A stretch of DNA of 64,000 nt. It comes from Pneumocystis sp. 'macacae' (lineage: Eukaryota; Ascomycota; Pneumocystomycetes; Pneumocystales; Pneumocystaceae). Each line of letters begins with the position of its first letter. The first letter of the stretch is position 1. The notes under the pieces are model-generated. The model worked only from the letters and a program-made list of their open reading frames with translations, was not told the DNA's origin and made no database searches. Where the stretch lies: assembly GCA_018127085.1 (NCBI GenBank), contig CM030720.1, positions 186,001 to 250,000 on the forward strand, read 5' to 3'. The position numbers and the translations under genes are program-made. Shown one piece after another: positions 1 through 64,000 of this stretch.

Positions 1-333
1 AAGAACGTTGTGTGAGAAAATGGATAAATGAATAATAGAGAAATGTAAAATGTAAAGGTATTATACAGAGACATTTAGATAAGATGCTTCCATAAGTGAA
101 AGGTGTTAATATATGATTTAAAAATGTATAAATAGCATAAACTGGAAGAGATAAATGTTAGTATAACGACGTAAAAAGTTTATGGTTAAAAGATGTTTTA
201 ATTGAATATAAGAAATTTGGGAAGAATAAATTTAAGATTTTTTTAATATATAGTATTTTTGTTTGAATCATTCAGACCTAATAGTAATTTAAAATAGAAT
301 ATATAGTAATATTAAAATGATGGGTATCTGTTA
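1..333. other. Gene-free left edge
   Basis: AT-rich sequence at the window edge with no supported exon. It lies 3' of the small minus-strand gene that ends at 334. I see no coding frame or RNA signature in it; it may hold the 3' UTR of that gene. Confidence 0.4.
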
Positions 334-734
334 TTAAAACTCCTTTTTACGTTTATTTCCAGGATCACCTTTTGTATTGTATGTATTTAATGATGCGAGA
401 AATGGATGGTTTAAATCCGTTGAGGGTTCAACGAGTGAAAAATTTGTATTTTTTGTCTTATAACCTGCTGCAATTGCTGTTGTTTAGTTAATTATAAATA
501 ATTGCTGTGTTTTCGAAAAATACTAGCCTTTTCGTCTATACGTAGTTAGAAGAGTATTATATATAATGTATATTATGTATAAGAAATAACTTACATACGC
601 ATTCCAACATTGAGAAGTGATATTTGTACTTCTTTTGGTAAAATAGGTTTCTCTCTATAACTCTTGTCCGATAAATGGTTTTCTATAGAAACAATGTGCT
701 TTTTTTCCTTGTGAAAAGATGTGTCTTTATTCAT
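334..734 (-). CDS. Putative ribonucleotide-reductase inhibitor (Dif1/Spd1-like)
   Basis: This small gene is easy to miss because its exons are too short for ORF scans. I join exons 595..734, 528..535 and 334..476, giving 96 residues with a clean frame. The diagnostic stretch is LLNVGMRIRKAIAAGYKTK at about residues 40-58. It resembles the VGMRIRQ...GY core that I recall from yeast Dif1, a family that restrains ribonucleotide reductase by binding or relocating its small subunit. The N-terminal part (MNKDTSFHKEKK) is charged and probably disordered. The 8-nt middle exon supplies Ile-Arg-Lys. It is followed by an intron that starts with GC, not GT. The gene is divergent from LHS1, with 286 bp between the two starts. 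The family call rests on one motif, so the function is inferred. Confidence 0.55.
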
Positions 735-1020
735 GTCTGTTTTAATCTCTTTTTTGTTGATTAAGAATTGCTATTTGACTTTTTATTCTATAAGAATCAT
801 TGAATATATTTCAAAAATAGTATGAAAAATGTAAAAATATAGGACTAATGAATTCTATATATAATATTTTTTACTATTTTTCTGATATATTATATATTTC
901 TTGAAGTTTTAAAAAATTGGTCTTTTTGGTAGTTGTCTGGACAACTTTTGACTAATCGTATCTTTTTTTGAAATATTTTGGTATAGAATTCATTAAACAG
1001 TTATTTTTACAATAAAGAAA
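735..1020. promoter_or_regulatory. Divergent promoter region, RNR-inhibitor-like gene / LHS1
   Basis: A 286-bp T-rich spacer between two genes that point away from each other. It must hold both promoters. I see no clear conserved box beyond the AT-rich tracts. Confidence 0.4.
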
Positions 1021-4012
1021 ATGGTAATTGAAAGAGTTTTTTGCTTTTTACGGGTAGTTTTTTTGTTCATTTTTTTGTTTTTTGTTTTGAATTGTGAAAA
1101 ATTAAGCGTGGACGCTACAGTACTAGCAATTGATTATGGACATGAATGGATTAAAGCTGCGTTTGTTAAGCATGGTGTTCCGATAGAAATTGTTTTAACA
1201 AAGGATTCTAAACGAAAAGAGCGAAGTGTTGTGGGTTTTGATGGTGATGAACGTCTTTATGGTACGCGTGCTGTTGATTTTGTGTGTTTTTTCTAAGATT
1301 TGTTTGAAATCATTAATAATCTTGTTTTAGGCATTTAAAAATCCTTCGTCTTTTTTTCCCTCTCTTAAGTCTTTGATTGGAAAGTCATATACTTCAGAAG
1401 AAGTAAAAAAATATATGACTTATCAAAATGACAATTTAGTTCCAGGTGTAGATGGATTAAATGTTTTATTTGTGCAAAATAATAGAACTTATAGTATTGA
1501 AGAGCTTATTGCAATGGTTCTTGAAAATTATAAAATGATGGCTGAAGATATTGTTGGTGAAGAGATAAAGGATGTTGTTTTAACTGTACCGTCATATTTT
1601 ACAGACACTGAGCGATATGTTTTATTGGATTCTGCTGAAATAGCTGGTTTGAATGTTATTTCTTTGGTTAATGATGGTCTTGCAAGTATATACTTCTTAT
1701 ATAAAATAAATTGTATGTAATAAGATTTATAGTTGCTATTAATTATGCTACAACACGTTTATTTGATGAAGAGCCCCAATATCATGTTTTTTATGATATG
1801 GGTGCAGGTAGTACTACCGCTACGTTTGTTTCTTTTAGAACAAGGGTTCATCCTAATAATAAAACAGTCACTGCAGTGGAGGTTATGGGTGTTGGATATG
1901 ATCGAAATTTTGGAGGAGATACTATTACCTGGAGACTTGTGGATTATTTATTAGATGAACTTGAGAAGTCTAAAGGATCGGAAATAAAGGCTCTTGTAAA
2001 ATCAAATTCTAAGGCAATTTTAAAATTATTTCAGGAATCATCTCGGATAAAACAAATTCTTAGTGCAAATTCAGAAGCGCATGTAGTGGTATTATAAATG
2101 AATTAATTTTTGTTTATATAACTTATTTATTCAAGATTGAAAATCTTTGTGAAAATATTGACTATAATATTAAAATAACTCGAGAAATTTTTGAGAAATT
2201 AATGGAAGAGTTTTTGGAGCGGATAAAAAAGCCTATTACTACTGCTGCTTCGATGACACCTATAGCTATTAGACGCTTAACGTCTATTATATTGGCTGGT
2301 GGTGGTGCAAGAGTTCCTTTTGTTCAAAAACAAATAGAAGCTATGGTTGGATCTGAAAAAGTTGCAAGGAGTGTAAATGCTGATGAATCGGCTGTAATGG
2401 GTGGGTTAATTAGCTTCTTATATTTATTTTTTTATTTCGATTAAGGTGCTGTTTTTCGAGGAGCTGGGTTATCAGGACAATTTCGTGTGAAAAGCATCAA
2501 ATCAATAGATATTACTTTAAATTCTATTTTTATAACTTATTTGAGGAATCTTTCAGACAGTAGGTTTTATGGATATTTATATTGAAAGACTCAACACTAT
2601 ATAGTTTCTACTAGTACTACTCATTCTTTGTTTATGAAAGGGACAAGATTAGAACGCAAAAATACTATAGATTTTCCCCATAAAAATGATTTTAATATTG
2701 ATTTTTCCTATGTTACAGGTCACCGTCTTCCTGGTGTAAAATTTGCTACTCTTAAATTAGGTGGATTTAACGAATCTTATAATTCTTTAAAAGATGAACA
2801 AGGATGTTTTGATTTTTTAACAACTGTTACTTTTAAGCTGGATACATCAGGTTTGATTGTGGTAAATAATGCATTATTAAAATGTAAAACGGATGACCAA
2901 ACGAAAAGTATTTTAATTTATGTTTTTGGAAGAAAATTAAAATAATACAGATCTTCATGAATTGTTTAATAGAAGATATAATGAGAGATTGGATGTAAAT
3001 TTTCATTTTTTATTGATATATGTTGACTGAAAAATAGAGAGAAAATATTCTTAATCAAGATGAGTCTTCTGATACTTCAAATATAGATGATGATGATGAT
3101 GATGAAAAAGATAAATCAAGATCCTTGAGTTTTGAAATTTCATATGTGAATATAAATCCTAGAAGTAATGATTTTAAATTAAATTCGAGAAAGATGTAAA
3201 TAATTTTATTAAGTTTTATTTTTTTAACTTGATTAAGGTTACTTGATTTAAACGAAATAGATAAAAAGAGAGTGGCCCGTGATGAAGCAAGAAATGCTCT
3301 TGAAGCTTATATTTATAATGTTCAGGAGTCTCTTGAAACTGAAGATTTTATAGCTGTTAGTACTAAAGAACAACGTGAAGAACTATCTAATGTTGTTGAA
3401 AATGTAAGTGAATGGCTCAGGAAGAATGGAGATATGTCAACACTGGATGAGTTTTTTGAATATAAAAAAATTATTCAGTATGTTTTTGCATATTTTTACT
3501 GTTTTTACTAATCAGTTAGAGTTTTAGAAGAACCTATTTCGGAAAGAAAAATTGATGCTCGTGAACGCTCTGATAGAATTTCGGAATTAAGAAGGCGAAT
3601 AGATGGTTTTAGACATTACTTGGGGAACCTTCCTGTTGAGAAAGTAGAAGAGTTTGATGAGTCTAATGATGATAATGCAAACTCTTCTTTTGAAAATATC
3701 TTAAAAGATAGTAATATTAATTCTAATCAGAGATTACGAAATAAAGTTTTAGAGGTTGGATTTAAACCTGAAACTCTCGAAGCCTATAGAGCAAATGTTG
3801 ACAATGTTGAAAATTGGCTTAATGAAAATATAAAAGCTCAAGAAGTTTTAAAACCCTGGGAGCCCCCAAAACTTAGAGTTAAAGATATAGTATCTAAAAT
3901 ACTTGAGTTAGAAAATCTTAAAGAAAATCTTCGTATTATGGAATATGTTTTTTCGAAATCTAGAAATATGAGGAAACAACAATTTTCCAAAACAAAGTCT
4001 TCCACTACTTAA
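1021..4012 (+). CDS. LHS1: ER-lumenal Hsp70-family chaperone LHS1/HYOU1
   Basis: Hsp110/170-type chaperone of the ER lumen, which works with Kar2/BiP in protein import and folding and acts as its nucleotide-exchange factor. The first exon encodes a strong signal peptide (hydrophobic residues about 10-27), followed by the Hsp70 phosphate-1 motif AIDYGHEW. Later exons carry YDMGAGSTTATFV (phosphate-2 loop) and ILAGGGARVPFVQ (adenosine motif), in normal Hsp70 order. The C-terminal third is charged and helical, as expected for the extended substrate-binding domain. At least six short introns interrupt it, for example after GLA near 1690 with the next exon at 1731. The protein ends ...KTKSSTT at 4012. 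I see no HDEL-like retention signal, which is unusual for this family. Convergent with UTP10 downstream. Confidence 0.88.
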
Positions 4013-4349
4013 TTTACATTATTCTCTATATGAAAAAATAGCGTTTGTTATGTATAATGGATTTTTATGGAATATCTTTATATAGCAATTATATTTATAG
4101 CATTACAACTGCCTATAGTTTAAAATAGGATAAATACTTATGTTTTGATGTATATAGTTATACTTTTATAAATGTAATTTATAAAGTTGTATTGCTCTAA
4201 ATATATTGCTTGTTAAATTATGATTTTTTCATAGTTTTAATAAGCAAATTATTAAATTTAATTGGTATTTTTAGTAGATATTGAATAATAAACACTAATG
4301 AGCAAAATAATCTTTAAATATTTTCTATTGGTTTATATTTAGAGAAAAA
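4013..4349. other. Convergent intergenic spacer
   Basis: About 337 bp of AT-rich sequence between the 3' ends of LHS1 and UTP10. It probably contains both polyadenylation regions. No other feature seen. Confidence 0.5.
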
Positions 4350-7300
4350 TTATGTAAGAAATCGTTGAAGAGATTCTCCAAGATATGATTCTATAGTTAT
4401 AATGAGTTTTTGTACAGAATATTCAATTTTTTCATTTTGATTTTCCATTGCTTCTAAAATAAATGGTATAGTTTGTGGTAATGTTACAAGCCATTCTTCT
4501 TTAAGTCGAGTATAAAGTTCTTTTTGGGTCTCTAAAACAGCAAGATGTACTAATGTGTTATCCGAATTCATATGAGTGAGAATTAAAGTATTAATTGTTT
4601 TATAATGCTCATCTGAAACTGTGATTGCTGCTAATTGCGCTATAGAGGGTATCAGGTATTTTTCCATTTTATATTGAGGTGCAAAAGATAAATGAGATAT
4701 AAGTACTGGTACCATTTTTGAAAATCGTGTAGAATCTTGCCAAAATTCTGATTATATTAAATTTTCATATAATACAATATAAATACTACCCTCAGTATCA
4801 TGCAAAAGATTTTGATAAATTGAATTCATAATTGCTTCCCATAGGTCTGATTTTAAAGAAAAGGTACCATCTTTTTCTTTTTGAAGTAATTCAATAGTAT
4901 CATCTAGAACATGAGAGAAATAATTTGTTACAATTGACTGTTTTTGATAAGAATTGTGATTAATTCAATTTATTATTACCTTAAATCTTTCCAAAAACAT
5001 TCCAAAGAATTTGTAAAAAATTAGTAATCGAGGTTTAGGGTCGATTTTTGTTTTTTCATAGTATAAATCATAGAATGCCCATTGACGGAAATTAAGAAAT
5101 AATGGCCGAAAGGTTGTATCGTTTAATTTCATAATCATTTGAAGAAATATCTCAATTGTTTTTTCTTTTATAGATATTATAATCTAATAATAAGCTGCAG
5201 CTTTAAATTATAGTTATGGAATCTACCTCTGTATTTGATTTATTTTCTTCTTTTAAATCAAATATTGTAAGAAAAAAATTAAATAATTGTAATGAAATTT
5301 TTTCTACTTCTTCTTTTTTAGAATTTTTAAGAGTTACATTTAACAAATCAAGTTGAAATATAATAGCCTACGTGCATTAGTAAATAATATGTTTAACAAT
5401 AAGTATACAGTTTTATTTAAAATAACAATATGTTCCCAGTATTTGGAAATTGATAAAAATATCATTTTTAAGGGTAAATGCTTTGCCACTGTATTTTTTA
5501 AGGATTCTTTTATTATATTTAATTCTTTATTTTCTGTAGAATTTTTATAAAACCATGATTCAAGTATTAATTTTGTATAAGACGACATAAATGAGGGAAT
5601 TGAGTTAATGAGTTTTTCTATAAGAGAGTATATGGTTATTTCTAAAATATCTATAAATTATTAAATAATGTAATAGGATATATATGATTTTACCATCATT
5701 GGATTCTTTCACTGTTTTTAATATATAAGGAATAAAATTTGGAAGTTTTGGAACTAAACGTGGTCCTAAATATACACTAGGATAATTTAAATCAATGTAT
5801 ATATATTCAAATTACTTACCTTGTAATTTTTATACAAATAATAGATAATATTTGAATATCTTTATTTTGGTTTTTAAGTCCATTTTCAATTATATCATCA
5901 AGTATTTGAAAAAAAATTGTAGGATTATTTTCTCCGTATTTTTGAGCTATAATGTTAATACAATCAAGTCCTACACATGCTAGTTGAGAATTTTCCTTAA
6001 ACATATTATTTATGATGTTCGGGAGAAGCTCTATTGCAGCTGATTCTGTATTAATATTTTTTGATTCTGTTTCAATTTTATTTTTTAAGATAATGCAGGC
6101 GTTTAAACGAAGCTATTTAAATATAAATTATATAACAATTATAATAAGTATTGACTACCTTGAGATTTTCAGAAATTAATAACTTTTTGATAATAATAGT
6201 GAATGATTTTAAAGGTAAAAGTATAAGGGTTTCTTTTAAGACATATTGTAACGAATTTTCATAGACTAATTTAAGTAATAGTTTAATTGAAAACAATAAA
6301 TTACCTTTATTTTCTGAAACTATATATACTTCTTTCATTTTAATTAATGCTTCTATAATTTTATGAATAGTTGACAATATATTACCATCATTTGTCATAG
6401 TTTTACGCATAGTTACAAAAATTGTTTTGAATTGCTTTGAAGCAAAAACGTCTCCAACAATTCTGATAAGTTGAGAGCGCAGATTACTTAATTTTTTATC
6501 ATTAAATTCTGATGTATCTATTAAGACATGATTGTTTGATATGTTTGAAGTATTTATAGTTAATGATTGTGTAAAATCTAGAAGTTTCCAAAAAGACTAA
6601 TACATTTAAATTTAAAAAAAAGAAAAATAAAATGCTCACTAATAGTTGTGTTTCAATTTCAAAGGAAGTAGATAAAGATATGCAAAAATCAGTAATAGTT
6701 TCAACTTCAATATTTTTTTTCTTTTTTTCATAGTTAAATTTCATATTTAAAAATAAAACTAGAAAAGCGTATAGAAATTTATCAGGATCTAGAGTTTTAA
6801 TAAGAATAATGAATAGTCTAGAATTATATTAAATTTTTTTAGCGTAATATAAATATAAAATAGCTTACTTTAATCTGCGATGATCTGGTATATAAGTAAA
6901 TGCGTTTACAAAACTTGTTAGTATTGTAGAAGAATTTATTACTATATCATCATTTAGATTTTTAGTATTAGAAATAAGAGGTGGAATAATTTTTTGAATA
7001 GTCTTAAAATGTTATTGATATTAATTGTGAATATAAAGATATATACCTGTTCAATGACATATGTAGAAAAGTCATTATCTTGATAAAGAATATTTGTTCC
7101 CATAAATGTGAAAACTGGCATAATATTATGAAGAATTAATTCTGGAGCTACTTTAGCTATTGTTGCAATAAGTAATAAAGTGTGATTGTGAATCTGAGGA
7201 GTTGGTGATGAGTATATACAATTTATTAAAAGATCCATACGAATTGCTTTAGAATTAAAACTGGGAGACTATCATAATTTGTGAGTCAAATATTTTTAAA

Positions 7301-10300
7301 AAATAAGATTAATACAATATTATTTATTATTTTCTGAAGACATGTAAGAATCATTTGCTCTGGATATGCCATTGATATTCTGGTATTTGTTTCTAGTGTA
7401 ATTAAGAAATTCAACGAAGTAAAAAGAGGTGAAATTAATTGAGGCTTAGTTTCTGGATTATTTTTTTCTAGTAGTTCCAGAAATACTGTAATATATTGTA
7501 GTTCTTTTTCTATTTTTTCATTAGAGGGATTTATATCTTTTTGTTGTTTGGTTAATAAAGATAAAAGTAATTTTTTTAAATTTAAACTAGAGAATAGAGA
7601 AAGAAAAACTTCTACTGGAATTTCAAAATTATTAAGAGTTTTATAAATTATTGAAGATATAGGCTAAATATATTAAAGCTTGATTTAAATAAATTTAAAC
7701 ACTCACTTTGTTTCTATCTTCACTAACATCAATAAATGTTTTACAAATATCAAACATAATATTATGTTTGATATGTTTCCATAATTCTGAAAGTCTCTGA
7801 CAGGCTTCTATAGCAAATTCTATATGATTTGATTTTATAATTTCTAACATTAGTTTTGTACCAGGACCATTTTCACCTTTTACGACAATTTTGAAAAGTT
7901 CTTTAATAATTAAAGATTTGTTTTTTCCTTGTATATTCAATTTTTGATAATTATTGAGAATTGGAAGAAGAAGTTTTGTTTTAAGAATGCTTTCTTTACT
8001 AGAATTGTTAATTATTTTGAGCAATCTAAACCAAACATCTTCAAAAGGACAAGAAATTACATGAGAACATATGAATTCTAAAATAGAAAGTTTAAAACTA
8101 AAAACATTTTAAATAAGACTTTTTAAACAATAAAATACCTCGTATTTTCTTTTTTATCGTTTAATTCAAAAAAATCATTAAATATTTTATATATATAATT
8201 ATTATCAAAAATACATTCTTCCATATTAGGTATTAATGTTTCTATTAAAAGTTTTTTTTGATTTTTTTTTGAAAGCCAATTAAGTTTGGAAGATTTATTT
8301 CCGTATATATTATCACTAAAACCATAGATTATGGACTCTGTATCAGGAAGTTCTTCTACTTTATGTGCTAGAAGATGAATTATTTCTGATGTAATTTTCC
8401 TTACATTTATAGACTTATTATTTAAAGAGATTAAAAGATATGGTATAAAAAATTGATAATCAATATTTTTTTCTTGTTCGTTTGTTATGAGCATTTGATA
8501 TTGTTTCAAAGCAGTTATCGTAATTTTTTCTATATTGTCACCATTTGAATTCTGAGATACCCATATTTGAGATAAAAAGTAAAGCTTAGAGAATGTAGTT
8601 TGTAAAGTAGGACATGAAAAAAGTATATCGATTCCTGTAGGATGTTTGCATGCCATAGAAAATGCTTTATGAAATACTTGACTAGAATTTATGAAAAATA
8701 AATCATGGGTAATATTTTGAATGGCATTAATTAAAGCAGATACTTCTTCTTTGATAGTCTTTGTTGTTTCTTTTTTTATTAAATTTCGATGTTTTGTTAT
8801 AATATTTTTCGAAATAGAAGCAGGCTGTAATTTTTTATAAGTGTTTAAATTTAAAAAAAATACTGAAAACTTACTACTATAGTTATTTGTAATATATCTT
8901 GTATTTTTGTTATATTATTTTTGAATGTTTCTGATATATCTTCGAAAATAGGTCTAAATAATGGGTCATCTTTAAATTTTTTAATAATATTAGAAATGCG
9001 ATTTTTAGTCTCAATTGGCAAATTTTCTGATTGGATAACTTGAAGAAATATATTATGTATAATCACTTTGAATTCGTTTTTTGAGAATCGTGCTTTAGAA
9101 AGAAATAGTTCTAGTTCTTCAAATAAAGAAAAATCATTATCTTTTATTTTATTCTCTAGTAAACAAAGAACGTATCCAACAATGAGTTTATCTGAACGAT
9201 ATTTTTCACCAATCATAATAAGCTCTTCGTTAATATTTTCTAGTTTTGATATTGATTTAAATACAGAGTCTGGTAATGGTTTGTGTCCCTCTCTTGTTTG
9301 TGCAAGTTGGGCCAAACATATAAGTCCTGAATTTATTGTAGTTTCGTTTAGTGTTTTACTTACTAAAGTTAATGCAATGATTAAAGATTTCTCCGATAAC
9401 GAGTAACAAGTACTTATTGCTGTTATTATTATATAGTTTGCAATCTTCATTTTGTAAATATTTTCTCTAAATATTTTGCATTGTTACCTGATATTCAGAA
9501 GACGATGGTAACAATAGTCCTTCAAACACATTTGGAAGAGTTTTAGAGAGAACAATTTCTTCATTTATTGATTTTTCTCTCATAATATAAATAGCTTCTG
9601 TAATACACGTGGCCCAAAATTTTAAAAGAGTTTGATAATCTCTTTTTTCTTTAGCTTTGCATTGAACATAATCCATAAATATTGAAAAAAGTATCTTACT
9701 TTCAGATAGAGATTTTGCAATTATATAGTGTGTTGGACACGTTTTCTGATTTTTAAAAGGAATAAGAAATGACCATGTTGGTAAAGGTATATCTATAATT
9801 GATAAAATTTTCATAAAAAAGGGATGCATGTGATATGGAAAAATTGAAAGTAGAAGTGAATTTTGGTTTTTTTTATGTATTCTAAATAAATATAAGTATT
9901 CTTATGAAAAATAGTTGATGTACTTGAATCTGCGTATTAACCATTCTAATACTTTTATAGAGGGCCGTAATAAAAAATATGGAGCTAAAAGAGATAGAAA
10001 TGTATCAATACATTTATCAAGAGAGTCGTTTTCGGATTTCGTCTATTTAATTAATGTCAATAATGAAATATTGTATGGATCTATACTTGTGTAAAACGAT
10101 CTATATATTTGGATTTTTCTGAGAAAAGTGTTTTTGAAAATCGTTCAAATTTAGGTTCTATCTGCAATAACTCTAGAAAACCGTTATTTGCAAGTGCAAA
10201 AATTGAATCCAGATCTTGATCTGCTGCTTCTGATGGATTAAAAAGAAGGGATGTGACTTTTTTTTTTTTATCTAATGATTCCAAATGGTTTTGATGAATT

Positions 10301-10329
10301 GTTTGTAATTGATGTGCAAGTGTAGACAT
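4350..10329 (-). CDS. UTP10: U3 snoRNP / SSU processome protein UTP10 (HEATR1)
   Basis: Large HEAT-repeat protein of the t-UTP subcomplex of the small-subunit processome, needed for Pol I transcription and early 18S rRNA processing in the nucleolus. The first exon (10081..10329) begins MSTLAHQLQTIHQNHLESLD and continues to TLFSEKSKYIDR. This matches the conserved UTP10 N-terminus, including the family's typical SLLF and TLFSE segments. The long middle is a run of amphipathic helices typical of HEAT repeats. The last exon (4350..4715) ends with LIITIESYLGESLQRFLT, which matches the conserved BP28 C-terminal domain. More than ten short introns split the gene. At 6 kb it is the largest in the window, and the length fits the family (about 1,700-2,100 residues). 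It lies 180 bp upstream of RPS22's stop, both genes being on the minus strand. Confidence 0.9.
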
Positions 10330-10509
10330 TCTTTAAAGGAAACAAGGTGCTAACGATACTAAAAACCCTGCCTTTTCCGAACCTACACTTTAGAATTGTG
10401 CTGTGTTTATAGATTTGATCGTAAAATTGAAAAATTTTTATTAAAACTAAAATACATAAATTATTTTTTATATATATTATTGAAGTGTTGGATGCAAAAA
10501 GATAAGTTA

Positions 10510-11152
10510 TTAGTAAAAATATCCAAGAATTTTCCCAGCTACATGTTTTCTTCGAGCTTCATCATGATCCATGATACCTGAACTAGTTGTTAAAACGATA
10601 TATCCAAACTGTCTAGATGGTAATAGACGTGTAACCCAGCACTCAATATCTTTAAGTCTAACATTAAACCTGGGGGAAATAACACCACATTTATTAAGAC
10701 GACCATTTAACTGAATAACAATCTTGCCATTACGATGATCGTCGATTTCTTCAAATTCACCAATATATCCTAAATAACAATTATTAGTCTATACTCTTTA
10801 TTATGAATTGTTCCCAAATGCAGAAATCACTAAAGACCCGATATTCGGAATTTACAATACGGAGTATTTTCTTAGTATTGTTTTTGTTATGGAATTTTGT
10901 AAAAAAAATTTGAAGATTTCTTGTTTTATCCTTCTGCTACCCTTTCGTGCTATGTGTATATGACATACCATGTTTTTGCATAACAGTTAAGAATTTAATG
11001 ATAACTTTACTTGATGGTCGAACAAGAACTTGTCGTTTTCCTCGTCTTTCCTATACATTATTAAGTTTACATATTAAGTTCCTATATAACTAATATCATA
11101 CTGCGTTAACAATACTATTTAGACAATCGTTTAGTACTGACACCCGTACCAT
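10510..11152 (-). CDS. RPS22: Small-subunit ribosomal protein uS8 (RPS22/S15a)
   Basis: Cytosolic 40S ribosomal protein uS8. Exons 11102..11152, 10969..11050 and 10510..10769 join to exactly 130 residues, the usual eukaryotic length. Diagnostic segments are [48 protein letters not shown] and a C-terminus [14 protein letters not shown]. The first intron (11051..11101) is 51 nt. The second (10770..10968) is 199 nt, about four times the local norm, and may hold an RNA gene. The gene is divergent from PSD1, and a telomere-like AGGGTTAGG box sits in the shared promoter. No anomalies in the protein. Confidence 0.96.
10770..10968 (-). ncRNA. Candidate intron-hosted snoRNA in RPS22 intron 2
   Basis: The intron is 199 nt where neighbours are 40-60 nt. 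Read on the minus strand it contains several complementary segments: ACAATAC with GTATTGT (7 bp), GCAGAA with TTCTGC (6 bp), and CCGA/TCGG around a short loop. It contains no C box (RTGATGA), so if it hosts a snoRNA an H/ACA type is more likely; an ACA lies near the 3' part (gggaACAatt). In budding yeast an intron of RPS22B hosts the H/ACA snoRNA snR44, which makes the position suggestive. The exact RNA ends and target are unknown. Confidence 0.35.
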
Positions 11153-11597
11153 TCTCTTTAATCACTTAAATTTTATTAGTATTTGGTTGATTGCATTTGT
11201 TTCTAAATTGCTATTTTTTATTCGTACCTGATAAACTAATTTGCAAAAAATGTTATTTCTCTAAATGAATGTTTATAAAATATTTTGTTTTTGATGACTT
11301 GTTTTCTTTGTTCAATTCTTTTTTGTTTAGTTCTGAAAATAATGTTGCTCCTGGTTGCCGATTGCTTGGTGTTTATCTTACGTGACTATAAATTTACATG
11401 TCTTGAATATGTTTAATGAATATTTTCTAGGGTTAGGTCTTTGCTTCGAATTTTCAACTTCGTTGATATGAATAAATGTGTTTAACTGTTAAAAGTTAAG
11501 TATCTGAGACTGAAGATAGAGTCTATAGTTTATAGATTCTATTCTTTCTGGTCCATTTTACTAGTAATTTTATATTAGTTATATTAGTTTGTTAAAA
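11153..11597. promoter_or_regulatory. Divergent promoter RPS22 / PSD1
   Basis: A 445-bp spacer between two divergent genes. It holds a telomere-like box at 11427-11439 (CTAGGGTTAGGTC), described separately. The rest is T-rich with no other clear signal. Confidence 0.5.
11427..11439. promoter_or_regulatory. Telomere-like (TTAGGG) box
   Basis: The + strand reads CTAGGGTTAGGTC, a near tandem of the TTAGGG telomere unit. Its complement GACCTAACCCTAG shares 11 bases with the box upstream of eIF5A at 44671. In several yeasts Tbf1-type factors bind such boxes at ribosomal-protein and snoRNA genes. That role here is inferred. Confidence 0.4.
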
Positions 11598-13160
11598 ATG
11601 CGGTTTTATTTGGCAAATGGGTATCATAAGCGCTTGGTAGCATCAGGGCCTGTTTTTTTGTCTTGGTCAAGAATTAGGAATCAGCGGTTAGGGATCTTAC
11701 CTGAAAGGGTAGTTTCTGGACGTCTGATATGGTCTGGATGCCTATCAAAGCGTTTATGGGTTTTTCGTTTGCGTGAACGTTGGAAACATATTTGGATTGA
11801 GTGGTGTTCGATCCCTCTTAGTGTTGGTATTGCATATATTGCATTTGTGCATTATAAACATGTAAGGAGGAGGTTTGATGGATTAGAGCGTTCTGATGAG
11901 TCTGTTCGTGATAGTGATGGAGAGGATGATGTTCGTGTATCTGGGTTTTGGCAGGTAACTTCGATGTCAATGTATTAGTAGGATTAATTTGGTAGTTTTA
12001 TATTTTAAAGTCTCTTCCACTTAAAGCGTTTTCGAGAATATGGGGAAAATTTAGTGAAACAACTCTTCCTGTTTGGTTAAGAGTACCTGTATATAAGTTT
12101 TATGCATGGGTTTTTGGGTGTAATCTTTATGAAATGGCAGAACAAGATCTTAGAAAGATTAAAAATTTTTCGGAGTTTTTTTACAGGGAACTGAAGCCTG
12201 GAATACGTAAGATAGATAATGATGCATTGGTAGTGTCACCTGCAGATGGGAAAGTGCTTCATTTTGGTCTGGTGGAGGGACGAAGAATTGAACAAGTTAA
12301 GGGTTTATCGTACTCCTTGGATGCTTTGATTGGTAACTCTTTGCCTATATCTTGTGATGAGGTTGCTTTTGATAATAATTCTATGGGAGCTTTGGAGCAT
12401 GAAGAGAATTTTGTAAAAACTAGTGGAATTATGTATTCATATGTTCCATGTATTAATGAAAATGAAGGGAATGATATGTTGTCTTTGGATGTTGGTAACA
12501 TACATGTTTTAAATTGGAAAATATAGTCTTATTGGAAATAGATATTAATAAAATTGAGAATAATATTATATTTAACCATAATATCATAGATAGATTGAGG
12601 GATGGGAATAGGCTTTATTTTGCTGTTATATATCTTGCCCCTGGTGATTATCACCGTTTCCATTCGCCTGTGAATTGGGTTGTGGAAAGAAGGCGTTATT
12701 TTTCAGGTATTAAATAAGTTATCTTGTTTTATTTTTATAAAGAAAATTAGGAGAGCTTTTTAGTGTTTCCCCTTATTTTGTTAAAAGGATATCGAATCTT
12801 TTTGTTCTTAATGAAAGAGTTGTGCTTCTTGGGCAATATCGTCATGGGTTTATGAGTATGATACCAGTGGGTGCTACAAATGTTGGTAGTATTCGTATCG
12901 ACTTCGACAAGGATTTCAGAACAAATACTTTAGAAAGGAATAATCCTAAAGGATCTTATACAGAAACAAGATATTCTGCATTTTCGAAACTTTTAAAAGG
13001 ATATCCTTTACGAATAGGTGAACAAATGGGAGGATTTAATTTTGGAAGTACAATTATCTTAATTTTTGAGGCACCTCAAGAGTTTGAATTTTTGGTTTCA
13101 AAAGGTAGCAGGATTCTTATGGGTCAGGGTTTGGGAAAAATTAGTAGCAAAGTTCATTAA
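11598..13160 (+). CDS. PSD1: Mitochondrial phosphatidylserine decarboxylase
   Basis: Converts phosphatidylserine to phosphatidylethanolamine at the mitochondrial inner membrane. Exons 11598..11954, 12011..12494, 12542..12706 and 12751..13160 give about 471 residues. The start is an ATG at 11598; an in-frame TTG at 11589 was not used. The N-terminus is rich in Arg and Ser (targeting), followed by a membrane segment at about 67-86. Catalytic landmarks are [18 protein letters not shown], and FGST near the C-terminus (Ser about residue 435), where self-cleavage makes the pyruvoyl group. FGST stands in place of the commoner LGST. Intron 3 could also end at 12526 (32 nt) and stay in frame; the 47-nt form fits local intron sizes better. 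Confidence 0.93.
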
Positions 13161-14087
13161 ATAGATTTTGCAGAAGTGTTGTTTTGTTTATGTTTGAAGT
13201 ACTTCGTTGTTTTATATGTCATAACGCAAATATTAATGAGTGAATTTTTTGTGCTAATGTTTTAAAATGTCAAAATTGTTAATTACATCATCTTCATTAA
13301 GCTTAGTGCTTTTAGGGGATGTACTCAATAAGTTTGTTTTTTTATTCTCATTTGTTTTCTGCGTATGAAATACATGGTTATTTCATATGATGCATTTTAA
13401 TTTTTTTTGCATGTAGAAATTTAACAATGAGAGATTTTTTCGAAAACTATTATTAGTGAAAATTATAAATTTTTTTAAAAAAATAATATATAACAAATGA
13501 TATTTAGAATATATTTTTGTAAAATTTTAATAATTATTTTTTGAAAAATATTTTATCTTCAAAGTTAAATTAGAAAATATAGCTTTAAATTTTGATACAG
13601 CTATAATATATTAATATTTGTTTTGATAGTTTTGTTTTTCTATTTTTAATAATATGTATTAATCTTAGTAATTAAAGACAGATTATCATTTTTTATAAAA
13701 ACTCATATTATTTAGCTTGGTTTATATAATTAAAAGCTCTATATCTATATTTATTGCTTTTAATTTTTGTCTTACATTTGATATTTTATAATTGTGCTTT
13801 AAAAATATTTATAGTTTAGTTTGTTATTAATAATAGTTTAATAAAAAATAAATTGAAAATTTTGTTTTATTTATATTTAAAAATTTATATGCAGTGTAGA
13901 AAAATTTTATTAGAAACTTCATGTTAAATATTTTTAGCATTAATAAATTTATATAAAATTATAAAAGTTAAAATTGTTTTAAAAGAATTAGAAAATAAGA
14001 TTCATGTTAATATGTATCAAATTAGATATTAAGATTTTAGTTAATCCTTTTGTTTATTTGTAGATTGATATACTTGTTATAATAGAA
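13161..14087. other. AT-rich convergent intergenic region
   Basis: About 930 bp between the 3' ends of PSD1 and MSS51. It is T-rich with more G than C on the + strand. No gene, RNA or repeat that I can support. Confidence 0.5.
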
Positions 14088-15420
14088 TTAAATAAGTGAT
14101 TTTATTTCATATTTTTTTCCACAGAAACCTGCTACATATGCATTAGCTTGAATGATATCTCTTGGATTGAAAACTGAAACATCCCATTTATTACTTTTAA
14201 ATATATTTTCTGTAAGGTTCAGGAGTATATTGTATTTATTTTTATGATTTTTTTCAAGAAAGTTGAGATCTTTTTGAATATCTTCTAGTAAACAACCAGT
14301 TGTAAAAATTGCACATTGAGTTTCTAATAAGCATTTTATTGTCTTATTCCAGCTAGATGAGTTTGGATGTCCTATTCCTGGATTAGGCAGATAAAAAATG
14401 TCATAACAAGGATCGAAGGGTGCAAAATCTCCTTTTTCATGCAATTCGTGATAGTATTCTGGATATGTACTGAAAGTTAAATTTGGGCTAAAGTTTTCTT
14501 GCATAGAATTTGAACAAGAGTTATAGTTTTTTAATTTATTGTTTACACTAGAAACTTCTGGTCCAATGAAATGAATATGAAATAGAATATTTGGGAACAA
14601 ATTTGCACCACTTTGCATCCATATAAATCTTGGTAAAGTACTTTCTGCTCTTGCTCCTAAAATAAATATCCTAAATGGTCGATTCATAAACAAAATATCT
14701 TTAGATATAGAGTTTACGCTTTTAGGACGCTCATGTAAAACATATCTAATTGCTATAAAATATAAGCGAACAACTTATTGATATTTTTATTAAGAAACCT
14801 AGAAGTGATTTAAGTCCTTCTATTGTCAAACTATTTTTTATATTATATGGAGAATTTTCATGAATAATTGATAGAAGAGTAAGAGGATAAGTAAGTAATT
14901 TAGAAAGATGTCTAACTGATCTTTCTGAATTAATTCCTTCAAATGAGCGAGTATGAAAAAATGAATGCCAGCTCTGAAAACTTATAGCCGCATCTTTGAA
15001 TTGAGAGATGGGGAGTATAAATTCATACAATTCTCTTCCACTATATAAATCATGTTCGTCTTCGTTTGCTTCTCTTAGCTTTTTACAAATCTCTTTATGT
15101 TGATTATCCATTCTCCATTCAGTTTCTGAATTATGTGTAGGATAACCACAATTTGGACATTCAAAAAAAATAGGATTATTAGAAATTGGACATTTTGCAT
15201 ATTTTTTAATAATTTTTGCTTTTTCTCGAAGACTTTCAATAGGAGATTTAGAAAGACAATGAAAAAGATTATCTTGATGAAGTATTTGATCTTTTTTTAA
15301 ATGATGAGAAGAGTGTTTGCTTTTAAAAAAATTTAAGATAAAATGGATAGATCTATAATAATTTGATTTTGTGTTTTTTATTAGTTTGTATCGAAAAAAA
15401 AATATAGTAATATTTGACAT
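14088..15420 (-). CDS. MSS51: Mitochondrial COX1 translational activator MSS51
   Basis: MSS51 promotes translation of mitochondrial COX1 mRNA and binds newly made Cox1, coupling synthesis to cytochrome oxidase assembly. Exons 14799..15420 and 14088..14752 join to 428 residues. Residues 75-96 hold KCPISNNPIFFECPNCGYPTH, a zinc-finger-like cluster with two Cys-Pro motifs (C77 and C88), which in yeast Mss51 act as haem-sensing sites. Further family segments are NEDEHDLYSGRE, WHSFFHTRSFEGINSERS, RHLSKLLTYPLTLLSIIHE and GARAESTLP. The single intron (14753..14798, 46 nt) begins GTTTCT, a weak donor, but the join SLLA-IRYVLHERP restores the family sequence. Divergent from the HERP-like gene. The basic N-terminus fits mitochondrial import. 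Confidence 0.92.
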
Positions 15421-15920
15421 GATTTTGTAGAAAAAATATCTTTTTATATTTTTGAGATTAGAAATTAATTGAATTTCGATATAATGATTTTTCGTATGTA
15501 TTAAGATTAGTTATATTTTTTCTTTTAAAATTATATATTTTTAAATTTTGATGATTGAATGTTCTAAGTTTTTATTTATTTTTTTAGATTTAATCTAATG
15601 TATATTTATGAAAAAATATATCAAAAGAATATTTTATTTTAGAAATGAAATATGTATTATGATAAATTATACTATGATTTCTAATTTATTAGAATATTTT
15701 ATAAATTTCTTTAATATTAAATATAATGAAAAGTTTAATAATGAAATTGATGTTTGTTTATTATGGTAATAATGTAAATGAAAAATGTTTTTTTTTGTTT
15801 CCTGAATGAAAAAATGGATTTTTTAATGGTTAGTTATTTTTCTGAAAGATTTTAACGGGCGTGTGAAACGAGAAACTAATTATGATAGATTGTTTAAATA
15901 TATGTAATAAGTCTTAGAAG
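15421..15920. promoter_or_regulatory. Divergent promoter MSS51 / HERP-like gene
   Basis: About 500 bp of AT-rich DNA between divergent starts. Presumed to hold both promoters; no specific box recognised. Confidence 0.4.
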
Positions 15921-17155
15921 ATGTATGATACAGATAATAATGAGGGGCACGTGCCTTGTAAGATAAAAGTTCGGGTTAAATCTTCTATGATACCTTACTT
16001 GAGTGAATTTGTTTTTGAAGTAAATAGACAATTAACTGTGGGTGTCTTGAAAAATTGGATCAGCACTGTGTTTAAGGATTATGTTAGCATTTCAGAACAG
16101 CACCTTTTATTTGATAATTACATAACGAAGAATAGTCAAGAGATTTGTCAGTTTATTAAGGATGTATTTTTGTTGTTATTATAAATATAAATGTTTATTT
16201 TTATAGGATTCTAATTCTGTAACTTTTTGTTTGGTAACAGTTCCCCAAAGTTCTTTGCTATCATTGGGTATTCAGGACTTTTCTATGCCTTTTAATGTTC
16301 TTGGTAGTGATTTATATGGTCAAGATATTCTTGGATTAGGTAAAACAGAACAAAATACATTAGATGAGACGGTGAAATTATGTTCTGGTTCCCATGATCG
16401 TACTCTGCTTCCAGTTTATTACCAAGCTGCAATTATCAAGTATTATTTATTCAGTTATTTATTTATTTATTTATTTATTATATTTAGTGATGAATTATGT
16501 CTTCTTAAGGTTCCAAACCATTTTAATATGTATTTTTTGGATAATGAGTTATTTTCAGCTGAAAAAAAAAGTGCATGCCATGTTTTATTAATGTCTTCTG
16601 GAAATATTGCACAGTGTATAAATCAAAATGTACAAGATAATTCACAGCTTTCAAATACTGCTGCTGATTCAGACTCTCGTGTTCAAAATCTTGGTATAAG
16701 CAATGAGCGTTTACGTATGGCGTTTGTTCATTTGTGGTTATTCATAAGGTTAGCATTTTTTATTGGACTGTTTTCTGTAAATAGTTCATGGATACGGTTT
16801 TGTACATTGGTTATTATTGCGCTTCAGTTTTTTTGTATATTTCTTTTTTTTTTTTTAATGTTAACTTTAGTAGTCTGGCATACAGGACGTTTATTAAGTA
16901 TGAGGCTTTTTTTTCAAAGAATAATTAATCGAGGTAGAATAAAATAGTTTGAGTTAATTATACTAATATTTGAATCAAGATAGAGATCAAAATTCGTTTC
17001 GAAATGAACAATCTTCTCTTGGTTCAGAGCCTGGATTATCTCAGTCTATATCTCATGATCAAAATCATAATCAGGATGTAGAATTTAATTGGAGAAGAAA
17101 TTTAGGCTACAAAATTCTTACATTTATCATTAGTCTTTTTCCTTTAGTGGAATAA
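15921..17155 (+). CDS. HERP/USA1-like ubiquitin-domain ER membrane protein
   Basis: Likely ER membrane scaffold of ER-associated degradation, in the HERPUD/Usa1 group that organises the Hrd1 ubiquitin ligase. The N-terminal 80-90 residues have a ubiquitin-like fold pattern (KIKVRVKSSMIPY...LTVGVLKNWI...DNYI...FCLVTVP). The middle is polar, Ser/Asn/Gln-rich. Two hydrophobic segments follow (RLAFFIGLFSVNSSWIRF and TLVIIALQFF), ending in VWHTGRL, then a polar tail with a short hydrophobic end. Supported exons are 15921..16163, 16207..16439, 16488..16834, 16871..16933 and 16980..17155, about 353 residues. The 16835-16870 segment can also be read through in frame, so that intron is uncertain. Intron 2 carries a (TTTA)n run. 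Assignment rests on domain order and the transmembrane pattern. Confidence 0.62.
16445..16483 (+). repeat. TTTA tetranucleotide run inside an intron
   Basis: About five tandem copies of TTTA lie inside the 48-nt intron 16440..16487 of the HERP-like gene. The intron length is a multiple of three, so retention would add codons without a frameshift. Likely a simple-sequence tract. Confidence 0.6.
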
Positions 17156-17839
17156 TATAGACTTTCGTAAGAAATAGCTTTATGTTTTCTTTATAAAATC
17201 AATTTAAATTTGAATATTGAGTTTTCTTGCTCAAATAGTTGATTGTTTAGATATACATATAATTCAGGGGGTGTTTTTTGGCTTATTGAAATTAGTATAT
17301 TTTGGGTTTCTTTTGAAAATACAACTGAAAAGATGTATTATGAATTATAAAAGTTTTAATATATTATTGTTAATAGGGAATTTAATATATTTTTTCTTTA
17401 GTTCTTATTTTCTTAGATTTAAAAATGTCTGTGTTTTATGTTTTTTAAGATTAATATATTTTAATTAACTGTTTCAATACAACTTTTTTTATTTTTAATT
17501 TATGGAATTCTTTAATAAAAAAAATGTCAAGTTCGAGAAAGCGTAAATAGGAAATCTTAATATGATGCATATTATACTTGAATAGTATATAAATGTATAT
17601 ATAATGTTTAGGTATTAGTAAATGATTATTGCTTTACGTTTTTAGGTTTTTACCCTAAAACGTGAATAGTTTGAATCTACTTTAAAGGTCGATCTCAGTT
17701 TTAGAAATTTATACTTGAATCGATTAGTTAAAAGAGAAAATATAATTAATTTAGGCTTAGGTTCTGTTTTATAGCTGTATAGCTAGACAGTGTTTATAAG
17801 AGTTTACTTATTTACATATAATATTTTTTGATATTTAAA
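17156..17839. promoter_or_regulatory. Upstream region of RSE1
   Basis: A 684-bp spacer, tandem between the HERP-like gene and RSE1. A hydrophobic open frame at 17217-17468 has no ATG start, so I reject it. The region ends with an inverted repeat carrying an ACCCTAAAA box at 17636-17663. Confidence 0.45.
17636..17663. promoter_or_regulatory. Inverted repeat with telomere-like box upstream of RSE1
   Basis: Arms ACGTTTTTAGG and CCTAAAACGT are inverted copies differing by one T. The right arm contains ACCCTAAAA. It lies about 180 bp before the RSE1 ATG. The symmetry suggests a dimeric protein site; this is inference. Confidence 0.35.
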
Positions 17840-20800
17840 ATGAGTGCAATAACACCAAATATGTTTTTATATTCTTTAACTTTGCTTCCTCCATCTGGTA
17901 TTAGTGCATCAGTGGTTGGGCAGTTTTCGGGTCAGAAGCAACAAGAAATAATTGTTGCTCGTGGATCACGTTTAGAGCTTCTTAAACCAGACCCTAATTT
18001 GGGAAAAATAAAATCATTGCTGTCGCATGATGTATATGGAATAATACGTACACTGGTAGGATTTCGTCTAGCTGGAACTAATAAGGGTATTTTCTTTTTA
18101 AAGAAAGTAATGTAATCTTATTTACAATAGATCATTTGATAGTTGGATCTGATTCTGGTCGTATTACAATTTTAGAATATAACCCTGATTCCAATATTTT
18201 TTCTAAAGTTCATCAAGAAACATATGGGAAATCAGGCGTAAGAAGAGTTGTTCCTGGTCAATATCTTGCTGTTGATCCTAAAGGACGAGCTACTATGATA
18301 GCATCAATTGAGAAAAATAAGTTGGTATATGTATTAAATAGAGATTCTGCTACAAATCTTACCATTAGCTCTCCTTTGGAGGCGCATAAAAGCTGTTCTT
18401 TAGTCTTTCATTTAGTTGGAATGGATGTAGGGTATGAGAACCCTGTATTTGCTGCTTTAGAAGTGGATTATACAGAAGCAGAATCGGATCCTTCTGGAAA
18501 AGCATATCGTGAAATACAGAAAGTATGATTTTTTCTTTTTTTTTTTTCTTCATTATTTTTAGGTTCTTACTTATTATGAGCTTGATCTTGGATTAAATCA
18601 TGTTGTGAGGAAATGGAGTGATCCAGTTGATCGGAAAGCTAATCTTCTTGTTGCAGTTCCAGGTGGAGCTGATGGCCCATCTGGGGCTCTTGTTTGTACT
18701 GAGGGTTCTATATTTTATAAGCATAAAGGAAAGAAAACTCATAGAATACCTATTCCAACACGTATAGGTCTCTTAGCGGATTCTCAAAGAAAACAGATTA
18801 TAATATCATCTGTTCTTCATAAGATGAGAGTTTGTGCTTTTAATTATTGATTTGATTCAAACGTTTTTAGGGTGCATTTTTTTTTCTTTTACAGAATGAA
18901 GACGGTGATTTATTTAAAGTAACTATTGATTCAAATGATGGAGAAATAGAATCTCTCAAGATAAAGTATTTTGATACGGTGCCTGTTTCCACAGGACTGT
19001 CTATTTTGAAATCTGGATTTTTGTTTGTAGCAAGTGAATATGGGAATCAGTATGTTTGATGATAGTTTTGTTGTTTATTTACTAATTTTAGTCATTTATA
19101 TCAATTTGAAAAACTTGGGGATGATAATAATGATGCAGAATTTTCTAGTCTTGATTTTCCTATTTTGGATTTAAATGAGGGATATGAACCTTCATATTTT
19201 CGTCCTAAGCCTTTGGAAAATTTACTTCTTGTAGATGAATTGAATAGTATGAATCCTTTGATGGATTCAAAGGTTGTTAATATTTTTATATATGGAAAAA
19301 TGCTAATATTAAGATATTAAATCTTACGAATGAAGATGCTCCGCAAATATATGCTCTTTGTGGTAGGGGTGCAAGATCTAGTTTTAGAACTTTACGTTAT
19401 GGTCTGGAAGTCAGTGAAATAGTTGCAAGTGGGCTTCCTGGCTCACCTATTGCTGTCTGGACAACAAAGCTTACTTCATCTGATCAATATGATGCATATA
19501 TTGTACTTTCATTCGTTAATGGAACTTTGGTTTTGTCAATAGGTGAGACTGTTGAGGAAGTTTCTGATACTGGATTTCTTTCTTCTAGTCCAACATTAGC
19601 AGTACAACAACTTGGTGATGATGCATTAATTCAAGTTCATCCTAAGGGAATAAGACACATTCAAGTTGATAAGCGAGTTAATGAATGGAAGACTCCTCAG
19701 CATCGAAGTATTGTACAAGTGACCACAAATCAAAGACAAGTTGTAGTTGCATTGTCAAATGGTGAAATTGTTTATTTTGAGTTAGATGATGAAGGAAATT
19801 TGAATGAATATCAAGATAGAAAACAAATGACAGGCTCTGTTACTAGTTTGAGTATTGGTCATGTATTAGAAGGACGACAGCGTCATCCATTTTTGGTATT
19901 ATTTTGATTTTATGTTTTTATTATGTTAATAATTTAGGCCGTTGGATGTGATGATAATACTGTGCGGATTATTTCTTTAGAACCTGAAAATACTCTTGAA
20001 AGTTTGAGTGTACAGGCATTAACAGCGCCTCCAAATTCATTGTGTATTATGTCTATGAAAGAAGGTGATATTGAAACTTTTTATTTACATATTGGTTTAT
20101 TTAATGGGGTTTACTTAAGAAGTGTACTTGAACTTTCTACTGGTCAACTTAAAGATACTAGGACACGATTTCTTGGTTCTCGTCCAGTGAAATTATTTAG
20201 TGTTACGGTTCAAAACCAGCTTAGTGTTATTGCTTTATCGTCAAGGCCTTGGTTGTCATATATTATTAACGCTTCTCTTCATCTTGTGCCATTAATATAT
20301 GAAAGCCTTGAGTATTGTTGGGGTTTTTCAAGTGAACAATGTCCTGAAGGTATTGTAGGGATTCAAGGTCAAGATTTAAGGTAAGTAAATATTTACAAAA
20401 TTAAAAATTTTATTATGATGAGTTAAAAGTTGTAATTATTTTTTATGATTAAAATTTTTTCCAATTGTTCCTACTGAAGTGTTTAAAATATATTTAGTTC
20501 AATATATTTCTAGTATTCGTCTAATAATGTGAATAGGATATTTATGATTGAAAGGCTTGATAATATTCTTAAACAAGATTCTATATCTTTAATGTATACT
20601 CCTCGTCGATTTATTAAGCATCCAGATGAACATATATTTTATGTTATTGAGTCTGATCATAATGTTCTTCCGTTAAATGAGCGACAAAAGCAAATAGAAG
20701 GAATGCAAAATGGAGACAGTATTCTTTCTTTAGGAGATTTTGGACCACCTAGAGGATCATCTGGAAATTGGGCATCATGTATTACAATTTTGGATCCTCT

Positions 20801-22058
20801 TGCTAAAAAGATTCTTAATAGACTTGATTTAGACGATAATGAGGCTGCATTTAGGTATTTTTTTGTTTTTCATTATATATTTATTTTAATATTGTTAGTA
20901 TTGCAATGGTGACTTTTAAAAATCAAAACGATGAAATATTTTTAGCTATAGGAAGTGGAAAAAATGTTATTTTAGCACCTAAATCATTTTCTGCTGCGTA
21001 TATTAGCATTTATCGATTTATTGATGAAGGGAAATCTATTGAATTAGTTCATAAAGTAGCTTAGTATATTTATTTTTTATTCTTGCTAAGTTATATATAG
21101 ACTGAAGTAGATGATATTCCATTGGCTTTGTTGGGATTTCAAGGTAGACTTTTAGCTGGGTTAGGTAAAATGTTACGAATTTATGAAATGGGTATGAAAA
21201 AATGTCTTCGTAAATGTGAAGTTCGGGTATTTGGCGTTTTAGTTAATATGCATTCTAACTAAATATATAGGCTGTTCCAAATTGCATTGTTCAACTTCAT
21301 ACTCAAGGAAGTAGAATTATAATTGCTGATATTCAAGAGTCTATTCATTTTGCTGTGTATAAATATCTTGAAAATCGATTGATAGTTTTTGCTGATGACG
21401 TTATTCCACGGTGGACTACAACTTCTATAATGTTAGATTATGAAACAGTAGCTGCTGGTGATAGATTTGGGAATTTTTGGATTAATAGATGTCCTTTTGA
21501 AGTTTCTGAAAGTGCTGATGAAGACCCTTCTGGTGCTCAGCTTATTCATGAAAAATCATACCTTTTTGGCGCTGCAAATAGATTGAAAATGTTAGCACAT
21601 TTTTATATAGGAGATATATTTACATCAATGCATAAAGTTCAATTAATTACAGGAGGACGTGATATTATTGTTTATACTGGAATGATGGGAAGTATAGGTA
21701 TTTTTTTACCTTTTGTAGGAAGAGAAGATGTAGATTTTTTTCAGCAATTGGAAGCACTTATGAGAACAGAAGATCCTTCATTAATAGGTCGAGATCATTT
21801 AATGTATAGAGGATATTATGTTCCCGTGAAATCTGTTATTGATGGTGATTTATGTGAAGTAAAGTTTTTGGTTTCTTTATTTTTTTTAATTTTTATAGAG
21901 ATTTTTAATGCTTCCATATAATAAGAAGCAAGTAATAGCTAATGAATTAGGTATGTTAATGTTTTGTAGAATATTAAATAGTTTAATACTTTGTAGATCG
22001 TGAAATATCTGAAATAGCAAAGAAAATTGAAGATATGCGAGTAAGAGTTGCATTTTAA
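17840..22058 (+). CDS. RSE1: U2 snRNP SF3b subunit RSE1/SF3B3
   Basis: Three-propeller scaffold protein of the SF3b complex (SAP130 family; Prp12 in fission yeast), which helps U2 snRNP recognise the branch site. It starts at ATG 17840 and ends ...[19 protein letters not shown]. Landmarks in order: [23 protein letters not shown] segment near 18700, [103 protein letters not shown]. This order matches human SF3B3. Introns include 18087..18130, 18523..18562, 19273..19313 and a long one at 20381..20536 that houses a snoRNA. Length is about 1,150-1,200 residues, near the family norm. Confidence 0.94.
20407..20489 (+). ncRNA. Intronic C/D-box snoRNA, snR41/U62-like (18S A541 guide)
   Basis: Inside RSE1 intron 20381..20536, on the sense strand. 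C box ATGATGA is at 20415-20421 and D box CTGA at 20474-20477, flanked by ATTTTA/TAAAAT that can close a short terminal stem. Just before the D box, 20460-20472 reads TCCAATTGTTCCT. That is a perfect 13-nt complement of AGGAACAATTGGA, a segment conserved in fungal 18S rRNA just before the universally conserved 530 loop. The fifth base before the D box pairs with the A corresponding to yeast A541. That site is methylated under snR41 in yeast and is the U62 target in humans. A possible C' box (ATGATT) lies at 20445. The rRNA sequence is recalled, not searched. Confidence 0.82.
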
Positions 22059-22693
22059 CTTTAATATTTATTTTTATAATTATGTAAATATATATTTTAT
22101 TAAAATATAAAAATTTAATTTAAAAATCAAATAAAAATTGAATTATTTGTGTTATATTAGGATTTGGTCTTGATTTTTGTGATTATTAATTTTTTTCTAT
22201 GAAAGGATTTACATGAGTGTTGGTTTTGAATTTAATGTAGTTTTTTGTTTATTTTTTGAAAATATTTAGTTTTTTTAGTTATATGGAATTTGTTCTTTTA
22301 ATTTCATTAAATTATTTTTGTAATATTTTATATTGATTAGGAATCAATATTTTTAATTTCTGATAAAGTGAAATATATTATTTTTTGGTTTGTTTGAACT
22401 AATTATATATTTGCTAAATATTAATTTAATGTTTTTTTAAAAAAATCAATTTTAGAATATAAATATGTTTGAAAAAATTATAATCATAAATAATTATTAG
22501 AATTCTAATATACGTAAATTTACAAAACTAGATTATTACTGTATTTTGAAAGATAATTTATTTTATATTATAATGTTTAAAAAAAATTTAGAAATTATTC
22601 AAAATATCTACATTTTAGATATAATTATTTGTATTTGTTAAAGTTCTTGAATGGAATTATATATATATATATAGTATTAGTAATTTAGAATAA
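22059..22693. other. AT-rich convergent spacer RSE1 / APC10
   Basis: About 635 bp of T-rich sequence between two 3' ends, including a short (AT)n run near 22659-22673. No gene found. Confidence 0.5.
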
Positions 22694-23558
22694 TTATCGT
22701 ACTTTAAGGTGTTTTGAAAAAGCTATACTTGTGTATGGAAGGATATCTATTTCGTCTGCTGCATATCTTTAAAAAAATTAAAAAAATGATATTAGATTAA
22801 GGATAATTTACATTCGGGGTGCAAAAACTTTTACTAATCTTATATGTGTATCTTTTCCATTTTGGTGGTTTGCCTGTACGCATAGTTGCAATAAATGCGT
22901 GCGTAAAAGACCGCTTGAATAATTAGGATAATTTAAAACTGTTATATGCAAACTAACTCTTTTCCACAATCCCCTAAAGTTACGTGTACCCATCCACTAG
23001 GTTCATTTAAGTCAAGTGCTATGACTTCCTGTAGGTCATGAAATCCTGTTCCTGCTCTTACTGATATTTTTGAAGGTGTATATGATTCGTCTTGACGATA
23101 TTGTGTATAAAAACTTAGAAGCTATGTAATATTAATAAATATATTATAAGATTAAAATTTAACCTTTATTGATACTTTTTTGATGAAATGAATGTTTATA
23201 TAATGTGGTTGAGGACCATCCGATCTATTGTTATATAATTATAAAAAATAGATAATAATTTTAAGTAAATTTACTGCCAAAATGTATCTATACTATCATT
23301 TCGAAGTTGTTCCACACCGAATCCTGGTTTTGAGGATGAACTAATATTGTATGAGTACAAAGGACTTTTGGTATGGGTTTATACACAGTCCATGTTGCAA
23401 GATTCCCTATTTCTCTTTTGTCATTTTTATCTAAATATAGTTAAAGTAAATAAAAGATTTTAAAAGTTTTTACTTTCTATATCTGAATCAGGTTCGAATT
23501 CTGCATTTATTTCATTGTTAGTTTCCGTATTTGGCATATCTGGCATTTCTAAATCCAT
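22694..23558 (-). CDS. DOC1: Anaphase-promoting complex subunit 10 (APC10/DOC1)
   Basis: Substrate-recognition subunit of the APC/C ubiquitin ligase; its DOC jelly-roll domain helps form the D-box receptor. Seven exons (23474..23558, 23385..23430, 23275..23340, 23164..23224, 22958..23121, 22812..22913, 22694..22766) join in frame to 198 residues. All six introns are about 40-55 nt. Family landmarks: LATWTVSSSKPGFGVEQLR, DTFWQSDGPQPHYINI, DESYTPSKISVRAGTGFHDL, NEPSGWVHV and QANHQNGKDTHIRLVKVFAP. The N-terminus is acidic (EINAEFEPDSDIE). The C-terminus ends FSKHLKVR; I see no Ile-Arg tail of the type that docks some APC10 proteins to Cdc27. It lies 134 bp downstream of APC4 on the same strand. 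Confidence 0.94.
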
Positions 23559-23692
23559 AATTGTGTTTTTAGATATTTTATATATTAAGATTTTTAAATT
23601 TATTAACGAAATATTAGAAATGTTTTAGGATACAAAAAAAATTATATTAAAAACTTTTACAGACCAATTAGAATTTTTAAATTAATTGTTAT

Positions 23693-26456
23693 TTAATATA
23701 CCGTTTCACTGTTTTTATTATTATTATCGTCATTATTATTGTCATTATTATCATCATCATCATTATCATTATCATTATCATCATCATCATCATCATCATC
23801 ATCATCGTCAGCATCAATATCAAATATCTGATATCTTTGTAGATCATTTGCAAAAATACATCCAATCCTTCTTCCTGGGAGACCATTTATAGTTATACTT
23901 TGAGGTATAAAATCATTAGTAAATTTCCTATAATGTGTAAACTCGATTTTTACAGAATTTTGTTCTAATGTAAAATTAAATAATTCCTTAGATTTATTTA
24001 ATATATGCGGTTTATAATTTAGTTCGATAAAGTTAAAGTCTATAAGAATATATTCCTCTGTAAATCATTTAGCAAATTTTTTATAGATCGAGATAGTACC
24101 ATTATTGTTTTTATATAAAAGTAAAATAATACTTTTATCATCTACAAAAGCTAAATCTTGTATTATCCAAAACTCTTCTGGGTTGATTGTAAGATCAATA
24201 GATATATATTCTTTAGTTATTGATATTTCAGTATTATTATTGTGTAAATTAAACTTTAAAATTTGAACTTGGAATAGTATTAAAATTATGAAATAAATGA
24301 ATATAACTTACAAATATACGGTGAAAATACTTCGTTTTCTTGCTTTTTGGGGTATCCCGCTATATAGATAGAATAGTAATTATCCTTTTATGATTATTAG
24401 TAAGAATAAAATATTTTATATAAAGAATACATAATCTATTAGCCTCATATCAAGCAATGTGCCAGATATTTGTTTACTTAATAATTGATTCATTAATTGA
24501 GTCCATTGGCTACTAAGTTCAGCTGCTGGTTTATCAAAAATTAGTGTTCCATATGATATTAAATTTTCTAAAATGTTTTTAAAACTAGGTTTAGGTTTAT
24601 CCTTTTTGAAATTATAATTATGTGAATCAAAGTTATCTGGTAAAATAAGTTGTTCATTACTTGTAATAAATTCAGAAATAGATGACGTTGGAAATACTGT
24701 TCCTATAAATTTTGCAACATCTAGTGCATTTGTTGGATGAGGAGCGGTTGGATCTGTATTAAGTTCGGTTGGAGAAATTTCTTCGAAGATAAATTTCATC
24801 CATAATGTAAATGACTTAAAAAGTTGAGCTTCTTCATTTATTTTTCTAATAAAATTATATAAATTTTCTATAAGAATATGTAAGATATATAAACATGCTT
24901 GTATTTTTGAAGATTCTATAAACATTGGTTTTGCTGTTTTTGGCCTGAAATGTCAGTGATAATTGATTATAAATACTAAATAAATACCATTTTGAAAGAC
25001 CGTTTAGTTTGCTGAGTAATAATGCAACCCTATCACACGCAGGAAGTATGTATTGATGTGTTAATTTTCGAAGGTTTTCGTAACTTGTTAAAGAAGTTTT
25101 TTCCCATTTTTTAAGACCCTAGTCAATGTTTAAATATAATTATAATTCTAGTAAAGCAAAATTCAATACTCTTTCGGTTAATTTTTTCGTCATCCAATCT
25201 CTTAATGGTGCACTTGGAATTCCTGTCATTACTAAAGAAAATAGTTCTAATCGGGGAGTTGCAACATTAGAAACTTCAAGTAATTAAATAATAGTCTTTT
25301 ACATTTTTTGACTACCATTATGCTCACGAAGACAATCGTGGAATGCCTGTAAATATTCTTGTTCAATATCGTTTATGTTTTTCCATTCTTCAGTTATAGT
25401 TATAATTCCTTCTTTAATATATGCAAGAAGAAAATGAAAATTTGTAGAGCATTTGGCTATTTCAGTAATAGATGTTGCAAGAGCTTTAAATGTTTTCATA
25501 TCTAATAGATGGATAAAAACTTCTTGAGTTTGTTCATTTTTTGAAATAGCAGACTGAATACGCAAATCAGAAGAAGAAAAATGACATAATAGTTGTCTAG
25601 AAGTCTAAAACAGTTATTTTTAAAAAAATTCAAATTAGAAGAAAAAAATACATTGACAGTTTTATCTGTAGAAACTAGAGGTATGAGAGCAAGATGAAAT
25701 AATCCACAAACACTATATATTATAAGTGCATAGAAATAAATAATATAATTAACCTTATATGAAGGTTCCCATATCCATCTCCAGAAATAAGAAGATCCAT
25801 TTTATTAGTTTGTTTATCTTCGTTATTAGATGAAACAAAATTTGTTAAAGATGAATTTGAAAAATCTCTATAGGGGAAAAATTAAACAAAATAAGACATA
25901 TTTATATGAATTTACTTAGATTTCGCACTTGGTATGCATGTTAAACGTGGTAAAAATTTTTCTGGGTCAAATTCTTGTAAAGACTAATATTTATTAGTAT
26001 AGCAATAATATGTACAGAGAATTTATACGTATTGCTCTTCAGTGGATTCTAGATTTTGTTTTTCTGTTACCCAATTAACCAAAGTAACTCTGTTAAATTC
26101 GGAAGCTCGTGGTTCAATTGTATGTAAGAGTAAACCATCATTAACATTGTAAAGTTTCATCATTCCACTATTTAAACCAGCTACTAATACTTTACCTAAT
26201 CAATAGTTATCTTCAGTTGAATTTAAGATATTTTTAGATGACCATCAGGTCTCCAAGAAATACTAGTTACTTCGTGATCTTTATTTAGAGTTCCCCATAC
26301 ACGGCTTCCACTTAGTCTATATACCCATATTTCGTTAGATAATGTTACAAAAGCTAATAAGTCCATTGACGGACACCATGATTTTAACTTTATTTTTTCA
26401 GTTAATACTTTTTCCCCTAGTATTTTAAATGCTTGTTTTTTATTATATATTTTCAT
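23693..26456 (-). CDS. APC4: Anaphase-promoting complex subunit 4 (APC4)
   Basis: Platform subunit of the APC/C. The first exon (26223..26456) encodes FKILGEKVLTEKIKLKSWCP, then DLLAFVTLSNEIWVYRLSG and TSISWRPDGHLK. This is the WD40-like N-terminal propeller seen in human APC4 (GEKQLP...WSP...ALAN...WRPDGK). Middle exons (25299..25565 and 24416..24925) are helical, matching the APC4 long domain. The C-terminal exon carries INGLPGRRIGCIFANDLQRY, then FDIDAD and an Asp/Asn tract, ending NSETVY. That tract comes from a TCA-type microsatellite. The gene has many short introns. I inferred the C-terminal reading frame from the acidic tail, where another frame would give Met-rich sequence. Adjacent to APC10. 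Confidence 0.85.
23716..23814 (-). repeat. Trinucleotide tract (TCA/TTA) encoding poly-Asp/Asn
   Basis: On the + strand a run of tca and tta triplets; read on the minus strand in the APC4 frame it gives about eleven Asp codons, then a mixed Asp/Asn series. Codons are almost all GAT, so length may vary by slippage between isolates. Confidence 0.8.
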
Positions 26457-27225
26457 TTTATTTCTAACTTTTCGGTTTTAATGATTAATTTTTAGGCTTA
26501 ATAGCGAATTAAAGATTTTTTATAAAATATAGAATTTTTTATTTTATTTGTAAAATTTTATTATTATATTTTTAGTTTAATTTTATAATCTAATTATGGA
26601 TTTTTATATTTAAAATAATTAAAATATTTTAATATTTTTTCTGTTTTTAAATTGTACTTATAAAAAAATTAGGGTATTTGTTTTTAAAATAAAATTTAAT
26701 TTTTTCTATATTTGTACTTTATTTGATATTTGATTTATAAATAAATTGATAATTTTAAAGATATTGGATTTGAATTTGCTTTAATATAATTTATAAGACG
26801 GTATGTTTGTAGTTTAAGCACAGATTAAAGTATATAAAATTGTGTTTTATGTATTTCATTTTGATTCTTATGTTTGTAATATATATACATAATATAATTA
26901 AAATTAAATGTTTAGAAATAGAATTTTATGATTGTCCTAAATATATATATATATTTGCATTTGTGGAAGAGAATTTATTTATGTTTGAAGAATGATGATA
27001 TAATGATATATTTATATATGTTCCACTGCAATAGATGATGTGAGAATATAAAATATTTAATGAATAATATATGAATATTATTGTTTTTTTATTTAATTTG
27101 TTTTTAAAAGTAGATTTTCGATGTTATTTTTTAATCGGTTTAAGTTTATATAAATTATAGAATTAAATTATTGGATATAGTATTACTATTCTTATATTTT
27201 TATAATTTTGTGATTATAGTTTTAA
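26457..27225. promoter_or_regulatory. Divergent intergenic region APC4 / PAN3
   Basis: About 770 bp, T-rich with little C on the + strand. A TTAGGGTA box is at 26669-26676, about 210 bp upstream of APC4. An ATGATGA near 26993 has no matching D box, so I do not call a snoRNA. Confidence 0.45.
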
Positions 27226-29728
27226 ATGACTGAGGAACGTGATGGAGTTTTAAAACCAAAGTTAAAAGGTCTTATGATTGCTATTAATACATTTACTGAC
27301 TCTAGGAAGATGTAAACCATTATGCAAGTCAAACATTATGTAGAAATATTTTGATTCATGGATATTGTAAATTTGCTGATAAAGGATGTATTTTTAATCA
27401 TGAAAATGTAGATATATTTAAATGTTTTAGATTAATAAAAAGCTAATATTATTGTTAGTATCGAACTTTTGAAAAGAATAGTACTTCTTTTTCTTCCGAA
27501 ATGTTGGGTTTTATTATTTTTGTTTTTTATTAATATGTTTTTAGATTTAAAAAAAATATACATGATATGTCTTTATTTACTTCTAATGATTCTCTTTCAA
27601 AGCTATATCCTCGATCAATAGCTCAGGTCCCTGATTTTGTTCCACGTTCTAAATTGTGTATGTTATTTTTTGAAAAAATCTGCTAATTTTAATATTTTTA
27701 GCTTTATCTAATCAATCATCTAATTCTCAACCATCTGTTTCAATTAAGTAGGAATATATAAAGTTTATGTGATTATCTAAATATAATTAAAAGGAACCAC
27801 AATGCTTTACCTGAATTGGCTTCTTATGATTTAATAGATACAAATCTTAAACAGTCTTTTGGTATTGATCATGAATTTTCTAAGTTTGATATTAACTTTG
27901 TTTTAATATTTTTTGTTTTTGTTTTAATCTTATGTGTTATAGGTGCCTGATAGTTACTCTTCTTTTCCTTTTTATGATACGAATTCTGCATCTTCAAGTA
28001 ATTTTTATGATCATGAGATTTACTATAACCAAACACCTGTTTATCAGCCGGTATTTATTTTTATTACTTTTTTTTTTTTAAATACTGTTTTTAGTTACAA
28101 TATCATTTATACGCATCTCATGCACCGTATAGGGAAAATTTAGAACCATATCAAAGAACAGTTTATGATTTTTTCATGTCTAATACACTTCGTGAAGATC
28201 TCCAAAGAAAATCGGAAGCTATTCATCAAGTTTTAGTTGGTATTGATGTTTTTTTTGATTTTTTTTATTCAATGATTTGAATAGATTCTAATTTACCTAA
28301 TCAAATACTTGGATATCATTCACTTGTTCCCCTTGATACACTTCATAATAGAAATACAAGGATTTTTGGCTATCCTTCTTGGGTATATAAAGTCTTCTCT
28401 AGTAATGATGGATATTCGTATGTTTTTCGGAGATTAGAAGGTTTAATTTTGTTTCTATTATTTTTTTTTTGATTTTTATAGGATTTCGTTTATTGAATGA
28501 ATCTTCTATTAATTTAGTAAAAATATGGAAAAGGGTTAGAAATGCAAATATAATATCTATTCATGAAGCATTTACTACAAATGCATTTGGTGATAGTTGT
28601 AAGTTATATATTTTATTTAGAGTTGTTGTTAAATATTAAGCCATTGTTTTTGTATATGATTATCATCCACTTTCTATTACATTATATGAAAAGTATTTTT
28701 GTCAGTATTTACAAAAGGGTTCTAAATGTAGTGATCGATGTATAATTTCTGAATATGTTCTATGGGGCTATCTTATTCAAATTATTTCTGCTATAAAATG
28801 TATTCATGCTGAAGGACTTGCCGTTCGAGTTTTAGATCTTACTAAAATTTTATTAACGGAAAAGAATCGGTATATATATATATATGTATGCATATAATTT
28901 GTTTTTTTAATTTCAATTAAGGCTAAGATTAAATTGTTGTGGAATAATGGATGTTATTCTTCCTGGTTTTCGAAAAAATGATCAACAGTTGCAGAATCAT
29001 GATTTTACGTTGTTAGGGCAATTAATACTTGTTTTAGCGTGTAGTTCTTTAACTGCTATTGAGAATATTAAAGAGTCATTTGACTATATTATCAAACATT
29101 ATTCTAAAAATTTTCAAGATATTGTTTTTTATCTTCTTAAAAATACTGAGTTAAAATCGATTGATAAATTGGTTGTTCTTGTTTCTAGTCATATAATTGA
29201 TTCATTTAATAGTTCATTATGGTAATATTTTTATATATTGTTCTTTATATTTATTGTTTTGATAGTTACAATGATACCCTTGAATCGGAATTGTGTCGTG
29301 AATTAGAAAATGGAAGATTAGTTCGTTTGCTATGTAAATTCGGGTTTATTAATGAAAGACCAGAATTTGACCATGATGAATTATGGTCGGAAACTGGTGA
29401 TAGATATCTTATTAAATTATTGAGAGATTACGTTTTTCATCAAGTTGATGAAAATGGTAACCCTGTAATTGATATGGCGCATGTTATTAGTTGTTTAAAC
29501 AAAGTAGGGGTTCAAATTTATTGTATATTTCTAATATTTAGTAGCTTGATGCGGGTGTTGATGAAAAGATTATGCTTGTATCAAGAGATGAACAAAATTG
29601 TTTAATAGTAAGTTATAAAGAGGTAATGTATAGAGTTTTGTGTATAATGTTAACATATATAGTTAAAAAATTGTATCCAATCAGCATTTCTTGATTTAAC
29701 AAAGAATAGCCAGAAGATGTCTTTTTAG
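27226..29728 (+). CDS. PAN3: PAN2-PAN3 deadenylase subunit PAN3
   Basis: Regulatory subunit of the PAN2-PAN3 poly(A) nuclease, which trims mRNA tails. It starts [12 protein letters not shown] at 27226. Near residue 40 is a CCCH finger ([21 protein letters not shown], spacing C-x8-C-x6-C-x3-H). A linker with [12 protein letters not shown] resembles the PAM2-type region that binds poly(A)-binding protein. The pseudokinase core includes [27 protein letters not shown] and [19 protein letters not shown]. The C-terminal knob domain reads [19 protein letters not shown] and [19 protein letters not shown]. The last exon, after intron 29624..29663, encodes [14 protein letters not shown] and stops at 29728. 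About nine short introns. Convergent with LSM7, 124 bp apart. Confidence 0.92.
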
Positions 29729-29852
29729 TGTAATTATATTGAATATATTTAATTTTATCTTGTAATTGAATGTTTTTATAAGTAGAAATATTTTTATTTG
29801 TAATCAGAATATGGATATTTTGGTCTAAAATACTTAGCTTACGCTCTTATCT

Positions 29853-30397
29853 TTATATTTTAATTTGCTCTAAGAATGGATTTTTAATTTCTTCACTTCC
29901 ATCTACAGGTGAAAAAAGTACTAATGTAGTTCCACGAATAACAACAAGTCCAAGTTGTCGTTTTTGATCTGTAATATTCCCATCCTCGTCTAAAGAATTT
30001 TAACTACAGTTTCTAAATTTTACTATTCACCTCTTAAATTTTCAATTACTTCATCTAATACCAGATTCATTAATAAATCATAGCCTTTTAAAATTCCTAT
30101 TACTAGATATATTTAACAAAATATAGTTTTATATAAGAACTAATTTACTTTCTCTTCCTCCTGAGAACTTTACTCTTACTTTCTGATCTTTATATTTTCC
30201 TAAATCTAGAATTGCTTCTTTTTTTGGTCGATCACTAATATTATTAAAAAGACTAAAAAATAAAGTTTATTTATAACCCTGTAGGAATACCACCTTTATT
30301 TCGGATTCCATAATCATTATTTTTTGCGAGATTGTAAGTCTGATAATAAATATTAGTTTAATATTTTAAAAACCTTGATAATTATTACTCGATCCAT
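29853..30397 (-). CDS. LSM7: U6 snRNA-associated Sm-like protein LSM7
   Basis: Subunit of the LSm2-8 ring on U6 snRNA and the LSm1-7 ring in mRNA decay. Diagnostic segments: DRPKKEAILDLGKYKDQKVRV and KFSGGREIIGILKGYDLLMN (Sm1 motif), VLDEVIENLR, and the C-terminal Sm2-type GLVVIRGTTLVLFSPVDGS. It ends NPFLEQIKI. I place the start at 30397 with a 9-nt coding first exon (Met-Asp-Arg), then a 49-nt intron with a CTAAT branch site. Later introns restore PTG-DRPKK, GRE-IIGIL and NLR-DEDGN joins. Another ATG (MIMES...) falls out of frame with the core and was rejected. Divergent from KAP95. Confidence 0.9.
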
Positions 30398-30844
30398 AGA
30401 ATTAAAATAGCTTTTTTGTATAGATAGTATTGCTTCTAATTAATAAGAAAATTCTGTCTATATTATAGTATTATATATACTTTTTTTTTAAATTTCAATA
30501 ACTTTATTTTCTAGTTTTTTTTGAGATTTTAATAAGCTTTCTGAAAAGTATCGGTTAACCGTTTCTTAAAAAAAGATTACTATAATAGAAATTAAAAGAA
30601 TATTGTAATTAGAAGAATAGTTTTTAGAAATTTTAGGAATTAGTAATATATTTTTATAAGGTAAATATGAATTTTTTTGGTTAGATCTGATTGGTTGAAA
30701 TTTGAAGGATAAGATAAAAATTTCGAATTATAAGTTTATAGTCAAAAATTGGTTCGTAGTACTTTTGTAAAATTCAGGTATTACTTTTAGAAAGTATTTG
30801 TTTTTACTTTCTTTTTTTTAGCTTATGTTTTTTAGGGAAAAAAA
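30398..30844. promoter_or_regulatory. Divergent promoter LSM7 / KAP95
   Basis: A 447-bp spacer with pyrimidine-rich stretches. A TTAGGG occurs at 30832-30837, immediately before the KAP95 start. Confidence 0.45.
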
Positions 30845-33800
30845 ATGAATATTGGCGAGCTTCTTGCAAATACTCTTTCTCCTGATGCGCGGCTTCGGGC
30901 TGAAGCAACACAGCAATTGGAAGTTATTTCACGCGATCATTGGGTATTGTGTATTTCTAGAATTCTGAATTATGTTAATTTTTTTAGACCGCTTATATGC
31001 ATATGCTCTCTCAAGAACTTGTTAATGAGCAATCACCATCGCATATAAGAAGTGCATCAGGATTAGCTCTTAAGAACTCTTTAACGTCTAAGGCATGAAA
31101 TGTAGGGGGTATTAATATTAATGGTTTTAATATATGTTTAGGAAAAACATAGACAGGAAGAATATAATCAAAAGTGGTTTTCATTAGAGCAAAGTCTAAA
31201 GCAACAAATTAAGTGTAATGTAGGAGATTCTGTTGTGAATATTAGTTTAGTGTCTAATTTTAATAGGTTTTTTTAGCATTAGCCTCTCAAGATGGAAAAG
31301 CGGGTCAAGCTGCTGCACAATTTATTGCGGCTATAGCAGCAATAGAACTTCCAAATAATCAATGGCCTGAGTTGATGGTTACTCTTGTACAGAATGTTTC
31401 TGAGGGGCAGAATTCAAATTTAAAACAGGCGTCTCTTCAAGCAATTGGATATATTTGTGAAACAGTGGTAAGTTATATATATGCATAATTACAATATTGA
31501 TATATAGGATCCTGAAAATCTAGCTGCTCAGTCGAATGCAATTTTAACAGCAGTAGTACAGGGTGCTCGAAAAGAAGAACTTAATTCCTCCGTTCGTCTT
31601 GCTGCTGTTAGTGCGTTGTTTGATTCTTTAGAGTTTGTAAAAGAAAATTTTGAGCGTGAAGGAGAGCGTAATTATATTATGCAAGTGGTATGCGAAGCTA
31701 CACAAAGTGAGGATGTAAGAGTTCAAATAGCAGCTTTTGGTTGTCTTGTTCGTATAATGCAACTTTATTATGATAAAATGAGGTTTTATATGGAGAAGGC
31801 TCTTTTTGGTCTTACTGTTCTTGGAATGAAGCATAGTGATGAAAAAGTTGCATTACAAGCTGTAGAGTTTTGGAGTACCGTTTGCGAAGAAGAAATAGAT
31901 GTTAGTTTAGAGATTCAAGAAGTATATCTTGTTGTCATTGTTTTTATTTAAATTATTAAGGCTTTTAGGCTCTTGAAAGCGGAATTTCTTCTGAGAGAGA
32001 GAATTTTCAGTTTGCTAAAATTGCTCTTCCTGAAGTTTTGCCAGTTTTGTTGCAATTGATGTGTAAGCAAGATGAAGATGTAGACGAGGACGAATGGAAT
32101 GTTTCTATGGCTGCTGGGACTTGTGTTCAGTTGTTTTCCCAGTGTGTAGAGGGTTTAATAGTTGGACCTGTATTAACATTTGTTGAAGCCAATATTAGAA
32201 GTGATGACTGGAAACGAAGAGAAGCTGGTGTTATGGCACTCGGTTCTATCTTGGAAGGGCCTGATCCAAAACTTTTAGAAACATTGATGCAAGAGGCCTT
32301 ACCTGTATTAATTAGTATGATGTCGGATCCTGTGATTCAGGTTCAGGATACTACAGCTTGGACTTTAGGGCGTATAACTGATTTGGTTATAAATGCTATT
32401 TCTCTTGAGATTCACCTTCCTAGCCTGATTCACGTACTTTTGAATGGTCTTGATGCAAATCCTCGGATAGTGTCTAATTGTTGTTGGGTTTGTATTTTTT
32501 TTTTTTTTAATGTTTTGATAATAGTTTAGGCTTTAATGAATCTTTTTGAGCAACTTAATTGTAATTCTTATAGATCTAAGCAACAAGTTTCGATTATGTC
32601 TCCATACTTTGAGAATAGTGTGTCATCTTTACTCAGAGTAACAGAACAGTATAGTAACCATTATATTTTTATAAAATTATTTATTTTTTAGGATTATAAA
32701 TGAGAATAATTCTCGGACATCTGCATATGAAGCTTTATCTACTATAGTTACATATAGTTCTATGGATATGATACCAATAGTTTCAAGGTTACTAAATGTA
32801 ATTCTTGAGCGGTTAGAACAAACAATAGCTTTTCAAAGTCAAATTATTGGAGTTGATGAACGTACTAACCATGAAAAACATCAATCTAATCTTTGTAATA
32901 CATTGACTGTAAAAAATATATCTTGAAAATATCTATATTTATACCATTTTAGAGTATTATTAGGCGTTTAGGTTCTGATATGCGTCCTTCTGCAGATAGG
33001 ATTATGACTATCCTGCTTCAACTTATTCAAAATGCATCACGACATTCTATAATTCATGAAGATGTTTTTTTAGCAATTAGTGCTTTGACTTCAGGTAATA
33101 TTTTCTGTTTTTGTCTAAATTTTATGATTTATGGATTAGTTTTGGATGGATATTTTTGTATCTATTTAGATTCTTTTGTTCCATTTTTGTATTCAGCACT
33201 TTCTAATATTGAGGAGTATCAACTTTGTTCTATTGCTGTTGGTTTAATAGGAGATATTTCTCGTGCGTTAGGTGATAAAGTAATTCCATATTGTGATAAT
33301 TTCATGACTCATCTTCTTCAAAATCTTCAAGTAAATTTTATTTTAATTCAGTATACTGTTTAATTTCTATAGAGTTCTGACTTACATCCTAATGTTAAGC
33401 CTGTGATTTTGTCATGTTTTGGAGATATTGCTCTTGCAATTGGTAGTAATTTTATAAAATATTTAGAAGTTGTTATGCGACTTTTGCAACAAGCATCTAC
33501 AATATACTCTACTCCTGATCAAGGTTATGAAATGATTGATTATGTAAATCAGCTTCGTGAAGGTATTGTGGAAGCATATGTAGGTATTGTTCAAGCATTG
33601 AAGGATGAAAAGAAATGTTATTTTTCCTATATTAATTAAATTATAAATATTAACAATATATAGCTAATCCGCTTCTTCCTCATATTCAGCATATATTTCG
33701 TTTTTTAGCGATGATACATAATGTTCATGATAAATCTGAAAGTCTTACACGCGCTATGATCGGTTTATTGGGGTTTGTTATTCAATTAAACTATCATAAT

Positions 33801-33986
33801 TGTTTTAAATGTTATAGTGATTTTGCTGAGATTTTTCCTAGAAATCAAATTTTATCAATGCTTCAAGTAGAATGGGTTAGTGAATGTTTAAAACAAGGGA
33901 GGACTAAGCCAGAGTATTCTTCTTCCACTAAAGAAGTTGCACGATGGAGCACTGAACAAATTAAGGCTGTTATAAATGGGAAATAA
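30845..33986 (+). CDS. KAP95: Importin subunit beta-1 (KAP95)
   Basis: Nuclear import receptor that carries importin-alpha/cargo complexes through nuclear pores and releases them on Ran-GTP. It begins MNIGELLANTLSPDARLRAEATQQLE, typical of the first HEAT repeat, with the conserved RSASGLALKNSLTSK segment following. Further landmarks: QASLQAIGYICETV, DWKRREAGVMALGSILEGP, IQVQDTTAWTLGRITDL and DFAEIFPRNQILSMLQVEWV. An acidic loop (QDEDVDEDEWNVS) matches the family's HEAT8 acidic loop, which contacts importin-alpha. The chain is HEAT repeats throughout, about 860 residues. Around ten introns of about 40-50 nt. Ends KAVINGK at 33986. Confidence 0.95.
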
Positions 33987-34246
33987 AATTGTTATTTTTA
34001 GTAGAAGATATGAGCATAATGATTATTAAAATATATTATGTTTTTATTGTTTTGATCGTCTTCTATCGAATTTATAATTAAAAGTTTGTTTTTGTAAAAG
34101 CATGTATCATAGTTGTTTTTTATATAATTAGGATTTATACTTACAAAATATTGATTCTTAAATTAATATCGATATTGTAGTTATCTTTAATATTATAAGG
34201 GAGTGTATATTTGAATTTAAGAATTTATGAATTGTTTCTTGATTAT
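33987..34246. other. Convergent spacer KAP95 / UBX protein
   Basis: A 260-bp AT-rich gap between two 3' ends. Nothing else seen. Confidence 0.5.
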
Positions 34247-35848
34247 TTAATCACTTTTTTCTTCATCAAGATCCTCAACTTAAGGCAGTTAATGAATAAT
34301 ATAGTTGGTGTATTAAAGTTACCTATAATATTTCCAGTAGGAAATAGGTTTTTTTCTTCCAATATTTTTTGTTCGGTATTTTTAATAATTTGTCGAGGCA
34401 TAGGTGATACTAATTGGAAGTTAAATTTATGTATATAATTTAATGGTGGTTCTAATGGTTTATTGAAATTGTCTATATTTATGTTGCGACATTCAATAAA
34501 TGCATAAATTTCTTCAATAGACGCATTTTTATCAAATGTTCGAACAATACGCTCTCCGTTTTGTAACCTTAAGCTTATTTTCGCAACTTGGGGAGAGTCT
34601 GATGCTGGTTCTGGAAATAATTTAGATGCTCTCCATATTTTCCATTGAGTTCTATTTGTTTCAAGGGTTTTGGCATTATCTAGTTTCCTCTGTCTTTTTT
34701 TTTCTATTTCTGCCTTATGTCTTTCTTCTTTCTTGCGTTGTAACATTCTCTCCCTATCAATAGCCAAAGATGCTTCATATGCGTTATCCTGCTGATCACG
34801 TATTTGTCTTGCAATAAGTTGTTTTTTTTTTGCAATCTTTAATTGTTGAATTTTAGGAAAATGTTGTGCAATGTATGTTTCTAGAGTTGCAATCATGTCA
34901 CCTGGTAGTATGAACCCTTCTATACGAGCTAATGATGATATATTTGATGTATTAGAGTCATGCAAATGTGAAATACTTATTGCAATAAATGGGAAACGAG
35001 TACAATTAAGACTATTTGATACTTTTTATATTAGATAGATGAGTATCATTTCATTTTTTCATATACCTTGAAAAGCTTCTGGCTCATGGACACTTCCTGC
35101 CCAAACTAATATATTGTTATTTATAATGAATTGAATTAAATTTTCATCTGTAAGAGTGATTCTATAAAAATGTTATGGAAAGAAAAAATTATGCTAACCT
35201 ACTTATTAAAAGTGTTTGTTTCATCATGTAGATCACTTTGCAAGATTACCATAAGAAACATTAAGTCATTTTTTGCTGACGTTAATGCTTCTGTATATCC
35301 ACCTTCAAAAAATGGAATATGTATAGCTCCATATTTTTTTTCAAATTCTCGAATAAATTTTTCGGATGTATTTCTTGGATTAATAAATTTTTGAATTTGT
35401 TTGGTAGTTAAATTCGAAGGATGAAGTCCTATAAATCTGGATAGAAAAGGGAACATTTTTGTGAAAAAATGTATTATTTTTGACATCATTTTGTATAATA
35501 TAGAAAACGGAAAAACAATTAGTACAAAAATCAATGAAACTATACGGCTTGTATTAGTATTTAAGATTTCAAAAGATTGTTGAGATGAATTATGAATAAA
35601 ATTTATATCTTCTGAATTAAATGCATGGTCTTCTGATGTCTGTATCTCTTTTTGTGCTTGACTTTCATAAATTGATGATATAGCTCTCTAAATTGAGTTA
35701 AAAAAAAAAATTATGAGTATCACACCTCTAAATCCCATTCGTAACTTTCAAGGATATCTATTGATGTCCTTGAATCATTAATCTGTGTTATTGATTCAAA
35801 TGAATGAAGTATATTTAATTCATTCTCTGTTAAATTCCTATTATCCAT
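34247..35848 (-). CDS. UAS/UBX-domain ER membrane protein (UBX2/FAF2/Ucp10 type)
   Basis: Likely the membrane adaptor that recruits Cdc48/p97 to ER-associated degradation and lipid droplets. Domains in order: N-terminal UBA-like segment (MDNRNLTENELNILHSFESI), a membrane hairpin (RIVSLIFVLIVFPFSILYKM), a UAS thioredoxin-like domain (ARIEGFILPGDMIATLETY), a charged coiled coil (ERMLQRKKEERHKAEIEKKR), then a UBX domain (ISLRLQNGERIVRTF ... FQLVSPMPRQII). The final intron (34279..34322) replaces an apparent read-through tail, giving NIIVEDLDEEKSD and a stop at 34247. The UBX Phe-Pro-Arg turn is Met-Pro-Arg here. Convergent with KAP95 and divergent from SSH4. Confidence 0.85.
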
Positions 35849-36068
35849 TTTTTTAGGGATTTTTTAAATTAAATTATGAATTGTGTTAATGTTGGTTTGT
35901 CGATGTTTCTATATATAATAAACTGTTAAATTCACTATATTTTTAAAATTAATTTTTAAGGCTTGGTTATATTTAAAGGCTAAGTATCATTCCTGAAGTA
36001 ATTTTTTCAGAGTTTTTTTTGTTTCATAGTGTTTAAAGTTTTTTCTTGACTTGAAGTTTCTTTGAAAA
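35849..36068. promoter_or_regulatory. Divergent promoter UBX protein / SSH4
   Basis: A 220-bp spacer containing TTAGGG at 35853-35858, just upstream of the UBX gene start, and AT-rich tracts. Confidence 0.4.
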
Positions 36069-37227
36069 ATGTTTTTACATGTGAATGAAAGTTTATATAC
36101 GTCTGCTATATTTTCTTCACCAGTATTTGTTTTTCTTTTTTTTTCACTTAGTGGTGCTTTATGTGTTTTCCTTCTTGTTTTTATCATATATTATATAAAT
36201 TGTCGTTATCATAATCCGGTTTTTCTAAGATATGGAAACTCTGAACAGCATGAAGATTTAATACATGAAGAAACCGTATTGATACAAACAGCTAGCGAAG
36301 AAGAAATAGAATCTTATTTTCGTGCTAAAGGTTTTTAATTTATAAGATATATTCTGGTAGTTGATATTATATTAGCATTTCAAGAGGCAAATCCTCCAGG
36401 TAGTATGTTAACTGATATTAGTCTTTCTCAGTTTATGTCTATTCAAGAAAAGGGTGTCTCGGCTTGGGAGTTTGAGGCTTTTTTTGAAAATATGCATTGC
36501 TTTGTAGAGGCTAGGACAGAAATAACATTTTATGATAATGAATGTAGTATTCAAACGAATTTGCCTATTCCAAAAACAAATGAAATATATTATTGGGAAG
36601 CAAAAATGCACGATTTTCCTGATTATAGTACTGTTTCTATTGGATTGACGACAAAACCCTATCCTCTATATCGATTACCTGGTTTGTTATTTTTTAATAT
36701 TATTTAATGCCAAATTAATTGTAGGATGGAATAAATATTCTGTTGGTTATATTTCTGATGGTTCAAAAAGGCATAATCAGCCATTTTCTGGTAAATCATA
36801 TGGACCTGGATTCAGACAAGGTGATGTTGTTGGTGTTGGATATAAACCACGTACTGGTACTGTTTTTTTCACAAGGAATGGAAAAAGATTAGAAGATGCT
36901 GCACAGTTACTAAAAAGTAATTTGTTTCCTACTGTTGGTGCAAACGGTCCATGTCAGATTCACGTGAATTTTGGTCAATACGGGTTTGTTTTTATTGAAG
37001 CTAATGTAAAAAAATGGGGATTGGCACCAATGGTGGGGACATTGGCACCACCTCCAGCTTATCAATCTGCTCTTCTTACGCCGCCTGCATATCAAGATTC
37101 TATTTCATTTTTTTATCAGGGGCAACAGTGTTTTTTAAATAGAAATTTTATTCCTTCTGATTCCTCGGGTTTAATGAGAGGAAATAGTGAAAATGTTATT
37201 AGTATATTTGATCAAGACAACGCTTAA
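36069..37227 (+). CDS. SSH4: SPRY-domain Rsp5 adaptor SSH4 (EAR1-like)
   Basis: Endosome/vacuole membrane adaptor that recruits the Rsp5 ubiquitin ligase to cargo. Exons 36069..36330, 36376..36681 and 36725..37227 join to 356 residues. An N-terminal membrane segment (about 20-41, FLFFSLSGALCVFLLVFIIY) precedes a SPRY domain: EANPPGSM, YYWEAKMHDF, VSIGLTTKPYP, NKYSVGYISDGSKRHN, FRQGDVVGVGY and GTVFFTRNGKRL. Two PY motifs follow (PPPAY and PPAY), which bind WW domains of Rsp5. The single-membrane-pass-plus-SPRY-plus-PY order is specific to SSH4/EAR1 proteins. Only two introns, both about 45 nt. Confidence 0.92.
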
Positions 37228-38041
37228 TATTTATTGTTGTTATTTAATTGTTTAGAAAACTTACTTGTGCATGATACTAACTAAAAATGGTTTCAAGGTT
37301 TACTAAGATGTAATACTACTTTATGTTCATATTTTTTATTTTCGTTTATGGTTGTTTTATTGGGTTTGTTTTATTTTACTTGGTTTGTTTTTATGGGAGT
37401 TTTGATTGTAATAATCTTAAGTTTTGTTTTTATTATGTTTATGAAATAATATTTATTTATTAGATTTGTTTATTCGTATATGTTATTCTAGTGTTTATAC
37501 ATAAAGATTAAATAATTTAGTATTATATATTTATTATATATTTTAATATGTTTAAATTTTATAAATATTGATTTGTAATTTAAAGAAATGTGGAGTTTAG
37601 TTATAAATAATTTGATTTTTTTAACATGTTTTTTGCTAATTTTAATAATTTTTATATGTATTCATGTTTAAAAAATATAATTTACAAAAAACGTTTATTA
37701 AGTGTATAAATTTATATTAACTTTTAATTTTAGAGTAAAATTTAAGTATATATATCTTTAATAATATTATGTTTTAAATAATTAAATAGTTGATAAAACA
37801 AATAATATGTAATATACATTTGAAGAGCATGAATTTTTCTAATGTTAAGCTTGAATTAAAGATTATTTTTGAATGTTGTTTTAGAATAATTTAAAAATTA
37901 CTATATAATTAAGATATAATTTATTAATATAGAAAAAATATAAAGTTTTGAATTTTAACTACTACTTTTAATTGAAGAAAAAAACCATTTATTAATAATT
38001 TTTGATAATAAATATAAAGTAGTATATGTATTTTTAAAGAT
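37228..38041. other. AT-rich convergent intergenic region
   Basis: About 810 bp between SSH4 and RET2 3' ends. The + strand is strongly T- and G-biased (one 60-nt line at 37381 has 12 G and 1 C). No gene seen. Confidence 0.5.
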
Positions 38042-39808
38042 TTATTTGATAAGAATTTTTCCCGATACTTCTATTGATTTAGAGAAAGAAAGTGTTTTTC
38101 CTGTATCTACTAGTTCAGCTTTAATAACCTAAGTTTATTAAAAAGTATTATAATAAAAATGTTTTTGTTTTACATCGATATTGAATATAAGTGTTTTCAT
38201 GTTAAAATTAACAGATATTGGGAAACAAGATTCAACGCTGTTACTTTCTATTGTGAAGTTTTTACAGTCAGATTTATTAAGATAACTTATTTCAGAAATC
38301 TGCCATTCTAAAAATTTCTTTTTATGGTTTATAGTGATTCCTTCGCTAGTTTCTTGAATAATAGAAGATCTAGTAATGAATTAATCTAATATTTAGAAAA
38401 CATTGAGTTTTTACTGAAATGGAATAGATATTAGTACATTTTTTAGTTCACAGTTATCTGATACGAGTTCATATTCTATATATATATTTATATATCCGTT
38501 GTTGCTATACGATGATCTGAAGTTAACTAATGATATTAATATAATATATGAATTTGATGTCAGTAACCATTAAATGGTAAGTTAATTTCTTTATTTTTTT
38601 TTACTCTCCATTTGAGTACACTAAGAGAATTATTAACTGGAAATGGTTTTGTTGAATCACGGTGAGCAATTATTTTATCAGATAAAAACAGTGTTTTATT
38701 AACGTTAGGGTGTGTTTTGTATTGAATTTCTTTATTTTCGTTATCATAGAGAAAAAGACGGAAGAATGCAACACTTTGTTGCAATACACGTAAATGAAGA
38801 TCCCCCTTAATTTCTAAGCTTTGAATTATATTATCCCTTGTTTTTGTAATATAAATATCTTCATAAATTTTAATTTGAATATCTTCTGTAGACATGGTAT
38901 TGTCAAGATCATTTTTCATATCAACATTTGTGAATATATGTTCTTTTAAGTCTTTATGTTTTGCAGTTTCATAAAGGTTAAACTGTTTATGCTTTTTTTC
39001 TAAATGCATTCCTTTACCTTTTAATGTAGAAGGTCTAATAAAATTAAATATACATTTACGATAATAAAAATATGTACTTGTTTATTTGATTTGGGTTATC
39101 TTCTACTTTACGAACTGAATCGGTATTATACGATGAACGGGAAGTTAACTGATATTGATTATTAGAAAGTAATTGAAAGTTATTAAGCCCTTTCTTTGAC
39201 GATTCTTTTCTTTGTAGTTCGAATTGTTTTACTCTTCTCTTGCGTTCTTCACCTGCTTCCAATTCTTTATTTTTAGCAATTATTTCTTGAATTTTTTCTT
39301 CATGGCTATCCATCTCAAGAAAACTTTTTATTTGAGCAAAAGAAAGATTCTCTTGGTAGCCAAATGATGTTATCTCGTCAAATGCACTAAGTAGTTCAAA
39401 CGCATTATGTAAAATTTCATGTTCATCATAAGAACGACATATATTTACTACTGTCTGAGTAAAAAGGTGAAGAGTGTTTATATCGTGTAAAATGTTAGAA
39501 TGAAGATTAGTAATAAGAATCATATAAAGTTCCTCTAGAGGTTGATAGATATAACGTATGTAATCAGTTTCAATAGTAGTATGTTGTACTTCAGTATTTG
39601 TTAGTTGAGGAAATGCTGCTAATAGTCCCTCTATTCTTGCTTTTGAAATATCTCTGAATTGACGGGAAAGAATAGCTTGTTTTTATTTTTAATGATATTT
39701 TAAAAAGTTAAAGAATTCATTACCTTTACCGCCTCTAGTGCATATTGAAGCTGCAAGTATAACCTGTAGTATTATTTTGCGTCTTTTAAAAATACTAAAA
39801 ATTACCAT
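38042..39808 (-). CDS. RET2: Coatomer subunit delta (RET2)
   Basis: Delta-COP of the COPI coat, which mediates Golgi-to-ER retrieval. The N-terminal longin-like region reads VILAASICTRGGKAILSRQF and ALEELYMILITNLHSNI-type sequence. A helical linker follows, with ELEAGEERKRRVKQFELQRK. The C-terminal mu-homology domain includes DLHLRVLQQSVAFFRLF, VLKWRV and FLEWQISEISYLN, ending VSGKILIK at 38042. The ATG (39806..39808) is followed at once by an intron (39764..39805, 42 nt); the next exon starts with GTT, so the protein begins M-VILAAS, exactly the Met-Val-x-Leu-Ala-Ala start of the family. Several further short introns. Divergent from ZNRD2-like. Confidence 0.92.
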
Positions 39809-41210
39809 TTTTATTTAATTTATAGAATATAGAATTTAATAATTTTTATAAATAAATTTTAAAATTATAGTGTATTTGTTATACGATATAAGTTATATCA
39901 GTAATATAAATTAATATTATATTAAATCTTTGTTTAATTAAACTATTTTAGAATATATAATATAAAATAGACAAAATTGATAAAAAAATATATAAATATT
40001 TAAAAAAAAATGATATTGGACATTAGGAAGATTTATAATGTATTATATCTGATAATATTGGTTTGATGTTAATAAAATATTATTGATGTCTAAAATATAT
40101 TTTTGTTTACGTTATATAATGAATATGAATAGTTTTTGTAAAATATTAAGTTTTTAAAATTCTATGTATTCTTTTTGGTTTTTTGATTTAATTCTAAAAT
40201 GAGTATATATAATTAATTTTTAGAATAAAAATCTTAGGTTTGTTGAAAATATAACATGATTAGGATAGATAAATATAAATACAGATTATAGTAAATGTTT
40301 TTATATTTATATATATATTAGTATTCTAAACAATCTATTTTTAAAAGACTTTTTAGTAATTAATATATATAATTAATGGGTTTAATAATAGTGAATATGA
40401 AAATATATACATGCTAAATTATATTTTTATAAAAAGTTTTTAATTATAAAAACTATAATTTTAAAAACAATTCGTGATTTAAGTTTAATTATAATTTTTT
40501 ATAAATTTTGAATATTTTAATATTAATTTTATATTTTTAAGGATTGTAATTATTGTTGAAAGTTTTGAATTGTTTTTTTATACTAAAATTCTTAATAAAA
40601 TTTCATTGTAATTTTTATTCGGGACATTTTTTTTTATATTTCAATATTTTTATGTAAATTGTAGAAATTTTTTTATAATGTTTATGAATTCATGTTTTAT
40701 GCTTTTTATGTTCTAATTTCTCTTAAAGTTATGCTTAAATATAAGATGTATAATGTTTTAGTGTCTTTGTATATTTTTTATTTTTATAATAAATTTTAAT
40801 AATATTTAATATATGTTTTATAATAATTTTGAGATAAACATTGATTAATATTGTTTTGTTTTTTGTAAATATTTTTTATTGTAATTAATTGTTTTATTTT
40901 GATATAAAATATTTAATATAATAGTTTATATATTTTTTTATAATTTTTTTCTTTATTTTTAATGTTTATATAATAATGCAAAATAAATGAATTAAAAAAC
41001 ATAATTAAAGACGTTAATCTTTTATTTGATAGTAATATAATTATAGATCTATACATTATCTTTGATGTAATTGGAAGTATATGATTTTAGTATTGACAAA
41101 TATATCTAACCCTAAATTTCTTGTTCACAATGCATATAAATATTAAATTTAAGTATATTTAAATTTCTAAATTTATAATTTATCGATTTTGAAAAAAAAA
41201 TCCTTAAAAA
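39809..41210. other. Long AT-rich divergent intergenic region
   Basis: About 1.4 kb with no coding exon, long A/T tracts and short (AT)n runs. It carries AACCCTAAA at 41108-41116 close to the ZNRD2-like start. It keeps the left-hand T/G bias throughout, unlike the 44.6-45.9 kb block. Confidence 0.5.
41108..41116. promoter_or_regulatory. Telomere-like AACCCTAAA box
   Basis: Lies about 95 bp before the ZNRD2-like ATG. In this very AT-rich spacer a CCC run is rare. One of a family of such boxes in the window; function inferred. Confidence 0.35.
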
Positions 41211-41806
41211 ATGAATTTTTATACTAAAGGTAGTAAAATTATGTTTTGTATATATTGTATTTTGTTTAATATTTTTAGAAAATTTTGGGGTTAAAAAAAA
41301 TTCTACTGATGATGTTTCTAGATTATTAAGTTCTAAACTTCTTTTAGGATGGGCTTTGTTAGATGATTGTTGTAATATTCATTTTGTAAGAACACATTTA
41401 ATTTGTTTTTTATTTATATTTTTAGATCCCTCTTTTACGTTCTCCCCAAAATAAGCATTTAAAAGAATGCGTATTATGTGTAGCAGAACAAGAACATTGT
41501 AATAATAGACAAGCAAATCAAAAATTAAGACCAATTGATGAATGTTTAGAAAAAAATGAAAATAATAATTATGAGAAAGATGATATGCCTTCTCTTCACT
41601 ATATAAAAAATTCTGAATTATCTGAATCGTTACAGATATTAGAGTGTGCTTCTAATAATGTTTTTTCTTCTTTAAAAAGATGTTGTGCAACAGTTAATTC
41701 TTTAAATACTGAGTTGGAGTTACATTTAATTTCAAAAATAAAAATGTGTGCTGAAACTTTAGAATCTCTTGAAAGATGTAAAGCTTATTTTGAGAAAAAA
41801 CCTTAA
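41211..41806 (+). CDS. ZNRD2/SSSCA1 (autoantigen p27) family zinc protein
   Basis: Exons 41211..41229, 41279..41385 and 41426..41806 join to 168 residues. Residues about 15-60 (VSRLLSSKLLLGWALLDDCC, then IPLLRSPQNKHLKECVLC) match the Auto_anti-p27 pattern: SK.LL.GW.ML...C...PLL...C..C, a small zinc-binding module. The rest is polar with a helical C-terminus (SLKRCCATVNSLNTELELHL) that may form a coiled coil. In animals ZNRD2 is a poorly understood mitosis- and centromere-linked protein; function in fungi is not established. Introns are 49 and 40 nt. It converges with RRN7, 78 bp apart. Confidence 0.7.
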
Positions 41807-41884
41807 TGTCATGAATAGTAATATGATTTTGGGATATATTATATAAAATATTGTGTATATTTATAGTGTGTATTATACAGATTT

Positions 41885-43754
41885 TCATTTAAGGATATCA
41901 TTTAAATTAATACATTGCTTTTCTAGATCTAACATGATTTTACGTAGCTTAAATTCGGTGATTCCAATTGTTTCTGCTCCTTTTGAAATTAATGTTTTAG
42001 TAATTTCCGGTAAATTACTGGAAAGAGGGAAAATTTTGTAAATATGTTTTTTATTTTTAAAAATAGTTTCTATTATAGAAGGATTAGTAATGTATAATAG
42101 TTTTAGTGATCCATAAAAATCATGTGTTGAATTAAAAGGATTGTCTAATTCTTTTGGATCATTTAAAGGAAATATATTTAAAATTGTTTGTGGAACTAGT
42201 GAAAATTAAAAATGCTATACACAGATTGTTGTAAATACCTTTTATATATGATTTGTTAAATAATTGCATATTCAAATAATCTAGATAGTTATCCATTTCC
42301 TTTGTAGATATTTGAGGGATTTTTTTGATATCAGTTCTGGTGCAATTAAAATGTGTTAGTTTATTATAACTTGATTTTATTGTAGTCATCCACACATCCC
42401 AATCTATAAGATTATTGTGATTATAATTTTTTGAATTTTTTGTATTATGATGGTCTATTCCAAAATATATCCTTGTAGAAATTAATAGTATAGCTAATAA
42501 AATAACCTCTGGCATAACATTCGAACTATATTTTTCTAACGGTTCATTAGTGAATGTGATATTTAATTGATATGCAAGTTTCAATGTAGGTAATATAAGT
42601 TCTACTGATAAAAGTTTTAGTATATGGAATAATGTGTGTGTAATTTACATGGAAGACATAGATTTTGAATATACGATATCAGTATAGGATATATATTTAG
42701 AGGAGGGAAAATTATTTTATATGAATCATAAAATGCAGAGAAGATTGAATATGTAGCGTTTAATACTTTTTCATATGATGGAAATGTCTGGAAATGTTAT
42801 TGAATATATATATATATATATATTACCATTGGTGATAAAGCAATTTGATACTGTGGTTCCATAGATTTACGGATTTGTGTCGGTATTATAAATAATGCTT
42901 TCATGTATGGAATTTTTCCTGATTCCATCAAACTAAAACGATTAATTTTGATAGATCAAAATAATGCGCTTTACTTGCAAAGAGTTGATATAGTAATAGT
43001 TGATCTAATATTTAATAACCCAAGATAGCATATTGCAATAGTATCGATGAGTTTTGGGAGTTTCTTTATCTAAAATTTTGAGATTTCATTGAATATATAA
43101 AATTGTGATATTACTTTATAATGTATATTGTTATTTAAATTTTCTGTGACTGACTCCTTTATATATTAGATGTGTAACAATATATGTATATTTTAGTGTA
43201 CTAACTAACCTTTTGATATTTATTTATATTTTTTGCACTTTTGTAGAATAGTTTGTTAGATAATAATAATATTAAGTAGTGTTTCCATATATTTTGAATA
43301 GCTAAATATTTTATATTTATATTATGAATATGGTAAAATTACCTTGTTCAAGCTCGTTTGTTATTCCATGTGTATGAATTAAATACCAACTTTGAGTTCT
43401 TAAAATTTGTTGAAAACAGCGTAAAAATATAATTTTTCCTTCGTTCCCATAAAGGACTGCATCTTTTTAAGAAAATAACTGAATATGTGTCTATAGTTAT
43501 ACTTTTTGATTTTTTTTTATGTTCAGATGATGTAATTTTTTTTCTTCTTGATGACTGACTTTTAGTTAAATCATTTGTGTTATCTATTTCAATAATTCCC
43601 TAAAGAGAAAAGTATGAAAATATGAAATCATTGGTTTTACTTCAACAAGATGTCCATTAGTGCAATATGTTAAACCCGCATTTACATAATATTGTGTAGA
43701 TATGCAGTTATCTATTCCACATCTTAAATTTCTGTCAAATTGGTATGAGTTCAT
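41885..43754 (-). CDS. RRN7: RNA polymerase I core factor subunit RRN7 (TFIIB-like)
   Basis: TFIIB-related factor that loads RNA polymerase I at the rDNA promoter. The first exon begins MNSYQFDRNLRCGIDNC and continues YCTNGHLVE, a zinc ribbon nearly identical in layout to yeast Rrn7 (CGVDNC...TCQYGHVMEG). A middle exon (42159..42584) reads MPEVILLAILLISTRIYFGID, a cyclin-fold helix typical of Rrn7/TAF1B, then DWDVWMTTI. The last exon contains FPLNDPKELDNPFNSTHDFYG and ends NLNDILK at 41885. Multiple short introns; several middle exon ends are not fixed here. Base composition resembles the neighbours. Confidence 0.82.
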
Positions 43755-43932
43755 AAATTTAAATAATCTTTCGAGAATATTTTATAAAAAAATATAAAGG
43801 ATATACTGTTTTGGATAAAATAGTATCCGAATATTGAAATATAATTTTTTAGAAAACGAAAAAAAAAGTTTGAATTCATATTTCTTAAAAAAATCAAAAA
43901 TTATTATAATTTTATATACATAACATATAAAT

Positions 43933-44587
43933 TTATTTAGGAGCTTCTTTTACACCCAAGGCTGCTTCTTCACCCATAGCTGAAACAACTGTAATAATCA
44001 AATCTTTACCTTCATCAAATTCTGAAATAATTTTTTCTCCTAATTCTCCTTCAGGAAGTCGAACGTCGTCTTTGGTAGTGCCATCTGATGTTATTAAGTT
44101 AAGAAATCCATCATCAATATTAATCTGATAATATTAAAACAAATAATATGTTAATAAATACTAACTAGTTGATAATCTGTACGAGAAATATTAGGAACAT
44201 CCATGTTGTGAGTAGAGGGTGAAAGATCTTCTAGTTTTTTCCCAGTAAAGATCTACAATGTATTAAACATTTTGCAATTTATAAGTTTTATAGAAATACA
44301 TCGATTCCTACTAAATGTACTTTTGCATGCCCATGTTTACCTGTTTTTGATGTACTCATATCTACAATCTTGAATAAGTAATAAGTATAAATTCTCTATG
44401 CAATAGTCCTCTATAAATACCTTACATGGACGCCCTTTGATTACAACATGTCCATTTTTTCGAAGGGCTGAGCATTGAACAGGGAATGTCAGTGAACCAC
44501 CCGCGTCTATATTAGAAAAGTCATGCTGTAATTACTTAAATGACTGTTTTTTGATATATAATAAAAAACCTCTGTATTTTCCGACAT
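43933..44587 (-). CDS. eIF5A: Translation factor eIF5A (hypusine-containing)
   Basis: Binds stalled ribosomes and promotes peptide-bond formation and termination. Five exons encode [20 protein letters not shown], then [19 protein letters not shown], then [20 protein letters not shown]. The hypusine-modified lysine is K52 in TGK-HGHA. Later come [39 protein letters not shown] and a C-terminus [10 protein letters not shown]. All four introns are about 40-55 nt. Length is near the usual 157 residues. A GACCTAACCCT box lies about 85 bp upstream. Divergent from the desaturase gene across a 1.3-kb AT-rich block. Confidence 0.96.
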
Positions 44588-45920
44588 CTTTATATTAATA
44601 TAATACTGTTTTTTATCATAAATTGTTTACTGATTTAATTTTCATTAAAAAAATGATCGAAAACTCTTTTGACCTAACCCTTTTTTTGAATTTTGATTTT
44701 ATTTTTATGCGTTTTAAATAAATTTTAATTATTTTTTACTATTATTTGCTCATTATATTATATATCTATATATATTAGTATGACGTTTATTACTTTATTT
44801 TTTACTATTTGATTTGTTATGCTTTTAATTGAAATTCTTTAATATGTATATAAATAATAATAAATGTTTTTGTTTAATTTGTCTTAATATGTTGATAAAT
44901 GAAATAAATATATAAATGTAAAATAGTGTTTTAAATCGTTTTATGTATATTATATATTTTTTACTATTTCTTACTAATATTATTGATATTGTTCTAATGA
45001 AAATTAAATGTGTTAATTTGACACTGAATATATAATTTTGTTTAAATTATATAATTTAATTGTATTATAATATATTAGTATTCGTGTTTAATATCTAATT
45101 TAATCTAATTAAATATTTATAATATTATATAAAATATAATGAATTATTTTGTTATTAGACAATAATATTAAAAATATATAAATATTTTATTATTAATACT
45201 GTAGATAATCATAGAATATATATATATGAATATTATAAATATGTAATAATATCTAGTATAATAATTATAAAACTAATTTTTAAATAAAAATGTATATATA
45301 TATATAATATAAATATAATTATTATAGTTTTTATATTATTTTTATATTATAAAATTATAAGTTTTGATTAATACGTAAATTTATTTATGGTAAAAATCTA
45401 TATTGCAACATAATATAATAGATGTAATATATGTAATATTAATATATTAATTATATATATACGCAAGAAAAACAGTTAAACACTTTAAAATTAATGTCAA
45501 TAAAAACGGTTGAAATTTATTGAAGTATAATATAATTAATTTAATAAAATTATTAATAAAATTATTTTTTAACATTTGTATATTCATTATATAATATAAA
45601 TTTTTAATCTATGTACGGTTCTAATTTTTTTCAATTTTAATTGTATTATTAATTTATACATATAAATTTATATATCATTAAAAAATTATATTATAATAAA
45701 TATATATAATAAATATATAAAATTTTATTTATATCATATATAAACAGTATGATTTTTAAAATTCAATTAAAATTTATCCATTTGAAAAAAAATCGATATA
45801 AATAAATTCAGATTAAATTTAATAATTTATAAAATTTAAAACAATAATAAAAATAATTACAATATCAATATCAATATTTCTATAAACCATAAAAAGTTTT
45901 CATCTTTTATAAAAAATAAC
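44588..45920. other. Very AT-rich gene-free block with strand-bias switch
   Basis: About 1.3 kb between divergent eIF5A and the desaturase, with only scattered G and C and repeated (AT)n and A/T tracts. To its left the + strand has G>C and T>A in genes and spacers alike; to its right C>G and A>T. The change falls near 45.3-45.6 kb. Candidate replication origin or centromere-linked element; see findings. Confidence 0.45.
44671..44681. promoter_or_regulatory. Telomere-like GACCTAACCCT box
   Basis: About 85 bp upstream of the eIF5A start. The same 11 bases occur, in the other orientation, in the RPS22/PSD1 promoter at 11427-11439. A shared regulator of translation genes is possible but unproven. 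Confidence 0.45.
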
Positions 45921-47125
45921 ATGACCATTAAAGAAATATATGAAAAACCAATTCAGAATGACTTTTTATGGACATATCAAGAAGAACCACATAAAACTAG
46001 ACGTCATGAGATAATAAAAGCACATCCAGAAGTATTATTTTATAATTTAATATTTTAATATTTTAATATTTTAATATTTAATTTAAGGTTATAAAACTTT
46101 GTGGCCATGAGCCTCTTACAAAGTATATAATATTTCTTGTCGTTATATTTCAGTTACTTTCTGCTTATCTACTTCGTAATGAAAAATGGTTATCAATCAA
46201 ATTTTTACTTTATACATACATTTTTGGTGCAACTGCAAATCAAAATATATTTCTTGCAATACATGAATTATCACATAATCTTGTATTCAAACGCCCTAAA
46301 TTAAACCAATATTTCTCTATTTTTACAAATCTTCCTATTGGAGTTCCATATAGTGCATCATTTAAGGTATTGTATTAATACATTTTATTACAAAATTATA
46401 ATTTATTATAGCCATACCATCTTTTGCATCATAAATATTTGGGAGAGGATGGAACAGATGCTGATCTTCCTACAAAGTTAGAAGCAATACTTCTTAATAA
46501 TGTTCTTGGGAAAGCATTTTTTTGGTTATATATATGAAATAATAATACATTTACTAATCGTAATATACAGCACATTTCAATTATTTTTTTATGCAATTAG
46601 ACCTATATTCATAAAAAGATTACCATTTACATTTTTACATATTATTAATTTATTATTTCAAGTTTTATTTGATATTATTCTGATACGTTTAGCAGGGTGT
46701 GGAGCTTTATTTTATCTAATTCTTTCTTCATTTTTAGCAGGATCACTTCATCCATGTGCAGGTCATTTCATTGCAGAACATTTTTCTCTTGTTAAAAATA
46801 CGAATGATGCAATCGATACATTTTCATATTATGGAATTCTAAATATTTTAACATACAATGTTGGTTATCATAATGAGCATCATGGTAATTTAATCATTCA
46901 TGATTATTTATTAATATTATTATTAAAGATTTCCCGTTTATCCCCTGGACACGGTTACCAAAATTAAATAGTATTGCAAATGAATTCTATAAAAATCTTC
47001 CGTACCATACTAGTTGGGTTTATGTATTATGGCAATTTATTACAGATAATCGTGTGGGACTATGGTGTAGAATTAAAAGAAAAAAAGGATTGATTCGAAA
47101 ATCTCAAACGCAAATGATACAATGA
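45921..47125 (+). CDS. Sphingolipid delta-4 desaturase (DES family)
   Basis: Membrane di-iron desaturase that puts the 4-5 double bond into the long-chain base of ceramides. Start ATG 45921 (MTIKEIYEKPIQNDFLW). Three histidine boxes are visible: HELSHN, HLLHHKYLGEDGTD and YHNEHHDFP, plus GHFIAEHF. Four short introns are needed. One starts after HPE and contains a tandem TAATATTTT tract; another lies between SFK and PYHLLHH. A third has a TACTAAT branch site and joins GKAFF to CTFQLFF. A fourth joins NEHH to DFPFIPWTRLPK. Apparent frameshifts vanish after splicing. Membrane segments include FLVVIFQLLSAYLL. C-terminus GLWCRIKRKKGLIRK...MIQ. First gene right of the base-bias switch. Confidence 0.93.
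46034..46086 (+). repeat. Tandem TAATATTTT repeat in intron 1 of the desaturase
   Basis: Between 46041 and 46083 the unit taatattt(t) occurs about four times inside the intron that ends at ...atttaag. Probably slippage-prone; no function evident. Confidence 0.6.
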
Positions 47126-48099
47126 TTTTTATTATAGTTTTTTTATTATAATTTTTTTTTATATAGCATAATTTTTAATATATTTAAAAAAATATATTAT
47201 TTTTATCATTAATATATGTATACATTTTGTGATTATATTTAAATATATATAATTTATATAATTTATTATGTAAATTTAATTATTCTATACATTTTTTTTA
47301 TAATATACGTTTTTATAAATTCATATATGATTCTATATAAATCATATTTTGTAACACTAATAATGTGTATATACTACACATAATTATAAAGTAATAAACA
47401 TATAAAAAATATTATATATCTATTTAAATATACAACACCTTATTTTTACATTTAATTACAAAATAGAATAATATATATATTTGTTTCTCAATAACATCAA
47501 ATTGATTAAAAACAAAATATATAGTACATTAACAATATAGTAAAATTATTATTTTTAAATGTTCAACTCCTATTTTTTTATGCTCAATAAAATTTAATAA
47601 TTCAAATTTCAAAACAATTTCCAATATATATTATAATGAAAAAATTTTATATTTATTTTATATTATTTGTTAATTTTATTATTGAATATATATGTAAATT
47701 CAATAAATAAAAACAGTGTATTATTAATATATATATAAATAATTTATAAATAATTATTATAACATATTAAAATAAAACCAAAAGATAATATTTTTATCTA
47801 AATATTTTTATAATTATGGAAATATCATTTAATTATATATTTTTTACACTGGTCAATTTTTAAAAAAATTAAATTATTTTTAATCAAGACAAAAAATGCG
47901 TTAAACTTAAATAAAAAATCATAATCATTTATTATTAATTTTTAAAAATATATTATTTTTTTTCGTCAAAAAACAACACAATCATTCAAATCATATTCAT
48001 TGTTTATTAGGGTTTATTCATTTAAAATATTTACAAAATTTTATGCGTTTTATTCAAAAGTTAACTAAAATTTCGTAAATAAAAAAAAAATTATACATA
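47126..48099. other. AT-rich spacer before ELF1
   Basis: About 970 bp without a coding exon, now with more C than G on the + strand. Near its end is TTAGGGTTT at 48007-48015. Confidence 0.5.
48007..48015. promoter_or_regulatory. Telomere-like TTAGGGTTT box upstream of ELF1
   Basis: About 85-90 bp before the ELF1 ATG, a distance like that of the boxes before eIF5A and the ZNRD2-like gene. Confidence 0.35.
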
Positions 48100-48635
48100 A
48101 TGGTTTTATATTTTTTAATAACCAGAAATTATCTAAATTAATTTCATTAGGGAAAACGTAAAACAAAAATGAAAAAACCAAAACCTAAACCAAAACCACC
48201 TTTAGATAAAACATTCAACTGTAAAAAATTATGTAATTTTAAATTTTAAAAAATTAACTATACATTAAGGCCTTTTTTGTAATCATGAGAAAAGTATTGT
48301 TTGTCATATGTAAGCGATAACTTTACAACTATTCGTGTAAACACACATACAGGGATAAAACGAATCAAATAGGAACACTAATATGTAAAATATGCGGACA
48401 AATGCATCAAAGTATCATACATAGTATGTATATTTCATACTCTTTTACATATAATTAACCTAACAGATCTGTCAGCACCAGTAGATATTTACAGGTATTA
48501 GTGTGTATATTATAGAATTATTATATTTATTATTATAGTGATTGGATTGATGCATGTGATGCAGTTGCAAATCAAACAAAAAGTATAAAAAAAAACCTAA
48601 GTTCTAATAATATTAATAACAATGAAAATATATAA
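48100..48635 (+). CDS. ELF1: Transcription elongation factor 1 (ELF1/ELOF1)
   Basis: Small zinc protein that travels with RNA polymerase II through chromatin and takes part in transcription-coupled repair. Six coding exons (48100..48102, 48151..48220, 48270..48309, 48353..48423, 48467..48494, 48539..48635) give 102 residues. The first contains only the ATG. The basic N-terminus GKRKTKMKKPKPKPKPP is a typical ELF1 tail. Zinc cysteines are C25, C28, C49 and C52 (CLFC and CKIC). YSDWIDACDAVANQ closes the fold. Exon 5 is only 28 nt. This highly broken gene would be missed by ORF scans. The C-terminal Asn-rich tail (NLSSNNINNNENI) is an extra beyond the core. Confidence 0.93.
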
Positions 48636-49568
48636 AATTTAAACAAAAAATTAGGTTCAATATATATATATATATATTCATTTTAATTTTAAAAATGGAC
48701 AGACCAAAATTATACATCATATTAAATGTTATTTGTGCACATTTTACTGGAAAATTCATACTTTTCTATTTTATAAGATATTTAAAGCATAAATTTTTGA
48801 AAAATTATCACATATACATCGGTATAGTTTCAAATTTTATATCATTAAAACAATATTTTTGAATATTATATATTAGCATTTATTTTCAAAATACAACCTA
48901 ATTTTTATAATTATAGAATATAAAATTACATTTTGTGTTTACGAAAAACAAACTTTCATAAATTAGAAAAAATATTTTAATTTTTGAAATTTCATATCAA
49001 CATTATCATACCAACATTATATAAATTACAATCATCTTTTATAATTAAACATAAACAAAACATACTCGATATTTTTTTATATATATCCTGTAATAATATA
49101 AAATCATATATTTTAAAATCATATATTTCAGTAATTTATAAAAGCAATCTAAATCATTATACATTCAGAAATATAACATGTTCTTTTTTTTATTAAGTAT
49201 TAACAATTTTTTTTATGAAATATTAAATATGATGATTATTATAAAGATCAAAGCAAATGTAAATATCTATTTTTAATGAAAACAATCCATTAAAAATATT
49301 TATTGAAAAATAATAAATGATTATAAAACCTCCAAAAAAAAATTATTAGAAATAATTTTTATACATCTTAAAATAAATATGCTAAAAGAGATTGCAACAT
49401 CAATTTCAGTATTCCATTACTTCTACTAACCATTATTATTATTATTAAAAGAATAGCAATATTTTTAATGTTCAATAAAAAATGACATCAAAAATAAATC
49501 GATTTTAATATTATTTTTTCAATTCAACAATAAATATATTAATAAATAAACACTAAACGCTCAAAATT
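48636..49568. other. AT-rich spacer before WAPL
   Basis: About 930 bp. A 70-codon open frame at 48984 has no recognisable protein and very biased composition, so I leave it out. An ATGATGA near 49229 lacks a D box. Confidence 0.5.
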
Positions 49569-52168
49569 ATGTCAAACGAAGAATCGGACAATTTTGATAC
49601 TTATTATATTAATAATAATTTAAGCAATTTAAAATCCAAAAGACTTAAAAATCAATTACAGAGAATATCATCAGTAAAAAAATATATTAACAAAAACAGA
49701 AATGCAAATAAATCGTTTTCTGGACCAGAAACACCAAATTCAAACATAAAGAATGAAAAAAAAATAAAAACCCTTAAATCAAAAAACGAAACTTCTATAA
49801 AAAATATTTCACCTAAAAAGTTAAAACAAATAATTAATAGCAAAAACAAAGATCATCTAAATATAAAGAAGACATATTTGTTAAAGAACTTAAATCAAGA
49901 AGCTACTTTTAATACAGAACATATACAATTATCTTTTGAGTTAAAAAAATCCCTAAGTAATAATATATTAACAGAATCTCCAAAAACCCCAAACAAAAAT
50001 AATAAAAATATATTACATTTTTCGGAAAATCAATCTCATAAAAACGATACATGGAATTTCCTTGATGATTTCGATAGCTCTCCTTTAAGAACACCAAGTA
50101 GACAAAGAATTATAGATTCACTAGAACGGGATAAACTAAAGTCACCATCGTACATAGAAACCCCAAAATCAAAAATAACATCTATCAAATTATCTAATCC
50201 TTTATCAATAAATGAAGACTCTAAATCATCAAAAATACATCAAAACATATATATGTACAATGACTTAGTAAATGCATCTGATATTCAAAATACATATGCA
50301 AAACGAAGAAGCTTCATTACAGAATCAACAGATGACATGGAAAACCTTTTCTTTTCTTCGTACAATATTAATTCAAAAAAACAATTATTTAATAAACTAA
50401 ATCCAAAAAACTCAGAAGCACATGATTTAAATATAAAAAACATTCATGAACTCCGAGATTCAGGAATTAACAAAAGGTCACTTGATGAGATACAATATTT
50501 AGTAGATGGATTAAATAAATCCAATACATTGAGACATAGACAATCATGGTTTTTTTTTATTACTTCATAAAAACAGTCCATCTAACTTCATTAGCTATAT
50601 AGAGCTAGCAAAAAAGATGAATGAAGCAGAATTTTCAAGAAATTTTAAATCAGGAAATTTTTATCATCAACTACTTGAAAATTCCGAAAAAGATACAGAT
50701 ATAGTATTAACTTATTCACAAAAAAATAAAAAACTTATTTCATTTAGATTATTCTATATTGCACTTTGTTTATAATGTGTCATATTTTTCAAGATAAAAA
50801 ATACACATATGCTCTTATATCAGATGATATTACATTTGAAATTATCTTTTTAGGACTTTCATACGATAAAAACATAATTGAGCTATATAAATCAGAAAAC
50901 CATAAAACATCTAAATATATACATGACTCAGTATGCATTTTAATTATATATAAACGTATATTGACAAGATAATAGCTTATCGATTTAGTGAAATTAGTAA
51001 AATCTAGTAATCTACACATTGATTATAATATAGAGGTTTTTTTCAAGCCCATATCTACTATAATAATATTTTATTAGTCATCATGTTATTTTTTTTCTAT
51101 AAATGCGATTAAAAGTATTATTTCTTTATCGACATTAAAAACATCAAATCATCTTGAAAAAATGGCATCATTTAACTGTGTTTCAGTTTTTTATGACATT
51201 ATCGATAAAATACACAAAAAAAACATAGTATTATACATATTTTTTGTTTTAATTTATTAAACTAATAAAATATTAGAACGAACAAATCTGTATTATAGAA
51301 ATTATCATAAATTCAATAGAAAAATATAGCTTTGTTATGGATTCAGATACACATATAAAAAAAATATCAATTATTACTACATTACTTACTAGCGACTTAT
51401 TTAATAATTCTGAAAAAAAATATAGTAAGTATTAATAGACATTAAAATATATTTTAAATAACACAGAATCACGTATTTTCCAATCATCTCTTCGCCTATT
51501 AATAAATCTTACTAATAATAATCCATCTATTTGTGATGAAGTTGCTCATTCAAAATTTATACAAATTCTGATTGATACTATAATATCAACAAAAAATGAT
51601 TCTTTAGATTCAGATCAATCTTCAGACAATACTCTACTAAGCCTAGGTCTTCTAATAAATATAGTAGAAAAAGGGTCAAAGATTAATTATATTTTAGAAC
51701 ATTATGGTATATTACACATATACACACATGTATATATATATTTATTAAAAATAGATACAAAAAATACACTCATAGGAATAGTTACTATTGATAAACTAAT
51801 AAATACATTTAATGAGTGGAAAAAATATTCGTATAACGTTAGTTCTTTAAACTTCTAATTCCTTCAATTAATATATACTACAGGTAGAAAATAACATTGC
51901 TACAGGCTATTTAGCAATATTATTAGCACATTTGTCACTAAAAAACAACAATTCAGAGAGTAACTTTTTGTCAAGATATATTCGAGAAAAACTACCTGAT
52001 AATTCATACAATATTATCATCAAATTCTTGCAAGAATTTGCACAATTCAACATGGAAATAGAAAAAGAAGCAGCAGGAACCTTTGGAATAAAATCATCTG
52101 GGATTGCTAATGAAATACAAAAAATATCAGAAATTTTATATAACCTTGAATCAAAATTAATTGTGTAA
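49569..52168 (+). CDS. WPL1: Cohesin-release factor WAPL/WPL1
   Basis: Removes cohesin from chromosomes together with Pds5. The N-terminal 270 residues are polar and basic with SP/TP sites (SGPETPN, ESPKTPN, SSPLRTPS), likely disordered and phosphorylated. The folded C-terminal WAPL domain starts at SGINKRSLDEIQYLVDGLN and continues YIELAKKMNEAEFSRNFKSG. Later segments are SSLRLLINLTNNNPSICDEVA, SLGLLINIVEKGSK and the final GYLAILLAHLSL, with IREKLP and FLQEFAQFN, matching fungal WAPL helices. I place the first intron at 50549..50594 (46 nt, TCTAAC branch site), not the 28-nt alternative. Other middle exons are split by short introns. Ends SKLIV. Confidence 0.78.
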
Positions 52169-52382
52169 ATAATATTCATAAATTTATCTTTATGAAAACC
52201 AAATATCATGTCTTTTTATATTCATAAATATATACTTTTCTTATGTATATATCTTTAATTATTTTAAAGTACGATATTTTTCATATAAATTTATGCATAT
52301 ATATGTAATATTTTTATACTTAAGCTATTACACATTTAAAATATTTTCGAAATTTAAAATAAAATTAAAAATATTTTCTAGA

Positions 52383-53265
52383 ATGATTCCACCTAAATCC
52401 AGAAAAGTAGCAGTATTAGGATCTAGATCAGTTGGTTTGTTTTTTCTCATATTTTTAATCAGTAATAATGTCTTAGGAAAATCATCTCTTACAATTCAAT
52501 TTGTAGAAGGGGTAATATAATTATAATACTCTATTAAATAATATTAATTTTAAAAAGCAATTCGGCATTTTGTTCTATTTGAAAATATTTGTTTACTAAT
52601 ATTTTTAAGTTGAAAGCTATTACCCAACTATTGAGAATACATTCACCAAATGTATAAAATTTAAAGGTCAAGAATATATTACAGAAATTATAGACACAGC
52701 TGGCCAAGTATAAAATAACAAATATTACAATACATTATATTTATTAATTTAGGATGAATATAGCATCCTTAATTCTAAACATTTTATTGGAATACATGGA
52801 TATATTTTAGTCTATTCAATTGCATCTAAATCTTCTTTTCAGATGATTAAAATAATTCGTGATAAAATACTTGATCATACTGTAACATCAGACTAGAATA
52901 AGTCAAATAACTATAATCACAATGTTTAGGGAACTGAATGGGTACCAATTGTAGTTGTTGGAAACAAAAACGACCTTCATATCCAAAGGTTTTTTAAACT
53001 ATTTTATTAATTCTATTCCTCAGAAAGAATTAGACAGGTTAGCCCAGAAGACGGTAAAAATCTTGCATTGCGATGGGGGTGTTCATGGACTGAAGCATCT
53101 GCACGTCATAATGAAAACGTTGGTTAGTAAAAATTTTTATTATTTTCTCATTAATATATTCTTACACCGTACATAGCGAAAATATTTGAACTTATTATAA
53201 TAGAAGTTGAAAAACTAACAAATCCAAGCCAGCCAGGTGAAAGTAAAGGATGTGTAATTTCATAA
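52383..53265 (+). CDS. RHB1: Rheb-type small GTPase RHB1
   Basis: Ras-family GTPase that activates TORC1 and controls amino-acid uptake. Start MIPPKSRKVAVLGSRSVGK includes the P-loop. Exons are 52383..52434, 52477..52511, 52558..52564, 52610..52707 and further ones. The third exon is 7 nt (CAATTCG) and supplies the conserved Gln-Phe of VEGQF; the following intron (52565..52609) begins GC and has a TACTAAT branch site. Next come YYPTIENTFTK (switch I), DTAGQDEYS (switch II), VVGNKNDLH (G4) and a divergent G5 EASAR. The C-terminus is CVIS, a CaaX box for farnesylation. The P-loop sequence SRSVGKS lacks the usual Gly at Ras position 12, as in Rheb proteins. Confidence 0.93.
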
Positions 53266-53585
53266 CTATTTATTTTTTTTCTAACTGATTTATTTAATAT
53301 TTCTTAAATGTAAATAGTCAATACAATTAGCCCATAATATACACAAAAATAACATGTTTTACTGTATAATATACTGTATAATACATATTTTTAAATTATT
53401 TTCAAAACAAACCATCGAAACAAATTAAAAATCAATTTTAAGAAAATTTAAAAATTTTTAGACATCATAATATTTAAGTATATTATACCGAAATGCCAAT
53501 TAAATTATTATAAAGAAATTTAATCTATTAATCTGTTTGTATATTTATTTTTGAGATGCTTTAGAAAGAGAATAAAATTAACACT
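53266..53585. other. Short spacer before the CDK9/BUR1 gene
   Basis: 320 bp of AT-rich sequence between tandem genes. No separate feature seen. Confidence 0.5.
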
Positions 53586-55368
53586 ATGGATTATAAGTCA
53601 AAAAGATTTAAAGGATGTAGTAAACCTAAAGATTATGAAAGACTCGAAAAATTAGGAGAAGGTACTTTTGGGTAACAGAAAATCTTTTAAAACTATATCT
53701 TTCTAAAACATTATAGAGAAGTTCATAAAGGTAGAAAAAAAAGTACTCATGATTTAGTTGCTATGAAGCGAATTCTAATGCACAACGAAAAAGAAGGAGT
53801 ATGTGTCTAGATATATTAATATGTATTTCTCCAAACAATTTAGTTTCCAATAACTGCATTGCGGGAAATAAGAATATTAAAAATGCTTTCACATATTAAT
53901 ATTATACCTTTAATGGATATAATTGTCGACAGAGGTAAATAAATATTCCATTTTCAACTATATATATTATGTATTTAATAAAAACCAGGAGATCGCAAAG
54001 AAAGAAAACATGGTTCTATTTATATGGTCACTCCTTATATGGATCATGATCTATCAGGACTGTTAGAAAACCCAAAAGTTAACTTTTCAGAGGCTCAAAT
54101 AAAGTGTTACATGAAACAGCTTTTTGAAGGGATAAACTATCTTCATCAAGTTGGTTAAAATAAGCCATTTTATTTACTAATCTTTTAGAATAATATTATG
54201 CATAGAGATATGAAAGGTTTATTACTATTTTTTTTAAATATCAAGTTAATTATAAGTAGCTGCAAATTTACTCATCAATAACAAAGGAATACTTAAAATA
54301 GCAGATTTTGGACTAGCAAGAACTTTCGAAGAGCCTTTTCCTAATAAAGATAACTCTATTATTGATAGAAGAGAGTATACAAATTGTGTTGTTACTAGAT
54401 GGTATAGGCCTCCTGAATTGCTTTTAGGAGAAAAAAAATACACTGCTGCAATAGATATGTGGGGTGCTGGGTAAATTAAATAAAGAAAAAAAATTTTTAA
54501 TTTATAAAATTAGATGTGTATTTGGAGAAATGTACAAACAAAAACCCATCCTTCAAGGTAAATCTGATATAGACCAATTAGCAATAATATTTCAAATTTG
54601 CGGGTCACCAACCGATTTTACAATGCCAGGATGGCAAAATTTACCAGGAAGTGAGAGTATAAAAACTTTTCGTACATATTTTCGTACTCTCGAAGACAAG
54701 TTTTCTAAGTAATTCATATATAACATATTAAATAGTTTTCTTACTTAAATAGATATGGTCCTTATATGGTATCTCTTTTAGATAATCTTCTTACTCTTGA
54801 CCCTCACAAACGATTTTCAGCATTAGACGCTCTTAAACATAGTTATTTCCATACATCACCATTACCAGCTGACCCATCAATGCTTGATACGTATGACTCA
54901 AGTCATGAGTTAAATCGGCGAAAATATAAAATTTATGAGGATCATATGCCTATAACACCTAAAAAAGAAAATGTAAACATGAAAGAGGGTGAATTAACAG
55001 GAAAAACGTATGAAAGGACATCACCATGTATAATTAATAATCAAAGAACAAAAGATACAGATTCTAGACTAAACTATAAAGAATCAGCAAAAGAAGATCT
55101 AAACGTTTACATATATAATCAAGCGTCTCAATCTTCATATCTTGTTAATCAAGATAAGCAATCAAACATCAGACAAAATACCCAAAAAAATGCAAACTCT
55201 CATTATGAAGAATCCCAAAAAAAATACTATGAATCACACTCTCGACAATTTAGTCAAGAAAAAAACATAAATGATGACGTAAGATGGAGTAATTATAAAT
55301 CTCATAATCATAATTGGTATAAAAATAAAAGTATTTATAAACGATATCTAGATAAAGAAAAAAACTAG
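53586..55368 (+). CDS. BUR1: P-TEFb-type cyclin-dependent kinase (CDK9/BUR1)
   Basis: Kinase that phosphorylates Pol II CTD and Spt5 to support elongation. Exons restore the glycine loop GEGTFGEV (24-31), catalytic Lys47 (VAMKRI), and PITALRE at 58-64, the motif that once named mammalian CDK9. Further on are HRDMKAANLL (catalytic loop), [10 protein letters not shown] (DFG), and [18 protein letters not shown] with the T-loop threonine. Seven or so short introns lie in the kinase domain. After the domain a long polar tail (about 150 residues) is rich in Lys, Asn, Ser and Tyr and includes SPCIINNQ. Met replaces the usual Ile/Leu in HRDxK. The last exon ends at 55368 TAG. Partner would be a cyclin T-type protein. 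Confidence 0.93.
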
Positions 55369-56602
55369 TTTTTTTTTCTAAAATCATTATATTTCATAAT
55401 TATAAAAAGATATTTTGAATCAATCATTATTTATATGTTATATTTGTAATCTAAAACTAACTCTATTGGTTTCAAATAATTTAGTCCCTTGATATATCCA
55501 TATTATAGTTTTTAAAATGTTTATAAATTTTAATCTATTCAATCTATTAAACTTTTAAAATCAATACATATACAAACCAGCAATTTTCAAACTATAATTT
55601 AGAATAACTAAAAGTATAGTAAAACATTAATTAATAAAAACAATTATCTTTAGGATTAGACAATAAAAAAACTATAACTTTAATTTTTGATAAAGAAATA
55701 ATATATTATAGTAAATAAAATGCTATAAAAATTAAAGAAACAATTATTTTAAAATCAGTCTTCTACCAATATAACCAAGATAACTAAAATTTATAAAACA
55801 TTTGATTTAAAAAATATAAAATAAAAATTAAAAAATCAAATGATTTAAATATCATATTGCCAACATTCTCTTGAATTAACCATCCTAGACAATATTTTTT
55901 TTATTTTTAGTTCCTTTAAAATAAAAAATTCAATTTCATTAACAGAAAAATATTAAAATTAAAAAAAATAAAAATAATTCTAAGAAAATTTCAAAATTCA
56001 ACATTACTTAAATATCAAAAATATCGAATATAAAAACATTAACTAGAAAAATAAATATAGAAATTATAAGAATAATTAATTTTTTACAAGAAACTAACAA
56101 TGCAAATAAAATAAAGATTACGTAATATTAAATTATTAGGTATAAATATAGAAATCATCCAAAAACTATCAAAGAAACAAAACATACATTCAGAAATAAA
56201 GAAATAATATATTCAAATATGATAATACTAAAATCATTATACATTAAATGTTATCAAATCAGCATTTTCATCATTATAATAAAAAAGAAAATACAATGCG
56301 GTTTTCAAACTATAAATAAAAAAGTCTATTTTAAAACTAATACCCTTAAAGAAAATTATCATCCCTCGTTTAAAAATATATTTCAAAATTCAAAACATAA
56401 TAGAACCAAATACATTTATTAAAAATTATACAATAAGTTCCATTACGAACTTAACATTTTTCCATAAAACAATTAATAATTTGTTTATTCTGTTAGTTTA
56501 TAAAGAAATATATAATTAGAATGTTTACTAGAAATCACAATTATAAAGCCTAAATACATACTTGTCATTTTAGGAGCTTAAAATCACTATTATTTATAGT
56601 TT
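55369..56602. other. AT-rich convergent intergenic region
   Basis: About 1.2 kb, strongly A- and C-biased on the + strand. A 67-codon frame at 56219 is A/T simple-composition and not credible. No gene. Confidence 0.5.
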
Positions 56603-57065
56603 TTAAATATATCTATAATTTTTATCTGCATTACTAGATATGCCATATGCAACTTTATCTGTTGCTAGAAGGTATTCCTCTTTTCCATTGTTTAGAACAT
56701 TTGGATCATAATACCCTAAAGGTCCTCTATCACAATCCGCACATGTAAGAAATTTTATATTTCCTTCTATATTTCTTGAAAAACCAAGATTTTCAAAAAC
56801 GAAAGGAGAAGATACAGTCCAGAACGTAGACATTATATCTGATGAAGATATACTACCATTCTTATGAAATATCTACACTAATATATAATCTTTTGACATT
56901 TGAATATATTATACGTACTCGATTTTTTCTATACACTAATACTCCCATGCCTTTAAGTAAAATAACAGACTTACACTTAGGATATGGACAATATAAAGTC
57001 TCTGCATTCCTTATTTCTTCTGGAATATCACAATTAATTATACCCATCTGCTCTGAAAAATCCAT
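56603..57065 (-). CDS. DSS4: Rab-interacting MSS4/DSS4 family protein
   Basis: Binds nucleotide-free Sec4/Ypt-type Rab GTPases and acts as exchange factor or chaperone in secretion. Two exons: the N-terminal one (about 56908..57065) has LYCPYPKCKSVILLKGMGVLV, the first zinc cysteine pair. The C-terminal one has FWTVSSPFVFENLGFSRNIEG, then FLTCADCDRGPLGYYD (second CxxC) and YLLATDKVAYG. The pattern CPxxxC ... CADCxxGPxG is diagnostic. The intron (GTACGT start) joins KNR to IFHKNGSISSSDIM. Length about 136 residues, slightly longer than human MSS4. It is divergent from the forkhead gene across a 1.9-kb spacer. Confidence 0.88.
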
Positions 57066-58507
57066 TTTTTAAACAATTCACATTTTTAAATCGTTAAATA
57101 TTTCATAACTTCGATAAAATTATATTTATTATATATCCTTTAACCTTTTTTAAAAGTTATTCCGTATAACTAAAAAAAATTAGAAGTACCTTTTTAAAAC
57201 ATTTTTTATAAAACATTTTATTACTATATTTTAAAAATAAGATTAATAGCCTTTTAATACTAACACATTTTAAATCCAAAAAGCTTTAATTATAAGCATT
57301 ATTTTAACAAGTATAAGATCTTTTTATATATTTTATATAAATACAAACATATTTATAAAGCTTTATTCAAAATGTTAACCAACAATGATAATCACTACAT
57401 AACTCCACTCTTAAAAGAAGAAATACGTCATTTTTAAACTTTAATAAACATTGTAATGGATATTTCTATCATTTTCATATCAACATGATATTTTTTATTA
57501 CTTTTAACTTCTAGACAAATATTTATTAATATTAATATTAATTAAATACCCTTTAAAATACATAATAATAATCATAATATCATTTATTAACATATCTATT
57601 TAAATTTAAAAAAAATCACACAATTATTTATTTTAATCTTTCATTCAAGATTAATTATACTTTCAACATCATACATTAACATAACACATGTTCATATTTT
57701 ACCCAAAAAATCTTATAAATTAACTCCAATATAAATTTATCTCAAAGTCCAAAATATGTTTTCTCAATTTTGAGATATTCTTTTTATATTTTAATTCACT
57801 CATTTTATTAACCACAGATTTATCTTTTATAGTTAATCCCTAAAAGCATTATATATTTCATATTAATACTCTTGAAAGATAAATCATAGAAACTAAAAAA
57901 AATTTCTAAATCATTTTCAAATTTTACAGAAAATATCAACAAAATAACACAATTACTTTTTTAATCAAAATAAACGTTTACACGCTATCCAAACTTAAAT
58001 ATTATCTTTAATTTTGCAAAATATCTAGTATTTATTATAAAATATATCAAATTTAATATTATTTAAACTAGAAATAGAAACCCACTTTTATATCATCGAA
58101 AAAATAACCCCCTATATTTATCTATATAATAAAATCATACTAAAACAATAGGCAATTTTTAAAAAATATAATGCAATTTCAATGCTCCCTCAATGTATAA
58201 TTACAAAATTAATCAAATACAAAAATTAAAAAAAAATAGACATTACGTTTGATATATTTAATAAACCTTATAATTTTATCATAATAAAAAAATAACTATC
58301 TATATAATATCCAAAATTCATTTTTTATTAAAACATTAAACACTATTTTTCACTTTTTTTAATAAAATAAACATAATTTCTAAAGAATACATTTTTTCAA
58401 TACTCATCAAATCCAAATTAAAATTATTATATCTTTTTAAAAAATTAAAAAAATCTCAATCTACATAATATACACATGCCTTAACCCTTTCTTACATTCT
58501 TAGGAAA

Positions 58508-58518
58508 AACCCTAGCCC
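58508..58518. promoter_or_regulatory. Telomere-like AACCCTAGCCC box
   Basis: About 490 bp before the forkhead ATG, with AACCCTTT 15 bp before it and GGCCCTAAA at 58676. Similar to other CCCTA boxes in this window. Confidence 0.35.
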
Positions 58519-58551
58519 AAATTTTAACTTTCGATTGCCCATAAGTCTAAT

Positions 58552-58577
58552 CGGGCGATGGCCACATTCCAATACCT
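58552..58577. other. GC-rich inverted repeat (hairpin)
   Basis: ATTGCCC and GGGCGAT can pair over 7 bp (one G-T) around a loop of about 12 nt. It stands out in AT-rich DNA. It may be a structured leader element or protein site. Confidence 0.3.
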
Positions 58578-59009
58578 TACAACACCCGTAGTATAACCCG
58601 AATCTAGTCTTTTTTTCTACTACAACCACCATACTTCAACAGACGTCTTTTTTACAGAACATTACATTCTAATAGGCCCTAAATTTTACATCAAGACACG
58701 TTATCTTTTTCAGAGCATATAATATTTTCAAATAAATACACGAATTAGCATCCAAGGTAATTCTTTTAAAACAATTCAAATTTATATCTTTTAAAAAACT
58801 TTGACCACAAATTTAATAGAAACATCAATAATTCGTTTATCTTTTAAATTTATCTATATGGAGCCGTAAGCTCAACGTAAACAATTAACTACTTGCTGTT
58901 TTTTTCGCAAACTTTTTTTTGGACTCTACAGAATCATATTTTATCCTTTAAATTTAGTTTATACAAATACTTCATAAAGCATTTATCAATTTTGAAGCAA
59001 AAAATTAAT

Positions 59010-60653
59010 ATGACAACCCATTTATCTTATATGACATCAATTTCTACTCCAGAGCCACAATACGCAGTTTCTGCATCTACTCCTTTATATTCAATTTCAC
59101 CGTCTAAAATTTTCCGACAAGATATTCCTTCATTACCATATAGATCAAATGTCTCTTTCAAATCAACTTCATCACTTCTTCCTCCTATTAAGAATATTAC
59201 AAATCAACATTATAAGGCACCATCTAAAACATCTACGAAATCATCAATAATATCTCAATACCCACCACCACCAACATTTTCTAAAAATGATTTTACAATG
59301 CATTCTTCAACGTCTATGATAAATGATAAAGAAAATATAGGACCAAATGATTCTTTAATATCAAATACGAAGTCATCCAAAGTCTCTTCGCGTCAAGATT
59401 TACATGAATTTTCAAAAAACACATCATTACCAATACAAAATATTGTGATTCCTGAACCACATGAAATGCCTTTAATTGAAGATGATGGACAAAAGCCTCC
59501 TTATAGTTATGCAACACTAATAGGAATGGCTATTCTACGTGCCCCTCAACGTAGATTGACATTATCTGCTATCTATAATTGGATTTCTCAAACTTTTGAA
59601 TATTATTGCAATAATGATTCTGGTTGGCAAAATAGTATTCGACATAATCTTAGCCTTAATAAAGCTTTCGTCAAACAAGAACGACCTAAGGATGAACCTG
59701 GTAAAGGTAATTATTGGACTATTGAGCCAGGATATGAATTTCAGTTTATGAAAGGACGTACTCGTAAAAATATATCTTCAGGATCTAAACGGCCTACTTT
59801 AGTATCATCTATAGCAATGTCCCATATTGATAAAAAACGATCAATTGTTGATGATGTTGAGTCGAATCACGAAACACAATCTACAAAGCGTTTCAAAACA
59901 GATTATCATACTAATGAGACATTATCATTATCATATCAACCTTCGGAATCTACTCCTTTAACACAAGAAAAAACAAATTTGCTCTCTAAAAGTAATGAAT
60001 ACATTGATACGTAAGGCAATTTTCCTATTAGAAATTTTTTATTAATAATAAATAGTCTTCCTCAATCTGAAATAACTCTTTCCAAACAAATAATTCCACA
60101 AAATCATTTCGACGAGGATTCCACAGTAGCAATATTAAATCTTGTTTCTCCACCTATATCCCCATCCCATGACTCTGTATTCAGCTCCATACCATATTCT
60201 CCATTAACACCAGAACCTAGAATACAGACAACTTCAACATTATCTGCATCTAGTCCTGCAACTTGTTTACGTAAACATAGGGATCATATTATTAAATTAT
60301 TAAAAACACCTGAAAATAGTCAAGCCTTTATCGAAGAAGATCTTTGGGAAAATGGAAATATCAATAACAATTCTCAAAACCATAATACATTCGTTTTCGA
60401 AGAAGACGATATCATATCTAAAGCATGTTTTGGTAGTCCTGATAAACGTGAAGCTAAGCGTCGAGAAATTAGGAGGAGTTTAATTTCCGGGTTAAATAGT
60501 AAAGAACTTTGTGCTATAGAGGGTGTTTCGGAAATTATTGATGTTTTTGGAATTGATATAGTTAGTATTGTTCGTAGAGAAATTGAACGTATTAAACAAG
60601 GTGGAGACTCTGCTATTTCTGGAAATGCAGCTCTTGAAGAATGTCTTGCATAG
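59010..60653 (+). CDS. Forkhead transcription factor (Sep1/Hcm1-like)
   Basis: Winged-helix regulator, probably of cell-cycle genes. The forkhead domain lies at about residues 155-250: [56 protein letters not shown] and [16 protein letters not shown]. No FHA domain is visible, which separates it from Fkh1/Fkh2. The N-terminus is Ser/Pro/Thr-rich with many SP sites (YSISPSKIF). The C-terminal half, joined across a 45-nt intron at 60014..60058, has [16 protein letters not shown] and a charged helix [20 protein letters not shown] region. I chose ATG 59010, as the 39 upstream codons are a hydrophobic, unlikely extension. Only one intron was needed. Confidence 0.88.
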
Positions 60654-61084
60654 GATTTTTAAAACTCATTGCATTTAACAATAGGATTTTTTTGGTGTTA
60701 TGGATATTTTATTTTGTTGGAGTTAATGATTTAAAATTTTCATGGAAATATTTTTTAGAATGCAAAGTTATAAACTTTTATTGTTAAGTTTTTTTTTTTG
60801 GGTCAAATTGGGATGATATTAAAATAATTTGTATATAGTTTTTTTAAATGCAACACATTGTTGCAATAATTTAAGCATATATTTTATTCAATAATTTTAA
60901 TTAAATTTATATCATGACTTTATAGTTATACAAAATATACGTCTAGAGTTACAATGTCGATGTTACTAGAAATACCGATTATTAAAAATAGTGAATTTGA
61001 AGATATATAACCAAAATATAAAATTCTATTTGTTTTAAAATAAAAATGATAATTATATATTTTTTTTCGCAAAAACGCACCAAT
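60654..61084. other. Convergent spacer forkhead / BUD31
   Basis: About 430 bp between two 3' ends. The part next to the forkhead stop is T/G-rich, unlike the surrounding C/A bias. No gene. Confidence 0.45.
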
Positions 61085-61713
61085 TTAATCACAACTTGCA
61101 CATCCTCTGCATCCTAAAAACTAATTATATTCTACTTGGCAATAATTTAACTATTTACCACAATGAACACATTCTACAATCGTAGCCTTAGGTAAATGTG
61201 CTTTAGGAACTCTGCAAATACATGTACTATTAAAATTCATTTCTTTTGTTTGAATACATCGTAAACAACAAAGTTTCTCATATCCATTCTTTTAAATATA
61301 AATAATCAAGACCTATATTATTAACAAAAAACTCACTTTTTTCCACTTTGCTATTAAATTAGCATCGGCATATCCCTGTTTCAATAACCATTCGTATAAT
61401 TCTTTTGATATGGCTTCACGTTTATAATACAAATCATATATATATCTTGATCTTTGATGATGAATCTGAAATATGGGAGCCAATGCTCCTTGTCGACTTT
61501 TATTTTCATGAGGTTCATTTTCAACTAAACTTATTAAATTTATATGAAAAAAATCCTTTAAATATACTATCTTTCATTTTTTGTGAAAAATCATGTAATA
61601 TAGGTTCAATATCATCAAATCCCTTAAAAAGACTTAAGAAAAATATTAATAAAAACATTACCACAAATTACATCTGGAGGAGGTTTTGCTCTTAATGTTC
61701 TTATTCGAGGCAT
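61085..61713 (-). CDS. BUD31: Splicing factor BUD31 (G10 protein)
   Basis: Small conserved protein of the activated spliceosome (NTC-related; Cwf14 in fission yeast). It starts [14 protein letters not shown], then [18 protein letters not shown] and [20 protein letters not shown]. The signature [18 protein letters not shown] is followed by [20 protein letters not shown]. The C-terminal zinc region has [29 protein letters not shown] and [16 protein letters not shown], with the last exon behind a 45-nt intron. Four short introns. Start at 61713. All conserved cysteines of the family that I recall are present. Confidence 0.95.
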
Positions 61714-61908
61714 ACTAATATTTAAATAAAATCAGAAATCTTAATTTCGAAAAAATTAAAATATCAAAAAATATTATCAAAATGCTAAATTATCTAGCTA
61801 ATATATATAAACACATCATTATTATTTAAATAACAATACAATAATGCTACATAATAAAATAATTAAAAATATTTTTTAATAATTCAACAGTTACTATTAT
61901 AAAAATAA

Positions 61909-63054
61909 TTATTCTGTAATACCAAATTGCATACTAATTTCATTTATATCATCTTTACTAATAATTTCAAAATCTTCTCTTTCCCTTATGGATTTAATAA
62001 CATTTTTTATATACATCAATTCATTAATATCAAAAATTGAAGAAGATTTTTCATAAAGTAAAGAAATACATTTTAGCGTCTATTATTAATAAGAAAAATC
62101 AAGAAAAAATATAAACAACTTCTTCAAAAGCGTTTTCCTGTATTTCTTTTCTTTGCATAATATAAACCAAATTTTTTTGTAATTGATTATGCTTAATAGA
62201 ATCTATTACAAGTTCAACACCTATATCTTGTAATAACAATGACCATATAAAAAAAAGTATTTTTCTTTGGATAGTAGAATCTTAAATATCAGAAAAGCAT
62301 AAAAAATAAAAACATACAATTATCATCTTTAAGATATTTTACTATAATAGCCCAACCATCAAGTCTACAAAATTCTTGCAAAGCAGCATAATTATTTCTA
62401 ACTTCGCTCGCTATTGCATAAAATGATTTTAAACGGACGTCCGGATTATCATCTGAATTAAATAAGCTCAAAACTTTTTCTAAACCCCCATTATTCAAAA
62501 ACTAATATAATTAAATGTTAAAAAAAACGCTCAATATTAGTACTAACACATTTTTGACTATCAATATTATTTTGAACAGCAGTACCACATACAGAAGCTG
62601 CATACATTCTAATAATAGATTCTGAAGAAGAAAGTTGTTGAATTAACGGTTCCCACATATTCATATTTTCAAGATCTACAAAGAATCAACAAAGAATATA
62701 GGAAAAAGAAGTATAGTATTTTTCGCATTATAAATATTTTCTATTAACTATTATATTATTTATCAAAATATTCATATATTAAAACGAATTACCATTTCAA
62801 GATTCTCAAACGCAATTTTTCTATTTTCTAATGATTGACTAGAATCAGTGATAATATTCATAGCATCTTTCATTAAAATTGCATCATCTTTTCCCAGAAT
62901 ATGATCTATTAATCCTGGATCCTTTTTACTTATTAGATGTAATAAAATTAAAAAAACACACCAAATTTGAACAAAATACATCTGAACTAACAGGTTGAGA
63001 GTTTTCTCTATGAAGACGTGTACTAAAATCCAAGAGCTTTCCTAAGTTAGGCAT
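61909..63054 (-). CDS. FES1: Hsp70 nucleotide-exchange factor FES1 (HspBP1)
   Basis: Cytosolic armadillo-repeat exchange factor for Hsp70 Ssa proteins. The start MPNLGKLLDFSTRLHRE is followed by DPGLIDHILGKDDAILMKDAM, the Fes1 N-terminal motif. Armadillo repeats include ENRKIAFENLEMVI, MWEPLIQQLSSSESIIRMYA, VCGTAVQNNIDSQKC and NNGGLEKVLSLFNSDDNPDV. Next are YAIASEVRNNYAALQEF and LDGWAIIVKYL. The last exons (AFEEV then TLKCISLLYEKSS) end ISMQFGITE. Each repeat is broken by short introns. Length about 290 residues, the family norm. The gene may work with the cytosolic chaperone network. Confidence 0.88.
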
Positions 63055-63566
63055 ATTAAATACTTAAATATTCAAAAAAATTTAATTATTAATAAGTATA
63101 AAATATAAAATAACGTTTAAAACAATTATAAATTTATTTTATACAAAAGTGTTTTTTAAAAAAAATATAAAAAATTAACATTCAAATACATTAAAAATTC
63201 TCAACATACCAACTAAATTTATAAAAAATATACAGATTTTAACTATTTATAAAATACTTTAAAAATAATATATCAGTTAAAAAAACAATATTTATACAAA
63301 TATCAAAATCGTAAAAAACTATATCTTAATACATAATTATTAATATATCTAATAAAACAATATATGATCTGGTAAACACATTTTAAATTATGATGATATA
63401 ACCAAGAACCAAAAAAAAATAATAAAAAAATACAAGTAATAAATACATATAAATAATATCAAAACTTATTCAACATATTTCACTACTCCCTATTATAATC
63501 TTCTAATTATATTCACCCATACCATTTTTTATGTCAATTTTGCAACTAGCTTTATCATTTAATTTT
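63055..63566. other. AT-rich spacer before the WDR8 gene end
   Basis: About 510 bp of A- and C-biased sequence between FES1's start and the 3' end of the WD40 gene. It should include the FES1 promoter. Confidence 0.45.
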
Positions 63567-64000
63567 CTACAAATTTATCATTATTTTTTCATTAACATTT
63601 TCAATATTATCCTCTATAATATAGCAAATAACAAATTCTTCTTTGTCACCTATAACAATACCAATCCGTCTTATATTATCTATATTTTGCGGTTTTTGTA
63701 ACCAACGCAACCATTTCACATTAAAATCATATTTTGGTAATAAAACCGTTTTTGGTTCATTCCACTGATAATTCCATAAATAAACACAATTATTAATTTT
63801 CAATTCGTTAAAACAAACAATACTTAATAAAAATGGATTAAAAGGACACCATTTAACAGCCTTTATAGAATTACAATATATCAAAACAGCAACAGGAGTA
63901 AGATCAACTAAAGACCATATCCATAGCACTGTAGGCATATTATCATTTCGAGTTGCAACTAAACTACCATCATTATTAAATAACAATATTCCAACACCGA
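63567..64000 (-). CDS. WD40 protein WRAP73/WDR8 (3' part, cut by window edge)
   Basis: Only the C-terminal part is present; the gene continues beyond 64000. The visible frame reads GVGILLFNNDGSLVATRNDN, then MPTVLWIWSLVDLTPVAVLI, WCPFNPFLLSIVC, CVYLWNYQWNEP and KWLRWLQKP. This matches the terminal blades of WRAP73 (GVG...LATRHDN.PNVLWVWD...). In fission yeast Wdr8 anchors the minus-end kinesin Pkl1 with Msd1 at spindle poles. The closest alternative is another WD40 protein. It ends ENVNEKIMINL at 63567. Confidence 0.75.
   Translation of the reverse strand, partial: GVGILLFNNDGSLVATRNDNMPTVLWIWSLVDLTPVAVLIYCNSIKAVKWCPFNPFLLSIVCFNELKINNCVYLWNYQWNEPKTVLLPKYDFNVKWLRWLQKPQNIDNIRRIGIVIGDKEEFVICYIIEDNIENVNEKIMINL

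Follow-up and report, generated by a model that had tools for sequence, protein, structure and literature searches.

A probable box C/D snoRNA with an A541-type guide in an intron of the RSE1 gene of Pneumocystis sp. 'macacae'

Introduction

Box C/D snoRNAs carry box C (consensus RUGAUGA) close to their 5' end, box D (CUGA) close to their 3' end and a short terminal stem that joins the two; they are stable small RNAs to which the C/D core proteins bind. Their guide is a stretch of about 10-20 nt just before box D or D', and the target base is the one paired to the fifth nucleotide upstream of that box (D-minus-5).

Residue A541 of yeast 18S rRNA is guided by snR41, and the equivalent human residue, Am590, by U62, according to a table in PMC3511168. 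In yeast, snR41 is part of the snR41-snR70-snR51 cluster (PMC3596301); its Rfam model (RF01218) spans two guides, one for A541 and one for a second target, G1126. Neurospora crassa has separate RNAs, CD13 (18S-Am538) and CD9 (Gm1122), both with their guide at box D; S. pombe snR41-I, the counterpart of CD13, and snR41-II are given in the same table (PMC2780460). U62 (SNORD62, RF00153) and snR41 are placed in the same Rfam clan, CL00068. The chicken U62 homolog is found in an intron of LOC417177 (PMC2653536).

The window analysed here, a stretch of 64,000 nucleotides from contig CM030720.1 (positions 186,001 to 250,000) of Pneumocystis sp. 'macacae' (P. macacae), includes the RSE1 gene. With a probability of about 0.93, one of its introns encodes a box C/D snoRNA that corresponds in Pneumocystis to CD13 and to the half of snR41 that guides A541, and that would direct methylation of the A541 equivalent. 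The guide core CCAAUUGUUCC-N-ACUGA and the target A541 are common to this RNA and S. cerevisiae snR41. In P. macacae, however, the two guides spanned by the yeast model are separate and the A541 guide resides in the intron of a protein gene. CD13 is likened to it by layout, having the same A541-type guide before box D and being intron-encoded (PMC2780460). Human and chicken U62 are likened to it by target, not by sequence, and differ in host gene.

The intron with the probable snoRNA

RSE1 (SF3B3) occupies positions 17840-22058 of the forward strand, where 13 exons splice into an open frame of 1197 aa closed by one terminal stop. Splicing of this segment defines 12 introns, eleven of 40-46 nt and one of 156 nt (20381-20536, GTAAGT...AG), which is 3.4 times as long as its longest sibling. 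The initial annotation of this DNA, which set a 156-nt intron against local introns of about 45 nt, was exact on this point. The single long intron among minimal siblings is explained by the snoRNA that it houses. CTAAT at 20521-20525, which begins 44 nt past the end of box D, is the likely branch site as judged from motif and position.

All elements of the snoRNA lie on the forward strand. Box C, ATGATGA at 20415-20421, starts 34 nt downstream of the intron's first base. Box D, CTGA at 20474-20477, is the single CTGA of the intron, and its end lies 59 nt upstream of the last intron base; letters and coordinates of both boxes had been given correctly from the start. Between them are found a C'-like box, ATGATTA at 20445-20451, which the Rfam alignment pairs with the first such box of snR41, and the guide TCCAATTGTTCCT at 20460-20472. 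The intron element thus has boxes C and D, a guide length and a D-minus-5 spacing that agree with the box C/D layout. The terminal stem beside the two boxes is short and weak, its 5' arm TATT (20411-20414) forming two Watson-Crick and two G-U pairs with the 3' arm AGTG (20478-20481). An alternative outer helix of 6 bp joins 20407-20412 (ATTTTA) to 20484-20489 (TAAAAT). Free-energy folding is uninformative on snoRNA status: the minimum free energy of 20403-20492 has a z of -0.46 relative to shuffles, 58 out of 200 of which were equal or better.

Pairing with 18S rRNA and the predicted target

When the whole intron was compared with the 1800-nt 18S rRNA of locus L013, the longest duplex had 16 bp at 18S positions 538-553, with 13 Watson-Crick and three G-U pairs. 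The Watson-Crick part is formed by TCCAATTGTTCCT with 538-550, as initially proposed for the 13 nt before box D, and the three G-U pairs extend the duplex to 20457. T20469, the fifth base before box D, pairs with A541, and U578 lies 37 nt beyond A541. This count, made on L013, reproduces the position that the initial annotation had given for yeast, and its statement that A541 is a known 2'-O-methyl site (snR41; human U62) agrees with the table in PMC3511168.

The yardstick L013 is a complete, yeast-type 18S sequence and not that of Pneumocystis; its record also holds 5S, 5.8S and the start of the large-subunit rRNA. It is one of four rDNA loci (L010-L013) that come from records titled as bacterial, and Rfam SSU_rRNA_eukarya was detected in all four. 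Each contains AGGAACAATTGGA because the pattern used for retrieval began with it, and the loci therefore inform on the place of this segment, not on its frequency. Its fourth base is numbered 541 on L013 and L012, 535 on L010 and 540 on L011. The titles of the records name Blastococcus (L010), a Flavobacteriales MAG (L011), Brenneria (L012) and Planomonospora (L013), and the eukaryotic rDNA in them is probably contamination.

In the P. macacae assembly there is a single exact occurrence of AGGAACAATTGGA, on the minus strand of the RSE1 intron, which is therefore the guide itself and not an 18S copy. Searches of the assembly with a 530-loop pattern (up to 3 mismatches), the whole 18S and the 5.8S family, run without a positive control, found no P. 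macacae 18S or 5.8S, so that the rDNA is either absent from the assembly or invisible to the search. This empty result contrasts with the rRNA genes of P. jirovecii, P. carinii and P. murina, which are reported as single-copy in genomes with about five introns per gene (PMC4764891). For P. macacae, A541 as target and expression of the snoRNA are predictions from sequence.

The search for a D' guide against 18S rRNA gave nothing convincing. After the main duplex came a run of 15 nt (10 Watson-Crick) at 20390, outside the C/D core, one of 12 nt (7 Watson-Crick) at 20505, and others of at most 11 nt along the 1800-nt 18S. Against the L013 rDNA downstream of 18S (spacers, 5.8S and large-subunit start) the longest run was 14 nt (8 Watson-Crick) at 20436; a run of 11 nt with 10 Watson-Crick pairs was also present at 20425.

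Chance and decay as alternatives

It is highly improbable that an AT-rich intron acquired C-like and D-like boxes plus a 13-mer complementary to 18S rRNA by chance. Some figures do lend weight to such an accident. Among 5000 shuffled introns, 26 carry a complement of at least 13 nt anywhere on 18S, in a weaker control without D anchor, and five other RTGATGA..CTGA pairs, 30-103 nt apart, are present in the window. In a further weaker control, a guide-plus-D pattern tolerating up to 3 mismatches has one match in the window, which is exact, versus 0.40 expected; one or more matches occur in 32 of 100 shuffles. The complement in the RSE1 intron, however, stops one nt before the only CTGA available and falls on a known methylation site, and this intron is also the top-scored snR41 match of the genome.

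A further score is anchored at box D. It counts a perfect guide to 18S ending 0-2 nt before CTGA, sites less than 20 bases from the ends being excluded. Across the 307 CTGA sites on both strands of the window, the guide reaches 13 nt at one (the RSE1 intron), 11 nt at one, 10 nt at one and at most 9 nt at the other 304, which leaves the intron site alone with a guide of at least 12. In 100 dinucleotide-shuffled windows just 2 of 30155 CTGA sites have at least 13, and the early judgement that chance is unlikely is upheld. The second-best site of the window, at 29684 on the minus strand (11 nt, 18S position 1251), was rejected as a guide, being at chance level (52 of the 30155 shuffled sites have 11).

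That the intron carries a decayed or silent copy, with the working A541 guide elsewhere in the genome, is very unlikely. A weak terminal stem and an Rfam score under gathering would suit decay, but the boxes and the guide are intact and the exact 13-nt guide, with no mismatch allowed, is absent from the rest of the assembly. The second snR41 match of the genome, the only other one inspected, is a guide for another residue, G1126, and the remaining 12 score at most 22.9 bits.

Relation to snR41 and the partner snoRNA for G1126

No Rfam family reaches its gathering threshold anywhere in the window, and neither tRNAs nor further Rfam families were found in it. When 4227 families were run against the window at E<=5, snR41 was the sole match, in the RSE1 intron, with E 0.37; on 181 preselected bases round the element the same model gave E 0.0011. 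Its alignment places 20439-20490 on the whole snR41 model. A search of the 8.27-Mb genome at E<=10, which scored 55 of 3037 first-look candidates, listed 14 matches: the RSE1 intron came first (30.2 bits, E 0.011), followed by C3:514672-514761 (29.0 bits) and by 12 others of at most 22.9 bits. The Rfam comparison that had been suggested as a check independently points to snR41 at this intron, the best match listed for the genome, with a score of 30.2 bits below the gathering score of 50. Among control genomes the model found a match at E<=10 in 9 of 14, none over the cut-off. The low score is partly explained by the model spanning two guides, since the RSE1 intron RNA has one and the other is on a separate snoRNA.

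This separate snoRNA, of the Afu_455/snR41-II type, is encoded on a contig other than that of RSE1 (minus strand of L003, 1504-1584, corresponding to C3 514675-514755). Besides Aspergillus Afu_455 (34.2 bits, gathering 48) it matches snR41, above all at the 3' end. Sixteen pairs, 15 of them Watson-Crick, join its guide to 18S 1122-1137, and D-minus-5 falls on G1126. With the A541 guide in the RSE1 intron and the G1126 guide on another contig, the two guides of yeast snR41 come from separate genes in P. macacae, which becomes one more fungus with this arrangement. With its box-D layout and split guides, as in CD13, the intron element is an ordinary representative of the A541 branch. The snR41 identity initially assigned therefore holds for the A541 half, whose guide precedes box D as in CD13, and not for the G1126 guide. 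A snR41/U62-type C/D snoRNA with A541 as predicted target is the best reading of the locus.

A yeast-like double-guide snR41, starting from the box at 20445 and using CTGA 20474 as D' with a further D box downstream, would agree with the span of the Rfam alignment but is rejected, as the intron lacks a second CTGA, the G1126 region is not among its 12 longest 18S duplexes, and the G1126 guide sits on another contig.

About 90 nt upstream of the G1126 snoRNA, L003 1677-1762 (minus strand) is a possible second C/D snoRNA with ATGATGA, CTGA and a terminal stem ATCCAA/TTGGAT. It has no D-anchored guide of at least 9 nt against 18S and matches SNORD11B weakly (24.7 bits, gathering 50).

RSE1 as a snoRNA host

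The host gene was identified from its product. A PDB sequence search with the 1197 aa places full-length Rse1/SF3B3 proteins on top, from 1636 to 1386 bits. The entry 5hy7 scores 1636 bits and human SF3B3 ~1425, yeast Rse1 reaches 334, and DDB1 and CPSF1 have ~163 and ~41 bits, respectively. Among the best 120 of 3005 protein-database matches the top three are from Pneumocystis, the best-scoring being P0001 of P. jirovecii with 95% identity. In P0001-P0004 the protein is unbroken across the junction of intron 20381-20536, reading L(R/K)IF, a likeness at the protein level that says nothing on the presence of the intron.

Following the known pathway, the intron would be spliced out of the RSE1 pre-mRNA, then debranched and trimmed while snoRNP proteins shield the C/D core. 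The 13-16 nt before box D would pair with 18S rRNA, and fibrillarin (Nop1) would methylate the 2'-O of the A541 equivalent.

The initial annotation also expected a spliceosome gene to be a new host for this snoRNA, but the host is less novel than was assumed. Introns of human SF3B3 host SNORD111A and SNORD111B (PMC6124571), and introns 3 and 6 of chicken SF3B3 host HBII-82/SNORD111B (PMC2653536). As SF3B3 is the vertebrate ortholog of RSE1, such a host is not new in kind. SNORD111A/B (HBII-82) are likewise C/D snoRNAs but have a 28S target (human G3923) and belong to another family. A change of host is itself ordinary, given that 45 of 55 Neurospora C/D snoRNAs are intronic (PMC2780460) and that fungal snoRNA introns are lost at one site and present at another (PMC3596301).

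The snoRNA family is known, and RSE1 looks new as its address. No paper linking snR41 with RSE1 was found in the literature searched, although Canzler et al. 2018 (The fungal snoRNAome) may already list a Pneumocystis snR41. By title, literature searches returned none on Pneumocystis snoRNA genes and nothing relevant on a snoRNA in an S. pombe prp12 intron; passages of one paper on snoRNAs from a Taphrinomycotina search gave no mention of Pneumocystis, snR41 or RSE1.

The element is genuine but unremarkable, an unannotated representative of a known snoRNA family. It gives a Pneumocystis genome a snoRNA that had not been annotated and whose target can be predicted, and it alters no general picture. 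A more speculative and very unlikely idea is that RSE1/SF3B3 is a recurrent home of snoRNAs that guide rRNA modification, for the A541 guide in Pneumocystis and for SNORD111A/B in vertebrates, coupling through splicing the output of a core U2 snRNP subunit to that of rRNA methylation guides. If true, such coupling could adjust the marking of ribosomes to the level of splicing in Pneumocystis, whose genomes are intron-dense and whose rRNA genes are reported as single-copy.

The databank also holds an RSE1 protein of Pneumocystis sp. 'macacae' itself (P0002, PMAC_000070, 1153 aa), which is identical to the window frame at all its 1153 residues. Five stretches of the frame are absent from P0002, one made up of its initial 7 residues and four lying internally, which together amount to 44 residues, and the gene model of P0002 appears mispredicted for this reason.
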